A DNA stretch of 64,000 nucleotides, from assembly GCF_001517835.1 (NCBI RefSeq), contig NZ_LOQG01000038.1, positions 1-64,000 of the forward strand, in the 5' to 3' direction. Position 1 is the stretch's first letter; every line of letters starts with the position of its first letter. The notes beneath the pieces were generated by a model, which had not been told where the DNA came from, did no database searches, and saw nothing but the letters and a program-made list of their open reading frames with translations. Source of the DNA: Caviibacter abscessus. GTDB lineage: Bacteria > Fusobacteriota > Fusobacteriia > Fusobacteriales > Leptotrichiaceae. The position numbers and the translations under genes are program-made. This document shows positions 1 to 64,000 of the stretch, piece by piece.

Positions 1-41
1 AAAAATAAAATACATTTAATAAAATTTGAAAACACTGCTAT

Positions 42-60
42 AAGGGGCTTTATGCCCCTT
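42..60 (+). promoter_or_regulatory. Hairpin in the S10 operon leader
   Basis: A perfect 7-bp stem, AAGGGGC (42-48) and GCCCCTT (54-60), closes a 5-base loop just upstream of rpsJ. No T-run follows, so it is not an ordinary intrinsic terminator in the direction of rpsJ. S10 leaders are a known site of L4 autoregulation in gamma-proteobacteria; whether this hairpin does anything similar is inference. It is GC-rich for this genome. Confidence 0.5.
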
Positions 61-86
61 GTAGAAATAAAATAGGAGGAAAAATT

Positions 87-395
87 TTGGAAAATAAATT
101 AAGTATACATCTTCAATCTTATGACCACAAATTGTTAGATCAATCTGCTAAAAAAATAGCTGAAGTTATTAAAAAAGCTGGTTCTGAAATTGTAGGACCT
201 ATGCCTTTACCAACAAAAATAAAAAAATACACAGTATTAAGATCAGTTCACGTTAATAAAGATTCGAGAGAACAATTTGAAATGAGAATACATAGAAGAT
301 TTATTGAAATTAACAATTCAAGCCAACAAGTTATGACAGCTTTAAGTTCACTTAGCTTACCATCAGGAGTTGGAATTGAAATAAAACAAAATTAA
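87..395 (+). CDS. rpsJ: 30S ribosomal protein S10
   Basis: Small-subunit protein of the 30S head that also acts as NusE in transcription antitermination. The 102-residue product has the normal length and the S10 landmarks: IHLQSYDHKLLDQSAKKIAE near the start, GPMPLPTK in the middle and a late SLSLPSGVGIEIK. It begins at TTG 87, chosen because AGGAGG at 74-79 sits 7 bases upstream and no ATG fits. It is the first gene of the S10 block, and rplC follows after a 66-base gap holding a short hairpin. Confidence 0.98.
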   Translation: MENKLSIHLQSYDHKLLDQSAKKIAEVIKKAGSEIVGPMPLPTKIKKYTVLRSVHVNKDSREQFEMRIHRRFIEINNSSQQVMTALSSLSLPSGVGIEIKQN

Positions 396-421
396 TTGTG
401 TTTAAGGACACTTTGATACAA

Positions 422-437
422 GTTGGGTATTCCCAAC
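422..437 (+). promoter_or_regulatory. Short hairpin between rpsJ and rplC
   Basis: GTTGGG (422-427) pairs perfectly with CCCAAC (432-437) around the loop TATT. No T-run follows, and AAGGAGG of rplC starts 13 bases later. It may be an mRNA processing or stability element or a protein-binding site; only the fold is seen. Confidence 0.4.
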
Positions 438-461
438 CAATATATTAAGGAGGAAATATAA

Positions 462-1088
462 ATGATATTAGGTAAAAAAATTGGTATGACACAAATCTTT
501 GAAAACGAAAAATTAATACCTGTTACAGTAATAGAAGCAGGTCCAAGTTTCGTAGTTCAAGTTAAAACAATGGAAAAAGAAGGATATAATGCTATAACAT
601 TAGCATTTGATGAAAAAAAAGAAAAAAATACAACTAAACCTGAAATGGGTGTTTTCAAAAAGGCAGGAATTACTCCTAAAAAGTTTGTAAAAGAATTTAG
701 AGTAGATTCAACTGAAAACTATTCACTAGGTCAAGAATTTACTGTTGCTTCATTAGAAACAATAGAATTTGTTGATATTCAAGGTGTGTCAAAAGGTAAA
801 GGTACTGCGGGTGTTATGAAAAGACATAACTTCGGTGGAAACAGAGCTACACACGGGGTTTCAAGAAACCACAGACTTGGAGGATCAAATGCAGGGGGAG
901 CAGCATCAAACAGTAACGTTCCTAAAGGTAAAAGAATGGCAGGAAGATTAGGAAATGAAAATGTAACTATTCAAAATCTTCAAGTTATTAAATATGATGA
1001 AGCTAATAGCTTACTATTAGTTAAAGGTGCAGTACCAGGTCCAAAAAATGGATACTTAGTGATAAAGAAATCAGTAAAAAAATACTAA
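462..1088 (+). CDS. rplC: 50S ribosomal protein L3
   Basis: Early-assembly 23S rRNA-binding protein whose long loop reaches the peptidyl transferase centre. The 208-residue product opens with ILGKKIGMTQIF, the usual L3 start, and carries the basic loop segment KGKGTAGVMKRHNFGG and the later SNAGGAASNSNVPKGKRMAGR near residues 140-165. AAGGAGG at 448-454 precedes the ATG. It is the second gene of the S10 block, 18 bases before rplD. Confidence 0.98.
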   Translation: MILGKKIGMTQIFENEKLIPVTVIEAGPSFVVQVKTMEKEGYNAITLAFDEKKEKNTTKPEMGVFKKAGITPKKFVKEFRVDSTENYSLGQEFTVASLETIEFVDIQGVSKGKGTAGVMKRHNFGGNRATHGVSRNHRLGGSNAGGAASNSNVPKGKRMAGRLGNENVTIQNLQVIKYDEANSLLLVKGAVPGPKNGYLVIKKSVKKY

Positions 1089-1106
1089 AATTGGAAGGAG
1101 TAAACA

Positions 1107-1751
1107 ATGTCAGTTATTAATTTAAATGTATATAAATTAGACGGTTCAAGTGCAGGAACTGTTGAAATTAATGAAAATATATTTGGTATTGAACCAAATA
1201 CACATTTAATGCACGAAGTATTAACAGCAGAACTTGCAGCATTAAGACAAGGAACAGCTTCAACAAAAACAAGAGCTGAAGTTTCTGGTGGAGGAAGAAA
1301 ACCTTTTAGACAAAAAGGAACAGGTAGAGCAAGACAAGGTTCTACAAGAGCAGCAAACATGGTAGGTGGAGGAGTAGTTAATGGTCCTAAACCAAGATCA
1401 TATGAAAAGAAAGTAAATAAAAAAGCAAGAAAATTAGCTTTAAGATCAGCTTTAGCTACTAGAATACAAGCAGGACAAGTTATTGTATTAGATGATTATA
1501 CTTTAGAAAGACCAAAAACAAAAACACTTGTTGAATTTGGTAAAAAAGTTGGTTTAAATCAAGAAAAGCAATTATATATAGTAAATGATTTCACTACTGA
1601 TATGGATTACAATTTATATTTATCAGTTAGAAACATTGAAAAGACTTTCGTATTAATGCCTAATGAAATTAGTGTTTACTGGCTATTAAAGAGCGAAAAA
1701 ATAGTAATCACTAAACAAGCTCTTTCAAATATAGAGGAGGTGCTAGGATAA
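1107..1751 (+). CDS. rplD: 50S ribosomal protein L4
   Basis: Binds 23S rRNA and lines the exit tunnel; in Escherichia coli it also represses its own operon. The 214-residue product shows the L4 loop signature [19 protein letters not shown] near residues 60-80 and [13 protein letters not shown] following it. GGAAGGAG lies 7-8 bases before the ATG. The gene ends with GGAGGTGC overlapping the ribosome site of rplW, and rplW begins one base after its stop, so translation is probably coupled. Confidence 0.98.
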
Positions 1752-1752
1752 T

Positions 1753-2037
1753 ATGACTATTTATGATATTATTAAAAAACCTGTACTTAATACAGAAAAA
1801 GCAAGAGACTTATTAAACAGCAACGAATATGTTTTCATAGTTGATAAAAAAGCAAATAAATTAGAAATAAAAAATGCAGTAGAAAAATTATTTTCTGTTA
1901 AAGTATTATCAGTTAATACATTAAATGTAAAACCAAAAACTGCAAGATCAAGAGCAACTGTATATACAATTTCAGGATACAAAAAAGCTATAGTTAAATT
2001 AGCTGAAGGTGAAAAAATAGCTGCTTTTGAAATATAA
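1753..2037 (+). CDS. rplW: 50S ribosomal protein L23
   Basis: Sits at the tunnel exit and forms the docking site for signal recognition particle and trigger factor. The 94-residue product has the L23 opening IIKKPVLNTEKA and the central VDKKANKLEIKNAVEKLF, with VKVLSVNT and a TISGYKKAIVKL ending. The ribosome site lies inside the end of rplD. It is followed by an unusually long 146-base gap before rplB. Confidence 0.97.
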   Translation: MTIYDIIKKPVLNTEKARDLLNSNEYVFIVDKKANKLEIKNAVEKLFSVKVLSVNTLNVKPKTARSRATVYTISGYKKAIVKLAEGEKIAAFEI

Positions 2038-2183
2038 GAAAAAAGTAGAAAAAAAATATAATTTATGATATAATATTTTTTGTATAAAATGACTAGGCAC
2101 ATTATTTTTGTCTAGCATTGTTGAATAACACACGAGAATGTGTTGTATATTATAGGTTTAAATAATTGGAAGGAGAAAGTAAT
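2038..2183 (+). promoter_or_regulatory. rplB leader with candidate internal promoter and hairpin
   Basis: This is the longest gap inside the ribosomal operon. It contains TGATATAAT at 2066-2074, an extended -10 promoter sequence (TGnTATAAT), though the -35 region is poor. Further on, AACACA (2127-2132) pairs with TGTGTT (2139-2144) around a 6-base loop. GGAAGGAG at 2168-2175 serves rplB. A secondary promoter or an autoregulatory leader is plausible; neither can be proved from sequence alone. Confidence 0.4.
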
Positions 2184-3011
2184 ATGCCTATTAGAAAAAT
2201 GAAGCCAGTTACTAGTGGGACTCGGCATATGTCTATACTAGTTAACGTAGAACTAGATAAAGTTAGACCTGAAAAAAGTTTAGTTGAACCGTTAAATTCT
2301 GCTTATGGAATTGATAACTACGGTCACAGAACAGGAAGAAACAGACAAAAAGGACACAAGAGATTATACAGAATAATTGACTGGAAAAGAAACAAGATTG
2401 GAATACCTGCAAAGGTTGCAACAATAGAATATGATCCAAACAGAACAGCCAATATTGCTTTATTACACTATGTAGATGGTGAAAAAAGATATATATTAGC
2501 TCCAAACGGACTTAAAAAAGGTGATATAGTTTTAGCTGGTAGTGAAGCTGAAATAAAACCAGGAAATGCTCTTAAATTAAAAGATTTACCAGTTGGTACA
2601 CAAATTCATAATCTTGAATTAATACCTGGTAGAGGTGGACAATTAGCAAGATCAGCAGGAACTGCTGCAAGATTAGTAGCTAAAGAAGGAACTTACTGTC
2701 ACGTTGAATTACCTTCAGGAGAATTAAGATTAATTCACAAAGAATGTATGGCAACAGTTGGAACAGTTGGAAACTCTGAACATTCATTAGTATCATTAGG
2801 AAAAGCTGGAAGAAACAGACACTTAGGTGTTAAACCTCATGTAAGAGGATCAGTAATGAACCCTGTGGATCACCCACACGGAGGGGGAGAAGGAAGATCT
2901 CCAATTGGTAGAAAATCACCAGTTACACCTTGGGGTAAACCAGCACTTGGTAAGAAAACTAGAGGTAAGAAAACTAGTGATAGGTTCATAGTAAGAGGAA
3001 GAAAAAAATAA
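2184..3011 (+). CDS. rplB: 50S ribosomal protein L2
   Basis: Primary 23S rRNA-binding protein needed for subunit joining and peptidyl transfer. The 275-residue product begins [16 protein letters not shown] and has the L2 signature around residues 215-245, including [15 protein letters not shown] and the [16 protein letters not shown] tail. The frame stays open upstream to a TTG at 2166, but GGAAGGAG at 2168-2175 is the ribosome site, so ATG 2184 is the start. A gap of 23 bases leads to rpsS. Confidence 0.98.
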
Positions 3012-3034
3012 GACGTTTAATTTAAGGAGGAAAA

Positions 3035-3307
3035 ATGGCTCGTTCATTAAAAAAAGGACCTTTTGTTGATGCTTACTTATTAGAAAAAGTTGAAGCAATG
3101 GGAGAAAAAAAGCAAGTTATTAAAACATGGTCAAGAAGATCAACAATATATCCTCAATTTATAGGACACACATTTGCAGTATATAACGGTAAAAAACATA
3201 TACCTGTATATGTTACAGATGAAATGATAGGACATAAATTAGGTGAATTTGCACCGACTAGAACATTCTACGGTCATGGAAAAGATAAAAAAGATAAGAA
3301 AAAATAG
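3035..3307 (+). CDS. rpsS: 30S ribosomal protein S19
   Basis: Head protein of the small subunit, partner of S13 near the A-site tRNA. The 90-residue product carries the standard landmarks [34 protein letters not shown] and [22 protein letters not shown] lies just before the ATG. The stop is followed at once by a long perfect hairpin (3310-3340) before rplV. Confidence 0.98.
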
Positions 3308-3309
3308 GA

Positions 3310-3340
3310 ATAAGAACTAGAAGTACATTCTAGTTCTTAT
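3310..3340 (+). promoter_or_regulatory. Perfect 13-bp hairpin between rpsS and rplV
   Basis: ATAAGAACTAGAA (3310-3322) is the exact reverse complement of 3328-3340, with a 5-base loop GTACA. The tail is ATAAAACCG, not a T-run, so intrinsic termination is unlikely. The element starts 2 bases after the rpsS stop and ends 11 bases before the ribosome site of rplV. An RNase III-type processing site, a stability element or a ribosomal protein binding site are all possible. Confidence 0.6.
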
Positions 3341-3361
3341 ATAAAACCGAAAGGAGAAAAA

Positions 3362-3706
3362 ATGGCAGCAAAAGCAAAACTAAGTTACCAAAGATTAAGC
3401 CCACAAAAGGCAAGATTAGTTGCGGACATAGTAAGAGGAAAAGACGTTTTATATGCGTTAAACATTCTTAGATTTACTAATAAAAAAGCAGCACCATTAA
3501 TATTAAAAACTGTAAAATCTGCTATTGCAAATGCAGAACACAATTTTGGAATGAATCCAGATAAATTATATATATCAAAAATACTAATAGACAAAGGACC
3601 AGTTCTTAAGAGAATGAACCCAAGAGCTATGGGTAGAGCGGATATTATTAGAAAACCATTAGCACACATCACTGTTGAAGTTGATGAAAGAGCTGAGGAA
3701 AAATAA
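3362..3706 (+). CDS. rplV: 50S ribosomal protein L22
   Basis: Spans all six domains of 23S rRNA and sends a hairpin into the exit tunnel. The 114-residue product shows LSPQKARLVADIVRGK near residues 12-27, SAIANAEHNFGM in the middle and RMNPRAMGRADIIRKPLAHITV, the tunnel hairpin, near residues 84-106. AAAGGAG precedes the ATG. rpsC follows after 22 bases. Confidence 0.98.
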   Translation: MAAKAKLSYQRLSPQKARLVADIVRGKDVLYALNILRFTNKKAAPLILKTVKSAIANAEHNFGMNPDKLYISKILIDKGPVLKRMNPRAMGRADIIRKPLAHITVEVDERAEEK

Positions 3707-3728
3707 TTAAAGTATAGGAGGTAAATCT

Positions 3729-4385
3729 GTGGGACAAAAAGTGGATCCTAGAGGACTAAGAATTGGAATTATTAAAACTTGGAATTCAAATTGGTTTGCT
3801 CAAGGGAAAGAATACTTAAATAACTTACATGAAGATTTAAAAATAAAAGAATACATAAAGAAAAATTATTATAACGCAGGGGTTTCTAATATATTCATTG
3901 AAAGAAACTCAGCAACTGAAATAACTGTTATAGTTGAAATTGCAAAAGCCGGAGTTTTAATTGGTAGAAAAGGTGAAGAAATTGAAGCCTTAAAATCAAA
4001 ACTTGAAAAATTAACTGGTAAAAAAGTTCGTGCTAAAGCTTTAGAAGTTAAAGTTCCTAATAAAAATGCACAACTTGTTGCTGAAAATATCGCAACTTCA
4101 ATTGAAAAACGTGTGGCTTATAAAAGAGCAGTACAACAAGCTATACAAAGAGCTGAGAAATCAGGAGTAAAAGGAATAAAAGTTATGGTTTCAGGAAGAT
4201 TAAATGGAGCTGAAATCGCAAGAAGTGAATGGTCATTATCTGGAAGAGTACCATTACACACATTAAGAGCAGACATTGATTATGCAACTGCAACAGCAAA
4301 TACAACTTACGGTTCACTTGGAATCAAAGTATGGATATTCAATGGAGAAGTTCTTCCAACTAAAAAGGAAGGAGAAGACAAATAA
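3729..4385 (+). CDS. rpsC: 30S ribosomal protein S3
   Basis: Small-subunit head protein at the mRNA entry channel with helicase activity. The 218-residue product starts [13 protein letters not shown], has a KH domain with the GxxG loop in [14 protein letters not shown] near residues 75-90, and the C-terminal part with [14 protein letters not shown]. It starts with GTG 3729 behind TAGGAGG at 3715-3721. The stop overlaps the rplP ATG, so the two are translationally coupled. Confidence 0.98.
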
Positions 4386-4807
4386 TGTTAATACCTAAGA
4401 GAACAAAATATAGAAAACAATTTAGAGGAAAAATTGGTGGAATCGCAACAAAAGGTAACACAGTAGCTTTTGGAGATTTCGGACTTGCAGCTAAAGAGTT
4501 TGGATGGATAACATCAAGACAAATAGAAGCTTGTCGTATTACTATAAATAGAACTTTTAAAAGAGAAGGTAAAATTTGGATAAGAATATTCCCTGATAAA
4601 CCTTACACAAAAAGACCTGAAGGAACAAGAATGGGTAAAGGTAAAGGTAACACTGAAGGTTGGGTTGCAGTAGTTAAAACTGGTAAAATCCTATTTGAAG
4701 TTGGTGAAGTGAACGAAGAAAAAGCAAAAGAAGCACTAAGAAAAGCAGGACATAAATTACCTATAAAAGTTAAGTTCGTAAGAAAAGAAGTAGGTGGTGA
4801 AAACTAA
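4385..4807 (+). CDS. rplP: 50S ribosomal protein L16
   Basis: Binds next to the A-site and central protuberance and helps position aminoacyl-tRNA. The 140-residue product has [12 protein letters not shown] at the start, [20 protein letters not shown] near residues 76-95 and a KLPIKVKFV ending. It overlaps rpsC upstream and rpmC downstream by one base each (TAATG junctions). Confidence 0.98.
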
Positions 4808-4992
4808 TGACAGCTAAAGAAATAAGAGAATTATCAGTTGATAAATTAGAAGCTCAAGTTAAAGAAATGAAACAAGAATTATTCAACTTAAAATTACAAA
4901 AAACATTAGGACAATTACAAGATACAGCAAAAATTAGAACTATAAAAAGAGATATTGCTAGAATAAAGACAATATTAACTGAGAAAAAATAG
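4807..4992 (+). CDS. rpmC: 50S ribosomal protein L29
   Basis: Small two-helix protein at the tunnel exit next to L23. The 61-residue product fits the family: [20 protein letters not shown] followed by [12 protein letters not shown] and [12 protein letters not shown]. It starts in the TAATG overlap with rplP. Its stop is followed at once by AGGAGG serving rpsQ. Confidence 0.97.
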
Positions 4993-5003
4993 GAGGTTTC
5001 GTT

Positions 5004-5258
5004 GTGGAAAGAAACGAAAGAAAAGTCAGAGAAGGTGTAGTTGTTTCTGATAAAATGGACAAAACGGTAGTTGTAGTAGAAGAAACAATGAAACTGCATA
5101 AATTATATAAAAAGAGAGTTAAATTTTCTAAAAAATATAAAGCTCACGATGAAAAAAATGAATGTAAAATCGGAGATAAAGTAAGAATTATGGAAACTAG
5201 ACCTTTAAGTAAAGAAAAAAACTGGAGAGTAGTAGAAATAATTGAAAAAGCAAAATAG
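5004..5258 (+). CDS. rpsQ: 30S ribosomal protein S17
   Basis: Primary 16S rRNA-binding protein with an OB fold. The 84-residue product has [19 protein letters not shown], then [27 protein letters not shown], the classical S17 pattern. It begins at GTG 5004 with AGGAGG at 4991-4996. rplN follows after 27 bases. Confidence 0.97.
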
Positions 5259-5285
5259 TAGTATAATGAGAGGGGAGGAACTGTA

Positions 5286-5654
5286 GTGGTTCAACAACAA
5301 ACAATACTAAACGTTGCAGATAATACTGGTGCTAAGAAAATAATGGTTATAAGAGTACTTGGAGGATCAAGAAGAAGATTCGGAAGACTTGGAGATATAG
5401 TTGTTGCATCAGTTAAAGAAGCTATACCTAACGGTAATGTTAAAAAAGGTGATGTAGTTAAAGCCGTTATAGTAAGAACAAGAAAAGAAACAAGAAGACA
5501 AGACGGTTCATATATAAAATTTGATGATAATGCAGGAGTAATTTTAAATGCTGCATTAGAAATAAAAGGAACAAGAATATTTGGTCCTGTAGCAAGAGAA
5601 TTAAGAGCTAAGAACTTTATGAAGATAGTATCATTAGCTCCAGAAGTACTTTAG
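5286..5654 (+). CDS. rplN: 50S ribosomal protein L14
   Basis: Interface protein that forms intersubunit bridge B8 and is the docking site of RsfS. The 122-residue product has the invariant [19 protein letters not shown] near residues 10-28 and the C-terminal [18 protein letters not shown]. Start GTG 5286 follows GGGGAGGA. The length matches the family exactly. Confidence 0.98.
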
Positions 5655-5670
5655 GAAGGAGGCTTATAAA

Positions 5671-6054
5671 GTGATTAAGTCAAAAATAAAGTCAGTACCA
5701 AACAAATTACACGTTAAAACTGGAGATACAGTTGTAGTAATATCAGGTAAATCAAACAAAGAACTAAGAAGTGAAAAATCAGGACAAACTGGAGACAAAG
5801 GAAAAATCGGTAAAGTATTAAAGGTTTTCCCTAAAACTGGAAAAATAATAGTTGAAGGTGTTAATATCAAGAAAAAACATATTAAGCCTAATCAAATGAA
5901 CACACAAGGTGAGATTGTTGAAAGAGAAATGCCTATTTTCTCATCTAAAGTTATGCTTTGGGACGCAGATGCTAAAAAAGCAACAAGAATAAGACATGAA
6001 ATAAAAGATGGAAAAAAAGTAAGAGTATCAGTTGTATCTGGTAAAGAAATATAG
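5671..6054 (+). CDS. rplX: 50S ribosomal protein L24 with an enlarged KOW loop
   Basis: Assembly initiator bound at the 5' end of 23S rRNA near the tunnel exit. The 127-residue product has KTGDTVVVISGK, GKIGKVLKVFPKTGKIIVEGVN and KKHIKPNQ, typical of L24. The usual L24 KOW motif runs ISGKDKGKxGKV, but here about 14 extra residues (NKELRSEKSGQTGD) lie between ISGKS and KGKIGKV, making the protein longer than the common 100-110 residues. The start is GTG 5671 behind GAAGGAGG. The insertion is in frame and not a repeat. Confidence 0.95.
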   Translation: MIKSKIKSVPNKLHVKTGDTVVVISGKSNKELRSEKSGQTGDKGKIGKVLKVFPKTGKIIVEGVNIKKKHIKPNQMNTQGEIVEREMPIFSSKVMLWDADAKKATRIRHEIKDGKKVRVSVVSGKEI

Positions 6055-6069
6055 GAGAGGAGGATACTA

Positions 6070-6624
6070 ATGGCAGATAAATACATTCCAAGATTACAAA
6101 AAAAATATAAAGAAGAAATAATAGCAAATCTTATGAAAGAACTTAATATAAGTAACATTATGCAAGTTCCTAAGATTGAAAAAATAGTAGTAAACATGGG
6201 AGTTGGAGAAGCTGTAAACAATAGTAAGTTAATTGAAACTGCTATGAGAGAAATGGCACAAATTACAGGACAACAACCTGTTCCAAGAGAAGCTAGAAAA
6301 TCTGAAGCTGGATTTAAATTAAGAGAAGGTCAAAAAATAGGGGTTAGTGTTACATTAAGAAAAGAAAGAATGTATGAATTTTTAGACAGATTAATCAATA
6401 TAGCATTACCAAGAGTTAGAGACTTTGAAGGAGTTTCTGCAAAAGCATTTGATGGTAGAGGAAATTATACATTAGGAATAAAAGAACAAATAGTATTCCC
6501 TGAAATTGAAATTGATAAAGTTGATAAAGTTTTAGGTTTAGGAGTAACTATTGTAACATCAGCACAAACTGATGAAGAAGGAAGAGCATTATTAAGAGCA
6601 TTTGGAATGCCTTTTGTAAAATAA
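6070..6624 (+). CDS. rplE: 50S ribosomal protein L5
   Basis: Binds 5S rRNA in the central protuberance and contacts P-site tRNA. The 184-residue product has the L5 features [36 protein letters not shown] and [35 protein letters not shown] precedes the ATG. It is followed by AGGAGGTG for rpsN. Confidence 0.98.
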
Positions 6625-6642
6625 TAGGAGGTGCAAAATTAA

Positions 6643-6930
6643 ATGGCTAAGGTAGCTATGGTTCAAAGAAATTTGAAAAGAGAAAGAATTATAAATAAAT
6701 ATGCTGCTAAAAGAGCAGAATTAAAAGCAGCAGCTAAAAAAGGCGACAAAGAAGCAATCTTAGAATTACAAAAATTGCCTAGAAACGCATCGCCAACTAG
6801 ACATAGAAATAGATGCCAAGTTAATGGTAGACCAAGAGGGTATATGAGAGAATTTGGAATATCAAGAGTTATGTTCAGACAATTAGCTGGTGAAGGAGCA
6901 ATACCTGGAGTTACTAAATCAAGTTGGTAA
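6643..6930 (+). CDS. rpsN: 30S ribosomal protein S14 (zinc-independent long form)
   Basis: Head protein of the small subunit. The 95-residue product is the long form lacking the CxxC zinc ribbon; it carries [20 protein letters not shown] and [18 protein letters not shown] near residues 45-80. Being embedded in the main operon, it is the housekeeping copy and not a zinc-starvation duplicate. AGGAGGTG precedes the ATG with spacing of about 8 bases. Confidence 0.97.
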
Positions 6931-6949
6931 TATTTGAGAGGAGGACAAA

Positions 6950-7345
6950 ATGAATTTAACAGATCCTATTGCAGATATGCTTACAAGAATAAGAAATGCA
7001 AATGCAGCTAAACACAGTACAGTTGCAATACCATTTTCTAATATAAAAGAAAGCATAGCAAACATATTAAAAAATGAAGGATATATAGTAGATTACGAAA
7101 TCAAAGAAGAAGGGGCTAAAAAAGATATAGTTGTTTCTATTAAATATGTTGATGGCGAAGCAGTTATCAAAGGTTTAAAGAGAATATCAAAGCCTGGAAG
7201 AAGAGTATATAGTTCAGTAGAAAACTTACCAAAAGTATTAGGTGGATTAGGAATAGCAATAGTTTCAACACCTAAGGGAGTTTTAACTGATAAAGAATGC
7301 AGAAAGCACAGTGTTGGTGGAGAAGTTATTTGCTACGCATGGTAG
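6950..7345 (+). CDS. rpsH: 30S ribosomal protein S8
   Basis: Central 16S rRNA binder and, in enteric bacteria, repressor of the spc operon. The 131-residue product begins [17 protein letters not shown] and ends [20 protein letters not shown], both diagnostic. GAGAGGAGG lies before the ATG. The 32-base gap to rplF holds only a ribosome site. Confidence 0.98.
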
Positions 7346-7377
7346 TACACTGTGGAAATTAATGCTTAGGAGGAAAA

Positions 7378-7911
7378 ATGTCAAGAGTTGGTAAAAAAGT
7401 TATAACAATACCAGCAGGTGTTGAAATAACAAAAAATGAAAATATTTACACAGTTAAAGGACCTAAAGGAACTTTAATCAGAGAATTTTCTGATTTAATT
7501 AAAATAAACATTGAAGGTAATGAAATTACTTGTGAAAGACCAAATGATTTACCATTCACAAGATCATTACACGGAACAACAAGAGCAAACTTAAACAATA
7601 TGATAGTTGGAGTAAGTGAAGGATTTTCTAAAAAATTAGAATTAGTTGGGGTTGGATACAGAGTACAAGCTAACGGTAAAGGACTTACATTAGCTTTAGG
7701 ATATTCACATCCAGTTGAAATTGAAGCTGTTGAAGGAATTAATTTTGTTGTTGAAGGAAATACTAAAATAACAGTAAGTGGAATAGACAGACAATTAGTT
7801 GGACAAATTGCAGCAAATATAAGAGCAAAAAGACCTCCTGAACCTTATAAAGGAAAAGGTGTTAAGTATGCTGATGAAACAATTATAAGAAAAGAAGGTA
7901 AGAAAGGATAG
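7378..7911 (+). CDS. rplF: 50S ribosomal protein L6
   Basis: Two-domain protein near the sarcin-ricin loop. The 177-residue product begins [17 protein letters not shown] and ends with [26 protein letters not shown], the L6 signature. The central [19 protein letters not shown] marks the domain boundary. AGGAGGAAAA precedes the ATG. rplR follows after 13 bases. Confidence 0.98.
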
Positions 7912-7924
7912 GAGGTAGTTTAAT

Positions 7925-8287
7925 ATGTATAAAAGAATAGACAGAAATAGTTTAAGAGCGAAAAAACACGCTAGAATAAGAAACAAAGTAAATGGAACTG
8001 CTGAGAGACCTAGACTTTCTGTTTACAGAAGTTTAAAAAATATTTTTGCTCAAATAATAGATGATGTTAATGGAGTTACTTTGGTATCTGCATCAACAAT
8101 AGAAAAAAATGGAAAAGTAGAAGCAGGATCAAACATAGAAGCTGCTAAAGTTATTGGTGAAAGAATCGCTAAGAAAGCGTTAGAAAAAGGAATAGAAACT
8201 GTTGTATTTGATAGAAGTGGATATATTTACACAGGAAAAGTAAAAGCTTTAGCTGACGCTGCAAGAGAAGCAGGGTTAAAATTCTAA
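7925..8287 (+). CDS. rplR: 50S ribosomal protein L18
   Basis: 5S rRNA-binding protein of the central protuberance. The 120-residue product has [20 protein letters not shown] near residue 30-50 and the ending [26 protein letters not shown], typical for L18. AGGAGGT precedes the ATG. Length equals the family norm. Confidence 0.97.
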
Positions 8288-8305
8288 GGATAAGGAGGAT
8301 TTATT

Positions 8306-8803
8306 TTGGCTAAGGAAGTTAAGACTAATGAATACAAAGAAAGTCTTTTAAGAATAAGTAGAGTTTCTAAAACAGTTAAAGGAGGAAGAAGAATTTCATT
8401 CTCTGTATTAGCTGCTGTAGGAGACGGGCAAGGAAAAGTAGGAATAGGATTAGGAAAAGCAAATGGTGTACCTGATGCAATTAAAAAGGCGATAGCATCT
8501 GCTAAGAAAAGTATGATAAATGTTTCATTAAAAGGTGGAACAATTCCTCATGAACAAATAGGTAAATTTAATTCAACATCTGTATTATTAAAACCAGCAA
8601 CAGCAGGGACAGGAGTTATTGCAGGTTCTGCAACAAGAGAACTTCTTGAACTAGTTGGATTAACAGATGTACTAACAAAAATTAGGGGATCAAGAAATAA
8701 AGATAACGTAGCACGTGCAACATTAGATGGGTTATCAAAAATAAGATCAATAGAAGAAATAGCAAGACTTAGAGGAAAAACAATAGAAGAAATAATTAGA
8801 TAG
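8306..8803 (+). CDS. rpsE: 30S ribosomal protein S5
   Basis: Lies at the mRNA entry channel and is involved in decoding fidelity. The 165-residue product carries the dsRNA-binding segment SRVSKTVKGGRRISFSVLAA and the VGDGQGKVGIGLGKA motif, then VLTKIRGSRNKDNVARATLDGL. It starts at TTG 8306 behind AAGGAGG; no ATG is available. rpmD follows after 17 bases. Confidence 0.98.
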   Translation: MAKEVKTNEYKESLLRISRVSKTVKGGRRISFSVLAAVGDGQGKVGIGLGKANGVPDAIKKAIASAKKSMINVSLKGGTIPHEQIGKFNSTSVLLKPATAGTGVIAGSATRELLELVGLTDVLTKIRGSRNKDNVARATLDGLSKIRSIEEIARLRGKTIEEIIR

Positions 8804-8820
8804 GCTAGGAGGAAAAATTA

Positions 8821-9000
8821 ATGTCTAGAGTAAGAATAACACTTGTAAAAGGAATTAATGGAAGAAAGCCTAATCATATAACAACTGTAAAATCACTAGG
8901 ATTAAATAAAATTAATAGTAGTGTGGAACATAATTTAACAGACGATATAAAAGGGAAAATAAAATTAGTTTCTTATTTACTTAAAGTAGAGGAGGTTTAA
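8821..9000 (+). CDS. rpmD: 50S ribosomal protein L30
   Basis: A short gene (59 residues) read directly from the DNA between rpsE and rplO, exactly where rpmD belongs. The product opens [11 protein letters not shown], continues [21 protein letters not shown], the L30 core pattern, and ends [18 protein letters not shown] at 8807-8812 is the ribosome site, and GAGGAGG for rplO lies inside its last codons. L30 is dispensable or absent in some bacteria, so its presence is worth recording. Confidence 0.95.
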
Positions 9001-9006
9001 TATCAA

Positions 9007-9543
9007 ATGAATATTAACGAATTAAGACCTGCCGAAGGATCAAAAAAAGAAAGAAAGAGAATAGGTAGAGGACACGGTTCTGGTTGGGGAAAAACAGCTG
9101 GTAAAGGTCATAATGGGCAAAAACAAAGATCTGGTTCTTATGTTTCTGCTGCATTTGAAGGTGGACAAATGCCTTTAATAAGAAGAATACCTAAAAGAGG
9201 ATTCTCAAATTCTGCTTTCAAAAAAGATATGATAGTTTTAAACCTTAAAGATATAGTTGATAAATTTGAAGATGGAGAAACAGTAGCTATTGAAACATTA
9301 GTTGAAAAAGGTGTGTTAAAAAATCCAAGATTTATTGTAAAATATACAGAGGGTGGACTAAGAGATAGAGAATACACAAGCATTTTAAAAGTAATTGGTG
9401 ATGCACAAGTAGATAAAAAATTAAACTTTGTTGTTGAAAAAATATCTGCAAATGCAAAAGCAAATATTGAAAAAGCTGGTGGATCTGTAGAACTTAAAGC
9501 TATTAAATCATATGCTAATATAGCATCAAACAATAAAAAATAA
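9007..9543 (+). CDS. rplO: 50S ribosomal protein L15
   Basis: Late-assembly protein in the middle of the 50S subunit. The 178-residue product has the L15 opening NINELRPAEGSKKERKRIGR, the glycine- and basic-rich GHGSGWGKTAGKGHNGQK and FEGGQMPLIRRIPKRGF. It is longer than the usual 145-150 residues, owing to an internal stretch around residues 100-120 and a tail beyond the normal GGSVEL end. It is followed by a terminator-like hairpin before secY. Confidence 0.96.
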   Translation: MNINELRPAEGSKKERKRIGRGHGSGWGKTAGKGHNGQKQRSGSYVSAAFEGGQMPLIRRIPKRGFSNSAFKKDMIVLNLKDIVDKFEDGETVAIETLVEKGVLKNPRFIVKYTEGGLRDREYTSILKVIGDAQVDKKLNFVVEKISANAKANIEKAGGSVELKAIKSYANIASNNKK

Positions 9544-9553
9544 AATTAGGATT

Positions 9554-9577
9554 AAGTAAGTTTTCACTTACTTTTTT
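9554..9577 (+). terminator. Terminator-like hairpin between rplO and secY
   Basis: AAGTAAGT (9554-9561) pairs with ACTTACTT (9566-9573) around a 4-base loop, and the T-run continues to 9577. The stem is AT-rich and short, so it is probably leaky and may set secY expression below that of the ribosomal genes. secY has no clear promoter of its own here. Confidence 0.6.
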
Positions 9578-9600
9578 CCTATATATAAGGAGTGATTAGT

Positions 9601-10911
9601 TTGACATTATCTGAAGCAATTACAACAAGACTAAAATCTATTGTAAAAGTAAGAGAGCTAAGAAGAAGAGTTATATTCACTCTTTTAATGTTTATGGTTG
9701 CCAGAATTGGTATTCATATTACAGTTCCTGGAATTAATATGGCACTATTTAAGCAGTTTACTAATAATCCATTAGCACAATTTTTAGATTTGTTTTCAGG
9801 AGGGGCAATACAAAGAGCATCAATATTCTCTTTAGGTATAGCACCATACATTAATGCATCTATAGTATTTCAATTATTAGGTGTTTTATATCCTAAAATA
9901 GAAGAAATGCAAAGAGAAGGTGGAAAACAAAGAGAAAAAGTTACACAATGGACAAGATATCTTGCAATATTAATTGCGTTTGGGCAATCAATATTTAGTG
10001 TTGTTTTATTACAAACTCAAAAAATAGTACTTGAACCAGGAATAACATTTACTATCACAACTGTAGCACTTATGACAGGTGGAGCAGCATTTCTTATGTG
10101 GCTATCTGAAAGGATATCAATAAAAGGAATTGGAAACGGAACATCAATGCTTATATTTTTAAATATAGTTTCTAATTTACCACAAGTTGCTTACCGTTTA
10201 TTTACAAGTCTACACTCATCAACAAAAGGACAAATATTATTAACAAGTTCTGTTGTTTTATTTATAGCACTTATAGTGATATTAGTAATAATTCAACTAG
10301 GAGAAAGAAGAATACCTATACAATATGTAGGAAAATCTAGTAGAGGCTTTGGTCAAGGACCAAGTACAGTAGGTAAAAAAACATATTTACCTATTAAAAT
10401 CAATACAGCTGGAGTTATGCCTATAATCTTTGCTTCAATGCTTATGGTTATACCTACTTCAATTGGAACATTTCTTGTTAAAGATGCGACTAAAAAAGCT
10501 TATTGGAGCCAACTTCTAGGTCAAACAGGATGGGTATATTTAGCACTAACAGCAATTTTAATTATACTTTTCTCATTCTTTTATACAGCAATAGTATTTG
10601 ATCCTGATAAAGTTGCAGATAGTTTAAAACAAAGTGGTGGAACACTACCATTAAAAAGAGCAGGTAGAGAAACAGCTGACTATTTAGAAAATATTGTTAC
10701 ACTAATTACATATGGTACAGCAGTATTTCTAGCAATACTTGGTATATTACCTAACTTATGGTTTGGATATGTACTTAATTTACCTGTTATGCTTGGTGGA
10801 ACAAGTCTAATAATATTAGTTGGGGTAGCAGTAGATCTAATTCAACAAATAGACTCTCATTTAGCAGTAAAAAAATATAAGAGCTTTATAACTAATAGAA
10901 GAGATAGATAA
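9601..10911 (+). CDS. secY: Protein translocase subunit SecY
   Basis: Channel-forming subunit of the Sec translocon in the inner membrane. The 436-residue product has ten predicted membrane segments, with the plug-side LDLFSGGAIQRASIFSLGIAPYINASI and the cytoplasmic loops GERRIPIQY and FDPDKVADSLKQSGG. An upstream GTG at 9592 overlaps the ribosome site AAGGAG (9587-9592), so TTG 9601, eight bases downstream, is the better start. In most bacteria adk and map follow; here the operon ends at a strong terminator and those genes are at 38.9-40.3 kb. Confidence 0.97.
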   Translation: MTLSEAITTRLKSIVKVRELRRRVIFTLLMFMVARIGIHITVPGINMALFKQFTNNPLAQFLDLFSGGAIQRASIFSLGIAPYINASIVFQLLGVLYPKIEEMQREGGKQREKVTQWTRYLAILIAFGQSIFSVVLLQTQKIVLEPGITFTITTVALMTGGAAFLMWLSERISIKGIGNGTSMLIFLNIVSNLPQVAYRLFTSLHSSTKGQILLTSSVVLFIALIVILVIIQLGERRIPIQYVGKSSRGFGQGPSTVGKKTYLPIKINTAGVMPIIFASMLMVIPTSIGTFLVKDATKKAYWSQLLGQTGWVYLALTAILIILFSFFYTAIVFDPDKVADSLKQSGGTLPLKRAGRETADYLENIVTLITYGTAVFLAILGILPNLWFGYVLNLPVMLGGTSLIILVGVAVDLIQQIDSHLAVKKYKSFITNRRDR

Positions 10912-10912
10912 T

Positions 10913-10945
10913 AAAAAAACTGAATCATAAAGGTTCAGTTTTTTT
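10913..10945. terminator. Bidirectional terminator after secY
   Basis: AAAAAAACTGAATC (10913-10926) pairs with GGTTCAGTTTTTTT (10932-10945) with one wobble and a short loop. A-run and T-run flank the stem, so it can end secY on the plus strand and the convergent membrane protein gene on the minus strand. Confidence 0.85.
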
Positions 10946-10954
10946 GTATTATAT

Positions 10955-11500
10955 TTATTTTCTTCTTAAAATTCGTACTATATTTTCAATTTCTTTTTGA
11001 CTTTTTAATTTAAGAACTACTTTATCATTGTTAAAATATTTAACTGTTACAGTTTTATTATTAGTATTAGTGTCAATGTTTAAAATTTTTGATATATTCA
11101 CGGTATTATTTCTATGCACTAATATGTTTTTGTCATATCTTACAACAGACCATGATTTTATTATATTACCGTAAGTGTACATTATAATTCCAATAGAAAG
11201 GATTGTTACATTAAGTTTTTTGTATAAAATTGCAAAAGCTATAAATGAAGCTATACTCCCAAGATATAAAAGAATAGCTAATTTATCATAAAAAGGATCT
11301 AATTTTTCTTTTTTTAGATTGGGATTAATTTTAAATAATTGTCTTAATGAAAGTAGCTCAACTACTGGTGGAAGAATTAATAGTATTGATAATAACCATG
11401 CTGTAAGCTTATCTTTATTATATATAGTAATAAATGATGCAACGGCTAACAATATATTTAAAACTATTGTTAAATATGTATTATTAATATCTTTTTTCAT
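10955..11500 (-). CDS. Membrane protein of unknown function, four helices
   Basis: I do not recognise this 181-residue protein. Four hydrophobic segments are visible at about residues 10-27, 33-51, 73-92 and 95-115. They are followed by a soluble tail of about 65 residues with a VVRYDKNILVHRNNTVNISKILNI stretch reminiscent of the small bacterial PH-like membrane domains, though this is only a resemblance. The ribosome site AAGGAG lies about 8 bases before the ATG. It is a single-gene unit, divergent from tRNA-Thr and sharing its promoter region. Confidence 0.75.
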   Translation of the reverse strand: MKKDINNTYLTIVLNILLAVASFITIYNKDKLTAWLLSILLILPPVVELLSLRQLFKINPNLKKEKLDPFYDKLAILLYLGSIASFIAFAILYKKLNVTILSIGIIMYTYGNIIKSWSVVRYDKNILVHRNNTVNISKILNIDTNTNNKTVTVKYFNNDKVVLKLKSQKEIENIVRILRRK

Positions 11501-11527
11501 TTGAAAAAGCTCCTTTTCTTTTTTTTA

Positions 11528-11556
11528 ATAATAACATAAATATGATTGACTTTCAA
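11528..11556 (-). promoter_or_regulatory. Promoter of the 10955-11500 membrane protein gene
   Basis: Read on the minus strand, TTGAAA (11556-11551) and TATTAT (11533-11528) are separated by 17 bases, with a TG two bases before the -10. Its -35 box shares one base with the -35 of the tRNA-Thr promoter on the other strand. Confidence 0.65.
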
Positions 11557-11574
11557 TTGTAAATTTAGTATAAT
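11546..11574 (+). promoter_or_regulatory. Promoter of tRNA-Thr
   Basis: TTGACT (11546-11551) and TATAAT (11569-11574) are 17 bases apart, nearly a consensus sigma-70 promoter. The tRNA starts 18 bases after the -10 box. Confidence 0.85.
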
Positions 11575-11592
11575 GATATTAATAATTCTTAT

Positions 11593-11668
<76 letters not shown>

Positions 11669-11673
11669 TTTTT

Positions 11674-11697
11674 AATCACTGTATGGTGATTTTTTTT
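11674..11697 (+). terminator. Terminator of tRNA-Thr
   Basis: AATCAC (11674-11679) pairs with GTGATT (11686-11691) around a 6-base loop, followed by a run of T to 11697. It lies 6 bases after the encoded CCA. Confidence 0.8.
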
Positions 11698-11700
11698 ATT

Positions 11701-11898
11701 TTAGTCCCAATAATTTGTTTGTTCAGGTATTATAAAATAAAGTATGAAATAAATTATTATGGGTAGTCCTAAAAATATTGATAATAGCCATAAAACTCTT
11801 ACTATAGTAGGGTCAATGTTGAAATATTCGCCAATACCTCCTGCTATTCCAAATATTTTTTTATTTGTACTGCTACGATATAAATTTTTATTTGTCAT
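11701..11898 (-). CDS. PspC-domain membrane protein
   Basis: A 65-residue protein made up of one PspC domain: YRSSTNKKIFGIAGGIGEYFNIDPTIVRVLW and a hydrophobic segment ending FIIPEQ. PspC proteins sit in the membrane and take part in envelope stress sensing; this short form is common in Firmicutes and Fusobacteria. ATG 11898 is chosen because AAAGGA lies just before it and the PspC domain begins at once; the frame is open 13 codons further upstream. It is last in the PadR-DUF1700-DUF4097-PspC operon. Confidence 0.85.
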   Translation of the reverse strand: MTNKNLYRSSTNKKIFGIAGGIGEYFNIDPTIVRVLWLLSIFLGLPIIIYFILYFIIPEQTNYWD

Positions 11899-11902
11899 GT
11901 TT

Positions 11903-12460
11903 TTATTCCTTTCTAATAATATCTGCTGTTCCAACAAAATTATTAATTAATAATTTTATTAAAGAATCAGGATTTAGTGATACATTATTATTTATTATAC
12001 CCAAAGTATTGTTTATATTGTAATTTATATCAGTGTCTGCAAAAAGTTGCATAGTACCGGCAACATTAGTAAACGAATGAGAACCTTCAGTTAAATCATA
12101 ATTAATTATACCTGCAAAATTTTCAATATTTAAATTAACTTTATCTTTGTATGTAATGTATATGTAATTTTCTTTTCTATTATTTTTACGAATATGTCGT
12201 ATATTAAGTTTACCATCAACGTAATCGTAAGAAATATAATTATTTACTTCAATAGAATTATGATCTGATTTTTTAATTCTTAAAATGGCGTTAGTATCAA
12301 TTATATTAATTTCTTTTAAATTATCATTAAGATTACTTTTAACTAAAGTAATATTTTTAGTATAGTTATAATAGTTTACAGGAAAATTTTGTAAAATACC
12401 TTTTACTATCAAAGCACCACCTATTATTATAAGGATTAATGCCAAAATATATTTTTTCAT
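11903..12460 (-). CDS. DUF4097-like surface protein
   Basis: The 185-residue product has an N-terminal membrane anchor (residues 4-24) and then a beta-rich region with short repeated strands such as INIIDTNAILRIKKSD and VNLNIENFAGIINYDL. These resemble the right-handed beta structure of DUF4097 (putative adhesin) proteins. It lies in the usual place for that family, after a DUF1700 gene and before a PspC gene. The biochemical role of the family is not established. Family assignment rests on pattern and context. Confidence 0.7.
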   Translation of the reverse strand: MKKYILALILIIIGGALIVKGILQNFPVNYYNYTKNITLVKSNLNDNLKEINIIDTNAILRIKKSDHNSIEVNNYISYDYVDGKLNIRHIRKNNRKENYIYITYKDKVNLNIENFAGIINYDLTEGSHSFTNVAGTMQLFADTDINYNINNTLGIINNNVSLNPDSLIKLLINNFVGTADIIRKE

Positions 12461-12475
12461 ATTAATACCTCTTTT

Positions 12476-13036
12476 CTATTTTTTTATTTTATCATATATC
12501 CAAATTAAGATTTTATTATAAATATTAGCAATAATATTAAATAGGAATTTTATAATTCCATATGTTAGGATCATTAAACCACAGGTAGTTATTAGAGAAC
12601 CGATAGTTATTAGTGAGCTTACATATGTACCTAGGAATACAGTATAATAAATTATTACTGATGGAACAATAAATATTAATATACCAAAAGCTAAAATTAA
12701 AGCGAATATAATAGCTATGATTGAAAATAAAACTACTATAAATGCTATAATTATTGGAATTGAAAGTGGAGCTCCTATTATAGTTAAAATTAAAAGTACC
12801 ATAAATGAAAATGGATTGGAACTTTTTTTATTATTTTTAGTATTTCTTATATTGTATTCTAATAATATATCATTTGCTATTTTTTTAGGATCCATACTTT
12901 CAGGAATTTCATCATCTTTTTCTAAATTTAAATCTTGAAAGTACTCTTCATAATATTTGAAAAGTTCTATTTTTTCATCATATGGAAAATCTTTCAAATA
13001 TTTGTCTAAATTTCTCATAAATTCTCTGGCTTTCAT
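12476..13036 (-). CDS. DUF1700-family membrane protein
   Basis: The 186-residue product starts MKAREFMRNLDKYLKDFPYDEKIELFKYYEEYF, the typical DUF1700 cytoplasmic helical domain with its F-Y-x-E-x pattern. It continues with four or more hydrophobic segments from residue 75 to 172. DUF1700 proteins are commonly coded next to PadR regulators and are thought to relay envelope signals. The start overlaps the end of the padR gene by 4 bases (ATGA), so the two are coupled. Confidence 0.8.
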   Translation of the reverse strand: MKAREFMRNLDKYLKDFPYDEKIELFKYYEEYFQDLNLEKDDEIPESMDPKKIANDILLEYNIRNTKNNKKSSNPFSFMVLLILTIIGAPLSIPIIIAFIVVLFSIIAIIFALILAFGILIFIVPSVIIYYTVFLGTYVSSLITIGSLITTCGLMILTYGIIKFLFNIIANIYNKILIWIYDKIKK

Positions 13037-13341
13037 AAATTTGCCTCCTTAAGGAATGAATTAATTTGTTGTTGTAGCTCTTCCCATTCAGTTATATACC
13101 TTTTTAATTCTTCAAGTCCATTTTCTGTTATTTTATAATATCTTCTATTTCTGCCTTGGTAATTTTTATCATAAAAACTTACAAAGTTTTTACTTTTTAA
13201 TCGTCTTAGTACGGGATACAAAGTTGATTCACTTATATTTATTTTATTTTGTAATGATTGAGTTAAAATATATCCGTATAAATCATCATTTACAAGACTG
13301 GAAAGCACACACAGTTCTAAAAAATCACTTGTTAATTGCAT
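13033..13341 (-). CDS. PadR-family transcriptional regulator
   Basis: A 102-residue winged-helix repressor of the small PadR class. It shows LELCVLSSLVNDDLYGYILTQSL, the recognition helix region ISESTLYPVLRRLKSKNFV, and the wing YQGRNRRYYKITENGLEELK, all PadR landmarks. A GAGGTG ribosome site precedes the ATG. It heads a four-gene operon. Because the promoter contains a palindromic site, it probably represses its own operon. The ligand is unknown. Confidence 0.9.
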   Translation of the reverse strand: MQLTSDFLELCVLSSLVNDDLYGYILTQSLQNKINISESTLYPVLRRLKSKNFVSFYDKNYQGRNRRYYKITENGLEELKRYITEWEELQQQINSFLKEANL

Positions 13342-13370
13342 TTTATCACCTCTAGACTTTTATTTTGTTA

Positions 13371-13401
13371 ATATTATATCTCATATAATATTGTTTGTCA
13401 A
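13371..13401 (-). promoter_or_regulatory. PadR operon promoter with palindromic operator
   Basis: On the minus strand TTGACA (13401-13396) and TATAAT (13378-13373) are exactly 17 bases apart. ATATTATAT (13371-13379) and ATATAATAT (13383-13391) form a perfect 9-bp inverted repeat with a 3-base centre that covers the -10 box. PadR proteins bind such AT-rich dyads, so this is a strong candidate for autorepression. Confidence 0.8.
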
Positions 13402-13430
13402 TGAAATAGGTGATGATTTATGAATAAAAG

Positions 13431-13459
13431 TTGCTAAGAACAGCTAATAATGCTATAAT
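13431..13459 (+). promoter_or_regulatory. Promoter of the peptide ABC / glutamine synthetase operon
   Basis: TTGCTA (13431-13436) and TATAAT (13454-13459) are 17 bases apart, and TG precedes the -10 by one base, giving an extended -10 element. The first gene starts 37 bases further on. Confidence 0.7.
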
Positions 13460-13495
13460 TTATCCAACATTATTTAAAGGAAAGAGGCGTTTAAA

Positions 13496-14920
13496 TTGAA
13501 GTATTTTTTAACTTTATTTTCAACTTTATTTTTGTTTTTATCTTGTGGTATAAATCAATCAAATAGTAGTATAAATACTGCAATGACTACAGATATTGAT
13601 AGTATAAATCCATATAAATTGGTTTCAAGTAATAGTAAACAAATAATGTATAATGTGTATGAAGGATTAGTCATGCCAGATGAAAATGGAGATGTTGTAC
13701 CAGCAATAGCAAAATCTTATTCAGTGTCAAATGATGGTTTAACATATGAATTTGTTATAAGAAATGATGTATATTTTCATAATGGCGAAAAACTGGTATT
13801 AGACGATGTGTTATTTTCTTTAAAAAAAGTTAAAGAATTAAAATTTCAAGAAGCATTTGAAAATATTAAAAGCATAGAAGCAAAAGATGAAAATACTCTT
13901 TTAATTCATTTAAATGAACCTGATTCATCATTTATTTATTATTTAACTACTGCAATAGTAAGTAAAAAAACATTTTATAGTATAGATACTAAAGAAAATG
14001 GAACAGGTGCATATAAAATAAAAACATATAAAAATGAACAAAAATTAGTATTGGAAAAATTTGATAAATATTATGGTCAAAAAGCCAATATAAATACTAT
14101 AAATATAAATATAAGCCCAAATTCACAAACAAATTTTTTAAAATTATTAAGTGGGGAATATAACTTTTTAACAACAATAGATGTAAAAAGAGAAAAAGAA
14201 CTTAAAAACTTTACTGTTATAAAACAAGTGCAAAACATGGTATTTATGATGGGTATAAACAATGAAAAAGTACCTAAAAATGAAAGACTTGGTCTTGCAA
14301 CGTACATTAATAAAGATGATATAATAGCAAAAACTTCAAATAACAATTCAGTAAAAATTTATTCAAGTATGAGTCCTATACTTAAAAAGTATTATAATGA
14401 CAATATAACAGAAATAGGTATACATGGAGAGAGTATTATGGGAAAAACATATACTTTAAAAATACCTACAAATGATAAAATTTATATTGAAACAGCACAA
14501 ATTATAAAATCGCAATTTGAAAAAATGAGCGTTAAGATTAAAATAGTTGAAATGGAGTTTTCTGCTTGGTTAAAAGAAGTTTATACAAATAGAGACTTTG
14601 AATTGACATTAATAGGTCTTAGCGGTAAGTTAGATCCAAATTCAATTTTAAGAAGATATACAAGTACTTATAAAAGAAACTTTATAAACTTTAATAATAA
14701 AGAATATGATAAATTAATATCAGAAGCTAAAAAAACAGCTGATGATAACAAAAAAGTTGAAAATTACAAAAAAGCACAACAAATATTAGTGAGCGAAGGT
14801 TCATCCGTATATATCATGGATCCTGCATTTATAGTAGCTCACTCAAAAAATATTTCAGGATATACACAATATGCAATTCCTTATATAAATTTTGCTAAGT
14901 TAAAATTTGGAGAAAATTAA
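13496..14920 (+). CDS. Peptide-type ABC transporter substrate-binding lipoprotein
   Basis: The 474-residue product has a short signal with a lipobox ending LFLSC (Cys17), so it should be a membrane-anchored periplasmic lipoprotein. The mature part is a family 5 (OppA/DppA/NikA) binding protein: DIDSINPYKLVSSNSKQIMYNVYEGL, PAIAKSYSVSNDGLTYEFVIRNDVYFHNGE, and the C-terminal NFNNKEYDKLISEAKK. It starts at TTG 13496 behind AAAGAGG. The downstream permease starts at the last base of its stop. Substrate is probably a di- or oligopeptide, but this family also takes up nickel and other ligands. Confidence 0.88.
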   Translation: MKYFLTLFSTLFLFLSCGINQSNSSINTAMTTDIDSINPYKLVSSNSKQIMYNVYEGLVMPDENGDVVPAIAKSYSVSNDGLTYEFVIRNDVYFHNGEKLVLDDVLFSLKKVKELKFQEAFENIKSIEAKDENTLLIHLNEPDSSFIYYLTTAIVSKKTFYSIDTKENGTGAYKIKTYKNEQKLVLEKFDKYYGQKANINTININISPNSQTNFLKLLSGEYNFLTTIDVKREKELKNFTVIKQVQNMVFMMGINNEKVPKNERLGLATYINKDDIIAKTSNNNSVKIYSSMSPILKKYYNDNITEIGIHGESIMGKTYTLKIPTNDKIYIETAQIIKSQFEKMSVKIKIVEMEFSAWLKEVYTNRDFELTLIGLSGKLDPNSILRRYTSTYKRNFINFNNKEYDKLISEAKKTADDNKKVENYKKAQQILVSEGSSVYIMDPAFIVAHSKNISGYTQYAIPYINFAKLKFGEN

Positions 14921-15834
14921 TGTTTTATATAAAAAAAATAGCAAAAATGATTTTTAGTATATATATAATATCAACTATTTCATTTTTCATTATTTCTCTT
15001 ATACCTGGAGAACCTGCAACCAGTATATTAGGTGTTGATGCTTCTTATGAAAATTTAGAACTTTTAAGAAAAACATTAGGTTTAGACAAACCTTTAATTA
15101 CTAGATATTTTTTATGGTTGAAAAAAGCAATAATGGGTGATTTTGGAATATCTTTTAAGTATTCACAACCAGTTAAAGATTTGATACTTGAAAGGTTACC
15201 GCTTACAATAGCGATATCTTTAATTTCACTTGCAATTATTTTTACAATCTCAATATTATTATCGTTTTATTTAAATAAAAAGAAAAAATACAGTAAATTT
15301 TGGGATATTATTTTAAACCTAAGTATATCAATACCTTCATTTTGGATAGGAATAATATTTATATTTGTATTTTCTGTTATGTTAAGGCTTACAAGTGTAA
15401 GTTACAATAATACAATTACATCTTTAATTTTTCCTTGTATTATAATATCAATTCCTAAAATAGGGCATATTACAAAAAATATAAAGGAAAATTTATATGT
15501 GGAAACAAGACAGGAATATGTAAAATATCTATATTCAAATGGTATGAAATTGAAATATTTAAATTTATATGTACTGAAAAATTCATTGCTGCCGGTACTT
15601 TCTATTTTTGGATTAATAATTATTGACCTTATAACAGGCATAGTCATAGTTGAACAAATATTTTCTATACCAGGAATTGGTAGACTTATGACAGTTGCTG
15701 TGTATACTAGAGATATACCTTTAGTTCAGGCTTTAATTGTATATACATCATTTGTTATTATACTTATTAATTTTCTTGTTGATGTACTATACTCTGTATT
15801 AGATCCTAGAATAAAATTAGGTGATGTAAAATGA
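14920..15834 (+). CDS. Peptide-type ABC transporter permease, DppB class
   Basis: A 304-residue inner-membrane permease with six expected helices. The N-terminal FFIISLIPGEPATSILG and LRKTLGLDKPLITRYFLWL are the standard OppB/DppB start; EQIFSIPGIGRLMTVAV near residues 243-260 is the typical EIFSIPGIG signature. An EAA-like coupling loop lies near residues 185-205 (RQEYVKYLYSNGMKLKYL). It overlaps the binding-protein gene by one base and the next permease by 4 bases. Confidence 0.9.
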   Translation: MFYIKKIAKMIFSIYIISTISFFIISLIPGEPATSILGVDASYENLELLRKTLGLDKPLITRYFLWLKKAIMGDFGISFKYSQPVKDLILERLPLTIAISLISLAIIFTISILLSFYLNKKKKYSKFWDIILNLSISIPSFWIGIIFIFVFSVMLRLTSVSYNNTITSLIFPCIIISIPKIGHITKNIKENLYVETRQEYVKYLYSNGMKLKYLNLYVLKNSLLPVLSIFGLIIIDLITGIVIVEQIFSIPGIGRLMTVAVYTRDIPLVQALIVYTSFVIILINFLVDVLYSVLDPRIKLGDVK

Positions 15835-16592
15835 AAAAGTACATAAAATATATATTAATAATAGTTGCTATATTTTTTATATTTATTAATATAAAAAATC
15901 CCAGTAGAATGTCAGATAATAACCCATTATCTGCCCCAAGTATACATCATGTATTAGGAACGGATAATCTTGGCAGAGATATATATACAAGACTTTTATG
16001 GGGAACCTTTAATACTTTAGCAATATCTTTACTTTCTATATTATTGTCAACTGTTGTTGGAACAATTATTGGTGGGATATCAGGCTATTTTGGAGGCTAT
16101 ATTGATTTAGCCTTACAAACGTTTATTGAAATTATTTTATCCATTCCATCTATACTTATAGCTATAACAGTTGTAGTTATAATGGGTTCAGGATTTTATT
16201 CAATAATATTTGCTATATTTTTAATGTATTTACCTCTTATAGTCAATTATTCAAGAGGTTTAACAATTAAAGAAAAAGACAAAGAATACATAATGGCAGC
16301 AAAAACGTATGGAGTAAAAAATATTAGAATAATATTAAAACACATATTACCAAATATAAAAAAATATGTGATTATAAATTTTGTAATAAATTTTTCAAAA
16401 GGTATACTAACAGAAGCAGGATTAGGTTTTTTAGGAATTGGAATTGAAAGTTCAGTACCTACACTTGGAAATATGTTAAATATATCTCAGTCGTATTTTT
16501 TAGTAGCACCGTGGTTTACTTTATCTGCGGGTATCATGATTATTATATTGGTATATATTGCAAATGAGATTGCAAAAAGAGGAGCGAATTAA
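15831..16592 (+). CDS. Peptide-type ABC transporter permease, DppC class
   Basis: A 253-residue partner permease. It has HHVLGTDNLGRDIYTRLLWGTFNTL, the hallmark of OppC/DppC, the coupling loop KEYIMAAKTYGVKNIRIILKHILPN, and the late GLGFLGIGIESSVPTLGNML motif. It begins in an ATGA overlap with the upstream permease and ends in a TAATG overlap with the glutamine synthetase gene. Slightly short for the class. Confidence 0.9.
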   Translation: MKKYIKYILIIVAIFFIFINIKNPSRMSDNNPLSAPSIHHVLGTDNLGRDIYTRLLWGTFNTLAISLLSILLSTVVGTIIGGISGYFGGYIDLALQTFIEIILSIPSILIAITVVVIMGSGFYSIIFAIFLMYLPLIVNYSRGLTIKEKDKEYIMAAKTYGVKNIRIILKHILPNIKKYVIINFVINFSKGILTEAGLGFLGIGIESSVPTLGNMLNISQSYFLVAPWFTLSAGIMIIILVYIANEIAKRGAN

Positions 16593-18685
16593 TGGAAAAT
16601 TCAATGAAAGTTTTCGGAGAAAATGCTTTTACTGAAAGTAATTTAAAAAAGAGGGTTCCCAAAGAAGTATTTAGGGAATTTAAATTATCACAATATGGAA
16701 AAACTCAATTATCTAAAGCGTCAGCGGAAGTTATAGCAAATGCTATAAAAGATTGGGCAACAAAAAGAGGAGCAACACATTATTGTCATTGGTTTCAGCC
16801 TCTAACAAATTTAACTGCTGAAAAGCATGACTCATTTATAGAACCTACAGGAGATAAAGAAATATTATATAAATTTTCTGGAAATAGTCTTGTAAAAGGA
16901 GAATCTGATGCTTCGTCATTTCCTAATGGAGGACTTAGAAGTACATTTGAAGCAAGAGGATATACAATTTGGGATACAAGTGTTCCACCATTTATAAGAG
17001 AGAATAAAAATGGAGTAACTTTATATATTCCCACTGCCTTTATATCTTTTAATGGAGATGCTCTTGATAAAAAAGTACCTCTTTTAAGATCTATGACATA
17101 TATAAATAAACAGGCATTAAGAGTTTTAAAGGCTTTAGGAGATAATAAAACTAATCATGTTTTCAGTACACTTGGAGCAGAACAAGAATATTTTTTAGTA
17201 AGTAAAAAACTATTTGAAAAAAGAGATGATTTATTACTTACGGGAAGAACTTTATTAGGTGCACCAGCTCCAAAAGGTCAAGAATTAAGTGACCATTATT
17301 TTGGTAAAATAAAAGAAAAAGTAATAAATTTTATGAGCGATGTTGATGTTGAATTATGGAAAGTTGGAGTACCTTCAAAAACAAGGCATAATGAAGTAGC
17401 CCCAAATCAATTTGAAATCACACCTTTATTTTCAGTTGCAAATCTTGCTTCTGACCAAAACCAAATTATAATGGAAACTATTGAAAAAATAGCATTAAAA
17501 CATGACTTAGTTGCATTATTTCACGAAAAACCTTTTCTAGGTGTAAATGGTTCAGGAAAACATAATAACTGGTCATTATCAACAGATGATGATAAGAATT
17601 TATTTAGTCCAGGTAAAAATCCTAGAGAAAATAAACAGTTTCTGTTATTTGTATCTGCTGTAATTGAGGCGGTAGATAGATATTATCCTATATTAAGATG
17701 TATGACAGCAAGTGCTACAAATGATAATAGATTGGGTGGGCATGAGGCTCCTCCAACAATAATTTCAATATTCTTAGGCGAAGAATTAACAAATATGTTG
17801 GAGAGTATAGCTTTAAATAAAAAACAATCAGATACATCTTTATCTAAATTAGATTTAGGTGTAAATGTGTTACCTACATTAAGTACTGAAGCTGATGACA
17901 GAAATAGAACTTCTCCGTTTGCATTTACAGGTAATAAGTTTGAATTTAGAATGCCTGGGTCAAGTTCTACACCTGCAACTACTGTTGCAACAATTAATTC
18001 TTGTGTTGGACTAGTATTATCTGAGTATGCTGATAAGTTGGAAAAATCAAAAAATGTTGAAAAAACAGTACTTGATATAATATCAAAAACATATAAAAAT
18101 CATGGTAGAATATTATTTAATGGTAATGGTTATAGTGAAGAATGGATATCAGAGGCTAAAAAAAGAGGCCTTAAAAATGATAATTCTACTAATTCGGCAC
18201 TTAGAGCTTACTGCGATAAAAATATTAATGAAATGTTTGAAAAAACAGGTATGCTAACTTCAAGAGAAGTACAAGCAAGATATAATGCATACATGAGTAG
18301 ATATGTTACGCATTTAATAATAGAATCAAAAACTTTAATTGATATAGCAAATAAAAAAGTATTTCCGGCAGGAATAAAATATGCAAATATTTTAGCTGAA
18401 AATGTTGAAAAATCATCAAAATATGGAAATACAAAAGAGCAAGAAAAACTTCTTAAAGAAATTTTACAAAATATAAACTTATTAAGACAAGAAATTAAAA
18501 AATTAGAAACGAATATAGAAAAGATAAAAAATGAAACATCAATTGATAAGCAAGCGGACATGGCAAATAAATATTTGGTAAAAGGTCTTGAAGATCTAAG
18601 AAAACCTTGTGATACTTTAGAAACGCTAGTAGATAGTTCTTTATGGGAATTACCTACTTATAAAGACTTATTATTCACATTGTAG
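16592..18685 (+). CDS. glnN: Type III glutamine synthetase
   Basis: Makes glutamine from glutamate, ammonia and ATP in the cytoplasm. At 697 residues it has the size of GSIII, far larger than GSI or GSII. It carries HYCHWFQPLTNLTAEKHDSF near residue 65, LGAEQEYFLV near 190, HNEVAPNQFEITPLF near 270, GVNGSGKHNNWSL near 315 and DNRLGGHEAPPTII near 385, all characteristic of this class. The C-terminal 150 residues are helical with charged coils. It starts on the last base of the DppC stop and is followed 7 bases later by the transporter ATPase gene. So it lies inside the ABC operon, an unusual place. Confidence 0.95.
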   Translation: MENSMKVFGENAFTESNLKKRVPKEVFREFKLSQYGKTQLSKASAEVIANAIKDWATKRGATHYCHWFQPLTNLTAEKHDSFIEPTGDKEILYKFSGNSLVKGESDASSFPNGGLRSTFEARGYTIWDTSVPPFIRENKNGVTLYIPTAFISFNGDALDKKVPLLRSMTYINKQALRVLKALGDNKTNHVFSTLGAEQEYFLVSKKLFEKRDDLLLTGRTLLGAPAPKGQELSDHYFGKIKEKVINFMSDVDVELWKVGVPSKTRHNEVAPNQFEITPLFSVANLASDQNQIIMETIEKIALKHDLVALFHEKPFLGVNGSGKHNNWSLSTDDDKNLFSPGKNPRENKQFLLFVSAVIEAVDRYYPILRCMTASATNDNRLGGHEAPPTIISIFLGEELTNMLESIALNKKQSDTSLSKLDLGVNVLPTLSTEADDRNRTSPFAFTGNKFEFRMPGSSSTPATTVATINSCVGLVLSEYADKLEKSKNVEKTVLDIISKTYKNHGRILFNGNGYSEEWISEAKKRGLKNDNSTNSALRAYCDKNINEMFEKTGMLTSREVQARYNAYMSRYVTHLIIESKTLIDIANKKVFPAGIKYANILAENVEKSSKYGNTKEQEKLLKEILQNINLLRQEIKKLETNIEKIKNETSIDKQADMANKYLVKGLEDLRKPCDTLETLVDSSLWELPTYKDLLFTL

Positions 18686-18692
18686 GTATAAA

Positions 18693-19418
18693 ATGGAAAA
18701 AATATTAGATATAAAAAAATTAAATGTAAGTATAGATAATGAACATTTATTAAAAGACGTGAGTTTATCTATTAATAATAACGAAATTGTAGGTATTTTA
18801 GGTGAATCAGGAAGTGGGAAAACACTTACTACAAAGTTTATACTTGGGATTTTACCTGAAAGAAGTATAATAGAATATGAAAATTTTACAAAAAAATCAA
18901 GCATTGGAGCAATTTTTCAAAATGCTTTTATACTTTTAAATCCTACAGTAAGAATAGGAAAGCAATTAAAGCATCTATATATTTCTCATTATAATACCGA
19001 CAAAGGATTTGTTGAAATGATAAGTCGACTTTTTAAAAAAGTCGGTTTAAATGATGTTAATAAATTTTTAAATAAATATCCTTTTGAAACAAGTGGAGGA
19101 GAAAGACAGCGAATAGCAATAGCAGGAGCCTTAATAGGAAAACCTAAAATTTTAATAGCTGATGAAATAACGACAGCACTTGATTTTGAAAGTAAAAAAG
19201 AAGTTATAGATTTACTAAAAGATATAAAAGATGAATATGGTTCTATCATATTTATTTCTCATGAAGTAAGTACAATGAAAAATTTTGTTGATAGAATTTA
19301 TGTTATGTATAAGGGTCAAATAATAGAAGAAAATATTACAAGTGAAATTTTTTCAAACCCGCAAAAAGAATACACTAAAAAATTAGTGGATTTAGAGAAA
19401 AAATATTATGAGGAGTAG
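18693..19418 (+). CDS. Peptide-type ABC transporter ATPase
   Basis: A 241-residue nucleotide-binding subunit of DppD/OppD type. It shows Walker A GESGSGKT near residues 37-44, the Q-loop FQNAF, the signature SGGERQR near 144, Walker B ILIADEITTALD and the switch histidine in ISHEV. It is shorter than most DppD proteins and lacks the usual C-terminal Fe-S-like or oligopeptide domain. No second ATPase (DppF) is present, although this family normally uses two; the complex may use a homodimer or a partner coded elsewhere. Confidence 0.88.
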   Translation: MEKILDIKKLNVSIDNEHLLKDVSLSINNNEIVGILGESGSGKTLTTKFILGILPERSIIEYENFTKKSSIGAIFQNAFILLNPTVRIGKQLKHLYISHYNTDKGFVEMISRLFKKVGLNDVNKFLNKYPFETSGGERQRIAIAGALIGKPKILIADEITTALDFESKKEVIDLLKDIKDEYGSIIFISHEVSTMKNFVDRIYVMYKGQIIEENITSEIFSNPQKEYTKKLVDLEKKYYEE

Positions 19419-19421
19419 TGA

Positions 19422-20249
19422 ATGTACTATATATTAGCATTTTTACCGGCATTATGTTGGGGACTTATTGCCATTGTTATATCAATTTTTAAAATTGATA
19501 CGAAAAAGCAAGTTTTTGCAGTAGCTTTTGGAGCTTTTTTACTTTCACTTGTTTTTATAACTAAAGTAACAAAACTATCATTTTTAGCAGGAATTACAAG
19601 TGGACTATTTTGGGTACTAGGCTTTTATTATCAAACAAAATGTTTGAAAAAGATTGGTATATCAAGAATAATACCGCCATCAACAGCCATGCAAATATTT
19701 GGAACAACAATAATAGGTATACTTGTATTTAGAGAAAAAGTTAATGTATATTTAGTTATTATTTGTATTTTAGCTTTAATTATTGGAGTTAATTTAGCTG
19801 TATATAAGCAGAAGAAAGAAAATATAAATAAAATAGATAAATACATAATAATTGATTTAATAATTTCTACAATAGGTTTTGTAGTTTACGCAACTGTAAT
19901 TAAATATTTTAAAGTAGATGCAAAATCATCAATACTTCCACAAACAATGGGTATGGTTTTAGGGAGTCTATATTTAAATAAGAATAACTTAAAAGATTTA
20001 CTTAGCATTAAGGTAGTTCAAAATATGTTAGCCGGAATACTTTGGTTTGTTGGGAATATAAGTATGTTTTTATCAAGTGAAGTTTTAGGAATTACTGTTG
20101 CATTTGCAATTTCACAATTAAATGTTGCAGTTTCTGTATCATCAGCTATAATCATATTAAAAGAGCATAAAACAAAAAAAGAGCTTATTTATATATCCAT
20201 TGGAATTATTTTAATAATACTTTCAGGTATATTTATTTCAAGGGCTTAG
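19422..20249 (+). CDS. GRP/RbsU-GlcU-type sugar transporter
   Basis: A 275-residue polytopic protein with about ten short membrane helices. LPALCWGLIAIVISIFKID at the start and SGLFWVLGFYYQTKCLKKIGISR near residues 62-85 fit the glucose/ribose porter family of the drug/metabolite transporter superfamily. The second half repeats the pattern with GILWFVGNISMFLSSEVLGI. It follows the ATPase gene by 3 bases and is probably part of the same operon. The substrate cannot be told from sequence; GlcU homologues move glucose and RbsU ribose. Confidence 0.75.
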   Translation: MYYILAFLPALCWGLIAIVISIFKIDTKKQVFAVAFGAFLLSLVFITKVTKLSFLAGITSGLFWVLGFYYQTKCLKKIGISRIIPPSTAMQIFGTTIIGILVFREKVNVYLVIICILALIIGVNLAVYKQKKENINKIDKYIIIDLIISTIGFVVYATVIKYFKVDAKSSILPQTMGMVLGSLYLNKNNLKDLLSIKVVQNMLAGILWFVGNISMFLSSEVLGITVAFAISQLNVAVSVSSAIIILKEHKTKKELIYISIGIILIILSGIFISRA

Positions 20250-20262
20250 AAAGGATAAAAAT

Positions 20263-20736
20263 ATGAATGCAAGTGTAGCGATTCAGATTTTGCCGAAAGT
20301 AATTGATGATGAAAAATTAATTATTATAGTTGATAAGGTGATAGAATATATTAAAAGTAAAGGACTAAAAACAGTTGTAGGACCTTTTGAAACAACGATA
20401 GAGGGTGATTACGATGAGCTTATGGAAATTATAAAACAATGTCAGATTATTGCTGTAAATTCTGGTGCTCCTTCTGTAATGTCTTATGTTAAAATAAATT
20501 ATAATCCATTAGGGAATATGTTTACTATAAGTCAAAAAATAGATAAATATAATAATTTAACAGAAGGCGTATTTTTAGACAACTACATTGACAAAACTGA
20601 TGAAACTTATATTCCTATACAATATAAATTAGATGATTCACCTGAATCAATAAATGATTTAAAGCCATATATACTTTTAACAGAATTTAAGTTAAAAAAA
20701 TATTTATTAGTGCTCTTTTTGAAGATAATATTTTAA
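20263..20736 (+). CDS. Thiamine-binding (MTH1187/YkoF-like) domain with foreign C-terminal tail
   Basis: Residues 1-96 match the small thiamine-binding family (PF01910 type): a ferredoxin-like fold with NASVAIQILPKV, VDKVIEYIKSKGLKTVVGPFETTIEGDYDELM, and a final ISQKIDKY. Members of this family normally end there. In this gene the frame runs on for about 60 residues that do not belong to the family. They read as the N-terminal end of the broken sigma-region-4-like protein that follows. The frame closes at 20736, just after an A7 run. AAAGGA precedes the ATG. It may still make a working thiamine-binding domain. Confidence 0.75.
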   Translation: MNASVAIQILPKVIDDEKLIIIVDKVIEYIKSKGLKTVVGPFETTIEGDYDELMEIIKQCQIIAVNSGAPSVMSYVKINYNPLGNMFTISQKIDKYNNLTEGVFLDNYIDKTDETYIPIQYKLDDSPESINDLKPYILLTEFKLKKYLLVLFLKIIF

Positions 20737-23214
20737 CAGTAAGTGATTTTGAACGTAATGAACAAAATATTAGAGAAAAATATAAATATTTTATTAAGGA
20801 TATTGAAAATTTAAAAAATATATCTTCTAATTTACATCTAATGTATTCTTTACCTAAAATTTTTACAAATAGAGAAGGTAAAGTTTGTTATGATATAAAA
20901 TTAGAATATTTAATATCATATAAATCTCTTTTGGATAAATTAGAAGAGGAAAATATAATATATTATTCTGATTTATATAATAAAAAAATAGATGAAAAAT
21001 TGCTTAGAAGTTTAAATAAGAAAATATATAATCTTATACCAATAGTTGAAAAACGATATAGGCAAGTTAAAATAAATTATAGTGAAAAGTTAAAATCTAT
21101 TTTAGAACATTTTGAGGCAATGCTAAGTGATGATGATCTGAAATCAATAGATAGCTATATTTATAATAATGAAGAATATAAAGAATATATATTTGATAAG
21201 TTAAAATTAGTTGTTGAAAAAAATATAATAGAAAAATTAAAACAAAATAATAAACCAGTCAAGATATATGAGTTATGGTCTAATTTACCTGAATATTTTA
21301 GAGATGAAAATTATTTGAAATTGATATTAAGTAAACATGAAAATTCAATATGTTCTTATACATTATCGGATAATACGAGTATATATATTACAAAAAATGA
21401 AAGTATTATAGAATATTTGAATAAAGCTCACAATTCTGATGATAAAAAAATAGAAATACTTAATCAAAGATTAAAAGGTGATACTTTAGATACTATAGGG
21501 AAAAATCAAAATGTAACTAGAGAAAGAGTAAGACAAATTTTAGTTAAAATTAAAGACTCATTTGATGAATCAAATAAATATTTTTTTGAAGATATATACT
21601 CGTATATTTTTACTGAATATGATACAAGTATTAATGATTTTTCTATTTCATTAGGAGATAATGGACATATAATTTATAATTATTTAGATTTTAGGTATGT
21701 AAAAGGGGAAAAAAGTATAAATCTTTTATTAGATGATGATAATGTTCCTGTAAAATTAAAAAAAGAGTTTGAAAAGGCTATTTACAAAGATTACATAAAA
21801 TTAGGAAAAGATAGGGTTTATAAGTAGAAATTCTATCTCTGAATACATTTTAAAAAATCTAGGTGTAGATGGTATAACTTTTGAAGAGTTTCAAGATCTG
21901 TATTTTGATGTTATATCAAAAGTAGAACCTGAGAAATTGACTACAGTTTTGACAACAATGGATAGAGGGTATCTAAATAGATTAGCAAATAGTGAAAAAA
22001 TATTATGGAATTTAGGTAAATTTAGATATTATAATATCAGTTCCAAAGATTTTACAGAATTGTTAGAAACATTAAATTTAGAACAATATCAAAACATTGA
22101 AATTTCTACATTGAAATTTATTGAAGATTTTCCTGAATTAATGAAAAAATATGATATTAGAGATCAATATGAACTTCATAATTTATTGAAAAAAATATAT
22201 AAGAGTGAAGCTATAGATTATGGAAGAATGCCAACAATAGAATTTGGAGTAGAAAATAGGCAAAAACAAGTTTTGGATTTATTATTTAATCTAGCACCAA
22301 TATCTAAAAAGGACTTAGCAAATGAATATAAAAAATTATATGGTATAGAAGTTAATACTTTTTTAGCTAATTATTTAGATGGATTTGAGACGTTTATGGA
22401 TGGAGATATTTTAAGAATAGATTTTAAATTCATGCCTATAGAAAAGCAAAAAAAGCTAATGGAAGTATTAAAAGAAGATTTTTACTTTATAGATGATATA
22501 AAGAAGATATATTATAATGAGTTTGGTATGCATGATAATGGTGAAATAAATACCAATACACTACAAGATATGGGTTTTAAAATATTTAGCAATTATGTTT
22601 TAAAAAATAATTATAGTTATGTGTCTGAATATATTAGAGATACTTTTGAAAAAGGTGAAGGTTTTTATTCGGGAAATTTATGTGTAAAATTTACATCTTC
22701 ATTTCACACTGAACTTATAAAAGCTAAAGAGAATTATGATGTTATAGAATATAGTCATAGAAAGTATGTAAATAAAAATTGGTTAAATAATAATAATATA
22801 AGTAAAGAAATGATATTAGAATATGTTGAAAAGACATTAAATTCTCTTAAAGATGAATTTTTTACAATACAATGGTTAATAAAAAATGGGATTGATTATA
22901 GATTTGATAAAAATTTACCAGATTATTTTTATTCATCTATATTAGTGGAGCAAAAAGAGCATATTTCATATAAACAATCAACAACAGTGTTATTAATGTA
23001 TAAAGGAAAAGGTATTAAAAATGTATCTTTTTCAGATTTTATAATTAGCTATTGTTTAAATAATAATTTTGACAGTATTAGTTTAAATACAATATTAATG
23101 GTATTAAGAAATGAATATGGAATTAGTATAGAAAAGCATAGACTAATTGAGGATATTAAAGAAAGTAATTTTTTAAATTATGATTCAATAGAAAATATTA
23201 TAATTTTAAAATAA
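20548..23214 (+). pseudogene. Large sigma-70-region-4-like DNA-binding protein, broken by two frame changes
   Basis: One reading of about 890 residues is split over two frames. Part A (to about 20700) continues the thiamine-binding gene. Part B (about 20700-21815) is shifted by -1 at an A7 run (20694-20700). Part C (about 21817-23214) is shifted back by +1 near GGG at 21814-21816, where KDR joins FISRNSISEYI. Part B holds a sigma-70 region 4 helix-turn-helix (LDTIGKNQNVTRERVRQIL, coded near 21485-21545). Part C has winged-helix-like repeats such as SKKDLANEYKKLYGIEV and LNTILMVLRNEYGISI. The rest is helical and I do not recognise it. Such large sigma-like proteins occur in accessory regions; function unknown. 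Sequencing errors at the homopolymers could mimic the breaks. Confidence 0.7.
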
Positions 23215-23227
23215 ATTTTAGCTCATC

Positions 23228-23270
23228 AAAAAAACTCGTAATCATATATTAAATTGCGAGTTTTTTCTTT
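23228..23270. terminator. Terminator after the sigma-like gene
   Basis: AAAAAAACTCGTAAT (23228-23242) pairs with ATTGCGAGTTTTTT (23253-23266) with one wobble around a 10-base loop, and T-rich sequence follows. The A-run side would let it act on the minus strand as well. Confidence 0.8.
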
Positions 23271-23340
23271 TAGTAATATTTCTTGCATAAAAAATTAGAG
23301 CTTACAAATTTATTATTATCAATATATTCATAAGTCTGTT

Positions 23341-23374
23341 AAAAAAAAGGAAGCTTGAATTTTTTCTTCCTTTT
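23341..23374 (-). terminator. Minus-strand terminator in the degenerate region
   Basis: On the minus strand AAAAGGAAG (23374-23366 side: reverse complement of CTTCCTTTT) pairs perfectly over 9 bases with its partner at 23345-23353 across a 12-base loop. It is followed by four more T. It would end transcription coming from the nuclease remnant or from the alpha/beta hydrolase gene. Confidence 0.65.
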
Positions 23375-23400
23375 ACGGAACTTCTTTTTGCAACAGCCCC
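23375..23400 (-). mobile_element. Possible end of an insertion sequence
   Basis: Read on the minus strand this begins GGGGCTGTTGCAAAAAGAAG. Sequences of the form GGnnCTGTTGCAAA are common as terminal repeats of several insertion sequence families. No transposase frame and no second end are visible nearby, so this could be a remnant or a chance match. It lies between two gene remnants, which fits a scar. Confidence 0.25.
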
Positions 23401-23530
23401 TTTTCTCTATCACATAGTTTATCTATATATATTTTTTATTGTTCTTTGATTTTTTTATATTCTCTATAATAAGTTGTGGTCTTATTTGTAATTTCCTTAT
23501 ACTAGACTGACCTTTTGACAACTAACATTT
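23401..23530. other. Non-coding stretch in the decayed island
   Basis: Part of the 588-base gap between the sigma-like gene and the alpha/beta hydrolase. No open frame, tRNA or clear hairpin is seen here; several stop codons occur in each frame. It is probably eroded sequence downstream of the nuclease remnant. Confidence 0.5.
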
Positions 23531-23800
23531 TCATATATGGTATATACTCAATTCTCCATACAGTGTTTGGAAAATTGGATATGTCAGATAAAAGCTTATC
23601 ATATAGAATGCGTTTGACCTTGAAAAAACCTTTCCATATTCTTTTGTAAGTTTCTTAGATAAGTCATACTCAGTTTTGTCTGAATGACCTTGCTCGTCTT
23701 CCACAATAATTCTACCTATTTCCCAGTAGGTTTTTACCAATATGTTATTAACTTCTCTTGCAACATTATTTCGTGCATTTAATACTACTATAAATATCCT
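23531..23800 (-). pseudogene. Remnant of a DUF1016/YhcG-type nuclease N-terminal domain
   Basis: On the minus strand the frame from about 23800 to 23531 reads VLNARNNVAREVNNILVKTYWEIGR, then IVEDEQGHSDKTEYDLSKKLTKEYGKVFSRSNAF and FYLTYPIFQTLYGELSIYH. This is the DUF1016 N-terminal domain (ARxxAxxxVNxxLVxTYWEIGRxIVE, FSRSNLxxMRxFYL), found in YhcG-family proteins with a PD-(D/E)XK nuclease at the C-terminus. Only about 90 of some 340 residues remain. The 5' end abuts the alpha/beta hydrolase stop and has no start codon or ribosome site, and the nuclease domain is gone. Confidence 0.8.
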
Positions 23801-23802
23801 CT

Positions 23803-24726
23803 TTATAAATTACTTAAAAAATTATCTATTTGTTCCCAATATTCATTTCTAAATTTTGATTCAGCCTTAACGTGTTTTGTTCCTTTAAATACATGTATTT
23901 TTTTATTTGATTTTAAAGAATTGAAAATTTCATAAGCATTTTTAATAGGAACAAAAGTATCAGCATCGCCATGTAAAATAAGGGCAGGTATTGTTACATT
24001 TTTTAGACCATTTCTAACACTTATATCTTCAAAATAGTATCCTGCACGTATTTTAGTAATTAAATTAGTTGTAGGTATTATTGGAAAACTTGGCAAATGA
24101 TATAATTTTTTTAATTGAAACGAAAATTGTTCTCTTAAATTTATATATCCACTGTCTTCTATAAAAGCAATAACATTTTTAGGCAAATCATTTTTAATAA
24201 CACTATTCATAATTGTTGTGGCACCCATACTTATACCAAATAAAATGATATCTGGATTATTATATTCCTTTGAAATTAACTTAGACCAATTTATAATATC
24301 ATATGAATCAAAACCACCCATTGAATAAGTATTACCTTCACTTTTACCATGTGCTATTAAATCAACTGCTAATATATTATATCCTCTATCATAAAATTGT
24401 TTAATATATGTAGACATATTTATAGCCCTGTTTGCATAACCGTGAACAACTATTATCCACTTATTACTTTTTTTATTTATAAACTTATAACCTGTTAATT
24501 TGTTTTTTGTAATTGAAACAGAATTAATTTCTATTTTGTTTTGCTCAAACCATTTCATATCATCTTTTTTTCTTGTGTTTACAGTATCATCATCATCTTG
24601 ATTTGTTATTTTTGATTTATTTGTTTTAGCATTTAATGCGAAATTATAAAAATAATTACTTACAAGACCTAAACTAAGTAAACTTAATATTGAAATAACG
24701 CCAAATATCTTTAATGTTTTTTTCAT
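23803..24726 (-). CDS. Membrane-anchored alpha/beta hydrolase
   Basis: The 307-residue product has an N-terminal membrane helix (residues 5-30), a charged linker rich in Asp and Lys, and an alpha/beta hydrolase domain. The oxyanion-side motif VHGYANR, the nucleophile elbow GISMGA, the acid in HGDADTFVP and a histidine in GTKHV give a full catalytic triad. It resembles the YqkD/CinH-like extracytoplasmic hydrolases of AT-rich anaerobes. GGAGG precedes the ATG. The substrate is unknown. It stands alone and is divergent from uppP. Confidence 0.85.
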   Translation of the reverse strand: MKKTLKIFGVISILSLLSLGLVSNYFYNFALNAKTNKSKITNQDDDDTVNTRKKDDMKWFEQNKIEINSVSITKNKLTGYKFINKKSNKWIIVVHGYANRAINMSTYIKQFYDRGYNILAVDLIAHGKSEGNTYSMGGFDSYDIINWSKLISKEYNNPDIILFGISMGATTIMNSVIKNDLPKNVIAFIEDSGYINLREQFSFQLKKLYHLPSFPIIPTTNLITKIRAGYYFEDISVRNGLKNVTIPALILHGDADTFVPIKNAYEIFNSLKSNKKIHVFKGTKHVKAESKFRNEYWEQIDNFLSNL

Positions 24727-24751
24727 ACGTATCCTCCTTTTTTAGCAATTT

Positions 24752-24780
24752 ATTATATAATTTTCATTATTAAAAGTAAA
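24752..24780 (-). promoter_or_regulatory. Promoter of the alpha/beta hydrolase gene
   Basis: On the minus strand TTTACT (24780-24775) and TATAAT (24757-24752) are 17 bases apart, 25 bases before the start codon. The -10 is perfect, the -35 fair. Confidence 0.55.
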
Positions 24781-24813
24781 TAAATTTTGATTTATCTGAA
24801 AATTGATTTTATA

Positions 24814-24841
24814 TTGAGCTTTTTAATATTTGTGGTATAAT
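24814..24841 (+). promoter_or_regulatory. Promoter of uppP
   Basis: TTGAGC (24814-24819) and TATAAT (24836-24841) are 16 bases apart, and the sequence TGTGGTATAAT gives an extended -10. The same 11-base string stands before the TetR gene at 47791-47801. Confidence 0.65.
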
Positions 24842-24863
24842 ACCAGATGAAAAGGGGAAGATT

Positions 24864-25631
24864 ATGATAACAATATTAAAGGTAATATTTTTAAGTTTTA
24901 TTGAAGGACTTACGGAATTTATACCTGTAAGTAGTACAGGTCATATGATATTGGTAGAGAATTTTTTAACTTTATCTAAAAATAGGCAATTTGTTAATGC
25001 TTTTGAAATAATAATTCAATTAGGAGCCATACTTTCAGTTATAGTATATTTTTATAATACAATATTTCCTATAAATATTAATTTATGGAAAAAAATATTG
25101 GTTGCAGTTTTACCTGCTGTTGTTTTAGGGCTACTTTTTGATGATTATATAGATAAGCATTTTTTTAATCCAATAGTTGTTTCAATAATGCTTATATTTT
25201 ATGGTATTATCCTTATTTTTATTGAAAAAAGAAAAAAAGAAAGCAATATATTACATATTAATAATATAAGCTATAGATCAGCATTTATAATAGGTATATT
25301 TCAATGTCTTGCTATGATACCTGGAACATCAAGATCAGCAGCAACAATAATAGGAGCAATGTTGCTTGGTACAAGTCGTATGGTTGCAACAGAATTTTCA
25401 TTTTTTCTAGCAATACCTACTATGCTTGGGGCAACAACATTAAAATTAGTGAAAATTAATAGTTTATCATCATCAGAGTACGGATTAATTGCATTAGGAT
25501 TTGTTTTTTCATTTATTTTTGCCTACATATTTATTTCATTTTTCATAAACTATATTAAAAAGCATGATTTTTCTATTTTTGGATACTATAGGATAATAAT
25601 AGGGATATTAGTTTTAATAATTTTAAAGTGA
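24864..25631 (+). CDS. uppP: Undecaprenyl-diphosphatase UppP (BacA)
   Basis: Removes a phosphate from undecaprenyl diphosphate so that the lipid carrier can be reused in peptidoglycan synthesis. The 255-residue membrane protein has both family motifs: EGLTEFIPVSSTGHM near residues 13-27 and IPGTSRSAATIIGAMLLG near residues 152-169. About eight helices are expected. AAGGGGA precedes the ATG. hemZ follows 4 bases after the stop. The enzyme links functionally to the mur cluster 3 kb downstream. Confidence 0.95.
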   Translation: MITILKVIFLSFIEGLTEFIPVSSTGHMILVENFLTLSKNRQFVNAFEIIIQLGAILSVIVYFYNTIFPININLWKKILVAVLPAVVLGLLFDDYIDKHFFNPIVVSIMLIFYGIILIFIEKRKKESNILHINNISYRSAFIIGIFQCLAMIPGTSRSAATIIGAMLLGTSRMVATEFSFFLAIPTMLGATTLKLVKINSLSSSEYGLIALGFVFSFIFAYIFISFFINYIKKHDFSIFGYYRIIIGILVLIILK

Positions 25632-25635
25632 TATA

Positions 25636-27018
25636 ATGAAAATAAAAAGCAATAAAGATATAAGTGAGAATAAGCTTAAAGAGTTTATTTACTCTATTTT
25701 CCCAGATAATAATGATGAAATAGAAATTAATTTTAAGGAAAATAAAAATAATATTGAGATAGAATATAATAAGGAATATACTTTTTCTTTACCTGTTTTA
25801 TACAATAGAGAAAAACAAAAACTCGCAATGTTAAAAACAGGTCTTTTAAAGTTATATAATAAAAATATGTTATGGGGAGGTATTGTCGGTGTAAGACCGA
25901 CAAAACTTTTTTTTGCTCTTTTAAAAGAAGTAAAGTCTTTTGAAAAAGTTTGTGAAATATTAAAGAAAGTATATTTGGTATCAGATGAAAAGACAAAACT
26001 TCTTGAAAATGTAGCAAGAAATTCTATTGAATATATTGATGAAACTAGTGTTGGAGTGTATATAGGCATAGCTTTTTGTCCAACAAAATGTTCATATTGT
26101 TCGTTTCCTGCTTATTTAAAAAAAGGTAAGTATGAACTTAATTATAGTAAGTATATTGATACATTAATTGATGAAGTGACAAAAATAGGAAAACTTTTAT
26201 CAAAACTAAATCTTAAATTAAGTACAATATATATAGGTGGAGGAACACCAAGTATTTTAAATGTTACTGAACTAAGAAGACTTCTTGATGCAATAATTAA
26301 AAATTATAATTTACAACATTTGATTGAGTTTACATTTGAAGCAGGGCGTATAGATACATTAGATGATGAAAAATTAGAAATATTAAAACATTATAATGTA
26401 GATAGAATTAGTATAAATCCTCAGTCTTTTAAAGATGAAACATTAAAATTAGTAAATAGATATCACAATATTGAAAAATTAAATGATGTGTATAATAAAG
26501 CTAAAGAACTAGGATTTATAATAAATATGGACTATATTTTAGGATTGCCTAAAGAAAGTACACAAGATATATTAAATACTATACAAAAAATGTATGAATA
26601 TGATGTTGAAAATATTACTATACATAATTTAGCACTTAAAAAAAGTAGTTATCTTACTAAAACAAAATTTTTTCATGAAACATTAGATTATAAAAAAATA
26701 TATGAAAAAATTTTTGAAATGGCAAAATCAAAAAAATATGTACCTTACTATATGTACAGACAAAAAAATAGTTATGATTGGGGAGAAAACATAGGTTTTT
26801 GTAAAAAAGGATATCAATCTGTATATAATATAGATATGATAGAAGAAAATAAGAATATTTTTGGTATAGGTGCAGGTTCAGTAACTAAACTTATTGATAA
26901 AAATACTATAAAAAGGATATCAAGTCCTAAAGATCCTCTTTCTTATATCCTAGAATATGATAAAAGACTAAATCAAAAAATTGATGAAATATTGGAGTAT
27001 TATGAAAAATTTGAATAA
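25636..27018 (+). CDS. hemZ: Radical SAM coproporphyrinogen dehydrogenase-like protein HemZ
   Basis: A 460-residue radical SAM protein. The iron-sulfur cluster motif CPTKCSYCSF gives Cys148, Cys152 and Cys155. GGGTPSIL and FEAGRIDTLDDEKLEILKHYNVDRISINPQSF follow, as in HemN/HemZ. The N-terminal 145 residues with MLWGGIVGVRPTKLF are typical of HemZ and absent from HemN. HemZ proteins are annotated as oxygen-independent coproporphyrinogen oxidases, but other members of the HemN family are heme chaperones. No other heme gene lies in the window, so the role is open. The ribosome site is weak (AAAGTG). Confidence 0.85.
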   Translation: MKIKSNKDISENKLKEFIYSIFPDNNDEIEINFKENKNNIEIEYNKEYTFSLPVLYNREKQKLAMLKTGLLKLYNKNMLWGGIVGVRPTKLFFALLKEVKSFEKVCEILKKVYLVSDEKTKLLENVARNSIEYIDETSVGVYIGIAFCPTKCSYCSFPAYLKKGKYELNYSKYIDTLIDEVTKIGKLLSKLNLKLSTIYIGGGTPSILNVTELRRLLDAIIKNYNLQHLIEFTFEAGRIDTLDDEKLEILKHYNVDRISINPQSFKDETLKLVNRYHNIEKLNDVYNKAKELGFIINMDYILGLPKESTQDILNTIQKMYEYDVENITIHNLALKKSSYLTKTKFFHETLDYKKIYEKIFEMAKSKKYVPYYMYRQKNSYDWGENIGFCKKGYQSVYNIDMIEENKNIFGIGAGSVTKLIDKNTIKRISSPKDPLSYILEYDKRLNQKIDEILEYYEKFE

Positions 27019-27544
27019 ATATTTTTTGCTTATGTTAATTGTGTTAATTTCAGGTTATTTTATTACAAATAATAAAAGTATAAATATTGATGAGAATGAT
27101 TATGGTGTCGAAATAAATGAAAATATAGAATATCAAACATACAGCGAAAAAAAGAGTATTAATAATTTAACATATGATGATTTTAAAAATTCAAAGTTAT
27201 CATCAAAAAAGGTACAAGAGATAATAGAATACAAAAAGTATATGGGAGCAATAAAAACGGTTGATGAATTAAGATTTATATCAAGATTTAGCGATGATGA
27301 TATTGAAATAATAAAGCAAATATTTACAGATGAAACACATGATGTGAATTATAAATCACATAATATTAACATTGCAACAAAAAAACAATTGAAATTTTTA
27401 GGATTAAGTAGCAAAGATGTAAATAAAATTATAAATTACAGAAAAAATAAAAATATAGAAAATTTAATAGAATTAAAGAGTATAATTTCTGAAAGTTATT
27501 CTAATATTAAAGGTGGTGTAATTTTTGATGGCAACGATATTTGA
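27002..27544 (+). CDS. ComEA-like helix-hairpin-helix protein
   Basis: A 180-residue protein with one N-terminal membrane or signal segment (KYFLLMLIVLISGYFI) and two helix-hairpin-helix-like modules. The first is in KLSSKKVQEIIEYKKYMGAIKTVDELRFI and the second in NIATKKQLKFLGLSSKDVNKIINYRKN. This is the architecture of ComEA-type proteins that bind incoming DNA during transformation, or of related envelope proteins. ATG 27002 is chosen over an upstream TTG because GGAG precedes it and the signal then begins at once. It overlaps hemZ by 17 bases and the next gene by 17 bases. Confidence 0.6.
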   Translation: MKNLNKYFLLMLIVLISGYFITNNKSINIDENDYGVEINENIEYQTYSEKKSINNLTYDDFKNSKLSSKKVQEIIEYKKYMGAIKTVDELRFISRFSDDDIEIIKQIFTDETHDVNYKSHNINIATKKQLKFLGLSSKDVNKIINYRKNKNIENLIELKSIISESYSNIKGGVIFDGNDI

Positions 27545-28508
27545 TTATATTAAAGAAAATAATGAAGAAATAACTGAAAAAAATTTTAATATACTTGATA
27601 GTTTGATTATGACAAGAATAGTGTACCTACCTTTTGATAAAATATTATTTAAAAATGAGAAAAAAACGCTACATTATCTACTTAATATTGTTTCAAAATA
27701 TAAAGATAAATATTTTTTAATGAAAGATGATATAAAATTAGTTAAATATTTACTTGAAAGCAAAAGATTTAAAAATATAGAGGTTTTTAATTATATAAAC
27801 ATTATTGATAAAGAAATTGAAAAGCAGTTTGGTGCAATGGTCTTGGATTTAGGTTTTGCAAATTATGTATCTTTTAAAGGTACAGATAAAACTTTAATAG
27901 GTTGGAAAGAAGACTTAAATATGAGTTATGATAAGGTTCCGTCTCAAGAAGAATCAATTATATATCTTAAAGATGTATTAGACATTACAGATAAAAATGT
28001 TTTTATAGGAGGACATTCAAAAGGAGGAAATTTAGCTATTTATTCTTCAATATATGTAGATAATGCCTCAAGAATAAACAGAATATATAATTTTGATGGA
28101 CCTGGATTTTTAAATGATGTTTTGAATGAAAAAGGGTATGAAAAAATAGTTGATAAAATTGAAACAATAATACCAAGTTCTTCAATAATAGGACTTTTAT
28201 TAAATAGAAAAGAAAAAATAAAAATAATAAATAGTACGAGTTTTTTTGTTATGCAACATGATTTATATTCTTGGGGAATAAGTAAAAATGATTTTGTTTA
28301 TTTGGATAAAATAACTAATATAAGTTCTTCTTTGGATAAATCAATATCAATGTGGCTTGAACAAACAACCCCTAAAGAAAGAAAAGAATTTATAAATTCA
28401 GTTTACAGTAAAATAATTAAAGAAAAAAGTGTAAAAAATTTAAAAGAAATTAATACTGAAGTCATTACAAAATTATTAAATAATATACTTAAAAATATTA
28501 AATTGTGA
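27528..28508 (+). CDS. Mbeg1-like (DUF2974) alpha/beta hydrolase
   Basis: The 326-residue product starts ATIFDYIKENNEEITEKNFNILDSLIMTRIVYL, a usual Mbeg1-like opening. It has the lipase-type elbow GGHSKGGNLA near residue 162, preceded by VSFKGTDKTLIGWKEDLNMSY and followed by NFDGPGF. This matches the DUF2974 hydrolases of Firmicutes and Fusobacteria, thought to be cytoplasmic lipases or esterases. No signal peptide is seen. ATG 28-spaced behind AAAGGTGG is preferred to the TTG one codon upstream. Confidence 0.8.
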   Translation: MATIFDYIKENNEEITEKNFNILDSLIMTRIVYLPFDKILFKNEKKTLHYLLNIVSKYKDKYFLMKDDIKLVKYLLESKRFKNIEVFNYINIIDKEIEKQFGAMVLDLGFANYVSFKGTDKTLIGWKEDLNMSYDKVPSQEESIIYLKDVLDITDKNVFIGGHSKGGNLAIYSSIYVDNASRINRIYNFDGPGFLNDVLNEKGYEKIVDKIETIIPSSSIIGLLLNRKEKIKIINSTSFFVMQHDLYSWGISKNDFVYLDKITNISSSLDKSISMWLEQTTPKERKEFINSVYSKIIKEKSVKNLKEINTEVITKLLNNILKNIKL

Positions 28509-28514
28509 TATAAT
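28506..28514 (+). promoter_or_regulatory. Candidate extended -10 promoter before murF
   Basis: TGATATAAT overlaps the stop codon of the preceding gene, 28 bases before the murF ATG. It fits TGnTATAAT, but the -35 region is poor. It could start the mur cluster transcript. Confidence 0.4.
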
Positions 28515-28541
28515 AAAAGGCAAACAATTTTGGAGAAAAAA

Positions 28542-29759
28542 ATGAATAAAAGAGAAGTATTTAGAAGAATATTAAACGAGAATTTTGATTTTAGCGGTCA
28601 GGTATGTATGGACTCAAAATTAGCAAAAAAAGGAGATATATTTTTTGCTATAAGAGGTGGAAATAAGTATATTGAAGAAGTTATAAAAAAAGGAGCATAT
28701 CCTATATATGACTGTGATAAAGATTTTAATATAGGTAAAAAAGTAAATGATACAGTTAGCTTTATGCAAGAATTTGCTAAAAACTATAGAATGAATCTTA
28801 ATGCAAAAGTAATAGCAATAACTGGAAGTAATGGGAAAACAACGGTTAAAGATATATTAGCTATACTTCTGGAAAATAGTTATGCGACTTATGGAAATTA
28901 TAATAACCATATAGGTGTTCCATTTACAATATTGTCTTGTCCTATAGATAAAGATTATTTGATTTTAGAAATGGGAATGAGTATGACTGGAGAAATTAAA
29001 TTACTTTCAAGTATATCATTGCCTGATTATAGTATAATTACAAATATAGGAGATTCTCATATAGAATATTTAAAAACTAGAGAAAATGTTTTTAAAGCTA
29101 AAACTGAATTAATTCCATATACAAAATCAAAGGTTATAGTTAATGGTAAAGATGAGTATTTGAAGACTTTAGAGAAAGCTTTAAAAGTTGTACTTGATAA
29201 TGATGTAATAATAGATGATAAAGGAACAAGTTTTTTATATAATAACAATAAATATCATACTAATTTATACGGAAAACATAATGCGGAAAATATAAGCTTA
29301 TGTATAGCAGTTTTAAATGAGATGGGTGTATCTAATTTTGAAAGCAAACTAGATAATATAAAATTAACATCTATGAGATTTGAACTTTTAAATCAAGGAG
29401 ACAATGTAATAATAAATGATGCATATAATGCAGCACCAAAATCTGTTGAAAGTTCACTTGAAACATTAAATCAAATATTTAAAGATAAATATAAGGTTGT
29501 AATTCTAGGTGATATGTTAGAGCTTGGAGAAAATGAAGTTAAATATCACAGTAATTTAAAAAATGTGCTTAAAAATATAAAATATGATAAGTTATATTTA
29601 TATGGAAAACTTATGGAAAATTTAAAGATAGACGGTGCAATACATACTATGGATAAAAATTTTATAAAAACTGAAATAAGAAATTTAAAAAATGCCGTAA
29701 TTTTTTTAAAAGGTTCAAGAGGTATGAAACTTGAAGAAATAGTGGAAGGGGATAGATAA
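28542..29759 (+). CDS. murF: UDP-N-acetylmuramoyl-tripeptide--D-alanyl-D-alanine ligase
   Basis: Adds D-Ala-D-Ala to the cytoplasmic peptidoglycan precursor. The 405-residue product has the Mur ligase ATP loop ITGSNGKTTVKDIL near residue 94, NYNNHIGVPFTIL, LEMGMSMTGEIK and the C-terminal NDAYNAAPKSVESSLETL with GDMLELGENEVKYH, specific to MurF. ATG 28542 lies 6 bases after TGGAG. mraY starts on the last base of its stop. murE is not in the window. Confidence 0.96.
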   Translation: MNKREVFRRILNENFDFSGQVCMDSKLAKKGDIFFAIRGGNKYIEEVIKKGAYPIYDCDKDFNIGKKVNDTVSFMQEFAKNYRMNLNAKVIAITGSNGKTTVKDILAILLENSYATYGNYNNHIGVPFTILSCPIDKDYLILEMGMSMTGEIKLLSSISLPDYSIITNIGDSHIEYLKTRENVFKAKTELIPYTKSKVIVNGKDEYLKTLEKALKVVLDNDVIIDDKGTSFLYNNNKYHTNLYGKHNAENISLCIAVLNEMGVSNFESKLDNIKLTSMRFELLNQGDNVIINDAYNAAPKSVESSLETLNQIFKDKYKVVILGDMLELGENEVKYHSNLKNVLKNIKYDKLYLYGKLMENLKIDGAIHTMDKNFIKTEIRNLKNAVIFLKGSRGMKLEEIVEGDR

Positions 29760-30847
29760 TGCTATATTTACTACAACAGTTGTTTATAAATCAAGTAAGC
29801 TTTTTTAGAATATTTAAGTCTTTAGCAATAAGAGGATCAATAGCATTTTTTGTTGCTTTATTATTAACTTTAATTTTTGGTGGAAAAATTATAGACATAT
29901 TAAGAGCAAAAAAATTGGGAGATAAAATAAGAGAAGAGGGACCTAGCAGTCATTTAAGTAAGGCTGGAACTCCTACTATGGGAGGTATAATAATTATTTC
30001 TGCAATAATTATTGCTATGTTAGTTGCAGGAAATTTCACAAATAAATATACAGTTTTTCTATTTTGTATGACAATTTTATTTACTTATATAGGTTTTTAT
30101 GATGATTATTTAAAATTAACAAAAAGTAAAAAAGGTTTATCAGGAAAGAAAAAATTATTAGGTCAATTAATAATGAGTTTAATAACTTTCCTATTTATAT
30201 TAAAATTTAGATTAAGTGGAACAGAAGTTGATTTTTCATTAGTAAATCCATTTATAAAAAATTCATATTTATATATTGGAGCTTTTGCTTTCTTTATATT
30301 CATATGTTTTGTAGTCATAGGTTCATCAAATGCAATAAATTTAACTGATGGATTAGATGGACTTGTAAGTGGACCAATAATGATAGTAAGTATAATATTT
30401 CTTATGATTGCATACTTTGCAGGACATAAAGAATTATCATTGTATCTTAACATTTACTATATTGAGGGAGCAGGAGAAATAGCTGTTTATCTTTCAGCGG
30501 TAATAGGAGCAATAATTGGATTTTTATGGTTTAATTTTTATCCAGCTCAAGTATTTATGGGAGATACAGGTTCTCTTACTTTAGGTGGTATACTTGGAAT
30601 GATAGCAATATTTGTAAAACAAGAGTTTTTACTTCCTATTGCGGGATTTGTCTTTATCGCTGAAGCTCTTTCGGTTATAATACAAGTTTTGTATTTTAAA
30701 AGAACTCATAAGAGAATATTTAAAATGGCACCAATACATCATCACTTTGAAATGGGTGGGTTGCCAGAAACAAAGGTTACAGTTAGATTTTGGATAATAA
30801 CAATAATAATGTGTATAATAGCATTTATGATACTTAAAATTAGATAG
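29759..30847 (+). CDS. mraY: Phospho-N-acetylmuramoyl-pentapeptide transferase
   Basis: Transfers the precursor to undecaprenyl phosphate, forming lipid I at the inner membrane. The 362-residue polytopic product shows GTPTMGGIIII, FYDDYLKLTKSKKGLSGKKKL (with the catalytic Asp pair), NAINLTDGLDGLVSG and the histidine motif MAPIHHHFEMGGLPE near residues 325-340. Ten membrane helices are expected. It overlaps murF by one base; murD begins 8 bases later. Confidence 0.97.
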   Translation: MLYLLQQLFINQVSFFRIFKSLAIRGSIAFFVALLLTLIFGGKIIDILRAKKLGDKIREEGPSSHLSKAGTPTMGGIIIISAIIIAMLVAGNFTNKYTVFLFCMTILFTYIGFYDDYLKLTKSKKGLSGKKKLLGQLIMSLITFLFILKFRLSGTEVDFSLVNPFIKNSYLYIGAFAFFIFICFVVIGSSNAINLTDGLDGLVSGPIMIVSIIFLMIAYFAGHKELSLYLNIYYIEGAGEIAVYLSAVIGAIIGFLWFNFYPAQVFMGDTGSLTLGGILGMIAIFVKQEFLLPIAGFVFIAEALSVIIQVLYFKRTHKRIFKMAPIHHHFEMGGLPETKVTVRFWIITIIMCIIAFMILKIR

Positions 30848-30855
30848 GAATAGTT

Positions 30856-32133
30856 ATGAAGTATATAGTATTTGGTTTAGGGATAAGTGGAGAGGGAGCA
30901 AAAGAGCTCTTGGAATATAAAAAAGAGGAATTTGTTGTTGTTGATGATAAGCAGGGAATACCAAGCATTAATGCAATAGAAATAACAAATAAAGATGATA
31001 TTGTTATCAAAAGTCCAGGTATATCTTGGAATAACGAATATTTAAAAAGATGTTTAGAAAAAGGAATTAAAATAATATCTGAAATAGATTTAGCGATAAA
31101 ATATGTGAATCCTAAAACAAAATTAATTGCTATTACAGGAACAAATGGAAAAACGACAACTTGCACTAAAATATATGAATTATTAAAATATGCAGGATAC
31201 AATGTTGCACTTGGGGGAAATGAAGGGCATTCATTTGCAAAAATAATAACTGATAAGAATGATTATGATTATATAGTATTAGAACTTAGTAGTTATCAAC
31301 TAGAAAATAATCCAAGCATAAAACCATATATTTGTGCAATTACAAATTTAACACCTGACCATTTATTAAGATATGATAGTGTAAATGATTACTATATAAC
31401 TAAAATGAATATATTTAAAAATCAAGATGAAAATGATTATATAGTCATTAATCCTAAAGACGAAGAGTTTAAAAAACTTTTTAAGGATTGTAAATCAAAA
31501 AAAATATATATAGAAGAAGACGAGAATTACTTAGTATTTGAAGGAGAACGTATTATACAAAAGGAAAAAACAAGTTTAAAAGGCGAACACAATATTCAAA
31601 ATATGAATTTTATTATTGCAGTTGCTAAAATTGTTGGTGTTGATACAAAAATAATAGAACAGTTTTTATCATCAACAAAGTCTTTAGAACATAGAATGGA
31701 GGTCTTTTTTAAAAAAGATATGACTTTTTTTATAAATGATTCTAAAGGAACTAATGTTGAATCTTCTTTATTTGCACTTGATGCTTATAAAAATAAAAAT
31801 CTTGTTTTAATATGTGGTGGACAAGATAAGAAAATTGATAATACAAAAATGTATGAGAAAATATATGAGTGTGTTGATTTTTGTTTACTTATAGGGGAAA
31901 ATGCAAATCAGTACATTAGTGAATTTGCGAAGTCTGGATATAATTTGTATTATAATGCAAAAACTTTGGAAAATGCTGTTACATATATATCAAAAAATAT
32001 GGATTTAAAAAAAGAAACATATGTTTTATTAAGTCCTGCAACTGCAAGTTTTGATCAATTTAAAAGTTTTGAACATAGAGGAGCAGAGTTTAAGAGATTA
32101 GTTGTTGAGATAATTGGAGATAAAAATGAATAA
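30856..32133 (+). CDS. murD: UDP-N-acetylmuramoylalanine--D-glutamate ligase
   Basis: Adds D-glutamate to UDP-MurNAc-L-Ala. The 425-residue product begins with a Rossmann-like FGLGISGEGAKELLEY and has the ATP loop ITGTNGKTTTC near residue 93, LELSSYQLE, NLTPDHL and FINDSKGTNVESSLFAL, a MurD signature. The C-terminal LLSPATASFDQFKSFEHRGAEFKRLV is also diagnostic. ftsW begins inside its last codons (8-base overlap). Confidence 0.96.
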   Translation: MKYIVFGLGISGEGAKELLEYKKEEFVVVDDKQGIPSINAIEITNKDDIVIKSPGISWNNEYLKRCLEKGIKIISEIDLAIKYVNPKTKLIAITGTNGKTTTCTKIYELLKYAGYNVALGGNEGHSFAKIITDKNDYDYIVLELSSYQLENNPSIKPYICAITNLTPDHLLRYDSVNDYYITKMNIFKNQDENDYIVINPKDEEFKKLFKDCKSKKIYIEEDENYLVFEGERIIQKEKTSLKGEHNIQNMNFIIAVAKIVGVDTKIIEQFLSSTKSLEHRMEVFFKKDMTFFINDSKGTNVESSLFALDAYKNKNLVLICGGQDKKIDNTKMYEKIYECVDFCLLIGENANQYISEFAKSGYNLYYNAKTLENAVTYISKNMDLKKETYVLLSPATASFDQFKSFEHRGAEFKRLVVEIIGDKNE

Positions 32134-33301
32134 TATTATAGATAATGCAACGGAAAGTGTAAATAAAAATAAAGAATTGCAACAGTTTATAAAAACTCAT
32201 ATTTCATTAATTATACTTTGTATTTTGCTTATACTTCTTACAATAGGAATAGTTTCTGTTTGGAGCATAAGTTCGCCTTTATCTGAATTGAAACATACAA
32301 ATATAGGTAGAAAATACATTGGTTTAGTTGGAATATCTGTATTTTTGGTTGCAATACCTTCATATTATTTAATACGTTTTAAAAAAATAAGTGAAGGAAC
32401 TTTAATTTCTCTTTACATATTAGGATTTTTATTTTTGCTTTCACCTTTAGTATTGGGGCATAAAATAAATGGAGCAAGAAGATGGATTAATGTTTTCTTT
32501 ATACAATTACAACCTTCTGAATTTGCGAAACCTATATTAATATATATTTTTGCGATATATTTTAATGAATTAAAAGATGTTATAAATAAATATATATTAT
32601 TTTTTAATGTTAAAATGAAAGCACATATGGGGATAACTATTATTTGGTCTGCACTGGTCTTTTTTTACTGCTTAGCTATATTATCAGGAAAAGCATTAAC
32701 ATCAACGTTACAAGTTGCATTACTTTCATATTTGATGTTATGTGTATCTAATGTTGAAAAGAAATATAAGACAGCAATATTAGGACTTTCTTCATTATTA
32801 TTAATACCTGCGGCATTTTTAGTAAAATATAGACTTGAACGTATAACGCAATTTCAAAGCGGGGGTTCACAACAAACTTTAGAAGGACTTACTGCAATAA
32901 AAACAGGTTTTTTATTTGGTAGAGGTTTCGGTAGTGGATTTCAGAAATATTTTTACTTGTCAGAAGCACATACAGATTATATTTTTTCTGCTATAGCTGA
33001 AGAATTAGGGCTTATATTAAGCTTAATTGTACTTAGCTTATTTATCGTTTTAGTAGCTCTTATCTTTTATGCTGCTATAAATGCAGCGGATAGCACTGAA
33101 AAATATGTAATATTTGGTGTAGGATTTGTATTAACTAATCAAATAATAGCCCATATAGGAATTAATTTGGGATTATTACCTTCAACAGGTATTACATTAC
33201 CGTTTATAAGTTATGGAGGAAGTGCCTTAATGTCAAATTTAATTTGTATGAGTTTATTATTTAAAGCTTTAGATAATATGGAATGGAAGGTAATAAAATA
33301 A
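32126..33301 (+). CDS. ftsW: Septal peptidoglycan polymerase FtsW (SEDS family)
   Basis: Glycosyltransferase that builds septal peptidoglycan from lipid II with its partner PBP3. The 391-residue product has about ten membrane helices, the motif GHKINGARRWINVFFIQLQPSEFAKP and the closing signature GLLPSTGITLPFISYGGSALM. ATG 32126 is chosen with GGAG 6 bases upstream; a TTG further up lacks a site. Position between murD and murG supports FtsW over RodA. Confidence 0.93.
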   Translation: MNNIIDNATESVNKNKELQQFIKTHISLIILCILLILLTIGIVSVWSISSPLSELKHTNIGRKYIGLVGISVFLVAIPSYYLIRFKKISEGTLISLYILGFLFLLSPLVLGHKINGARRWINVFFIQLQPSEFAKPILIYIFAIYFNELKDVINKYILFFNVKMKAHMGITIIWSALVFFYCLAILSGKALTSTLQVALLSYLMLCVSNVEKKYKTAILGLSSLLLIPAAFLVKYRLERITQFQSGGSQQTLEGLTAIKTGFLFGRGFGSGFQKYFYLSEAHTDYIFSAIAEELGLILSLIVLSLFIVLVALIFYAAINAADSTEKYVIFGVGFVLTNQIIAHIGINLGLLPSTGITLPFISYGGSALMSNLICMSLLFKALDNMEWKVIK

Positions 33302-34365
33302 TGAAAAGAGTCGTGCTTACAACAGGTGGAACTGGAGGTCATATATACCCTGCAATTTCACTTGCTAAAAGTTTAAAAGAAGAAGGATATGAAGTTACAT
33401 TTATAGGCACTTGTCATAGAATGGAAAAAGATATTGTAACTAATGCAGGATATGATTTTATAGGTCTTGACGTAGTACCTTTAAGAAGTGTTAAATCTAT
33501 ATTAAAAATGATTTCTGCTATATTTCAAGCAAGAAAAATACTTAAAGAAAAGAATATAGATATGGTCATAGGTTTTGGAAACTATATTTCAATACCTTCA
33601 ATTATTGCTGCAAAACTGCTTAATAAAACAATATATTTACAAGAACAAAATGTTCTTATGGGTCTTGCGAATAAATATGGATATAGATTTGCCAAAAAAG
33701 TTTTTTTAGCATATAAGACAAGTCTTAACTATATTCCTAAAAAGTATCATCATAAGTTTATAGTTACAGGTAATCCATTAAGACATGAATTTTACACAGC
33801 AATAAAAAGCAAGAATAGAGAAAAACTTGAAATATCTGAGAATGAAAAAGTTATACTTGTAATGGGTGGAAGTTTAGGAGCAAAGCCTATTAACGAAGCA
33901 ATAATAAAAAACATTGAGAAAATAAATGAAAAACAAAATTTAAAATTTTATTGGTCTACAGGGGAATCTTTATTTAAAGAAACTTATGCAAAAATAAAAA
34001 ATTTAAAAAATATAATACTTATGCCATATTTTGAAAATGCTTGTGAGCTTATGAGTGCGGCAGACTTAGTAATATGTAGAGCAGGAGCGTCAACTATATC
34101 TGAATTATTACAGTTAAAAAAACCTTCTGTAATGATACCATATAGTTTTGTTGGGCAAAAAGAAAATGCAGAGATGTTAGAATATGCAGATGCAACAAAA
34201 ACATTTACTAATGAACAAGCTGTTGAAGCTATAGATGTGGCATTAAATTTATGCTATCAAGATGATAAACTTGAATTTATGATAGATAATATTTCAAAAT
34301 TAGATACAGGGAATGCCGTAGAAAATATAATAACGATTATAAAAGGAGATAATAGCAAATGCTAA
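33301..34365 (+). CDS. murG: Undecaprenyldiphospho-muramoylpentapeptide GlcNAc transferase
   Basis: Converts lipid I to lipid II on the inner face of the membrane. The 354-residue GT-B enzyme has the first glycine loop TTGGTGGHIYPAISLA, GFGNYISIPSIIAA, the second loop VMGGSLGAKPINEAI and the acceptor site region ICRAGASTISELL with GQKENAEML. ATG 33301 overlaps the ftsW stop (TAATG); GGAAGG lies 10 bases upstream. murC overlaps its end by 7 bases. Confidence 0.97.
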   Translation: MKRVVLTTGGTGGHIYPAISLAKSLKEEGYEVTFIGTCHRMEKDIVTNAGYDFIGLDVVPLRSVKSILKMISAIFQARKILKEKNIDMVIGFGNYISIPSIIAAKLLNKTIYLQEQNVLMGLANKYGYRFAKKVFLAYKTSLNYIPKKYHHKFIVTGNPLRHEFYTAIKSKNREKLEISENEKVILVMGGSLGAKPINEAIIKNIEKINEKQNLKFYWSTGESLFKETYAKIKNLKNIILMPYFENACELMSAADLVICRAGASTISELLQLKKPSVMIPYSFVGQKENAEMLEYADATKTFTNEQAVEAIDVALNLCYQDDKLEFMIDNISKLDTGNAVENIITIIKGDNSKC

Positions 34366-35717
34366 AAAAAGTATATTTTAGTGGTATAAATGGAATAGGA
34401 ATGAGCGGAATTGCAAAAATTTTAAAACAAAAAGGGTATGAAGTAGAAGGCTCAGACTTAGAGTATAAAGATGCTACAAAAAATCTTGAAGATTTGGGTA
34501 TAAAAGTACATATAGGTCAAGTTGTTGAAAATATAGAAAGTTTTAATCCCGATTTATATGTTTATTCAACAGCAATTAGAACAACTAATCCTGAATATAT
34601 ATATGCAAAGTCAAAAAATATTGAAATGAAAAGAAGAGGCGAAATGTTAGCTGATATAGTTAATACTTTTGAAAATAGTATAGCTATTGCAGGAACTCAT
34701 GGTAAAACTACAACTTCTTCTATGTGTTCAGTATGCTTTTTAGAAAAGGATCCTTATATAGTAGTTGGCGGTGTAATTCCTGAAATAAATAGCAATAGTA
34801 AAATAGGAACAAGCAATTATTTCATAATTGAAGCTGATGAAAGTGATAATTCGTTCTTATACTTGTATCCTAATTATTCTGTTATAACTAATATAGAAGC
34901 TGATCATCTAGAACATCATGGTACATTTGAAAACATAAAGAAATCGTTTATTCAGTTTATAGAACAAACAAAGAAAAAAGTAATATTATCAAAAGACTGT
35001 CCAAATATAGAAAGCTTAGATTTAGAAAAATATAAGGAAAAATTAATATTTTACAGTGCAAATAAAAAAACTGACATATATGCAACAAATATTAGAAATT
35101 TAGATGGAATAACAACGTATACTGTAGTAATTAATGATACTGAAATAGGGGAATTTAGTTTAAAAGTTCCTGGTATACATAATATACAAAATTCTTTACC
35201 TGTAATATATTTATCATATATTGAAGGATTAGATATAAATTTAGTTAAAAAGCATTTAGAAAATTTTAGTGGTGCAAATAGAAGATATCAAGTTATATAT
35301 AACGAAGAAATAAAAATAATTGATGATTATGCACATCATCCTACTGAAATTAAAGCAACATTAAATGCTGCTAAATTAAATGAAAAAGGTAAGATAACAG
35401 TAGTATTTGAACCACATAGATATACAAGAACAAAATTCTTTATGGATGAATTTGCAAAAGCTTTATCTATTGCAGATAAAATAATACTTTTACCTATTTA
35501 TGCAGCAAGTGAAGATAATGATAGTGGAATAAGCTCGTATGATTTATATGAAAAAATCAAACAATTTGATAAAAACAAAGAAGTTGATGTTATGCTTCCT
35601 ATGGAAGTAATGGAATATATATATATGAATAATGAACCTACAGATATATACATTTTTATGGGGGCAGGAACAGTTTCTAAATTTGCTTATAGATTAGTAA
35701 ATAAAATAAAAGGGTAG
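34359..35717 (+). CDS. murC: UDP-N-acetylmuramate--L-alanine ligase
   Basis: First Mur ligase, adding L-Ala to UDP-MurNAc. The 452-residue product has FSGINGIGMSGIAKILK at the start, the ATP loop IAGTHGKTTTSSM near residue 108, EADESDNSFLYLYP, NIEADHLEHHGTFE and IIDDYAHHPTEIKATL, as in all MurC proteins. It overlaps murG by 7 bases. murB follows directly. Confidence 0.97.
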   Translation: MLKKVYFSGINGIGMSGIAKILKQKGYEVEGSDLEYKDATKNLEDLGIKVHIGQVVENIESFNPDLYVYSTAIRTTNPEYIYAKSKNIEMKRRGEMLADIVNTFENSIAIAGTHGKTTTSSMCSVCFLEKDPYIVVGGVIPEINSNSKIGTSNYFIIEADESDNSFLYLYPNYSVITNIEADHLEHHGTFENIKKSFIQFIEQTKKKVILSKDCPNIESLDLEKYKEKLIFYSANKKTDIYATNIRNLDGITTYTVVINDTEIGEFSLKVPGIHNIQNSLPVIYLSYIEGLDINLVKKHLENFSGANRRYQVIYNEEIKIIDDYAHHPTEIKATLNAAKLNEKGKITVVFEPHRYTRTKFFMDEFAKALSIADKIILLPIYAASEDNDSGISSYDLYEKIKQFDKNKEVDVMLPMEVMEYIYMNNEPTDIYIFMGAGTVSKFAYRLVNKIKG

Positions 35718-35726
35718 GTGATAAGC

Positions 35727-36569
35727 GTGATAAAAGAACAAAATGTAACAATGAAACCTTATTCAAATATGAAAATAGGTGGAATTGCTAAAAGTTTAAC
35801 TTTTATAGAAGATGAAAAAGAATTAATTGATTTTTTTAATAAAGATGAAAGATACTACCTTTTAGGTAATGGAACTAATACTTTAATAAATGATGAATAT
35901 TTAGATATTAATTTTGTAAGTTTAAAAAAGCTTAATAAAATAGAAAAAATTTCACAAAATACAGTTTATGCACAAGCTGGAGCTGATTTATCTGACTTAA
36001 TATCTTTTATGGAAAAAAACGATTTGTCAGGACTTGAGAATATTTCAGGAATCCCTGGTTCTATAGGTGGTTTAGTTAATATGAATGGTGGAGCCTATGG
36101 TACTACTATATTTGATAAAATAGAGAGTGTTAAGATTTTTATAACTGATAAAAATGAAATAAAAGTTTTTAAAAAACAAGATATAGAACATAGATATAGA
36201 GGTACAGCTATAAAGGATAATCATTGGATAGTTATAGGTGCTACTTTTGTTTTTGATAAAGGATTTGATAAAGAAGCTTCTCAAGATAAAATAAATAAGA
36301 GAAAAAATAATCATCCCTTAGATTTTCCTAATCTTGGTTCGACTTTTAAAAACCCTGAAGGAAATTTTGCAGCACAGTTAATATCAGATTGTGAATTAAA
36401 GGGTTACAGAATAGGTGATATGGAAGTATCGCCAAAACATCCTAATTTTTTAATAAATCATGGTAATGGTAAATTTAGCGATGTTTTAGAATTAATAAAT
36501 AACATAAAAAAAACTGTTTTTGAAAAGACAGGTATAATGCTTGATACAGAAATAATAATAATAAAATAA
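35727..36569 (+). CDS. murB: UDP-N-acetylenolpyruvoylglucosamine reductase
   Basis: FAD enzyme that makes UDP-MurNAc. The 280-residue product is the short Gram-positive-like (type II) form with MKPYSNMKIGGIAK, the FAD motif GLENISGIPGSIGGLVNMNGGAYG and the catalytic serine region NLGSTFKNPEG. A GTG at 35718 abuts the murC stop, but GTG 35727 has AGGTG 6 bases upstream and gives the expected N-terminus, so it is preferred. Confidence 0.95.
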   Translation: MIKEQNVTMKPYSNMKIGGIAKSLTFIEDEKELIDFFNKDERYYLLGNGTNTLINDEYLDINFVSLKKLNKIEKISQNTVYAQAGADLSDLISFMEKNDLSGLENISGIPGSIGGLVNMNGGAYGTTIFDKIESVKIFITDKNEIKVFKKQDIEHRYRGTAIKDNHWIVIGATFVFDKGFDKEASQDKINKRKNNHPLDFPNLGSTFKNPEGNFAAQLISDCELKGYRIGDMEVSPKHPNFLINHGNGKFSDVLELINNIKKTVFEKTGIMLDTEIIIIK

Positions 36570-36578
36570 GGATATATA

Positions 36579-37073
36579 ATGTTAATAATTTTTTATATTT
36601 TAGCTTTAATGGTAGGAATAATGTCATTGTTTCTTTTACTGCCATATTGGGTATATTTTTTAATAGCCGCTATAACACTTTTTACTAAAGGTCAAATAAA
36701 TTATTTAGTTGTAATTTGTGTGATTTTAGGAATACTTAAACTTGTAAATAAAAATAAAGGTCCTAAATTTAACTTTAAAAGAACATATTATTATGATAAT
36801 TCGGATTTTTTTAATCAATTTAAATATCGTAGTAACTATGACAAACAATACTATAATACATTTGAAAATATTAAAACTGAAAGTGAATATGAAAAAGCTT
36901 GTGTAATATTGGGTGTTTCTCCAAACAGTTCTATGGAAGAAAAGAAAAAAAGATATTTACAATTACTAAAAAAATACCATCCTGATATAAACCATACAGA
37001 TGAAGCTGTAGAAAAAACAAAAGAAATAAATGATGCTTGGGATATAATACAAAAATATCAAGGACAACAATAA
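36579..37073 (+). CDS. Membrane-anchored J-domain protein
   Basis: The 164-residue product has two N-terminal membrane segments (about residues 4-30 and 35-55), a Tyr- and Asn-rich linker, and a C-terminal J domain. That domain reads [36 protein letters not shown] followed by [12 protein letters not shown]; the HPD triad that activates DnaK is present. Its place between murB and ftsQ is unusual. It may recruit DnaK to the membrane or division site, which is inference only. Confidence 0.8.
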
Positions 37074-37075
37074 AA

Positions 37076-37104
37076 TTGAAAAAAAAATAAAATCATGTTA
37101 AAAT
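37076..37104 (+). promoter_or_regulatory. Promoter candidate for ftsQ-ftsZ
   Basis: TTGAAA (37076-37081) and TAAAAT (37099-37104) are 17 bases apart, with TG one base before the -10. It lies just after the J-domain gene and 26 bases before the ftsQ ATG. Confidence 0.55.
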
Positions 37105-37130
37105 AAAAGTTGAATTTAAAAGAGGTAGCA

Positions 37131-37793
37131 ATGGATAAATTTGTAAGGCGAATTTTCTTTATACTTTTTCTTTTTGTTTTAATCATATTTGGATTTAGGT
37201 TTACTCAATCTGCTTTTTTTGAAGTAACTGAAATAAATATTTCAGGGGATAATTTGATGATAAATAGCGACATCACAAATAAACTTCAACATTTAAAAGG
37301 TTTATCTATATTTTATGTTAATAAAAGTGAACTTATATCAGATATATTAGAAGATATCAGAATTGAAAAAGTTAATGTTGAAAAAAAATACCCAAATATA
37401 TTAAATATTGAGATTATTATTAGAAAACCGGTAGCGTTTGTTTCTATAGATAATAAATTTTTTGCCGTTGACAGTAATTTGAATATTTTTGGAAAATTTG
37501 AAGAAATTAATGATAAAAATATTCCAATAGTACATTTTGATGATAATTCAAAAAATAATATAATAAATATACTAAATAGTTTAATACCTAGTAAAATGTA
37601 TGATATAACATCGGAAATAGTCGAAGAACAAGGATATTTTTCTTTAATATTGGATAGTGGAGTTAGAGTTTTTATGAATAAATCTATTACAACAAATAAA
37701 CTTAATCAGGCTTTTAAAATATATAGTGATGAAATAAAAAATAATAATTTAGAATATATGGATTTAAGATTCAAATACATAAATGTAAAGTAG
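37131..37793 (+). CDS. ftsQ: Cell division protein FtsQ/DivIB
   Basis: Single-pass division protein that links FtsLB with the septal synthase. The 220-residue product has an N-terminal membrane helix (IFFILFLFVLIIFGFRF) and a POTRA-like domain: FFEVTEINISGDNLMINSDI then YPNILNIEIIIRKPVAFV. ATG 37131 has AGAGGT 4 bases before it; an upstream TTG would add seven residues without a better site. It is followed 11 bases later by ftsZ, with no ftsA between. Confidence 0.88.
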   Translation: MDKFVRRIFFILFLFVLIIFGFRFTQSAFFEVTEINISGDNLMINSDITNKLQHLKGLSIFYVNKSELISDILEDIRIEKVNVEKKYPNILNIEIIIRKPVAFVSIDNKFFAVDSNLNIFGKFEEINDKNIPIVHFDDNSKNNIINILNSLIPSKMYDITSEIVEEQGYFSLILDSGVRVFMNKSITTNKLNQAFKIYSDEIKNNNLEYMDLRFKYINVK

Positions 37794-37804
37794 GAGGAAA
37801 ATGT

Positions 37805-38890
37805 ATGGACGATAATCAACAATATAATGGATATACGAACACGGAAGAACCAAAAGCTAAAATTAGAATAGTGGGGGTTGGTGGAGCCGGAGGTAATATC
37901 ATAAATAATATGATAGACTCTAACATAACAGGCGTTGAGTATGTTGCCATAAATACAGATTATCAAGACCTAAATAAATCAAAAGCTCAATACAAAATTA
38001 GCATAGGTCATTTAGGAGCAGGAGGGACACCTGAAACAGCTAGAGTTTTAGCTGAAGATAAAAAATCAGAAATTAAAAATGTGTTAAAAGACCAAGATAT
38101 GATTTTTGTAACTGCCGGAATGGGAGGAGGAACAGGTACTGGAGCAGCACCTATTATAGCCCAAGTAGCAAAAGAATTGGGAATTTTAACGGTTGCGATA
38201 GTAACAAAACCTTTTACATTTGAAGGTAAAAAAAGAGCACAAAATACTGCCGATGGGTTAGAAAATTTAAAAAAATATGTTGATACATTAATCGTAATAC
38301 CTAATCAAAAATTACTTGAGCTTCCTACTGCAAAAACATCATCTTATCCTGATCAGTTAAAACTATCAAATGATATATTAAGATTTGGAGTTAAAGGGAT
38401 AACAGAATTAATAACAAAAATAGGATTAATAAATCTTGATTTTTCAGACGTACAAGCTATAATGAAAGATTCTGGAGTAGCACTTTTTGGATTTGCAGAA
38501 TCACAAAGAGACGAAGAAACAGGACAATTTGAAGATATTATTAAAGTTGCTGAAAAAGCAATATTTAATCCATTATTAGAAAAAGATATAAAAGGGGCAA
38601 CAAAGATATTAGTAAACTTAACAATAGGGCCTAATTGTAGTCTTGCAGATGTAGATAGAGTACAAAGCTTTATTGCACAAAAAGCTTCAGGAACTATTGA
38701 TGGTGTTGAAAATGTAATTGCCGGTGTTATATTTGAACCTGAAAGAGAAAGTGTGGTTGTATCAATTATAGCTACAGGTTTTGATGAAAATAAAATTTAT
38801 GAAAATTCTGTAAATCAAACAACAGAAACAGATGTAAATATAGAAGAAAAAAAAGAAGAACCTATGGAATATAATGTTCCAATCTTTTAA
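37805..38890 (+). CDS. ftsZ: Cell division protein FtsZ
   Basis: Tubulin-like GTPase that forms the Z-ring. The 361-residue product has RIVGVGGAGGNIINNMI, the tubulin signature AGMGGGTGTGAAPIIA near residue 105, and the catalytic synergy loop NLDFSDVQAIM near residues 210-220. The C-terminal linker is short and acidic and ends NVPIF, a good match to the conserved peptide that binds FtsA, SepF or similar anchors. AGGAGG precedes the ATG. adk starts 16 bases after the stop. Confidence 0.97.
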   Translation: MDDNQQYNGYTNTEEPKAKIRIVGVGGAGGNIINNMIDSNITGVEYVAINTDYQDLNKSKAQYKISIGHLGAGGTPETARVLAEDKKSEIKNVLKDQDMIFVTAGMGGGTGTGAAPIIAQVAKELGILTVAIVTKPFTFEGKKRAQNTADGLENLKKYVDTLIVIPNQKLLELPTAKTSSYPDQLKLSNDILRFGVKGITELITKIGLINLDFSDVQAIMKDSGVALFGFAESQRDEETGQFEDIIKVAEKAIFNPLLEKDIKGATKILVNLTIGPNCSLADVDRVQSFIAQKASGTIDGVENVIAGVIFEPERESVVVSIIATGFDENKIYENSVNQTTETDVNIEEKKEEPMEYNVPIF

Positions 38891-38906
38891 TAAAAGGAGA
38901 ATAAAA

Positions 38907-39536
38907 TTGAATATAGTATTATTTGGACCTCCGGGAGCTGGAAAAGGAACACAGGCAAAAGAATTAATTAATAAATACAGTATACCTCAAATATCAACAG
39001 GAGATATTTTACGTACTGCAATAGCTAATAAAACAACATTAGGATTAGAAGCTAAAAAGTTTATGGACGCAGGGAATTTGGTTCCTGATGAAGTTGTAAA
39101 TGGGTTAGTAAAAGAAAGACTTCAAAATGATGATTGCCAAAAAGGCTTTATTTTAGATGGTTTTCCAAGAACAGTAGAACAAGCTAAAACTCTTGATGAA
39201 ATACTTATGTCGCTTGGAAAAAGCGTAGAAAAGGTAATAGCTTTAGATGTACCTGATTCTGAAATAGTTGAAAGAATTACAGGAAGAAGAACATCAATAA
39301 AAACAGGTAAAATATATCATTTGAAATATAATCCACCTATTGATGAAAAAGAAGAAGATTTAATACAACGTGATGATGATACGAAAGAAGTAGTTTTAAA
39401 AAGGCTTGAAAACTATGAAAAACAAACTGCACCAGTTTTAGATTATTATAATAATCAAGGTAAAGTTATTATGATAAACGGAACAAAAACACCAACAGAA
39501 ATAACAAGGGACATAATAGAAATATTAGGTGAATAA
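38907..39536 (+). CDS. adk: Adenylate kinase
   Basis: Interconverts ATP and AMP with two ADP. The 209-residue product has the P-loop FGPPGAGKGTQA at residues 6-17, STGDILR, ILDGFPRTVEQA and RRTSIKTGKIYH in the lid, which has no zinc-binding cysteines. TTG 38907 is the start because AAGGAG lies 6 bases upstream; an ATG at 38874 lies inside ftsZ and has no site. In most bacteria this gene sits between secY and map; here adk-map follow ftsZ. Confidence 0.96.
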   Translation: MNIVLFGPPGAGKGTQAKELINKYSIPQISTGDILRTAIANKTTLGLEAKKFMDAGNLVPDEVVNGLVKERLQNDDCQKGFILDGFPRTVEQAKTLDEILMSLGKSVEKVIALDVPDSEIVERITGRRTSIKTGKIYHLKYNPPIDEKEEDLIQRDDDTKEVVLKRLENYEKQTAPVLDYYNNQGKVIMINGTKTPTEITRDIIEILGE

Positions 39537-39537
39537 A

Positions 39538-40308
39538 ATGGTTAAATTAAAAACATTAGATGAAATAAAAAAAATAAAAAAAGCTAATGAAATAATTGCA
39601 AGAATATATAGAGATATTATACCTAAATATATAAAAGCAGGTGTAAGTACTTGGGAACTTGATCAAATCTGTAATGACTATATTTTATCACAAGGAGCAA
39701 AATCGGGAACTATCGGTTATGATATAGGTTGGCCTTATCCACCATATCCAGCAGCAACTTGTATATCAGTTAATGAAGATGTAGTTCATGCAATACCAAG
39801 TAAAACAAAAATTCTAAAAGAAGGAGATATAGTAAGTATAGATATAGTTACTGTATTAGATGGTTTTTACGGAGATGCCGCCTGTACTTTTCCTGTAGGT
39901 CAAATTGATGAAATATCTCAAAAACTTATTGATGTAACAAGAAAATCAAGAGATTTAGGTATAGAACAGGCAGTAGCAGGGAACAGTTTAGGTGACATAG
40001 GACATGTTATACAAGAATATGTTGAATTACATAATTTTTCAATTGTAAGAGACTTTTCAGGACATGGTGTAGGATATGAAATGCACGAAGATCCATATGT
40101 TTTAAATTATGGAAAAAAAGGAACAGGTCTTAAAATTCAAAATGGACTTGTAATAGCTATAGAGCCTATGGTTAATTTAGGAACGCACAAAGTTAAGATA
40201 CAAAAAGACATGTGGACTGTAACTACACTTGATAAGAAAAAATCTGCACATTTTGAACATAGTATTGCAATAGTAGATGGAAAACCTCTGATTTTATCAG
40301 AATTATAA
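39538..40308 (+). CDS. map: Type I methionine aminopeptidase
   Basis: Removes the initiator methionine from new proteins. The 256-residue product has the two-metal ligands in DIVTVLDGFYGDAACTF (two Asp), HGVGYEMHEDP (His), VIAIEPMV (Glu) and FEHSIAI (Glu). ATG 39538 lies 5 bases after AGGTGA; the frame is open three codons upstream to a GTG. It starts 1 base after the adk stop, so the adk-map pair is kept together although moved away from secY. Confidence 0.96.
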   Translation: MVKLKTLDEIKKIKKANEIIARIYRDIIPKYIKAGVSTWELDQICNDYILSQGAKSGTIGYDIGWPYPPYPAATCISVNEDVVHAIPSKTKILKEGDIVSIDIVTVLDGFYGDAACTFPVGQIDEISQKLIDVTRKSRDLGIEQAVAGNSLGDIGHVIQEYVELHNFSIVRDFSGHGVGYEMHEDPYVLNYGKKGTGLKIQNGLVIAIEPMVNLGTHKVKIQKDMWTVTTLDKKKSAHFEHSIAIVDGKPLILSEL

Positions 40309-40330
40309 ATTTATATAAAGGAGCTGCGAT

Positions 40331-40867
40331 ATGCCATATTATTTAGCAAGTATTATTGTTGTTTTAGTCTTTATTATTAGACTATATTTTTTAAAGATTT
40401 CTATTAAAAATGAAAAGAAAATTTTAGAAGATAGTGGAATTGAATATGGAAAAGAAAATACTAAGCGTATTACAATTTTACATATTTTATTTTACTTATT
40501 CTGTTTTATAGAATCATTAGTTAAAAAAAGACCATTTGATGGTATAAGTATAGTAGGTTTATTATTAATAATTTTTGCTTTATTTATGCTATATACTGTA
40601 ACAAGATTATTAAAAGATATATGGACTGTAAAACTTATGATTTTAAAAGACCATAAATATGTAAATCATTGGTTATTTAGAAATGTTAAACATCCTAATT
40701 ATTATCTTAATGTTTTTCCTGAATTAATAGGAATTGCATTGCTTTGTCATGCTATATATACAGCAGTTATTATATTCCCTTTATATATTGTTGTTATGTA
40801 TATTAGAATAAAAGAAGAAGAAAAATTAATAAAAGATGTAATAATACCTAATGGTATAAGAGATTAA
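40331..40867 (+). CDS. ICMT-like membrane methyltransferase family protein
   Basis: The 178-residue product has four or five membrane helices and ends like isoprenylcysteine carboxyl methyltransferase family proteins: WLFRNVKHPNYYLNVFPELIGIALL near residue 115 and YIRIKEEEKLI near the end. The HPNY and the acidic EEE part bind S-adenosylmethionine in that family. Bacterial members such as YpbQ modify unknown small molecules or lipids. AAAGGAG precedes the ATG. Probably the last gene of the ftsQ-ftsZ-adk-map transcript. Confidence 0.75.
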   Translation: MPYYLASIIVVLVFIIRLYFLKISIKNEKKILEDSGIEYGKENTKRITILHILFYLFCFIESLVKKRPFDGISIVGLLLIIFALFMLYTVTRLLKDIWTVKLMILKDHKYVNHWLFRNVKHPNYYLNVFPELIGIALLCHAIYTAVIIFPLYIVVMYIRIKEEEKLIKDVIIPNGIRD

Positions 40868-41010
40868 TATTTATATTATTTATTAATACAATCATTAATA
40901 TAATTAATAGATAAACTTATTATTGATTATATTAATAATAGATGATAATGTAATAAATATAATACTTATAGAAAATAAAAAATATGAAAACATTTATAAA
41001 AATATTTGAA
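40868..41010. other. AT-rich intergenic stretch
   Basis: Very AT-rich (about nine bases in ten) with short runs of ATTAATA-like sequence. I see no gene, tRNA or convincing hairpin in it. A terminator follows at 41014. Confidence 0.4.
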
Positions 41011-41013
41011 AAG

Positions 41014-41046
41014 GTTGCTAAACAGAGTTTTAGCAACTTTTTTTTT
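41014..41046 (+). terminator. Terminator upstream of gltS
   Basis: GTTGCTAAA (41014-41022) pairs perfectly with TTTAGCAAC (41029-41037) around a 6-base loop and is followed by nine T. It ends the map/ICMT transcript. Confidence 0.9.
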
Positions 41047-41103
41047 ACATTAAAATATAGTATAATGAAAAAGTTGAAATTATAGACAGAAAGAGAGCAA
41101 AAC

Positions 41104-42321
41104 ATGATAAAAATACATTTAGATATGATACAATCCATAGGACTTGCTATAATATTATTACTTATTGGACGAAAAATGAGAGTTAAAATACAAATTCTTA
41201 AAAAATATTGTATTCCTTCACCTGTAATAGGTGGATTTATATTTGCTATATTAACGCTTATATTAAAACAATTAAATTTAGCCACATTTATATTTGATAC
41301 AACATTACAAACATTTTTTATGACTATGTTTTTTACAAGTGTCGGATTTAATGCAAGTTATAAAGTATTAAAAACTGGAGGCATAAAAGTATTAATATTT
41401 TTAATAGTGTCAACAGGTCTGATATTTGTACAAAATATAGGAGCGGTACTGCTTGCAAAACCACTTGGAATAAATCCTTTACTAGCACTTATGACAGGTT
41501 CTACAGCAATGACTGGAGGGCATGGAACATCAGCTTCAATATCACCTTTAATTGAAAATTATGGTATAGCTTCTGCTCAATCTGTAGCTATTGCAGCAGC
41601 AACTTTTGGACTTATAGCAGGTTCAGCAGTAGGTGGACCGGTTGCAAGAAGACTTATAACAAAATATGATTTGCTAAAAAATTATAAAGTAGAAAATGAA
41701 GTTAAAGAAGATGTAGAAAAAGAAGAAGATTTCTTTAATAAAAAAGAAAGTATATTAAACGGAGAGAAATTTGCAACTGCATTTTTTATGATACTTCTTT
41801 CAATGGCATTTGGGACATTTTTTAATTACTTGTTTAAACTATTAGGATTAAATTTCCCGTATTATTTAGGACCTATGATAGTTGCTGCAATAATAAGAAA
41901 TATAACTGATGTAGTTACACAAATTTCAAATTCTCCGATAGAAGAAATAAAAATAATAGAAAATATAGCACTTAATTTATTTTTATCAATGGCTCTTATG
42001 ACTTTAAGACTTTGGGATTTAATTGATTTAGCCCTACCTATAACAGTTCTTCTTTTAGCACAATTAATTTTTACAGTTCTATATACAAGATATATAACAT
42101 TTTATGTTATGGGAGCAGATTATGATGGTGCTGTAATTTGTGCGGGTCATTGTGGATTTGGAATGGGAGCAACACCTAATGGTATAACTAATATGGAAAC
42201 AGTTTGTGACAGTTATGAGTATTCAAAAATTGCATTTTTTGTAGTTCCATTAGTTGGAGCATTATTTATTGACTTTGTAAATGTTTCAATAATAACAGGA
42301 TTTATAACATATTTTAGATAA
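41104..42321 (+). CDS. gltS: Sodium/glutamate symporter GltS
   Basis: Imports glutamate with sodium across the inner membrane. The 405-residue product has about ten helices, the two re-entrant loop regions LMTGSTAMTGGHGTSASISP and CAGHCGFGMGATPNGITNME, and GGPVARRL, all typical of GltS. It is followed 15 bases later by brnQ, making an amino acid uptake pair. TATAAT at 41061-41066 may be its -10 box, but no good -35 is seen. Confidence 0.93.
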   Translation: MIKIHLDMIQSIGLAIILLLIGRKMRVKIQILKKYCIPSPVIGGFIFAILTLILKQLNLATFIFDTTLQTFFMTMFFTSVGFNASYKVLKTGGIKVLIFLIVSTGLIFVQNIGAVLLAKPLGINPLLALMTGSTAMTGGHGTSASISPLIENYGIASAQSVAIAAATFGLIAGSAVGGPVARRLITKYDLLKNYKVENEVKEDVEKEEDFFNKKESILNGEKFATAFFMILLSMAFGTFFNYLFKLLGLNFPYYLGPMIVAAIIRNITDVVTQISNSPIEEIKIIENIALNLFLSMALMTLRLWDLIDLALPITVLLLAQLIFTVLYTRYITFYVMGADYDGAVICAGHCGFGMGATPNGITNMETVCDSYEYSKIAFFVVPLVGALFIDFVNVSIITGFITYFR

Positions 42322-42336
42322 AAGGAAGTGAACAAA

Positions 42337-43575
42337 ATGAATGAAACTAAAAATAAATTTAAAACTTTAATTATAGGATTTGCATTATTTGCAATGTTTT
42401 TTGGAGCCGGAAATGTGCTGTTACCGCCATTTATAGGTTTAAAATCTGGATCTAATTTTTATATGTCAATAGCAGGCTTTATTCTAACTGGAGTAGGACT
42501 TCCTTTACTTGCTTTATTAGTTGTTTTCTATATTAATGGAGAATATACAAAGTTATTTGAACCACTTGGAACAAATTTTTCTAAATTTTTATTAGTAGCT
42601 GCATTTTTAACTATAGGTCCTGCTATAGCAATACCTAGAACTGCTGCAACAACATTTGAAGTTGGAATAAAACCTTTTTTTCCTATGATATCACCTGTTA
42701 TAGGAGGGTTAATTTTCTTTTTAATAAATTTAGTATTTGTTATGAAAAAAAGCGATGTATTGGATAAGATAGGTTCATTATTAACACCAGCATTAATTTT
42801 AACTACTGTTATGTTAATAGTTAAAGGAATAATAAAACCAATAGCACCTATTGGAGTTCCTCATATACCAGATGCTTTCTCACAAGGATTTTTAGAAGGA
42901 TACAATACTATAGATGCTGTTGCTTCTGTAATTTTTGCAGGTCTTGTTTGGAATAACTTAAGTCAAACTATAAAAAATAAAGAAGTTTTAAAGAAAACAT
43001 CAATAAAAGCTTCATTTATTGCAGCAATAGGTTTATCAGCTATTTATGCAGGATTTATATACTTAGGTGCAACTGCAAGTACTGTTTTTCCTCAAAATAT
43101 AGAAAGAACAACATTATTAAATGGAATAACAACAAAATTACTTGGTAATTCAGGAATGAGTTTACTTGCAATAATTGTATCACTTGCATGTCTTACAACA
43201 TCAATAGGTTTAATTGTTTCAGTGAGCAGTTATTTTGAAAAGGTATTGAATTATAAAGTGAAATATAATGTTATAGTTATATTTGTTGTAGCTACATCAT
43301 ATATAATATCTCAACTGGGTGTTGATAAAATAATAAATTACACTATACCAATACTTACAGTATTTTATCCATTATTAATAGTTGTACTTTTCTTAACATT
43401 ATCAAAAGCTAATTATAAGGTATATAGATATACAACTTATACAACATTTGTTTTTTGTATTATAGATTTATTATATCCATTACCTCTTCATGAACAAGGA
43501 TTTGCTTGGCTTATACCTACATTTATAGCTTATGCAATTTTAACATTAGAGTATGCTTGGAAAAAGAATAGATAA
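42337..43575 (+). CDS. brnQ: Branched-chain amino acid transporter BrnQ
   Basis: Sodium-coupled importer of leucine, isoleucine and valine (LIVCS family). The 412-residue, roughly twelve-helix product has FALFAMFFGAGNVLLPPFIG at the start and LLVAAFLTIGPAIAIPRTAATTFEVGI, both diagnostic. ATG 42337 lies 8 bases after AAGGAAG; a GTG at 42328 overlaps that site. It ends at a strong terminator shared with the convergent exporter operon. Confidence 0.94.
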   Translation: MNETKNKFKTLIIGFALFAMFFGAGNVLLPPFIGLKSGSNFYMSIAGFILTGVGLPLLALLVVFYINGEYTKLFEPLGTNFSKFLLVAAFLTIGPAIAIPRTAATTFEVGIKPFFPMISPVIGGLIFFLINLVFVMKKSDVLDKIGSLLTPALILTTVMLIVKGIIKPIAPIGVPHIPDAFSQGFLEGYNTIDAVASVIFAGLVWNNLSQTIKNKEVLKKTSIKASFIAAIGLSAIYAGFIYLGATASTVFPQNIERTTLLNGITTKLLGNSGMSLLAIIVSLACLTTSIGLIVSVSSYFEKVLNYKVKYNVIVIFVVATSYIISQLGVDKIINYTIPILTVFYPLLIVVLFLTLSKANYKVYRYTTYTTFVFCIIDLLYPLPLHEQGFAWLIPTFIAYAILTLEYAWKKNR

Positions 43576-43582
43576 AATTTAT

Positions 43583-43622
43583 AAGGCAGCATTTGCTTAG
43601 TAGCAAACACTGCCTTTTTTTA
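43583..43622. terminator. Bidirectional terminator between brnQ and the exporter operon
   Basis: AAGGCAG (43583-43589) pairs with CTGCCTT (43610-43616), and TTTGC pairs with GCAAA inside it after a small bulge. A T-run continues to 43621. The stop codon of the convergent gene (43622-43620) lies in the T-run. Confidence 0.85.
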
Positions 43623-44393
43623 ATTTGAAGACTGATATTTTTTTATGGCTATAAACCATAATTTATATGTTATTATTAAAAATAGAAGCAATGATATTAT
43701 ATAGCCTAAAAGATACGAGTAATTAATATTTCCTTTAAGTACGTCTATTGGTCCATTATAAACCATTAAATAAGATATAAAATATATAAATATGTATCTT
43801 ATAAACTTAGGATATATTCCTTTAGGTCTAGAAGCAGCATCTTCTAATAATTCAGGTATACCTTGTATAGAATTAGCTTTATCTGTATAAAATACTAGTA
43901 ATACTAATGCTCTTAGTATTAAAAAGATATAAAAGCTACCTAATATAACCATTAAAATATAAGCTGATATTTTTAAAGCTGTTACTTTTTGTAATGAAAA
44001 TAAGTATATTTGAAATATTGCATGTAATAAAAAAGTTATAAAGCTTTGTATATCAAAACCATAAAAAGCATAAAGCCAATATGAATTTATAGGTCTTAAA
44101 AACTTATAATCCATTTCACCTTCAATTAATTCATAATAAATAGATTCATTACCTATAATAAATAAAGAATAGTTTAAATGAGTTATTAGAGTAGCTGTAT
44201 TTATTAAATTTATACTATCAAATAATGTATATCCTGCGATACTATTTGTATATTTATAAAAAATAAAATTTGCTAATATTTGTAATAAAAAGAATAAAAA
44301 CACAACAATAAACATAATGACTGATGATGTTCTGTAAGCAAGTGATTCTTTTACTGAATTTTTAACTAAACGTATAAAAACTTTAAATCTCAT
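43620..44393 (-). CDS. ABC-2 type exporter permease (COG3694-like)
   Basis: A 257-residue membrane protein with about six helices. SLAYRTSSVIMFIVVFLFFLLQIL at the N-terminus and YELIEGEMDYKFLRPINSYW near residues 85-105 are typical of one of the two permeases that accompany COG4586 ATPases. The IEGEMDY/LRP motif is shared with the other permease, which has the form VRTGKLTTILLRPLS. It overlaps the upstream permease gene by one base (TAATG). Substrate unknown. Confidence 0.8.
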   Translation of the reverse strand: MRFKVFIRLVKNSVKESLAYRTSSVIMFIVVFLFFLLQILANFIFYKYTNSIAGYTLFDSINLINTATLITHLNYSLFIIGNESIYYELIEGEMDYKFLRPINSYWLYAFYGFDIQSFITFLLHAIFQIYLFSLQKVTALKISAYILMVILGSFYIFLILRALVLLVFYTDKANSIQGIPELLEDAASRPKGIYPKFIRYIFIYFISYLMVYNGPIDVLKGNINYSYLLGYIISLLLFLIITYKLWFIAIKKYQSSN

Positions 44394-45166
44394 TATGCTC
44401 CCATCCCTTCGTATGAATTTAATCCTTTTTTTATAATTTTAATCAGTATAAATCTAAAAGTGATAATCCATAAAATACTAGCTAATAGATATATTAAAAT
44501 TTGTTCATAACTTAATTTATTTTCTAATATATTGGCTAAAACATATGAAACTAATGAAAATGGGTTAAATTTTAATATATTGTAAATTTTTCCTGGTAAT
44601 AAATTTAATGGAAAATATACACCTGCTAATATATAAAAAATTCCATTAAATAAACCTTGTAACGGTCCTGTTTGAAAAATGAAAAAACCTAAACATGCTA
44701 TTAACATTGTTAAATAAAAATACATCATAAATGTTGAACTAATATATAATATACTTAGTATTTTGAATTTTATATTTGAAAATATAATAATCAAAAAAGA
44801 TAAAATATATGCAAAAATTTTATTACCTAGGTATTGTGAAAAACTTTCCTCAATGATGCTTAACGGTCTTAATAAGATTGTTGTTAATTTTCCTGTTCTA
44901 ACTAGTTGTCCTATTCTATGTATGCCATTAAAATTATAGACTAGTGCAGAGATATTGGTAATTAATATATATATAATCATTTCATTATAATTATAATTTC
45001 CTATAGTTTTTAATTCACTATCTTTATAAATAGATTTCCACATAAAATAAATGATAAAAAACTGAAATAAATAAATTGAAACTTTTGCAATGAAATTAAA
45101 TCTGTATTGAAAATTTATTAATACTTGATTAAGTGCTATACTATATTGCTTCTTTAAAAATTTCAT
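44393..45166 (-). CDS. ABC-2 type exporter permease (COG4587-like)
   Basis: A 257-residue protein with about six helices, starting MKFLKKQYSIALNQVLINFQYRFNFI and carrying IGQLVRTGKLTTILLRPLS near residue 80 and GVYFPLNLLPGKIYNILKFNPFSLV near 185. These match the DUF990-type permease partner. ATG 45166 is chosen because GGAAG lies upstream; an ATG 12 codons further up is deep in the ATPase gene and has no site. It overlaps the ATPase gene by 26 bases. Confidence 0.8.
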   Translation of the reverse strand: MKFLKKQYSIALNQVLINFQYRFNFIAKVSIYLFQFFIIYFMWKSIYKDSELKTIGNYNYNEMIIYILITNISALVYNFNGIHRIGQLVRTGKLTTILLRPLSIIEESFSQYLGNKIFAYILSFLIIIFSNIKFKILSILYISSTFMMYFYLTMLIACLGFFIFQTGPLQGLFNGIFYILAGVYFPLNLLPGKIYNILKFNPFSLVSYVLANILENKLSYEQILIYLLASILWIITFRFILIKIIKKGLNSYEGMGA

Positions 45167-46058
45167 ATATAATTTCTTCCAATTCTTTTGTTTGTGTTTC
45201 AATTGATTCTATTTCATTTTCATTTATTTCATATTTACAAGATTCTATTTTTTTGTATTCAATGTCTTTAAATGGAAATTTATCTTCTTTTGTTTTTATA
45301 ATAAATTTTGTTTCAGTTTTATATTTATTTTTTAAATCTGTAATATTTGTATCATGGACTATTTTACCGTTTAAAATAACAACAATTCTTTCACATAAAG
45401 CTTCAATATCTTTCATATTATGACTAGTTAAAATTATTGTTGTTTGTTCTTCTTTATTAAGTGTAATTAAAAATTCGTATATTGATTTTTGGCTAACTAT
45501 ATCTACACCAATAGTAGGTTCATCTAAAAATAATATTTTAGGCTTATGTATTAATGAACAAATTAATTCAAATTTTAATCTCTCTCCAAGAGATAATTTT
45601 CTTACAGGTATATATAATTTAGATTCTAAATTTAATAATTTAACTAATTTTTTTAATCTTTTTTCAAATGATAATTCATCAATTTCATAAATGTCTTTTA
45701 ACATTTTTAAAGTATCAATACTTGGCAAATCCCAAATTAATTGACTTTTTTGTCCAAGAACAACTCCAATTTCTTTTAAAAACATATTATTTTTTTCATA
45801 TGGTATGTAATTATCGCAAAAGATTTGACCTGATTTAGGTGATAAAATTCCGGTAATTAGTTTTATAAATGTTGTTTTCCCAGCACCATTTGGTCCTAAT
45901 AATCCTATTATTTCACCTTTATTAATATTAAATTCTTTTATATCTATTGCTTCGTGATATACATATTTTCTTTTAAAAAAGTCTTTTAGATTTTCGAAAA
46001 ATCCACTTCCTTTTTTATATGTTTTATATTCGTATTTTAAATTTTTTACTTTAACCAT
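45141..46058 (-). CDS. ABC-2 type exporter ATPase (COG4586-like)
   Basis: A 305-residue nucleotide-binding subunit. It has the N-terminal loop FFENLKDFFKRKYVYHEAID typical of COG4586, Walker A GPNGAGKTT, the WDLPSIDTLKMLKDIY motif after the Q-loop, signature LSLGER (Gly-Gly changed to Leu-Gly, as usual in this class), Walker B ILFLDEPTIGVD and SHNMKD. The start lies 10 bases after the PTS gene stop with AAAGGA before it, so it is cotranscribed with the PTS gene. Confidence 0.88.
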   Translation of the reverse strand: MVKVKNLKYEYKTYKKGSGFFENLKDFFKRKYVYHEAIDIKEFNINKGEIIGLLGPNGAGKTTFIKLITGILSPKSGQIFCDNYIPYEKNNMFLKEIGVVLGQKSQLIWDLPSIDTLKMLKDIYEIDELSFEKRLKKLVKLLNLESKLYIPVRKLSLGERLKFELICSLIHKPKILFLDEPTIGVDIVSQKSIYEFLITLNKEEQTTIILTSHNMKDIEALCERIVVILNGKIVHDTNITDLKNKYKTETKFIIKTKEDKFPFKDIEYKKIESCKYEINENEIESIETQTKELEEIIYEIFKEAI

Positions 46059-46068
46059 TTTTTTCCTT

Positions 46069-47682
46069 TTATATATCGTATTTATATTTTATTTCATTTT
46101 TGTAATTATCAGCTTGTGTTCCATATATTAATTGTATACCATTTCCTGATCTTATAACACCTTTTGCATTAAGTTCTTTCCATTTGTTGTCATCGCAAAC
46201 TTTACTAGGATCTTTTACTGTTACTCTTAATCTTGTTATACAAGCATCTAAATTTTCAATATTGTCAATTCCACCAAGACCTTTAACTATTTCATCTATA
46301 ATCTTATTATCTTTTTCCTTATTGTAATCAGCTCTTGTATATAGCTTATTTTCTCCACCATCTCTACCAGGAGTTGCAAAGTTAAATTTAAGTATTAAGA
46401 ATTTAAATAAATAATAATAAATTAAAGCATAACCAGGTCCAAGTATTAATATCCAATAATATGATGTTTTTGCAGGTCCTTGAAGTAGTCCAAAGAATGT
46501 AAAGTCAATAACTCCACGAGAAAAAGTGATACCAACTGCAACATTTAAAATATACATTAACATATATGAAAGACCTTCAAGTAATGCATGTATTACGTAA
46601 AGAGCAGGTGCAACAAATAAGAAAGTAAATTCTATAGGTTCAGTTATACCAGTTAAAAATGATGTTAATGCAGCTGAGAGTAAAATCCCTTTAATTGCTG
46701 CTTTGTTTTTATCTTCCACTGTTTTATACATAGCTAAAGCTGCCGCAGGAAGTCCAAACATCATAGGTAAGAATCCACCTGTCATAGTTTTTGTGGCTGC
46801 TGCACTGAAATGTTTTATTGTTGGATCAGCAAGTTGTGCAAAAAATATTTTTTGACCTCCTGCAACCATAACTCCTGCAACTTCTTCATATCCACCAAGT
46901 TGAGTATACCAGAATAAAGGATAAATTGCATGATGAAGACCAAATACATTAAGTAGTCTCATTGATGCACCATAAAAGAAAGTTCCGATTGCACCTGTAG
47001 CTGCAAATAATTCTCCAGCTTTAACAATTAACATGAAAATTGTTGGCCAAATAACTGGAAAAATAGAAGCAATAGGTATGAAAATTAATATAGTCATAAC
47101 AGGAACAAATCTGTTACCGCTAAAGAAAGCTAAATAATCAGGTAATTTTTTATCTGAAAATTTATTAGTTATTAATGCAGAGCTTATACCACAGATAATA
47201 CCACCAAAAACTCCAGTTTGTAACGTAAAAATACCAAGTTCTTTTGTATAAAGTGCAGCAATTCCACGAGCAGAAGCTTCACTTAATCCATTTGCAATTA
47301 GTGCGTCATAACTTACAGAAGCAGGTGTTATTCCTTTAAATGTAAGTATAGTATTTATTATAGTATGGAATAAAATAAAGCCTAAAACCGCAGATAGAGC
47401 AGAAGTTTCTTTATTTTTATTTGCCATACCTATTGCAACTCCAACAGCAAATAGTAATGGTAAGTTTGCAAAAACAAATAGTCCAACATTAAAAAATAAT
47501 TGTAAAATATAGTTTAGTGGTGTTCCTGGTAACAAGAAATTTAACTTATAAGTTTCTATTAATACGGGATTTGTGAAAGAACCTCCAACACCAAGTAATA
47601 TACCTGCCATAGGTAAAACAGCTATAGGTAGCATAAATGCACGACCTATTTTTTGTAAATTAGAAAAAATATGATTTTTCAT
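46069..47682 (-). CDS. PTS glucose/maltose-type EIICB component
   Basis: Sugar permease and phosphotransferase of the glucose-glucoside PTS family. The 537-residue product has the EIIC domain (residues 1-430, with MLPIAVLPMAGILLGVGG, GLHHAIYPLFWYTQLGG, FLTGITEPIEFTFLFVAP) and a C-terminal EIIB domain with the phosphorylated Cys481 in LDACITRLRVTVKD. No EIIA domain is fused, so EIIA must come in trans. The form resembles MalX and PtsG; glucose or maltose is the likely sugar, but this is not settled. It is divergent from a TetR gene and leads into an ABC-2 exporter operon. Confidence 0.88.
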   Translation of the reverse strand: MKNHIFSNLQKIGRAFMLPIAVLPMAGILLGVGGSFTNPVLIETYKLNFLLPGTPLNYILQLFFNVGLFVFANLPLLFAVGVAIGMANKNKETSALSAVLGFILFHTIINTILTFKGITPASVSYDALIANGLSEASARGIAALYTKELGIFTLQTGVFGGIICGISSALITNKFSDKKLPDYLAFFSGNRFVPVMTILIFIPIASIFPVIWPTIFMLIVKAGELFAATGAIGTFFYGASMRLLNVFGLHHAIYPLFWYTQLGGYEEVAGVMVAGGQKIFFAQLADPTIKHFSAAATKTMTGGFLPMMFGLPAAALAMYKTVEDKNKAAIKGILLSAALTSFLTGITEPIEFTFLFVAPALYVIHALLEGLSYMLMYILNVAVGITFSRGVIDFTFFGLLQGPAKTSYYWILILGPGYALIYYYLFKFLILKFNFATPGRDGGENKLYTRADYNKEKDNKIIDEIVKGLGGIDNIENLDACITRLRVTVKDPSKVCDDNKWKELNAKGVIRSGNGIQLIYGTQADNYKNEIKYKYDI

Positions 47683-47716
47683 AAATTTATACTCCTTGTT
47701 AAATAAATATATATAT

Positions 47717-47744
47717 ATTATACAATAGAAATTTTACAATACAA
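47717..47744 (-). promoter_or_regulatory. Promoter candidate of the PTS-exporter operon
   Basis: On the minus strand TTGTAT (47744-47739) and TATAAT (47722-47717) are 16 bases apart, 34 bases before the PTS start codon, whose ribosome site is AAGGAG. Confidence 0.5.
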
Positions 47745-47792
47745 CAATTTTAAGTATAAATTTAATAAACCTTTATTTATTTTTGTTTCTTG

Positions 47793-47801
47793 TGGTATAA
47801 T
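47793..47801 (+). promoter_or_regulatory. Extended -10 promoter of the TetR gene
   Basis: TGGTATAAT fits TGnTATAAT, 34 bases before the ATG. The upstream eleven bases TGTGGTATAAT equal those at uppP. The -35 region is T-rich and weak. Confidence 0.5.
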
Positions 47802-47835
47802 TATAATGAAAATATTTAAAAGTAAAGGAAAGTAT

Positions 47836-48417
47836 ATGAAAAAAAATCTTGAACAAAAAAAGAGGAATGTTTTAGAAAAGAGTGCTAAATTATTCTATTA
47901 TCAAGGGTATGTAAATACGGGGATAAATGAAATACTTAAAGAATGCAAAATACCTAAAGGTTCTTTTTATTATTATTTTAAAAATAAAGATGATTTGTTA
48001 ATGCAAATTATAGACTATCATACAGATAATTTAATACTTTTTTTTGATAAAGTTGTTGATGATTTATCAATGGTTAAACTAAAAACCTTTTTTTCAGGAT
48101 ATTTTAATAGCATAGTAAAAAACAAATGTCATGGTGGAAGTCCACTTGGCAACTTTGCTATAGAACTTGCGGATATAAATGAAGAAGCAAGAGAAAGATT
48201 AAATTTTTCATATGAAAAAATAGAAAAAAGAGTGGCTTTATTTTTAGAAATGATAAAAAATACGAATTCTAAATATACAAATATAAACTCACAAATATAC
48301 TCTAAAATGTTGATTGCACAAATGGAAGGAGTAATGTTTAAAGTAAAACTAACCAGAAATGAAGAAGAAATTGAAAATTTCTTTAGATTTTTTGACGTTT
48401 TAGTTTACGGTGATTAA
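47836..48417 (+). CDS. TetR/AcrR-family transcriptional regulator
   Basis: A 193-residue repressor. The N-terminal helix-turn-helix reads VLEKSAKLFYYQGYVNTGINEILKECKIPKGSFYYYFKNKDDLL, a classical TetR domain. The C-terminal half has KCHGGSPLGNFAIELADINEEARERL, as in the YxaF/LmrA subgroup. ATG 47836 lies 7 bases after AAAGGA; an ATG ten codons upstream overlaps the promoter -10 region. It is divergent from the PTS-exporter operon, which it may control. Confidence 0.88.
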   Translation: MKKNLEQKKRNVLEKSAKLFYYQGYVNTGINEILKECKIPKGSFYYYFKNKDDLLMQIIDYHTDNLILFFDKVVDDLSMVKLKTFFSGYFNSIVKNKCHGGSPLGNFAIELADINEEARERLNFSYEKIEKRVALFLEMIKNTNSKYTNINSQIYSKMLIAQMEGVMFKVKLTRNEEEIENFFRFFDVLVYGD

Positions 48418-48444
48418 AATTAATTGATAATTTTGTATATTAAT

Positions 48445-48482
48445 CTTCCAAAATGAAATTAGAATATTTTGGAAGTTTTTTT
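48445..48482 (+). terminator. Terminator of the TetR gene
   Basis: CTTCCAAAAT (48445-48454) pairs perfectly over ten bases with ATTTTGGAAG (48466-48475), followed by seven T. Confidence 0.9.
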
Positions 48483-48495
48483 ATTTGTATTTAGT

Positions 48496-48519
48496 ATAAA
48501 TTTGAAGTATACTTAAATT
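48496..48519 (+). promoter_or_regulatory. Palindrome upstream of the LacI gene
   Basis: AAGTATACTT (48505-48514) is a perfect ten-base palindrome. The flanks AATTT and AAATT extend the symmetry with one extra G on the left. It lies 32 bases before the LacI start codon and could be the regulator's own operator. LacI operators are usually palindromes with a central CG, so the fit is not perfect. Confidence 0.4.
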
Positions 48520-48545
48520 AAATAGATTAAAAATAAGTGGTGAAT

Positions 48546-49529
48546 ATGAAAAAACTAACGATTAAAGATATTGCAAATTTGGCAGGAGTATCATTTAAGA
48601 CGGTATCTAGGGTTTTAAATAAAGAACAAAATGTAAAAAAAGAAACTAGAGAAAAAATTGAAAAAATATTATTAGAAACTAATTTTAGTATAAATTATAA
48701 CGCAAAAAGACTTTCAATAAGTAGAACAAAACAAATTGGACTTGTAACAAATACGGTTTTGGACTATGAACTTAATAAAAATTATATAATTATGAATTAT
48801 ATTGTAAATTATGCAAGAAAACGAGGTTATACTATTTTAGTTAATAGAAGTTTTAAAGAACTTGTGAAAAATAATTTTGATAAAATTGATTCAGGTTTTT
48901 ATGAAGGTTTGATATTTTTAAATCCTAAAAATAGTGATGAAGTTGAAAAAGCAGTTCAAAGTAATTTACCTGTTGTTATTTCAGGGATTAGTGAAAAATA
49001 TATATATGTAGGAACAGATCAATATGAAAGTGCATATATAGCAACTGAAACATTAATTAGGAAAGGGTGCAAGGATATTTGCATACTTTTAGGAGATAGT
49101 AACACCAAAACTACAAATGAAAAATATAGAGGATATAAACAGGTAATAGATAAATTTAAAATGAAAGAAAATGTGTATTATAATTACTCAAGTAGTGAGG
49201 AAGTTGAGAAATTTATAATATCAAAATATAAAGACAAAAAATTACCTGACGGTCTTGTTATAAATTCTGATTACGCAGCACTTGGAGCTATAAGGGCTAT
49301 TAATAAACTTGGTATTAAATGCCCAGAAAAACTTAAAATAATAAGTTTTGGAAACACTTTTATATGTAATGAAGTATATCCTAGTTTAAGTTCCATGAAA
49401 CAAAAATTTGATATAATAGCAAAAGAATTAGTTGATAAAATAATTTATATGATAGAAAATGAGGGTAAAAAAGCACAAAGTTATAAAATACCCGCAGAAC
49501 TTGTTGAAAGGGATACTATTTTAAAATAG
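48546..49529 (+). CDS. LacI-family transcriptional regulator
   Basis: A 327-residue regulator. Residues 1-50 are the DNA-binding region: LTIKDIANLAGVSFKTVSRVLNKEQNVKKETREKI, with the hinge YNAKRLSISRTKQIGLV. The rest is a periplasmic-binding-protein-like sensor with VVISGISEKYIYVGTDQYESAYIATETLI and INSDYAALGAIRAINKLG. ATG 48546 is preferred to a GTG three codons upstream that overlaps the ribosome site. The ATPase of an ABC-2 exporter starts 15 bases after its stop, so they form one operon. The effector is unknown. Confidence 0.92.
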   Translation: MKKLTIKDIANLAGVSFKTVSRVLNKEQNVKKETREKIEKILLETNFSINYNAKRLSISRTKQIGLVTNTVLDYELNKNYIIMNYIVNYARKRGYTILVNRSFKELVKNNFDKIDSGFYEGLIFLNPKNSDEVEKAVQSNLPVVISGISEKYIYVGTDQYESAYIATETLIRKGCKDICILLGDSNTKTTNEKYRGYKQVIDKFKMKENVYYNYSSSEEVEKFIISKYKDKKLPDGLVINSDYAALGAIRAINKLGIKCPEKLKIISFGNTFICNEVYPSLSSMKQKFDIIAKELVDKIIYMIENEGKKAQSYKIPAELVERDTILK

Positions 49530-49544
49530 ATAAGGAAGAAGAGT

Positions 49545-50420
49545 ATGAATAAGATTTGTATTGAAAATTTGGATTATCAATATAAAAAATTTCAAAAAAA
49601 GGCTGTTGATAACATTTGTTTAGAGATAAAGCAAGGAGTGTATGGGTTAGTAGGAGCTAACGGAGCAGGGAAAACTACTTTATTAAAAATAATAGCTACG
49701 CTTTTGCCATTTAATAACGGAAAGATAGTTATAGGCGATTTAGATATGAAAGTTGATTTGAGTAAAATTAGATCGCAAATAGGTTATGTTCCTCAAAAAT
49801 TTGAATTTTTTGAAATGCTTACAGTTTATGAATTTTTGTATTATATAGGTTTAAATAAAAAAATATCTTCAGAAGATATTAACCAGTCAATAGAATATTG
49901 GCTTGAAAAATTTAATCTTATAAATAAGAAAAATGAAAAAATAAAAACATTATCTGGTGGAATGAAACAAAGAATTGCAATTATTCAGGCAATATTAGGA
50001 GATCCTAAAATTTTAATTTTTGATGAACCAACGGTTGGATTAGATCCAATGGAACGACTTAGATTTAAAAATATTATCAATGAAATAAAAAAGGATAGAA
50101 TAATTATTATTTCAACACATATTATATCAGATGTTTCAGCTCTTTGCGATATGATTGGAGTTATGAGTAGTGGAAAAATTTTATATTCAGGGACAGTTGA
50201 TAACCTTATTGATGAGGCAAAAGGAAAGATTTCTACTATAACAATTAAAGAAAATGATAACATTGCGGAAGAGATTATGAATCAAGTTATATCTATCAAA
50301 CGTTTTAAGGATAATATATACATAAAAATAATTGATACAAAAGGAATTGGAAGTAGTTGTGTACCTGACTTGGAAGATGCATATTTTCTGAAAATAAAAG
50401 AAAAGGAGTTAAACATATGA
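49545..50420 (+). CDS. ABC-2 type exporter ATPase in the LacI operon
   Basis: A 291-residue ATPase. Walker A GANGAGKTT, the Q-loop YVPQKFEFFEMLTVYEFLYYIG, signature LSGGMKQR, Walker B ILIFDEPTVGLDP and the switch histidine STHIISDV are all present. A C-terminal arm of about 80 residues follows, as in CcmA-type exporters of bacitracin-resistance style. GGAAGAAGAG precedes the ATG. The large permease gene begins 4 bases before its stop (ATGA overlap). Confidence 0.9.
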   Translation: MNKICIENLDYQYKKFQKKAVDNICLEIKQGVYGLVGANGAGKTTLLKIIATLLPFNNGKIVIGDLDMKVDLSKIRSQIGYVPQKFEFFEMLTVYEFLYYIGLNKKISSEDINQSIEYWLEKFNLINKKNEKIKTLSGGMKQRIAIIQAILGDPKILIFDEPTVGLDPMERLRFKNIINEIKKDRIIIISTHIISDVSALCDMIGVMSSGKILYSGTVDNLIDEAKGKISTITIKENDNIAEEIMNQVISIKRFKDNIYIKIIDTKGIGSSCVPDLEDAYFLKIKEKELNI

Positions 50421-51838
50421 CTTTAGAAGTCAAATACATTGTTAAAATTCAAATTCAAGAAATTTTTAAGATGAAGAAAATTTATTTAGCGATGTATGCG
50501 TTTATTATCTTTTTTTCTAGTATCCTCTATATACAGGATTTTAGTATGAAAATAACTGCAAATTTGGTAGTTTTTATTTGGATAAGTTTAATGAGTTTAA
50601 TTGGTTTAAAGGCATTTGTAGAAAATGAAAGAGAAAGCTTGTTTATTATTAATAAAACATCACTTTTTTCTAAATATGTCAAATTAATTTTAGCTCAAAT
50701 TATTTTAAATTTACCTTTACTTCTATGTATAGGTTTTCAGTTATTTTTTTTGAGACAAGATATTTTAAAAACTTTAGAATTGACAATTATTTTTTATATG
50801 TTTGCTATAATGTTTGGATTTTTATTAGGGAATACAGTTTCAAAAACAAGTGGGATAATTATTTTAGTACTTGTTTTTTTATATAATTTTTTCTTGGTCA
50901 ATCCATATAAAATGACAGAGTATACTTATTTACTTGGTGTTAATGAATTTTTATTTAATTTAGATAACTTAAATAAGATTAATATATTAAAAATGTTATT
51001 TATTATTTTATTGGGTATTTTTACGGTGTTTATCAACAGAAAATATTTATTTTCAAAAAATGGTAAACTCATTTCTTTTACTTTTCTGATAATGGGATTT
51101 ATAATTTTAGAGTGTGTTCAATATAGATTTTATATATTTGGGGAAAATACAGAACTAAAAACCACGTATATAAAAGATAGGAAAATTATTTATACTAATG
51201 TGGATATTTTAGAATATTCTAAGGGTGTGGAAATTTTACAAAAAGTACAAAACTCTTATATGAATCTTGGTGGAAGTACAGTTAAATGCTATATGATAAA
51301 AAAAGAATTTTTATCTTCTTTAGAATGGAAATTTATAAAACAATCCGTAAGTTATGAATTAGAAAAAGAGTGTTTAAAGATTAATATATATAGTTTAGCA
51401 AATTTAAATTTTTATGATCCAGCTATAGTGTATTCAATGGCAGGTGATATTGCAGGAGTATGGAAACAATCTATACCTAATTATGTTGGTGGAAATAGGT
51501 ATTTTCGTCATATTATAGATGGAAGTGAAGCAGTATTTATATCAAAAACTATAAAAACAACTTTTGGTGAAAATAGCAGGATTTCAAAATATGCACAGAA
51601 TGAATTAGATGATACATATAAATCACCAATAACAAAAAATAATTATGTAAAAAGAATAGGTATTTTAGTAGCTGATAAATATGAAGACCAATTAGCATAT
51701 TTAATTAAAATACTTAATGAAAATAAATTAGATAACAATGAAGAATTTATAAAAATATTAAAAGATAAGTTTTTTGATATTTATCAAGATCCATATATTT
51801 ATGATTTTTTGAAAAGAAATATAAAGGGAGTGCAATAA
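50417..51838 (+). CDS. Large ABC exporter permease with soluble C-terminal domain
   Basis: A 473-residue protein. Residues 1-245 hold about seven hydrophobic segments. Residues 250-470 are soluble and of unknown fold. The soluble part contains YSMAGDIAGVWKQSIPNYVGGNR and then IIDGSEAVFISKTI. That spacing recalls the HExxH-W and later EG-A positions of M1-like peptidase domains found fused to ABC-2 permeases, but no HExxH motif is present, so an active protease is not supported. It overlaps the ATPase gene and is followed 1 base later by a second permease. Confidence 0.7.
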   Translation: MTLEVKYIVKIQIQEIFKMKKIYLAMYAFIIFFSSILYIQDFSMKITANLVVFIWISLMSLIGLKAFVENERESLFIINKTSLFSKYVKLILAQIILNLPLLLCIGFQLFFLRQDILKTLELTIIFYMFAIMFGFLLGNTVSKTSGIIILVLVFLYNFFLVNPYKMTEYTYLLGVNEFLFNLDNLNKINILKMLFIILLGIFTVFINRKYLFSKNGKLISFTFLIMGFIILECVQYRFYIFGENTELKTTYIKDRKIIYTNVDILEYSKGVEILQKVQNSYMNLGGSTVKCYMIKKEFLSSLEWKFIKQSVSYELEKECLKINIYSLANLNFYDPAIVYSMAGDIAGVWKQSIPNYVGGNRYFRHIIDGSEAVFISKTIKTTFGENSRISKYAQNELDDTYKSPITKNNYVKRIGILVADKYEDQLAYLIKILNENKLDNNEEFIKILKDKFFDIYQDPYIYDFLKRNIKGVQ

Positions 51839-51839
51839 A

Positions 51840-52508
51840 ATGAGTTATATGAATCTGCTAATAAGAAATAGAAAATTTATATTTCTTATTTTTATCTCTT
51901 ATTTTTTGTTGATTTTTATGGATATGAAAACTGTTGGCGTGATACATACACATGAAAATATGCTTTTTCGCTTATTAAATCATCAGGTTTTTTTAGTATT
52001 TTTGATTCCTTTTCAAATACTTAGTGTATTAAACCAAAAGTTTATAAGCATACAAAAAAATTATCTTGTATTATATACAAACGATGAAGTTTCAAATATA
52101 AAAAAGACATTTTACTGCATTATTGCAATTGAAATACTTTTTTACATTTTAGGACAAGTTTTTTTTCAATTTGTTAATTACATATTTTTAGGACAGGTAT
52201 ATATGCAATATCTTAATTTTAATTTTTTAACTATTATTGAGATAGTAACTGTGAATTATATTATTATATTTTTTCTACTGATTTTCAAAAAAGATTTGTT
52301 TTCATATATTACATATTACATTTTGATATTACTATTGTTAATTTATAATAATACATATATAACAATACCTGTAACTGTAAAATTTATTAAATTATTGAAT
52401 GATGCTCCTTTAAAACTTCTTTTATCAAGAATAGTTTGGGTAATTGTTTCATTTGTTGGTTTTTGTATATCACTTTATAAATACAGTATTTCTTTTTATG
52501 ATAATTAA
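51840..52508 (+). CDS. Second membrane subunit of the LacI-linked exporter
   Basis: A 222-residue membrane protein with about six hydrophobic segments and few charges. It contains GVIHTHENMLFRLLNHQVFLVFLIPFQIL near residue 35, followed by helices to the end. I do not recognise the family. It begins 1 base after the larger permease stop and has GGGAG before its ATG, so the three genes probably make one transporter. A terminator follows. Confidence 0.7.
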   Translation: MSYMNLLIRNRKFIFLIFISYFLLIFMDMKTVGVIHTHENMLFRLLNHQVFLVFLIPFQILSVLNQKFISIQKNYLVLYTNDEVSNIKKTFYCIIAIEILFYILGQVFFQFVNYIFLGQVYMQYLNFNFLTIIEIVTVNYIIIFFLLIFKKDLFSYITYYILILLLLIYNNTYITIPVTVKFIKLLNDAPLKLLLSRIVWVIVSFVGFCISLYKYSISFYDN

Positions 52509-52526
52509 AGTATTTTAGTTATAGAG

Positions 52527-52566
52527 AAAAAAATCGTTATAAGCTTAAGCAAATAACGATTTTTTT
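52527..52566. terminator. Bidirectional terminator between two exporter operons
   Basis: AAAAAAATCGTTAT (52527-52540) is perfectly complementary to ATAACGATTTTTTT (52553-52566) around a 12-base loop. A and T runs on the two sides let it serve both convergent operons. Confidence 0.9.
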
Positions 52567-52583
52567 ATTAATTATAGTATATT

Positions 52584-53381
52584 TTACATTTCACTTCTAC
52601 TAAACTTAACTTGCTTTATTAATAATAGATTAATCAAAAATACTATTAATGTCATAAGTACTACGATTATAAAATCCTTTGAAAAATTAGTAAATAACAT
52701 TGCTTCTCTTAAACCGTTTAGCTGATATGTTAATGGATTTAAATGTGCTACAATCTTAATATATTTATCAACATCACTTAAAATGTAATAAGCAGGAGCA
52801 CTAAAATATACAGGTAATAGTAATAAGTGCGTTATTAAATCTCTTGTCTTATAACTTTGAACCTTTAGTGCTATAAGTATTCCAACATTTACCCAAAATA
52901 AAGTTATTATTATAGACATTATGTATCCGATTAATAGATTAATAAATCCTATATTAGTAGTTAATTTAGTTATAATTAAAAGTATTGGAATTTGTACATT
53001 TATTCCAACAATTGCGTAAAATGATTTACTTAAACTATATGACAATATTCCTATTCCATTTGCTAATTTAAGATGAAGCAGTCCCCATTTATTATCTATA
53101 ACAGTTCTATATATTATGTTTGTTATTTCTCCTACACAAATTATACCTATAAGACCTGTTAGAGAGTAAAGTTCATAATTTAAGTCTCTTCCTTTATAAT
53201 TAAAAACTCCAATAGTCTTTGCTAAGCCTTTAACAAAGAAAATATAATATACTATTGGGAATAGAATATTGGTGTATAAAATGGAACTATTTTGTATTAA
53301 AGCTTTATATTCAAACCACAAACCATTTTTTAGTCCTGTAAGAAATGATTGTTTATTCTTTATATTTGAAAAATTATTCAT
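52584..53381 (-). CDS. ABC-2 type exporter permease
   Basis: A 265-residue protein with six expected helices. The pattern includes NGLWFEYKALIQNSSILYTNILFPIVYYIFFVKGL at the N-terminus, VIDNKWGLLHLKLANGIGILSYSLSKSF in the cytoplasmic loop, and AHLNPLTYQLNGLREAML near residue 220, a usual ABC-2 permease motif (NPLxYxxxxLR). It overlaps the ATPase gene by 8 bases. The substrate is unknown; drugs, peptides or lipids are possible. Confidence 0.85.
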   Translation of the reverse strand: MNNFSNIKNKQSFLTGLKNGLWFEYKALIQNSSILYTNILFPIVYYIFFVKGLAKTIGVFNYKGRDLNYELYSLTGLIGIICVGEITNIIYRTVIDNKWGLLHLKLANGIGILSYSLSKSFYAIVGINVQIPILLIITKLTTNIGFINLLIGYIMSIIITLFWVNVGILIALKVQSYKTRDLITHLLLLPVYFSAPAYYILSDVDKYIKIVAHLNPLTYQLNGLREAMLFTNFSKDFIIVVLMTLIVFLINLLLIKQVKFSRSEM

Positions 53382-54054
53382 AACTCAACTCCTTTAATAT
53401 CTTATCTCTTAATGAGTCATCTTTAATAAATTCGTTAATAGGTCCGTCATATTTTATATTCCCGTCGTAAATGTATATTATTCTGTCACAAAATTTTTGT
53501 ATAAGCTCTAAGTCATGTGAAGAAACTAAAACAATTTTATTTTTAGCAACTTCATCTTTAAAGTATTGCATAACCTTTTCACTTGAGTATACATCTAAAC
53601 CTGTTGTAGGTTCGTCTAAAATGTATAATTTAGGTTTTTTCATTATTGCTCTTGATATTTGTACTCTTTGAAGTTGTCCTCCTGATAAGTCTTCTATAGA
53701 ATTATTTAAATATGGTTTTAATTCTAGAAGTTCAGTGATTTTATTAAATAAATTATCATCTCTTTTTGGTAAAAAGATTTCTTCCATTCTTATATTACTT
53801 TCAACATTTAAATACCAGTCTATAACCTGTTTTTGAGAGATAAATCCAATTTCATTATATTTATAATCAATGGATATTTCACCTTCATTATAATCTTTAA
53901 TTCCCATTAAACTATTTAAAAATGTTGATTTACCAGCCCCATTATGACCTAAGATAGCAACAAATTCACCTTCGTTAATACTTAAAGTTACGTTTTTTAT
54001 TCCTTTTTTGTTACTGTATATTGATGTCATATTAATTAAATTTATTTTTTTCAT
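53374..54054 (-). CDS. ABC-2 type exporter ATPase with upstream leader
   Basis: A 226-residue ATPase. It has Walker A GHNGAGKST, the Q-loop GFISQKQVIDWYLNVESNI, signature LSGGQLQR, Walker B YILDEPTTGLD and VSSHDLEL. GQ-type signature and short length fit simple exporters. AGGAGA precedes the ATG. Its mRNA begins about 110 bases upstream and contains a short leader ORF and a hairpin, which suggests regulated expression, for instance by a translation-affecting ligand. Confidence 0.9.
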   Translation of the reverse strand: MKKINLINMTSIYSNKKGIKNVTLSINEGEFVAILGHNGAGKSTFLNSLMGIKDYNEGEISIDYKYNEIGFISQKQVIDWYLNVESNIRMEEIFLPKRDDNLFNKITELLELKPYLNNSIEDLSGGQLQRVQISRAIMKKPKLYILDEPTTGLDVYSSEKVMQYFKDEVAKNKIVLVSSHDLELIQKFCDRIIYIYDGNIKYDGPINEFIKDDSLRDKILKELSYE

Positions 54055-54089
54055 TATAATATCTCCTAATGTATTAAACTTTGGCTGTA

Positions 54090-54113
54090 AAACTAATTGC
54101 TTAGAATTAGTTT
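54090..54113 (-). promoter_or_regulatory. Leader hairpin before the exporter ATPase
   Basis: AAACTAATT and AATTAGTTT form a perfect 9-bp stem with a 6-base loop. In the minus-strand mRNA it comes 8 bases after the stop of the six-residue leader ORF and 35 bases before the ATPase start. No T-run follows in that direction, so it is not a plain terminator; it could take part in attenuation or protect the message. Confidence 0.55.
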
Positions 54114-54121
54114 CTTTGTTT

Positions 54122-54142
54122 TTAATTGTATAGTAGTAGCAT
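54122..54142 (-). CDS. Six-residue leader ORF (MLLLYN)
   Basis: On the minus strand ATG CTA CTA CTA TAC AAT TAA follows a very strong ribosome site, AGGGAGG (54157-54151), with an ideal 8-base gap. Three consecutive CTA leucine codons stand out in a genome that mostly uses TTA. The ORF lies between a promoter and the exporter ATPase gene, followed by a hairpin. This is the layout of regulatory leader peptides, in which ribosome stalling controls the next gene. Function is inferred from layout only. Confidence 0.55.
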   Translation of the reverse strand: MLLLYN

Positions 54143-54164
54143 TTTTCAGACCTCCCTTAGTTTA

Positions 54165-54192
54165 AATATAATGATATTTTATCATTTGTCAA
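54165..54192 (-). promoter_or_regulatory. Promoter and operator of the leader-exporter operon
   Basis: On the minus strand TTGACA (54192-54187) and TATATT (54170-54165) are 16 bases apart. AATGATA (54170-54176) and TATCATT (54180-54186) form a perfect 7-bp inverted repeat with a 3-base centre that fills the spacer between the boxes. A repressor bound there would block the promoter. Confidence 0.65.
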
Positions 54193-54202
54193 TAATGTTT
54201 TT

Positions 54203-54242
54203 TTGTACAAGCTATTGACATTATCAAAAACCGAGCTATACT
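54203..54242 (+). promoter_or_regulatory. Promoter of the hexuronide operon
   Basis: TTGACA (54215-54220) and TATACT (54237-54242) are 16 bases apart, 37 bases before the uxaC ATG. TTGTACAA (54203-54210), a perfect palindrome, lies 4 bases upstream of the -35 and could be part of an operator; GntR-type hexuronate regulators use similar dyads, but that link is a guess. Confidence 0.65.
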
Positions 54243-54279
54243 ACAAATGACAACGCAAACATTTTGAATTGGAGGAACA

Positions 54280-55680
54280 ATGAAATTTATAAACCCTAAC
54301 TTTATGCTACATAATGACACGGCAAAGAAGTTATATAATGATTATGCAAAAGATATGCTTATATATGATTATCATTGTCATTTAAGTCCGGAAGAAATAG
54401 CAAAAGATAAACCTTTTGATAATATCACACAAATATGGCTATATGGTGATCACTATAAATGGAGAGCTATGCGTGCAAATGGTGTATATGAAAAATTTGT
54501 TACAGGAAATAGCAGTGATTTTGAAAAATTTGAACATTGGGCAAAAACTTTAGATAATTGTATAGCAAATCCTCTTTATCACTGGAGTGCTTTAGAACTT
54601 AAAAGATATTTTGATATTGATGAGATATTAAGTTTTGATAACTATAAAGATATATGGGAAAGAGCAAATAAAGTTATTATAGATAAAAAATATTCTCCTA
54701 AAAAGATGATAACTATGTCTAATGTAGCTGTTGTATGTACTACAGATAGTCCTGTTGATGATCTTAAATGGCATAAGATAATAAAAGAGGATAAAGAATT
54801 TAAGACTAGAGTTGTTCCAGGATTTAGACCTGATGAAGTATTATCTATAGGAACAAAGAAATTTTATGATTTTATACCAAAACTTGAAAAAATTGTAGAT
54901 TTTAAAATAGATACATATGAAAAAATGCTAGATGCAATTAAACTTAGAATAAAATATTTTGATGAAAATGATGGATATATATGTGATCACGGTATACTTA
55001 AATTGCCATATATAAAATCATCAAGAGATGAAGTATACAGCATTTTTGAAAAAGCATTAAATAAACAAGTTTTAACAAATGAAGAAATTGAAAAATATTT
55101 AACAACTTTACTTATTGACCTTGCAAAAGAATACAAAAAGTATGATTGGACTATGCAAATCCATTTTGGAGCTATAAGAAATAATAATGAAAAATATTTT
55201 GAAACTTTAGGTCCTGATACAGGATTTGACTCTATAGCTGATACTTCAGATGTTGCATATTGTCTTAATAATTTATTAAATGATATGAGTAAAAATGATG
55301 GATTACCTAAAATGATAATATATAATTTAGATCCTACATTAAATAATGTAATTGCTTGTAATATTGCTAATTTTCAAATAAATTCTGGTAAATTACAATT
55401 TGGTGCGGGCTGGTGGTTCAATGATACGAAAGAAGGGATGATAAGACAAATGAAAACATTAGCAGATCAGGGTTTACTTGCTAAATTTGTTGGGATGCTT
55501 ACAGATTCAAGAAGTTTTGTATCATATACAAGGCATGAATACTTTAGAAGAATATTGTGTCAATATATTGGGGAATTAGTAGAGCTTGGTGAAATACCAA
55601 ATGATGAAAAAATATTAAAAAAATTAATACAAAATATTTGCTATAACAATGCAAATACGTATTTTAAAAAGGAGAGATAA
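54280..55680 (+). CDS. uxaC: Glucuronate isomerase
   Basis: Converts D-glucuronate to D-fructuronate (and galacturonate to tagaturonate). The 466-residue product has the family features INPNFMLHNDTAKKLYNDYAKDMLIYDYHCHLSPEEIA at the start with metal-binding HCH, YHWSALELKRYF near residue 100 and FGAGWWFNDTKEGM near 383, and the closing SFVSYTRHEYFRRILC. GGAGG precedes the ATG. It is the first gene of a seven-gene operon; uxuA follows 3 bases later. Confidence 0.96.
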   Translation: MKFINPNFMLHNDTAKKLYNDYAKDMLIYDYHCHLSPEEIAKDKPFDNITQIWLYGDHYKWRAMRANGVYEKFVTGNSSDFEKFEHWAKTLDNCIANPLYHWSALELKRYFDIDEILSFDNYKDIWERANKVIIDKKYSPKKMITMSNVAVVCTTDSPVDDLKWHKIIKEDKEFKTRVVPGFRPDEVLSIGTKKFYDFIPKLEKIVDFKIDTYEKMLDAIKLRIKYFDENDGYICDHGILKLPYIKSSRDEVYSIFEKALNKQVLTNEEIEKYLTTLLIDLAKEYKKYDWTMQIHFGAIRNNNEKYFETLGPDTGFDSIADTSDVAYCLNNLLNDMSKNDGLPKMIIYNLDPTLNNVIACNIANFQINSGKLQFGAGWWFNDTKEGMIRQMKTLADQGLLAKFVGMLTDSRSFVSYTRHEYFRRILCQYIGELVELGEIPNDEKILKKLIQNICYNNANTYFKKER

Positions 55681-55683
55681 ATA

Positions 55684-56736
55684 GTGAAAATAGGATTTAG
55701 ATGGTATGGAACAGAAGATACAATACCTGTGGAATATATAAGACACATACCGAATGTACATACGGTAGTTACAGCTGTTTATAGTGTGCCTGTTGGTGAA
55801 GTTTGGCCTATGGAAGATATACTTTCTTTAAAAGAACAAACTGAAAAAACTGGACTTTCATTTGAAGTAATTGAAAGCATACCGGTTCATGAGGATATAA
55901 AACTTGGAAAAAGAGATTATTTAAGATATATAGAAAATTATAAAGAAAATATTAGAAGATGTGCAAAAGCAGGAGTGAAGGTTATTTGTTACAATTTTAT
56001 GCCTGTTTTTGACTGGACTAGAAGTGAACTAGATCATGTTAGAGAAGATGGTTCAACTTGTCTTGTGTATTATAAGGATCAAATAGATAAGTTAGATCCT
56101 ACAAAACTTGCATTACCTGGTTGGGATTCTTCATATAATCCTGAGGAAATGTCAAAATTAATAGCTGAATATAAAGAATTGGGCGAAGAAGGATTATGGA
56201 AAAATTTAGAATTTTTCTTAAAAGAAATCATACCTGTTGCAATTGAAAATGATATAAATATGGCAATACATCCTGATGACCCACCTTATTCAATATTTGG
56301 TATACCTAGAATAATAACTGATAGAGATAATTTAAGAAGATTTTTAGATATATATCCTGATACTCATCATGGATTAACTATGTGTGCAGGTTCTCTTGGG
56401 TGTTCTCCTACTAATGACTATATTTCGATGGTAAATGAATTTGGACCTGAGGGAAGAATACATTTTGCTCATTTAAGAAATATAAAAATACTAGAAGATG
56501 GAAGTTTTGAAGAATCTGGGCATATTTCAAAAGAAGGAAGTTTAGATTTTGCAGATATAGTTAAAGCTTACCACAGTTTTGGATATAAGGGATATATAAG
56601 ACCTGATCATGGAAGAATGATATGGGGAGAAACTGGTAAACCTGGTTATGGGCTATATGATAGAGCATTGGGAGTAACATACATAAACGGACTTTGGGAA
56701 ATGTGTGAAAAAGTCTATGGAAAGGTTGAAGATTAA
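55684..56736 (+). CDS. uxuA: Mannonate dehydratase
   Basis: Dehydrates D-mannonate to 2-keto-3-deoxygluconate. The 350-residue product has the UxuA features IGFRWYGTEDTIPVEYIRHIP, VICYNFMPVFDWTRSEL near residue 100, AIHPDDPPYSIFGIPRII near 200, LTMCAGSLG and GYKGYIRPDHGRMIWGE near 300. It starts at GTG 55684; a GGAGAG site is inside the uxaC end. The SDR gene begins on the last base of its stop (TAATG). Confidence 0.96.
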   Translation: MKIGFRWYGTEDTIPVEYIRHIPNVHTVVTAVYSVPVGEVWPMEDILSLKEQTEKTGLSFEVIESIPVHEDIKLGKRDYLRYIENYKENIRRCAKAGVKVICYNFMPVFDWTRSELDHVREDGSTCLVYYKDQIDKLDPTKLALPGWDSSYNPEEMSKLIAEYKELGEEGLWKNLEFFLKEIIPVAIENDINMAIHPDDPPYSIFGIPRIITDRDNLRRFLDIYPDTHHGLTMCAGSLGCSPTNDYISMVNEFGPEGRIHFAHLRNIKILEDGSFEESGHISKEGSLDFADIVKAYHSFGYKGYIRPDHGRMIWGETGKPGYGLYDRALGVTYINGLWEMCEKVYGKVED

Positions 56737-57557
56737 TGGATAAAAGATTTGATAACAAAGTAGTTGTTGTTACAGGAGCAGGAGGTATAATCTGTTCTGC
56801 AATAGCTAAAGATTTTGCGGAAAAAGGAGCAAAAGTAGCTTTACTTGATTTAAATTATGACAGTGCAAAAATGTATGAAGACGAAATGACAAAAGAGGGC
56901 TTAATTGCAAAAGCATACAAATGCAATGTGTTAGATAATAATAGTGTAATAAAAGTAAATGAAGAAATAAAAAAAGATTTTGGAAAAGTAGATATTTTAA
57001 TAAATGGAGCAGGAGGAAATTCTCCAAAAGCTACAACAGATCAAGAGATATATGATAAAAATTTAAAAGGAAGCAGTTTTTTTGAATTAGATCCTCAAGG
57101 AATAAGCTTTGTATTTGATTTAAATATTTTAGGAACAATTATTCCTACTCAAATCATAGCAAAAGATATGGAAAGTGGTTCGTGTATAATTAATATATCA
57201 AGTATGAACTCATATACTCCGCTTACAAAAATAGTTGCATATTCAGGTGCTAAAGCTGCTGTAAATAATTTTACAAAATGGATAGCTGTGCATTTATCTA
57301 AACAAGGCATAAGATGTAATGCTATAGCTCCAGGATTTTTAGTAACTAATCAAAATAAAAACTTATTATTTAATCAAGATGGAACACCAACAGCAAGAAC
57401 AGAAAAAATATTAAGAAATACTCCTATGAACAGATTTGGAAATACAAAGGAGATGCTTGGGGCAATAACATTTTTAGCAGATAATGAAATGTCAGGATTT
57501 GTTACAGGTGTAATAATCCCTGTTGATGGTGGATTTAGTGCATATTCAGGAGTGTAA
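56736..57557 (+). CDS. SDR-family fructuronate reductase (D-mannonate oxidoreductase)
   Basis: A 273-residue short-chain dehydrogenase. It has the cofactor loop VVVTGAGGIICSAIAKDFA, NGAGG, the catalytic serine in IINISSMNSYTP and the YSGAKAAVNNFTKW with Tyr and Lys, plus NAIAPGFLVTNQNK. Lying between uxuA and hexuronide hydrolases, it is best read as the enzyme that links fructuronate with mannonate. It is the SDR type known from Bacillus-like uronate operons, not the long-chain UxuB of enteric bacteria. Confidence 0.88.
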   Translation: MDKRFDNKVVVVTGAGGIICSAIAKDFAEKGAKVALLDLNYDSAKMYEDEMTKEGLIAKAYKCNVLDNNSVIKVNEEIKKDFGKVDILINGAGGNSPKATTDQEIYDKNLKGSSFFELDPQGISFVFDLNILGTIIPTQIIAKDMESGSCIINISSMNSYTPLTKIVAYSGAKAAVNNFTKWIAVHLSKQGIRCNAIAPGFLVTNQNKNLLFNQDGTPTARTEKILRNTPMNRFGNTKEMLGAITFLADNEMSGFVTGVIIPVDGGFSAYSGV

Positions 57558-57561
57558 TGAA

Positions 57562-58377
57562 ATGGAAAAAAAGATTATTTGTATAGATTCAGACGGTTGT
57601 GTAATGGATACGATGAATTATAAGCATGAACTGTGTTTTGGACCACTTGCTGCTGATTTTTGGGAAGTAAAAGAAAAAGATGAGTTTTTAAAAGAATGGA
57701 ATACAGTAAATCTATTTTCTGACACTAGAGGAATTAATAGATTTAAAGGTTTGTATTTAACATTTGAAAAAATGAACAAAAAATATCCTACTATACCTAA
57801 ATTAAATGATGTTAAATTGTGGGCAGAAAATGCACAGGAACTATCAAATGCTTCTTTAAAAAGGGAGATTGAAAAAAATAATAGTGAAGAATTAAAAAAA
57901 GCTCTTATGTGGAGTGAGAAAGTAAATGAAAAAATAGCATCACTTGAAGGACTTGATAAACCGTTTGAAAAGGCAAAAGAGGCACTTGAGCATGCAAGTA
58001 AATATACAGATGTAGCGATAGTTTCATCTGCAAATAAAGAAGCGATACTTTCAGAGTGGCAAAGACACGGACTTTTAGAATATGTAAATGAAGTTATGGG
58101 TCAGGATAAGGGTACTAAAAAAGATTGTATATCATTTTTAATATCAAAAGGCTATGATGCAAATAATATACTTATGATTGGAGATTCACCTGGAGATATA
58201 GAAGCGGCGAAACTAAACAATGTTAAATTTTATCCGATAATGTTTAATGATGAAAAAAACAGTTGGGAAAAGTTTAGTACTGAAATCTTAGATGAATTTT
58301 TAAATGGAATATATGATGAAAAGTCTTATGTAGAAAAATATAATAAATTATTAAAAAAATATAGTAAGGAGGACTAA
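57562..58377 (+). CDS. HAD-superfamily hydrolase in the hexuronide operon
   Basis: A 271-residue HAD protein. Motif I is IDSDGCVMDT (Asp9, Asp11); motif II Ser is in AIVSSANKEAI; motifs III and IV are KGTKKDC and LMIGDSPGDIEAA. A helical cap of about 100 residues lies between motifs I and II. Probably a phosphatase; the substrate is not known and it is not a usual member of glucuronate operons. ATG 57562 follows AGGAG by 9 bases. The GH3 gene starts on the last base of its stop. Confidence 0.85.
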   Translation: MEKKIICIDSDGCVMDTMNYKHELCFGPLAADFWEVKEKDEFLKEWNTVNLFSDTRGINRFKGLYLTFEKMNKKYPTIPKLNDVKLWAENAQELSNASLKREIEKNNSEELKKALMWSEKVNEKIASLEGLDKPFEKAKEALEHASKYTDVAIVSSANKEAILSEWQRHGLLEYVNEVMGQDKGTKKDCISFLISKGYDANNILMIGDSPGDIEAAKLNNVKFYPIMFNDEKNSWEKFSTEILDEFLNGIYDEKSYVEKYNKLLKKYSKED

Positions 58378-60101
58378 TGCCTAAATTAGTAGATTTAACT
58401 AAAAATCCATATAATTTAAATGAAAGTCAAATTATGTGGGTAGAAAATACTATAGCCAATATGACAGATGAAGAAAAAATAGGGCAATTATTTTTTAACT
58501 TATTTTGGTTAAACGATCCTAAACTTAACAGCACAGAATTAACAAAAGATCAAATTATACAAAAATATCATATTGGTGGAGCAAGATATCAAGGAGGTAC
58601 AGCAAAAGAAGTAATGGAACTTCTAAATTCATTACAGGAAAAATCAAAAATACCTTTACTTATAGCTGCAAACTGTGATTCTGGAGGAAATGGTGCATGT
58701 AATGACGGGACATATATAGCAAGTGCAGCACAATGTGAGGCATCAGGAGATACTAATGTGTCATATAACACAGGGCTTGTAAGTGGTATAGAAGAAACGG
58801 CACTAGGTGTAAATGTAAATTTTGATCCTTGCGTAGATATACTTAAAAATTGGAGAAATACAATAGTTAATACTAGAGCTTACGGTAGAGATACAGATGT
58901 TGTAGTAAAACATACTAATGCGTATTTGCAAGGACTTTCACAAAGTGAAGTTATTAAATGTATAAAGCATTTTCCTGGTGATGGAACAGAAGAAAGAGAT
59001 CAACACTTAGTTTTAGGTGTAAATGAAATGAGTGTAGATGAATGGGAAAATAGTTTTGGTCGAGTTTATAGAAATCATATAAATAACGGTGTTGAAATGA
59101 TAATGGCAGGGCATATAGCACTACCTAATTATCAAAAACAATTAGTTGAAGGTTTAGAAGACAAAGATATACTGCCAGCTACACTAGCTCCTGAATTAAT
59201 ACAGGATTTACTAAAAGAAAAACTTGGATTTAATGGTCTTGTAATAACTGATGCTTCACATATGCTTGGTATGACTTCTGCAATGAGAAGAAAAGATTAT
59301 GTGCCTAAATCAATTGCATCAGGTTGCGACATGTTCTTATTTTTTAGTGATATAGATGAAGATTTTAATTATATGTTAGATGGTTACAAAAATGGTGTAA
59401 TTACAAAAGAAAGATTACATGATGCATTAAGAAGAATATTGGGACTTAAGGCTAAACTTAATTTACACGAAAAACAAAAAAATAATACTTTACTTAAAAC
59501 AGATGAAGATTTAAATGTTATAGGTTGTGAAAAACACTTAAAAATGCAAAAAGAGGCAATAGATAAAGGGATTAGCCTTATAAAAAATACAAAAAATGAA
59601 TTACCTATAAGACCTGAAACACATAAAAGAATAAGACTATATTTTGTTGAAGGTGAAAAAGATGGGTTATATAAACCTAATGAAAAATTCAAACAAATGT
59701 GTATAGATAAATTAGAAAAAGAAGGCTTTGTTGTTACGGTAAATGAAGCTGGAGTTAGAGAAAAAGGTTCTGTTGAAAAATATAGAAGTGAAGTAGATGC
59801 TGCACTTGTATTTGTAAATGTTAAAGGATATGCAGAACAAAATAATATGAGAATTAAATGGAGTGGGCCTATGTCAAATGAAATACCTTGGTATGTTCAT
59901 GAAGTTCCTACTGTAATGGTATCATTTAATTTTACAAATCATTTACATGATGCAACTATGGTTAAATGTTATATAAATGCATATAGTGATGTAGAAGAAA
60001 CTATAAATCAGGTCATTGATAAAATTATGGGTAAATCTGAATTTAAAGGAAAATATTTTAATGAAAATGTATGGGCAGGTCAATGGCAAGCCAAGTTATA
60101 A
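58377..60101 (+). CDS. GH3 beta-N-acetylhexosaminidase-like enzyme
   Basis: A 574-residue glycoside hydrolase of family 3 with no signal peptide, so cytoplasmic. The (beta/alpha)8 domain has KHFPGDGTEERDQH near residues 197-210. The Asp208-x-His210 pair is the NagZ-type acid/base dyad that marks beta-N-acetylglucosaminidases of GH3. The nucleophile is expected at Asp292 in LVITDASHMLGM. A C-terminal domain of about 200 residues follows. Family members can also be phosphorylases or beta-glucosidases. With the neighbouring beta-glucuronidase it could cut alternating glucuronate-hexosamine chains. Confidence 0.85.
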   Translation: MPKLVDLTKNPYNLNESQIMWVENTIANMTDEEKIGQLFFNLFWLNDPKLNSTELTKDQIIQKYHIGGARYQGGTAKEVMELLNSLQEKSKIPLLIAANCDSGGNGACNDGTYIASAAQCEASGDTNVSYNTGLVSGIEETALGVNVNFDPCVDILKNWRNTIVNTRAYGRDTDVVVKHTNAYLQGLSQSEVIKCIKHFPGDGTEERDQHLVLGVNEMSVDEWENSFGRVYRNHINNGVEMIMAGHIALPNYQKQLVEGLEDKDILPATLAPELIQDLLKEKLGFNGLVITDASHMLGMTSAMRRKDYVPKSIASGCDMFLFFSDIDEDFNYMLDGYKNGVITKERLHDALRRILGLKAKLNLHEKQKNNTLLKTDEDLNVIGCEKHLKMQKEAIDKGISLIKNTKNELPIRPETHKRIRLYFVEGEKDGLYKPNEKFKQMCIDKLEKEGFVVTVNEAGVREKGSVEKYRSEVDAALVFVNVKGYAEQNNMRIKWSGPMSNEIPWYVHEVPTVMVSFNFTNHLHDATMVKCYINAYSDVEETINQVIDKIMGKSEFKGKYFNENVWAGQWQAKL

Positions 60102-60113
60102 GGGGGAGTTAAT

Positions 60114-61865
60114 ATGTTATACCCAATAGCTACAAAAACTAGAGAATTAATAGATTTAAGCGGAATTTGGAAATTTAATTTTGAAAATGAAAAGAAACAA
60201 AATATTGCAGTTCCTGGTTCATTTAACGATCAAGTTGTAGGTCATAAAGATAAGCATTATATTGGAAATATGTTTTATGAAAAAGAATTTGTTGTGAATG
60301 AAAATATGTTATCAAAAAGAATTTTCATTCGTTTCGGTTCAGTATCTCACATAGCTACGGTATATATAAACGACAACGAAATCGGTTCACATAAAGGAGG
60401 ATTCACTCCATTTGAATTTGAAATAAATGAACATATTAAATTAGGAAATAATAAAGTTGTTGTTAAGGTTAGCAATATATTAGATAACACAAGTTTACCT
60501 GTAGGAAATTATAAAGAAGTAAAAGATGAAAATGGCAATATAAAAAAATATGTTGATGAAAACTTTGATTTTTTCAACTACTCAGGTATACATAGACCTG
60601 TTAAAATTTATATTAAACCTAAAAGTTACATTGAAGATATAGTAATTACTTATGATGTTATAGGAAGCGATGCAAACGTAAAATTTGATATTACTACTAA
60701 TGTGAGTAATCCTAATTTAAGAGTTACAGTTTTAGATGAAAATGACAACGCTGTAAGTTTGGATGGAACTATAAAAAATGTAGTATTATGGGAACCTCTT
60801 AATGCTTATTTATATAAAGTACAAGTTGAACTTTTAGATGATAATAATGAAGTTTTAGATGTATATACGGAAGAATTTGGAATAAGAACAGTTGAAGTTA
60901 AAAACAATAAATTTTTAATTAATGGTAAACCATTTTATTTCAAAGGTTTCGGAAGACATGAAGACACATATTTACACGGTAGAGGTTTAGATGAAGTAGC
61001 CAACATTGCAGATATTAACAGAATGAAATGGTTAGGTGCTAATTCATTTAGAACATCACATTATCCTTATTCTGAAGAAATGATGCGTCTTGCTGATAGA
61101 GAAGGTTTCGTAGTAATAGATGAAACAACAGCAGTAGGACTTATGGAACATTTCGGAGCTGATTTAATGGGACCAAAAGAAAAAAGAAATACATGGGAAT
61201 ATATGAAAACAAAAGAAGCTCATGAACAAGTTATAACAGAACTTATAAAAAGAGATAAAAACCATGCTTGTGTAGTGATGTGGTCTATAGCAAATGAACC
61301 TGCAACTGCTGAAAAGGGTGCTTATGAATATTTTGAACCGTTATTTAAACTTACAAGAAGTCTTGATAAACAAAATAGACCATGTACTTTTGCAAATATT
61401 ATGTTAGCACCTGCATTAAATTGTTTAGCGTCAAGTCTTTGTGATGTAATATGTCTTAATAGATATTACGGGTGGTATGTAGATTTAGGAAATCTTGAAA
61501 TAGCAGAAATAAAAATGAGAAAAGAACTTGAACAGTGGCATGAAAAATATCCTGATAAACCTATAATGTTTACAGAATATGGAGCAGATACCATTGCAGG
61601 AATACATGATATAGATGAGAGAACTCCTTTTTCTGAGGAATTTCAAATAGAGTATTACAAAATGAATGAAAAAATATTTGATAGTTTAGAATATTTTGTC
61701 GGAGAACAAACATGGAACTATGCAGATTTTCAAACTAAATATGGCATTTTTAGAATGCAAGGTAATAAAAAGGGAATCTTTACAAGAGAAAGACAACCTA
61801 AATCAATAGCAAATCATTTAAGAACAAGATGGCACAATATACCTAATTTTAATTATAAAAAATAA
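60114..61865 (+). CDS. uidA: Beta-glucuronidase (GH2)
   Basis: Releases D-glucuronate from beta-glucuronides in the cytoplasm. The 583-residue product has a sugar-binding domain (LIDLSGIWKFNFENE), an immunoglobulin-like domain and a TIM barrel. The acid/base is Glu395 in SIANEPAT and the nucleophile Glu488 in TEYGAD. Asn551-x-Lys553 in GNKKGIFTR is the pair that reads the glucuronate carboxylate. A loop of about 25 residues after ETTAVGL resembles the Loop 1 of gut enzymes that bind small glucuronides. No signal peptide. GGGGGAG precedes the ATG. Confidence 0.96.
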   Translation: MLYPIATKTRELIDLSGIWKFNFENEKKQNIAVPGSFNDQVVGHKDKHYIGNMFYEKEFVVNENMLSKRIFIRFGSVSHIATVYINDNEIGSHKGGFTPFEFEINEHIKLGNNKVVVKVSNILDNTSLPVGNYKEVKDENGNIKKYVDENFDFFNYSGIHRPVKIYIKPKSYIEDIVITYDVIGSDANVKFDITTNVSNPNLRVTVLDENDNAVSLDGTIKNVVLWEPLNAYLYKVQVELLDDNNEVLDVYTEEFGIRTVEVKNNKFLINGKPFYFKGFGRHEDTYLHGRGLDEVANIADINRMKWLGANSFRTSHYPYSEEMMRLADREGFVVIDETTAVGLMEHFGADLMGPKEKRNTWEYMKTKEAHEQVITELIKRDKNHACVVMWSIANEPATAEKGAYEYFEPLFKLTRSLDKQNRPCTFANIMLAPALNCLASSLCDVICLNRYYGWYVDLGNLEIAEIKMRKELEQWHEKYPDKPIMFTEYGADTIAGIHDIDERTPFSEEFQIEYYKMNEKIFDSLEYFVGEQTWNYADFQTKYGIFRMQGNKKGIFTRERQPKSIANHLRTRWHNIPNFNYKK

Positions 61866-61892
61866 AATATATAAAAATTTCAGGAGGATTTT

Positions 61893-63335
61893 ATGGAAAA
61901 TCAAACGAAGTATAACAAGGCTAAGATATGGCAAATAGGGCTTTTTTCACTGAATAATACAGCAACAAATTTATTTTTTATCTTAACTTTTTACATTGGA
62001 TATTATGCAACAGGCTTTGTTGGACTAGCAACAGTACTAATTTCAAATATACTTACAAGTATGAGAATATTTGACGGAATAACAGATCCTTTAGTAGGAT
62101 ATTTAATTGACAAAACAAATGGTAAATATGGTAAATTTAGACCATTTATGGTTATAGGATATATAATTATGACTATTACTATGTCACTTTTATATAAAGT
62201 AACTCATATTTTACCTCAAAATGTAAGGTTACCATTTTTCATAATTGTTTATGCATTATTTATACTTGGTTATACTTGCCAAACAGCTGTAACTAAAGCG
62301 GCTCAAGCCTGCATTACTAATGACCCTAAACAAAGACCTTTATTTGCTGCGTTTGATGGAACATATACGTTAATTACACTTTCTTGTTTTTTACCTGTTT
62401 ATGCAAATAACTATTTATTACCTAAATATGGAAACAAATTTGAATTAGCTTTATTTAATGAATTTGTATTTACATTCATAATTTTAAGCGGTATATTAAC
62501 TATATTAGCTTTTATAGGTGTATACCAAAAAGATAGAAGCGAATTTTTTGGAATTGGAGAAAAGAACGCAAAAATAGGATTTAAAGATTATATAGATATA
62601 ATAAAAAATAATCGTGCTATACAAATGTTAATAATTGCAGCTTCAACTGATAAGATTGCTTTAACGACTGCCGGAAATGCTGCTGTTGGTATAATGATTT
62701 ACGGTATTATTATGGGAGATAACACATTACAAGGAAAACTTGCGTTAATTACAGTAATACCTGCATTTTTACTACTTCAATATTTTGCTCAGTATGCAAG
62801 AAAATTAGGGATTAGAAAAGGAATGATAGTAACTGCTTGGGGAGCTATAATAACATATGTATTATTATTCTTACTTCTAAGATTTGGAAACCCTTCAAAT
62901 ATCAGAGCAAGTAATATTTTTGGATTTGAAACTTTAGCGTTTATCATTTTATGGTGTATAGGTAAAGGGATTGCGGGAGCAAGTGGAGGACTTACAATAA
63001 ATGCAATAGCAGATTGTGCTGATTATGAAACATATAGAACAGGAAGATATATACCAGGTATGATGGGAACATTATTCTCATTTATAGATAAACTTATATC
63101 ATCTTTTTCAACAACAGTTATTGGTATAATTGTAGCATTTATAGGATATACAAAAACTTTCCCTCAAATAGGAGATCCTAATACTCCTAAACTATTTTAT
63201 GCAGCGACTTTCTTATTTTTAGGTCTTCCTATATTAGGTTGGATAGCATCAGTTATAGCACTAAAATTTTATCCATTAACAGCTGAAAAAATGGAGGAAA
63301 TTCAAACGCATATAAGCAAGCTAAAAAACTCTTAA
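61893..63335 (+). CDS. GPH-family glucuronide/sugar:cation symporter
   Basis: A 480-residue transporter with twelve expected helices. KIWQIGLFSLNNTATNLFF, MRIFDGITDPLVGYLIDKTNGKYGKFRPFM and NAIADCADYETYRTGRYIPGMMGTLFSFIDKL are typical of the glycoside-pentoside-hexuronide family, which includes the glucuronide carrier UidB. AGGAGG precedes the ATG. Coming after the beta-glucuronidase gene, it most likely imports glucuronides or short glucuronate-containing oligosaccharides. Confidence 0.92.
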   Translation: MENQTKYNKAKIWQIGLFSLNNTATNLFFILTFYIGYYATGFVGLATVLISNILTSMRIFDGITDPLVGYLIDKTNGKYGKFRPFMVIGYIIMTITMSLLYKVTHILPQNVRLPFFIIVYALFILGYTCQTAVTKAAQACITNDPKQRPLFAAFDGTYTLITLSCFLPVYANNYLLPKYGNKFELALFNEFVFTFIILSGILTILAFIGVYQKDRSEFFGIGEKNAKIGFKDYIDIIKNNRAIQMLIIAASTDKIALTTAGNAAVGIMIYGIIMGDNTLQGKLALITVIPAFLLLQYFAQYARKLGIRKGMIVTAWGAIITYVLLFLLLRFGNPSNIRASNIFGFETLAFIILWCIGKGIAGASGGLTINAIADCADYETYRTGRYIPGMMGTLFSFIDKLISSFSTTVIGIIVAFIGYTKTFPQIGDPNTPKLFYAATFLFLGLPILGWIASVIALKFYPLTAEKMEEIQTHISKLKNS

Positions 63336-63353
63336 TATTATAATTTAACCTTT

Positions 63354-63387
63354 AAGAAATTGGGATATACATCTCAATTTCTTTTTT
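63354..63387 (+). terminator. Terminator of the hexuronide operon
   Basis: AAGAAATTGGGA (63354-63365) pairs with TCTCAATTTCTT (63372-63383) with one wobble around a 6-base loop, followed by a T-run. Confidence 0.9.
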
Positions 63388-63412
63388 TAATTTCATTATT
63401 ATTACTTAATTA

Positions 63413-63421
63413 TGGTATAAT
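63413..63421 (+). promoter_or_regulatory. Extended -10 promoter of the 63440 gene
   Basis: TGGTATAAT fits TGnTATAAT, 18 bases before the ATG. The -35 region (TTATTA) is weak. The same element recurs before other genes in the window. Confidence 0.55.
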
Positions 63422-63439
63422 AAAAAAAAGGAGTAAAAA

Positions 63440-63799
63440 ATGAGCGAATATGAAATAGAATATATGGTTAATGTGCTTGAAAAAAGTGCATATAAGATAG
63501 ATGAAGAAACTATAAAAATTGTAGAAAAAATAAGGAATAAAAGAGTGAAAAAAGCACTTAAAATTTATATTATATGCTTAATTCTTTTTCTTCTTATTCT
63601 TTTTACACTGTTCGTATTATTAAGGATTAATATAACTTTAAAATTAATTGCAGTTACAGTTTGTATGATAATTTTAATAGTATTTCAAAGATTTATAGTA
63701 GATAAGATAATTGATAAATTAAGAAAAAGAGAATATAGTCAAAATTTAAGTGAGGAATTTATTGAAAGGATTGAAAAACAGTATGGATATAGATATTAG
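63440..63799 (+). CDS. Small two-helix membrane protein upstream of thiI
   Basis: The 119-residue product has a charged N-terminal helix (residues 1-40), two hydrophobic segments (about 41-60 and 66-86) and a charged C-terminal tail. I do not recognise it. AAAAGGAG precedes the ATG. The thiI start lies 17 bases before its stop, so the two are translationally coupled. Confidence 0.7.
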   Translation: MSEYEIEYMVNVLEKSAYKIDEETIKIVEKIRNKRVKKALKIYIICLILFLLILFTLFVLLRINITLKLIAVTVCMIILIVFQRFIVDKIIDKLRKREYSQNLSEEFIERIEKQYGYRY

Positions 63800-64000
63800 T
63801 TTAATTGATAGCCTTGCATTAGGTTATGGAGAATTAGCGTTAAAAGGAAAAAATCGTGGAACTTTTGAAAGAAATATAAAGAAAAGAATAAAAAATAAGC
63901 TTTCTAAACTGGAGTTTGAGGCACATTTAGTAGATGATATGTCAAAACTTTTCATAGAATTTGAAAAAGGGAAAGCAAATGAAGTTTTACAAGCTATAAA
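63783..64000 (+). CDS. thiI: tRNA 4-thiouridine synthase ThiI, 5' part
   Basis: The frame runs off the window end after 72 codons. It reads LALGYGELALKGKNRGTFERNIKKRIKNKL, the N-terminal ferredoxin-like domain of ThiI with its YGELxLKGKNRxxFE signature. ThiI transfers sulfur to uridine 8 of tRNA and in some bacteria to the thiamine thiazole. The THUMP and PP-loop domains lie beyond the window. No strong ribosome site is seen; initiation may depend on coupling with the upstream gene. Confidence 0.88.
   Translation, partial: MDIDISLIDSLALGYGELALKGKNRGTFERNIKKRIKNKLSKLEFEAHLVDDMSKLFIEFEKGKANEVLQAI

Follow-up and report, generated by a model that had tools for sequence, protein, structure and literature searches.

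A strong Shine-Dalgarno sequence and a six-codon open reading frame upstream of an ABC-2 exporter in Caviibacter abscessus: a possible 5' stabiliser or sensing leader

Leader ORFs and 5' stabilisers in other bacteria

MsrDL, the macrolide-responsive leader of msrD in streptococci, consists of six codons ending in UAA, and its residues 3 and 4 (Leu and Ile) are essential (PMC10314930). A hairpin lies between this leader and the ATP-binding-cassette gene, which encodes an ABC-F ribosome factor, and the effect of MsrDL is exerted by way of a Rho-independent terminator (-7.9 kcal/mol). In Bacillus subtilis, BmrB is a leader controlling the ABC multidrug exporter BmrCD (PMC4191407); bmrB comprises about 160 nt with terminator and antiterminator structures. 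Of the very short upstream open reading frames (uORFs) that sense ribosome inhibitors, toiL manages with eight codons (PMC12121999); it base-pairs with the ribosome site of the gene that follows. A role in mRNA stability is described for Bacilli without RNase E, where occluding the 5' end, or a strong Shine-Dalgarno (SD) sequence that need not be followed by an initiation codon, makes the whole ORF or mRNA more stable (reviewed in PMC3997798), as with the STAB-SD of cryIIIA and the ermC leader.

The leader found in C. abscessus, encoding MLLLYN, resembles MsrDL in its six codons followed by UAA, in the hairpin between leader and ATP-binding-cassette gene and in the hydrophobic residues 3 and 4. 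It differs in that the downstream gene encodes an exporter component and in that the terminator is missing. With BmrB it shares the position of a leader ORF in front of an ABC exporter, but neither terminator nor antiterminator structures were seen. Like toiL it is an ORF of few codons upstream of a gene; unlike toiL, no masking of the downstream ribosome site is predicted. In contrast to the stabilisers of Bacilli, its SD is followed by an ATG and six codons, and the host belongs to a different phylum. Because of the parallels to MsrDL, BmrB and toiL, a sensing function has to be considered. In the literature searched, no minimal upstream ORF at an exporter of Fusobacteriota was described.

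Promoter, ribosome site and leader ORF

The window, i.e. the whole 64-kb stretch of DNA analysed here, is part of the 1.22-Mb genome of C. abscessus and has a G+C content of 26.5%. This genome is the smallest of the Leptotrichiaceae, and the published set includes two genomes of this candidate species (PMC5093955). The following features are relevant:

54165-54192, minus strand: promoter TTGACA-16-TATATT, 11 of 12 consensus matches; predicted transcript start near 54158
54170-54186, minus strand: perfect 7-bp inverted repeat AATGATA-AAA-TATCATT, possible operator (direct reading)
54151-54157, minus strand: strong SD AGGGAGG (-12.6 kcal/mol), at the predicted 5' end of the mRNA
54122-54142, minus strand: predicted leader ORF MLLLYN, six codons, ATG CTA CTA CTA TAC AAT TAA (direct reading)
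54090-54113, minus strand: perfect 9-bp hairpin AAACTAATT-CTAAGC-AATTAGTTT, 6-nt loop (-6.8 kcal/mol)
54063-54067, minus strand: AGGAG, the ATPase gene's own ribosome site (direct reading)
53374-54054, minus strand: ABC transporter ATPase, 226 aa (PF00005, 1.8e-29); ATG at 54054
52584-53381, minus strand: ABC-2 type permease, 265 aa (PF01061, 5.4e-12; match to the drrB model below cut-off)
49545-52508, plus strand, and 52584-54054, minus strand: two ABC exporter cassettes between lacI and uxaC

An earlier note on this DNA had described a TTGACA/TATATT promoter on the minus strand, and direct reading confirmed it, with TTGACA at 54192-54187 and TATATT at 54170-54165 separated by a 16-nt spacer. 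The inverted repeat that had been taken for an operator occupies the whole spacer and one base of the -10 hexamer. The repeat itself is perfect, but its significance did not hold up: a 7-bp inverted repeat arose in 124 of 2000 dinucleotide shuffles of the 28-nt promoter, and a second exact copy was found nowhere in the genome. A regulon based on this operator was therefore rejected; five of the six copies with one mismatch lie inside genes (judged by eye).

The layout of the leader was likewise confirmed, with AGGGAGG, a spacing of 8 nt and the six codons given above. Pairing of this SD with the 16S tail is bettered by only 3 of the 55 gene starts in the window, so the statement that one of the strongest ribosome sites of the window serves six codons was correct. 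The AGGGAGG is separate from the AGGAG of the ATPase gene and would lie at about +2 to +8; its position at the 5' end of the mRNA rests on the predicted start. When the intergenic region was shuffled with its dinucleotides preserved, an SD-ATG combination of this strength appeared in 2 of 2000 cases. When the window and 400 kb of other stretches from the same genome were combined (464 kb), four short ORFs (≤ 40 codons before a gene) had an SD of -9 kcal/mol or better, and the sole one with an SD stronger than that of MLLLYN was the product of a poly-G tract. In the noncoding DNA upstream of genes (16.9 kb), strong SD motifs distant from any gene start occurred at three places, the leader among them.

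Between the leader ORF and the ATPase gene, the perfect 9-bp hairpin could also be verified. It has one G-C pair and no T run, and is followed by TACAGCC; a perfect hairpin as long as this arose in the leader in 19 of 2000 shuffles. On the basis of these counts, the start of the ORF is significant, the hairpin marginal and the operator not significant. Since the shuffle tests were chosen after the features had been seen, neither hairpin nor operator should be relied on.

The peptide together with its SD was found at this locus alone among 98 Fusobacteriota genomes, and not once in viral contigs. Near matches to the leader DNA within the family were few, and all were devoid of a comparable SD and peptide. 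In three checked upstream regions of distant relatives from Firmicutes plasmids (37-41% identity), no leader ORF was located directly before the ATPase gene. A GTG-initiated ORF of seven codons at -145 of the Enterococcus faecium locus was set aside, since it sits within a gene on the opposite strand. The leader is thus, as far as these genomes indicate, a single instance in one genome. We regard it as an authentic and unusual 5' element in front of an acquired exporter, and the strong SD with its six-codon ORF looks like a real element of 5' control or mRNA protection.

Possible functions of the leader

We slightly favour a ribosome-occupied 5' stabiliser, in which the SD and the six-codon ORF protect the exporter mRNA, over a sensing leader of the MsrDL or BmrB type, with a relic in third place; even the favoured explanation is put forward tentatively. 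The ABC-2 export cassette (54192 to 52584) would be transcribed from its own promoter, yielding an mRNA that opens with the strong SD and the short ORF. Ribosomes would load at its extreme 5' end and make, or begin to make, MLLLYN. Their occupancy might keep RNase J from degrading the mRNA in the 5'-to-3' direction, a protection which slowed ribosomes could strengthen, and the exporter would be translated from its own ribosome site. We infer here where the transcript starts, that the leader is translated and stabilises the mRNA, and, if a signal is involved, the response to it. As regards the host, RNase J (590 bits) and RNase Y (649 bits) are present, both over the cut-off, and RNase E/G was not detected in the genome, which corresponds to the setting of the STAB-SD in Bacilli. 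Stabilisation by an SD is documented for Bacilli and not for Fusobacteriota; if it operates here, ribosome roadblocks may protect mRNA outside Bacilli as well. In favour of this role, the SD-ATG combination exceeds chance and strong SDs apart from gene starts are rare upstream of genes. Moreover, the leader lacks a terminator and a ribosome site relieved by stalling, which a switch would require. A stabiliser explains the SD, the most striking feature of the leader, without recourse to the hairpin. Since it would work without an ATG, an ORF or a run of three CTA codons, all of these would be incidental and are left unexplained.

The earlier note had proposed that translation of MLLLYN senses leucine-tRNA or a ribosome-targeting compound and thereby controls the exporter. 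Part of its basis stands, namely the strong, non-random start, the six codons, the good promoter and the ABC exporter pair. The sensing step is unsupported, because no intrinsic terminator was found in the leader or between leader and ATPase gene, no attenuator or other Rfam family matched, the folding of the 141-nt leader did not surpass that of its shuffles (z = +0.34), and no ribosome site is relieved by a stall. The comparison with stalling control as in erm failed on this last point. When a ribosome was simulated on the start or the Leu codons, the computed chance of finding the ATPase SD wholly unpaired remained close to 0.028; with the ribosome at the leader's stop codon this SD became less accessible, the opposite of a release as at erm. 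An SD masked at rest and freed by a stall was thus absent from the computed, weak folds. Since these folds are weak and A+T-rich, the simulations only argue against a switch.

A sensing leader might work as follows: a compound that targets ribosomes would arrest them on MLLLYN, either at its start or, as in MsrDL, at UAA, and exporter expression would rise by way of RNA structure, Rho or protection of the mRNA. The leader resembles those of attenuators in being a short ORF that precedes a gene and is served by a separate ribosome site; it lacks the intrinsic terminator of the MsrDL and BmrB type. The non-random ORF with its strong SD in front of an exporter, the leucines at the positions essential in MsrDL and the precedents of BmrB and toiL speak for such sensing; against it stand the missing terminator, the missing mask on the exporter's ribosome site, a fold not exceeding shuffles and the relatives without such a leader. 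The likeness to MsrDL depends on a few residues. We consider sensing of this kind rather unlikely. The more specific assumption, namely that MLLLYN acts as a minimal stalling peptide of the MsrDL kind and controls an ABC-2 exporter of Fusobacteriota by changing the ribosome protection of the 5' end, without terminator or masked ribosome site, is improbable. If the leader is translated and regulatory, minimal upstream ORFs would extend to an exporter in Fusobacteriota, and the leader would hint at the substrate of the latter.

Control by leucine is the least probable explanation and seems very improbable to us. Scarcity of charged tRNA-Leu for CTA would slow the ribosome at codons 2-4, the hairpin would stay closed and the exporter's SD would be freer than with ribosomes at the stop codon. 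The run of three consecutive CTA codons was borne out; CTA is a rare choice here, at 7.5% of the Leu codons. The computed accessibility of the ATPase SD also has the correct sign, being 3.4-fold higher for a ribosome at the Leu codons than for one at the stop. This ratio was, however, reached in 17 of 300 shuffles, and absolute accessibility is low in every ribosome state; a leucine-codon switch was therefore rejected. Neither the terminator of an attenuator nor a suitable gene function was found, an ABC-2 exporter being unexpected in a leucine regulon.

Finally, the promoter, SD and start codon might stem from another gene that disappeared during assembly of the cassette, leaving an ORF without a present role. 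With the leader known from a single genome, such a relic is conceivable. The cassette that holds the exporter is an insertion between lacI and uxaC, an ATG behind an SD quickly reaches a stop in such A+T-rich DNA, and MLLLYN is unlike any known gene start. A strong SD that is no longer used should, on the other hand, degenerate, and upstream of genes here hardly any other such site occurs. We judge a relic to be unlikely, a shade more so than sensing of a ribosome-targeting compound.

Origin of the cassette and other loci of the genome

The best plasmid relatives of ATPase and permease are one gene pair of E. faecium (41% and 37% identity). No ortholog of the exporter was present in the 98 Fusobacteriota genomes, two of which contain permeases with only 24-28% identity. 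A search of 84,980 genomes for the ATPase, which was seeded by exact peptides and could detect only close relatives, yielded no near relative and four distant matches (27-32% identity). The permease had no match in phages or viral contigs, nor the ATPase in viral contigs.

In the related genomes L092, L093 and L094, a lacI-type regulator is located directly before uxaC; the regulator of C. abscessus is 59% and 47% identical to counterparts in related genomes. In C. abscessus the two genes are separated by 4.7 kb, filled by the two ABC export cassettes (window positions 48537-54280). Judged from this gene order, the exporter is an acquired cassette inserted between lacI and uxaC. Alignment of the uxaC promoter region holds from about 54215 onward, which puts the probable edge of the insert within 54193-54214. 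By this reading, the leader would have arrived together with the exporter cassette. The uxaC promoter region (54215-54279, plus strand) contains the blocks TTGACA, CGAG..TA and ATGACAACG, which are common to the related genomes and possibly include the operator for the lacI-type regulator next to it.

Two further loci were noticed. Upstream of a gene for a SufC-like ABC ATPase (around the match at 1501-1515 of L042; G000:C11, about 22990-23070), a nine-codon ORF (MVFYHTTFI) is preceded by AAGGAG. It overlaps a GTATG...CATAC hairpin and terminates in ATGA at the start of the SufC-like gene; the ribosome site may be coupled or bridged by the hairpin. At the other locus (L084:480-2693; G000:C27, about 20480-22693), a tract of 11 G is situated between the TTGACT and TATAAT boxes in front of the gene for a YadA-like trimeric autotransporter that has an OmpA domain. 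This is the only site in the genome with a run of at least eight G close before TATAAT, and it is built like a phase-variable promoter of the slipped-strand type.
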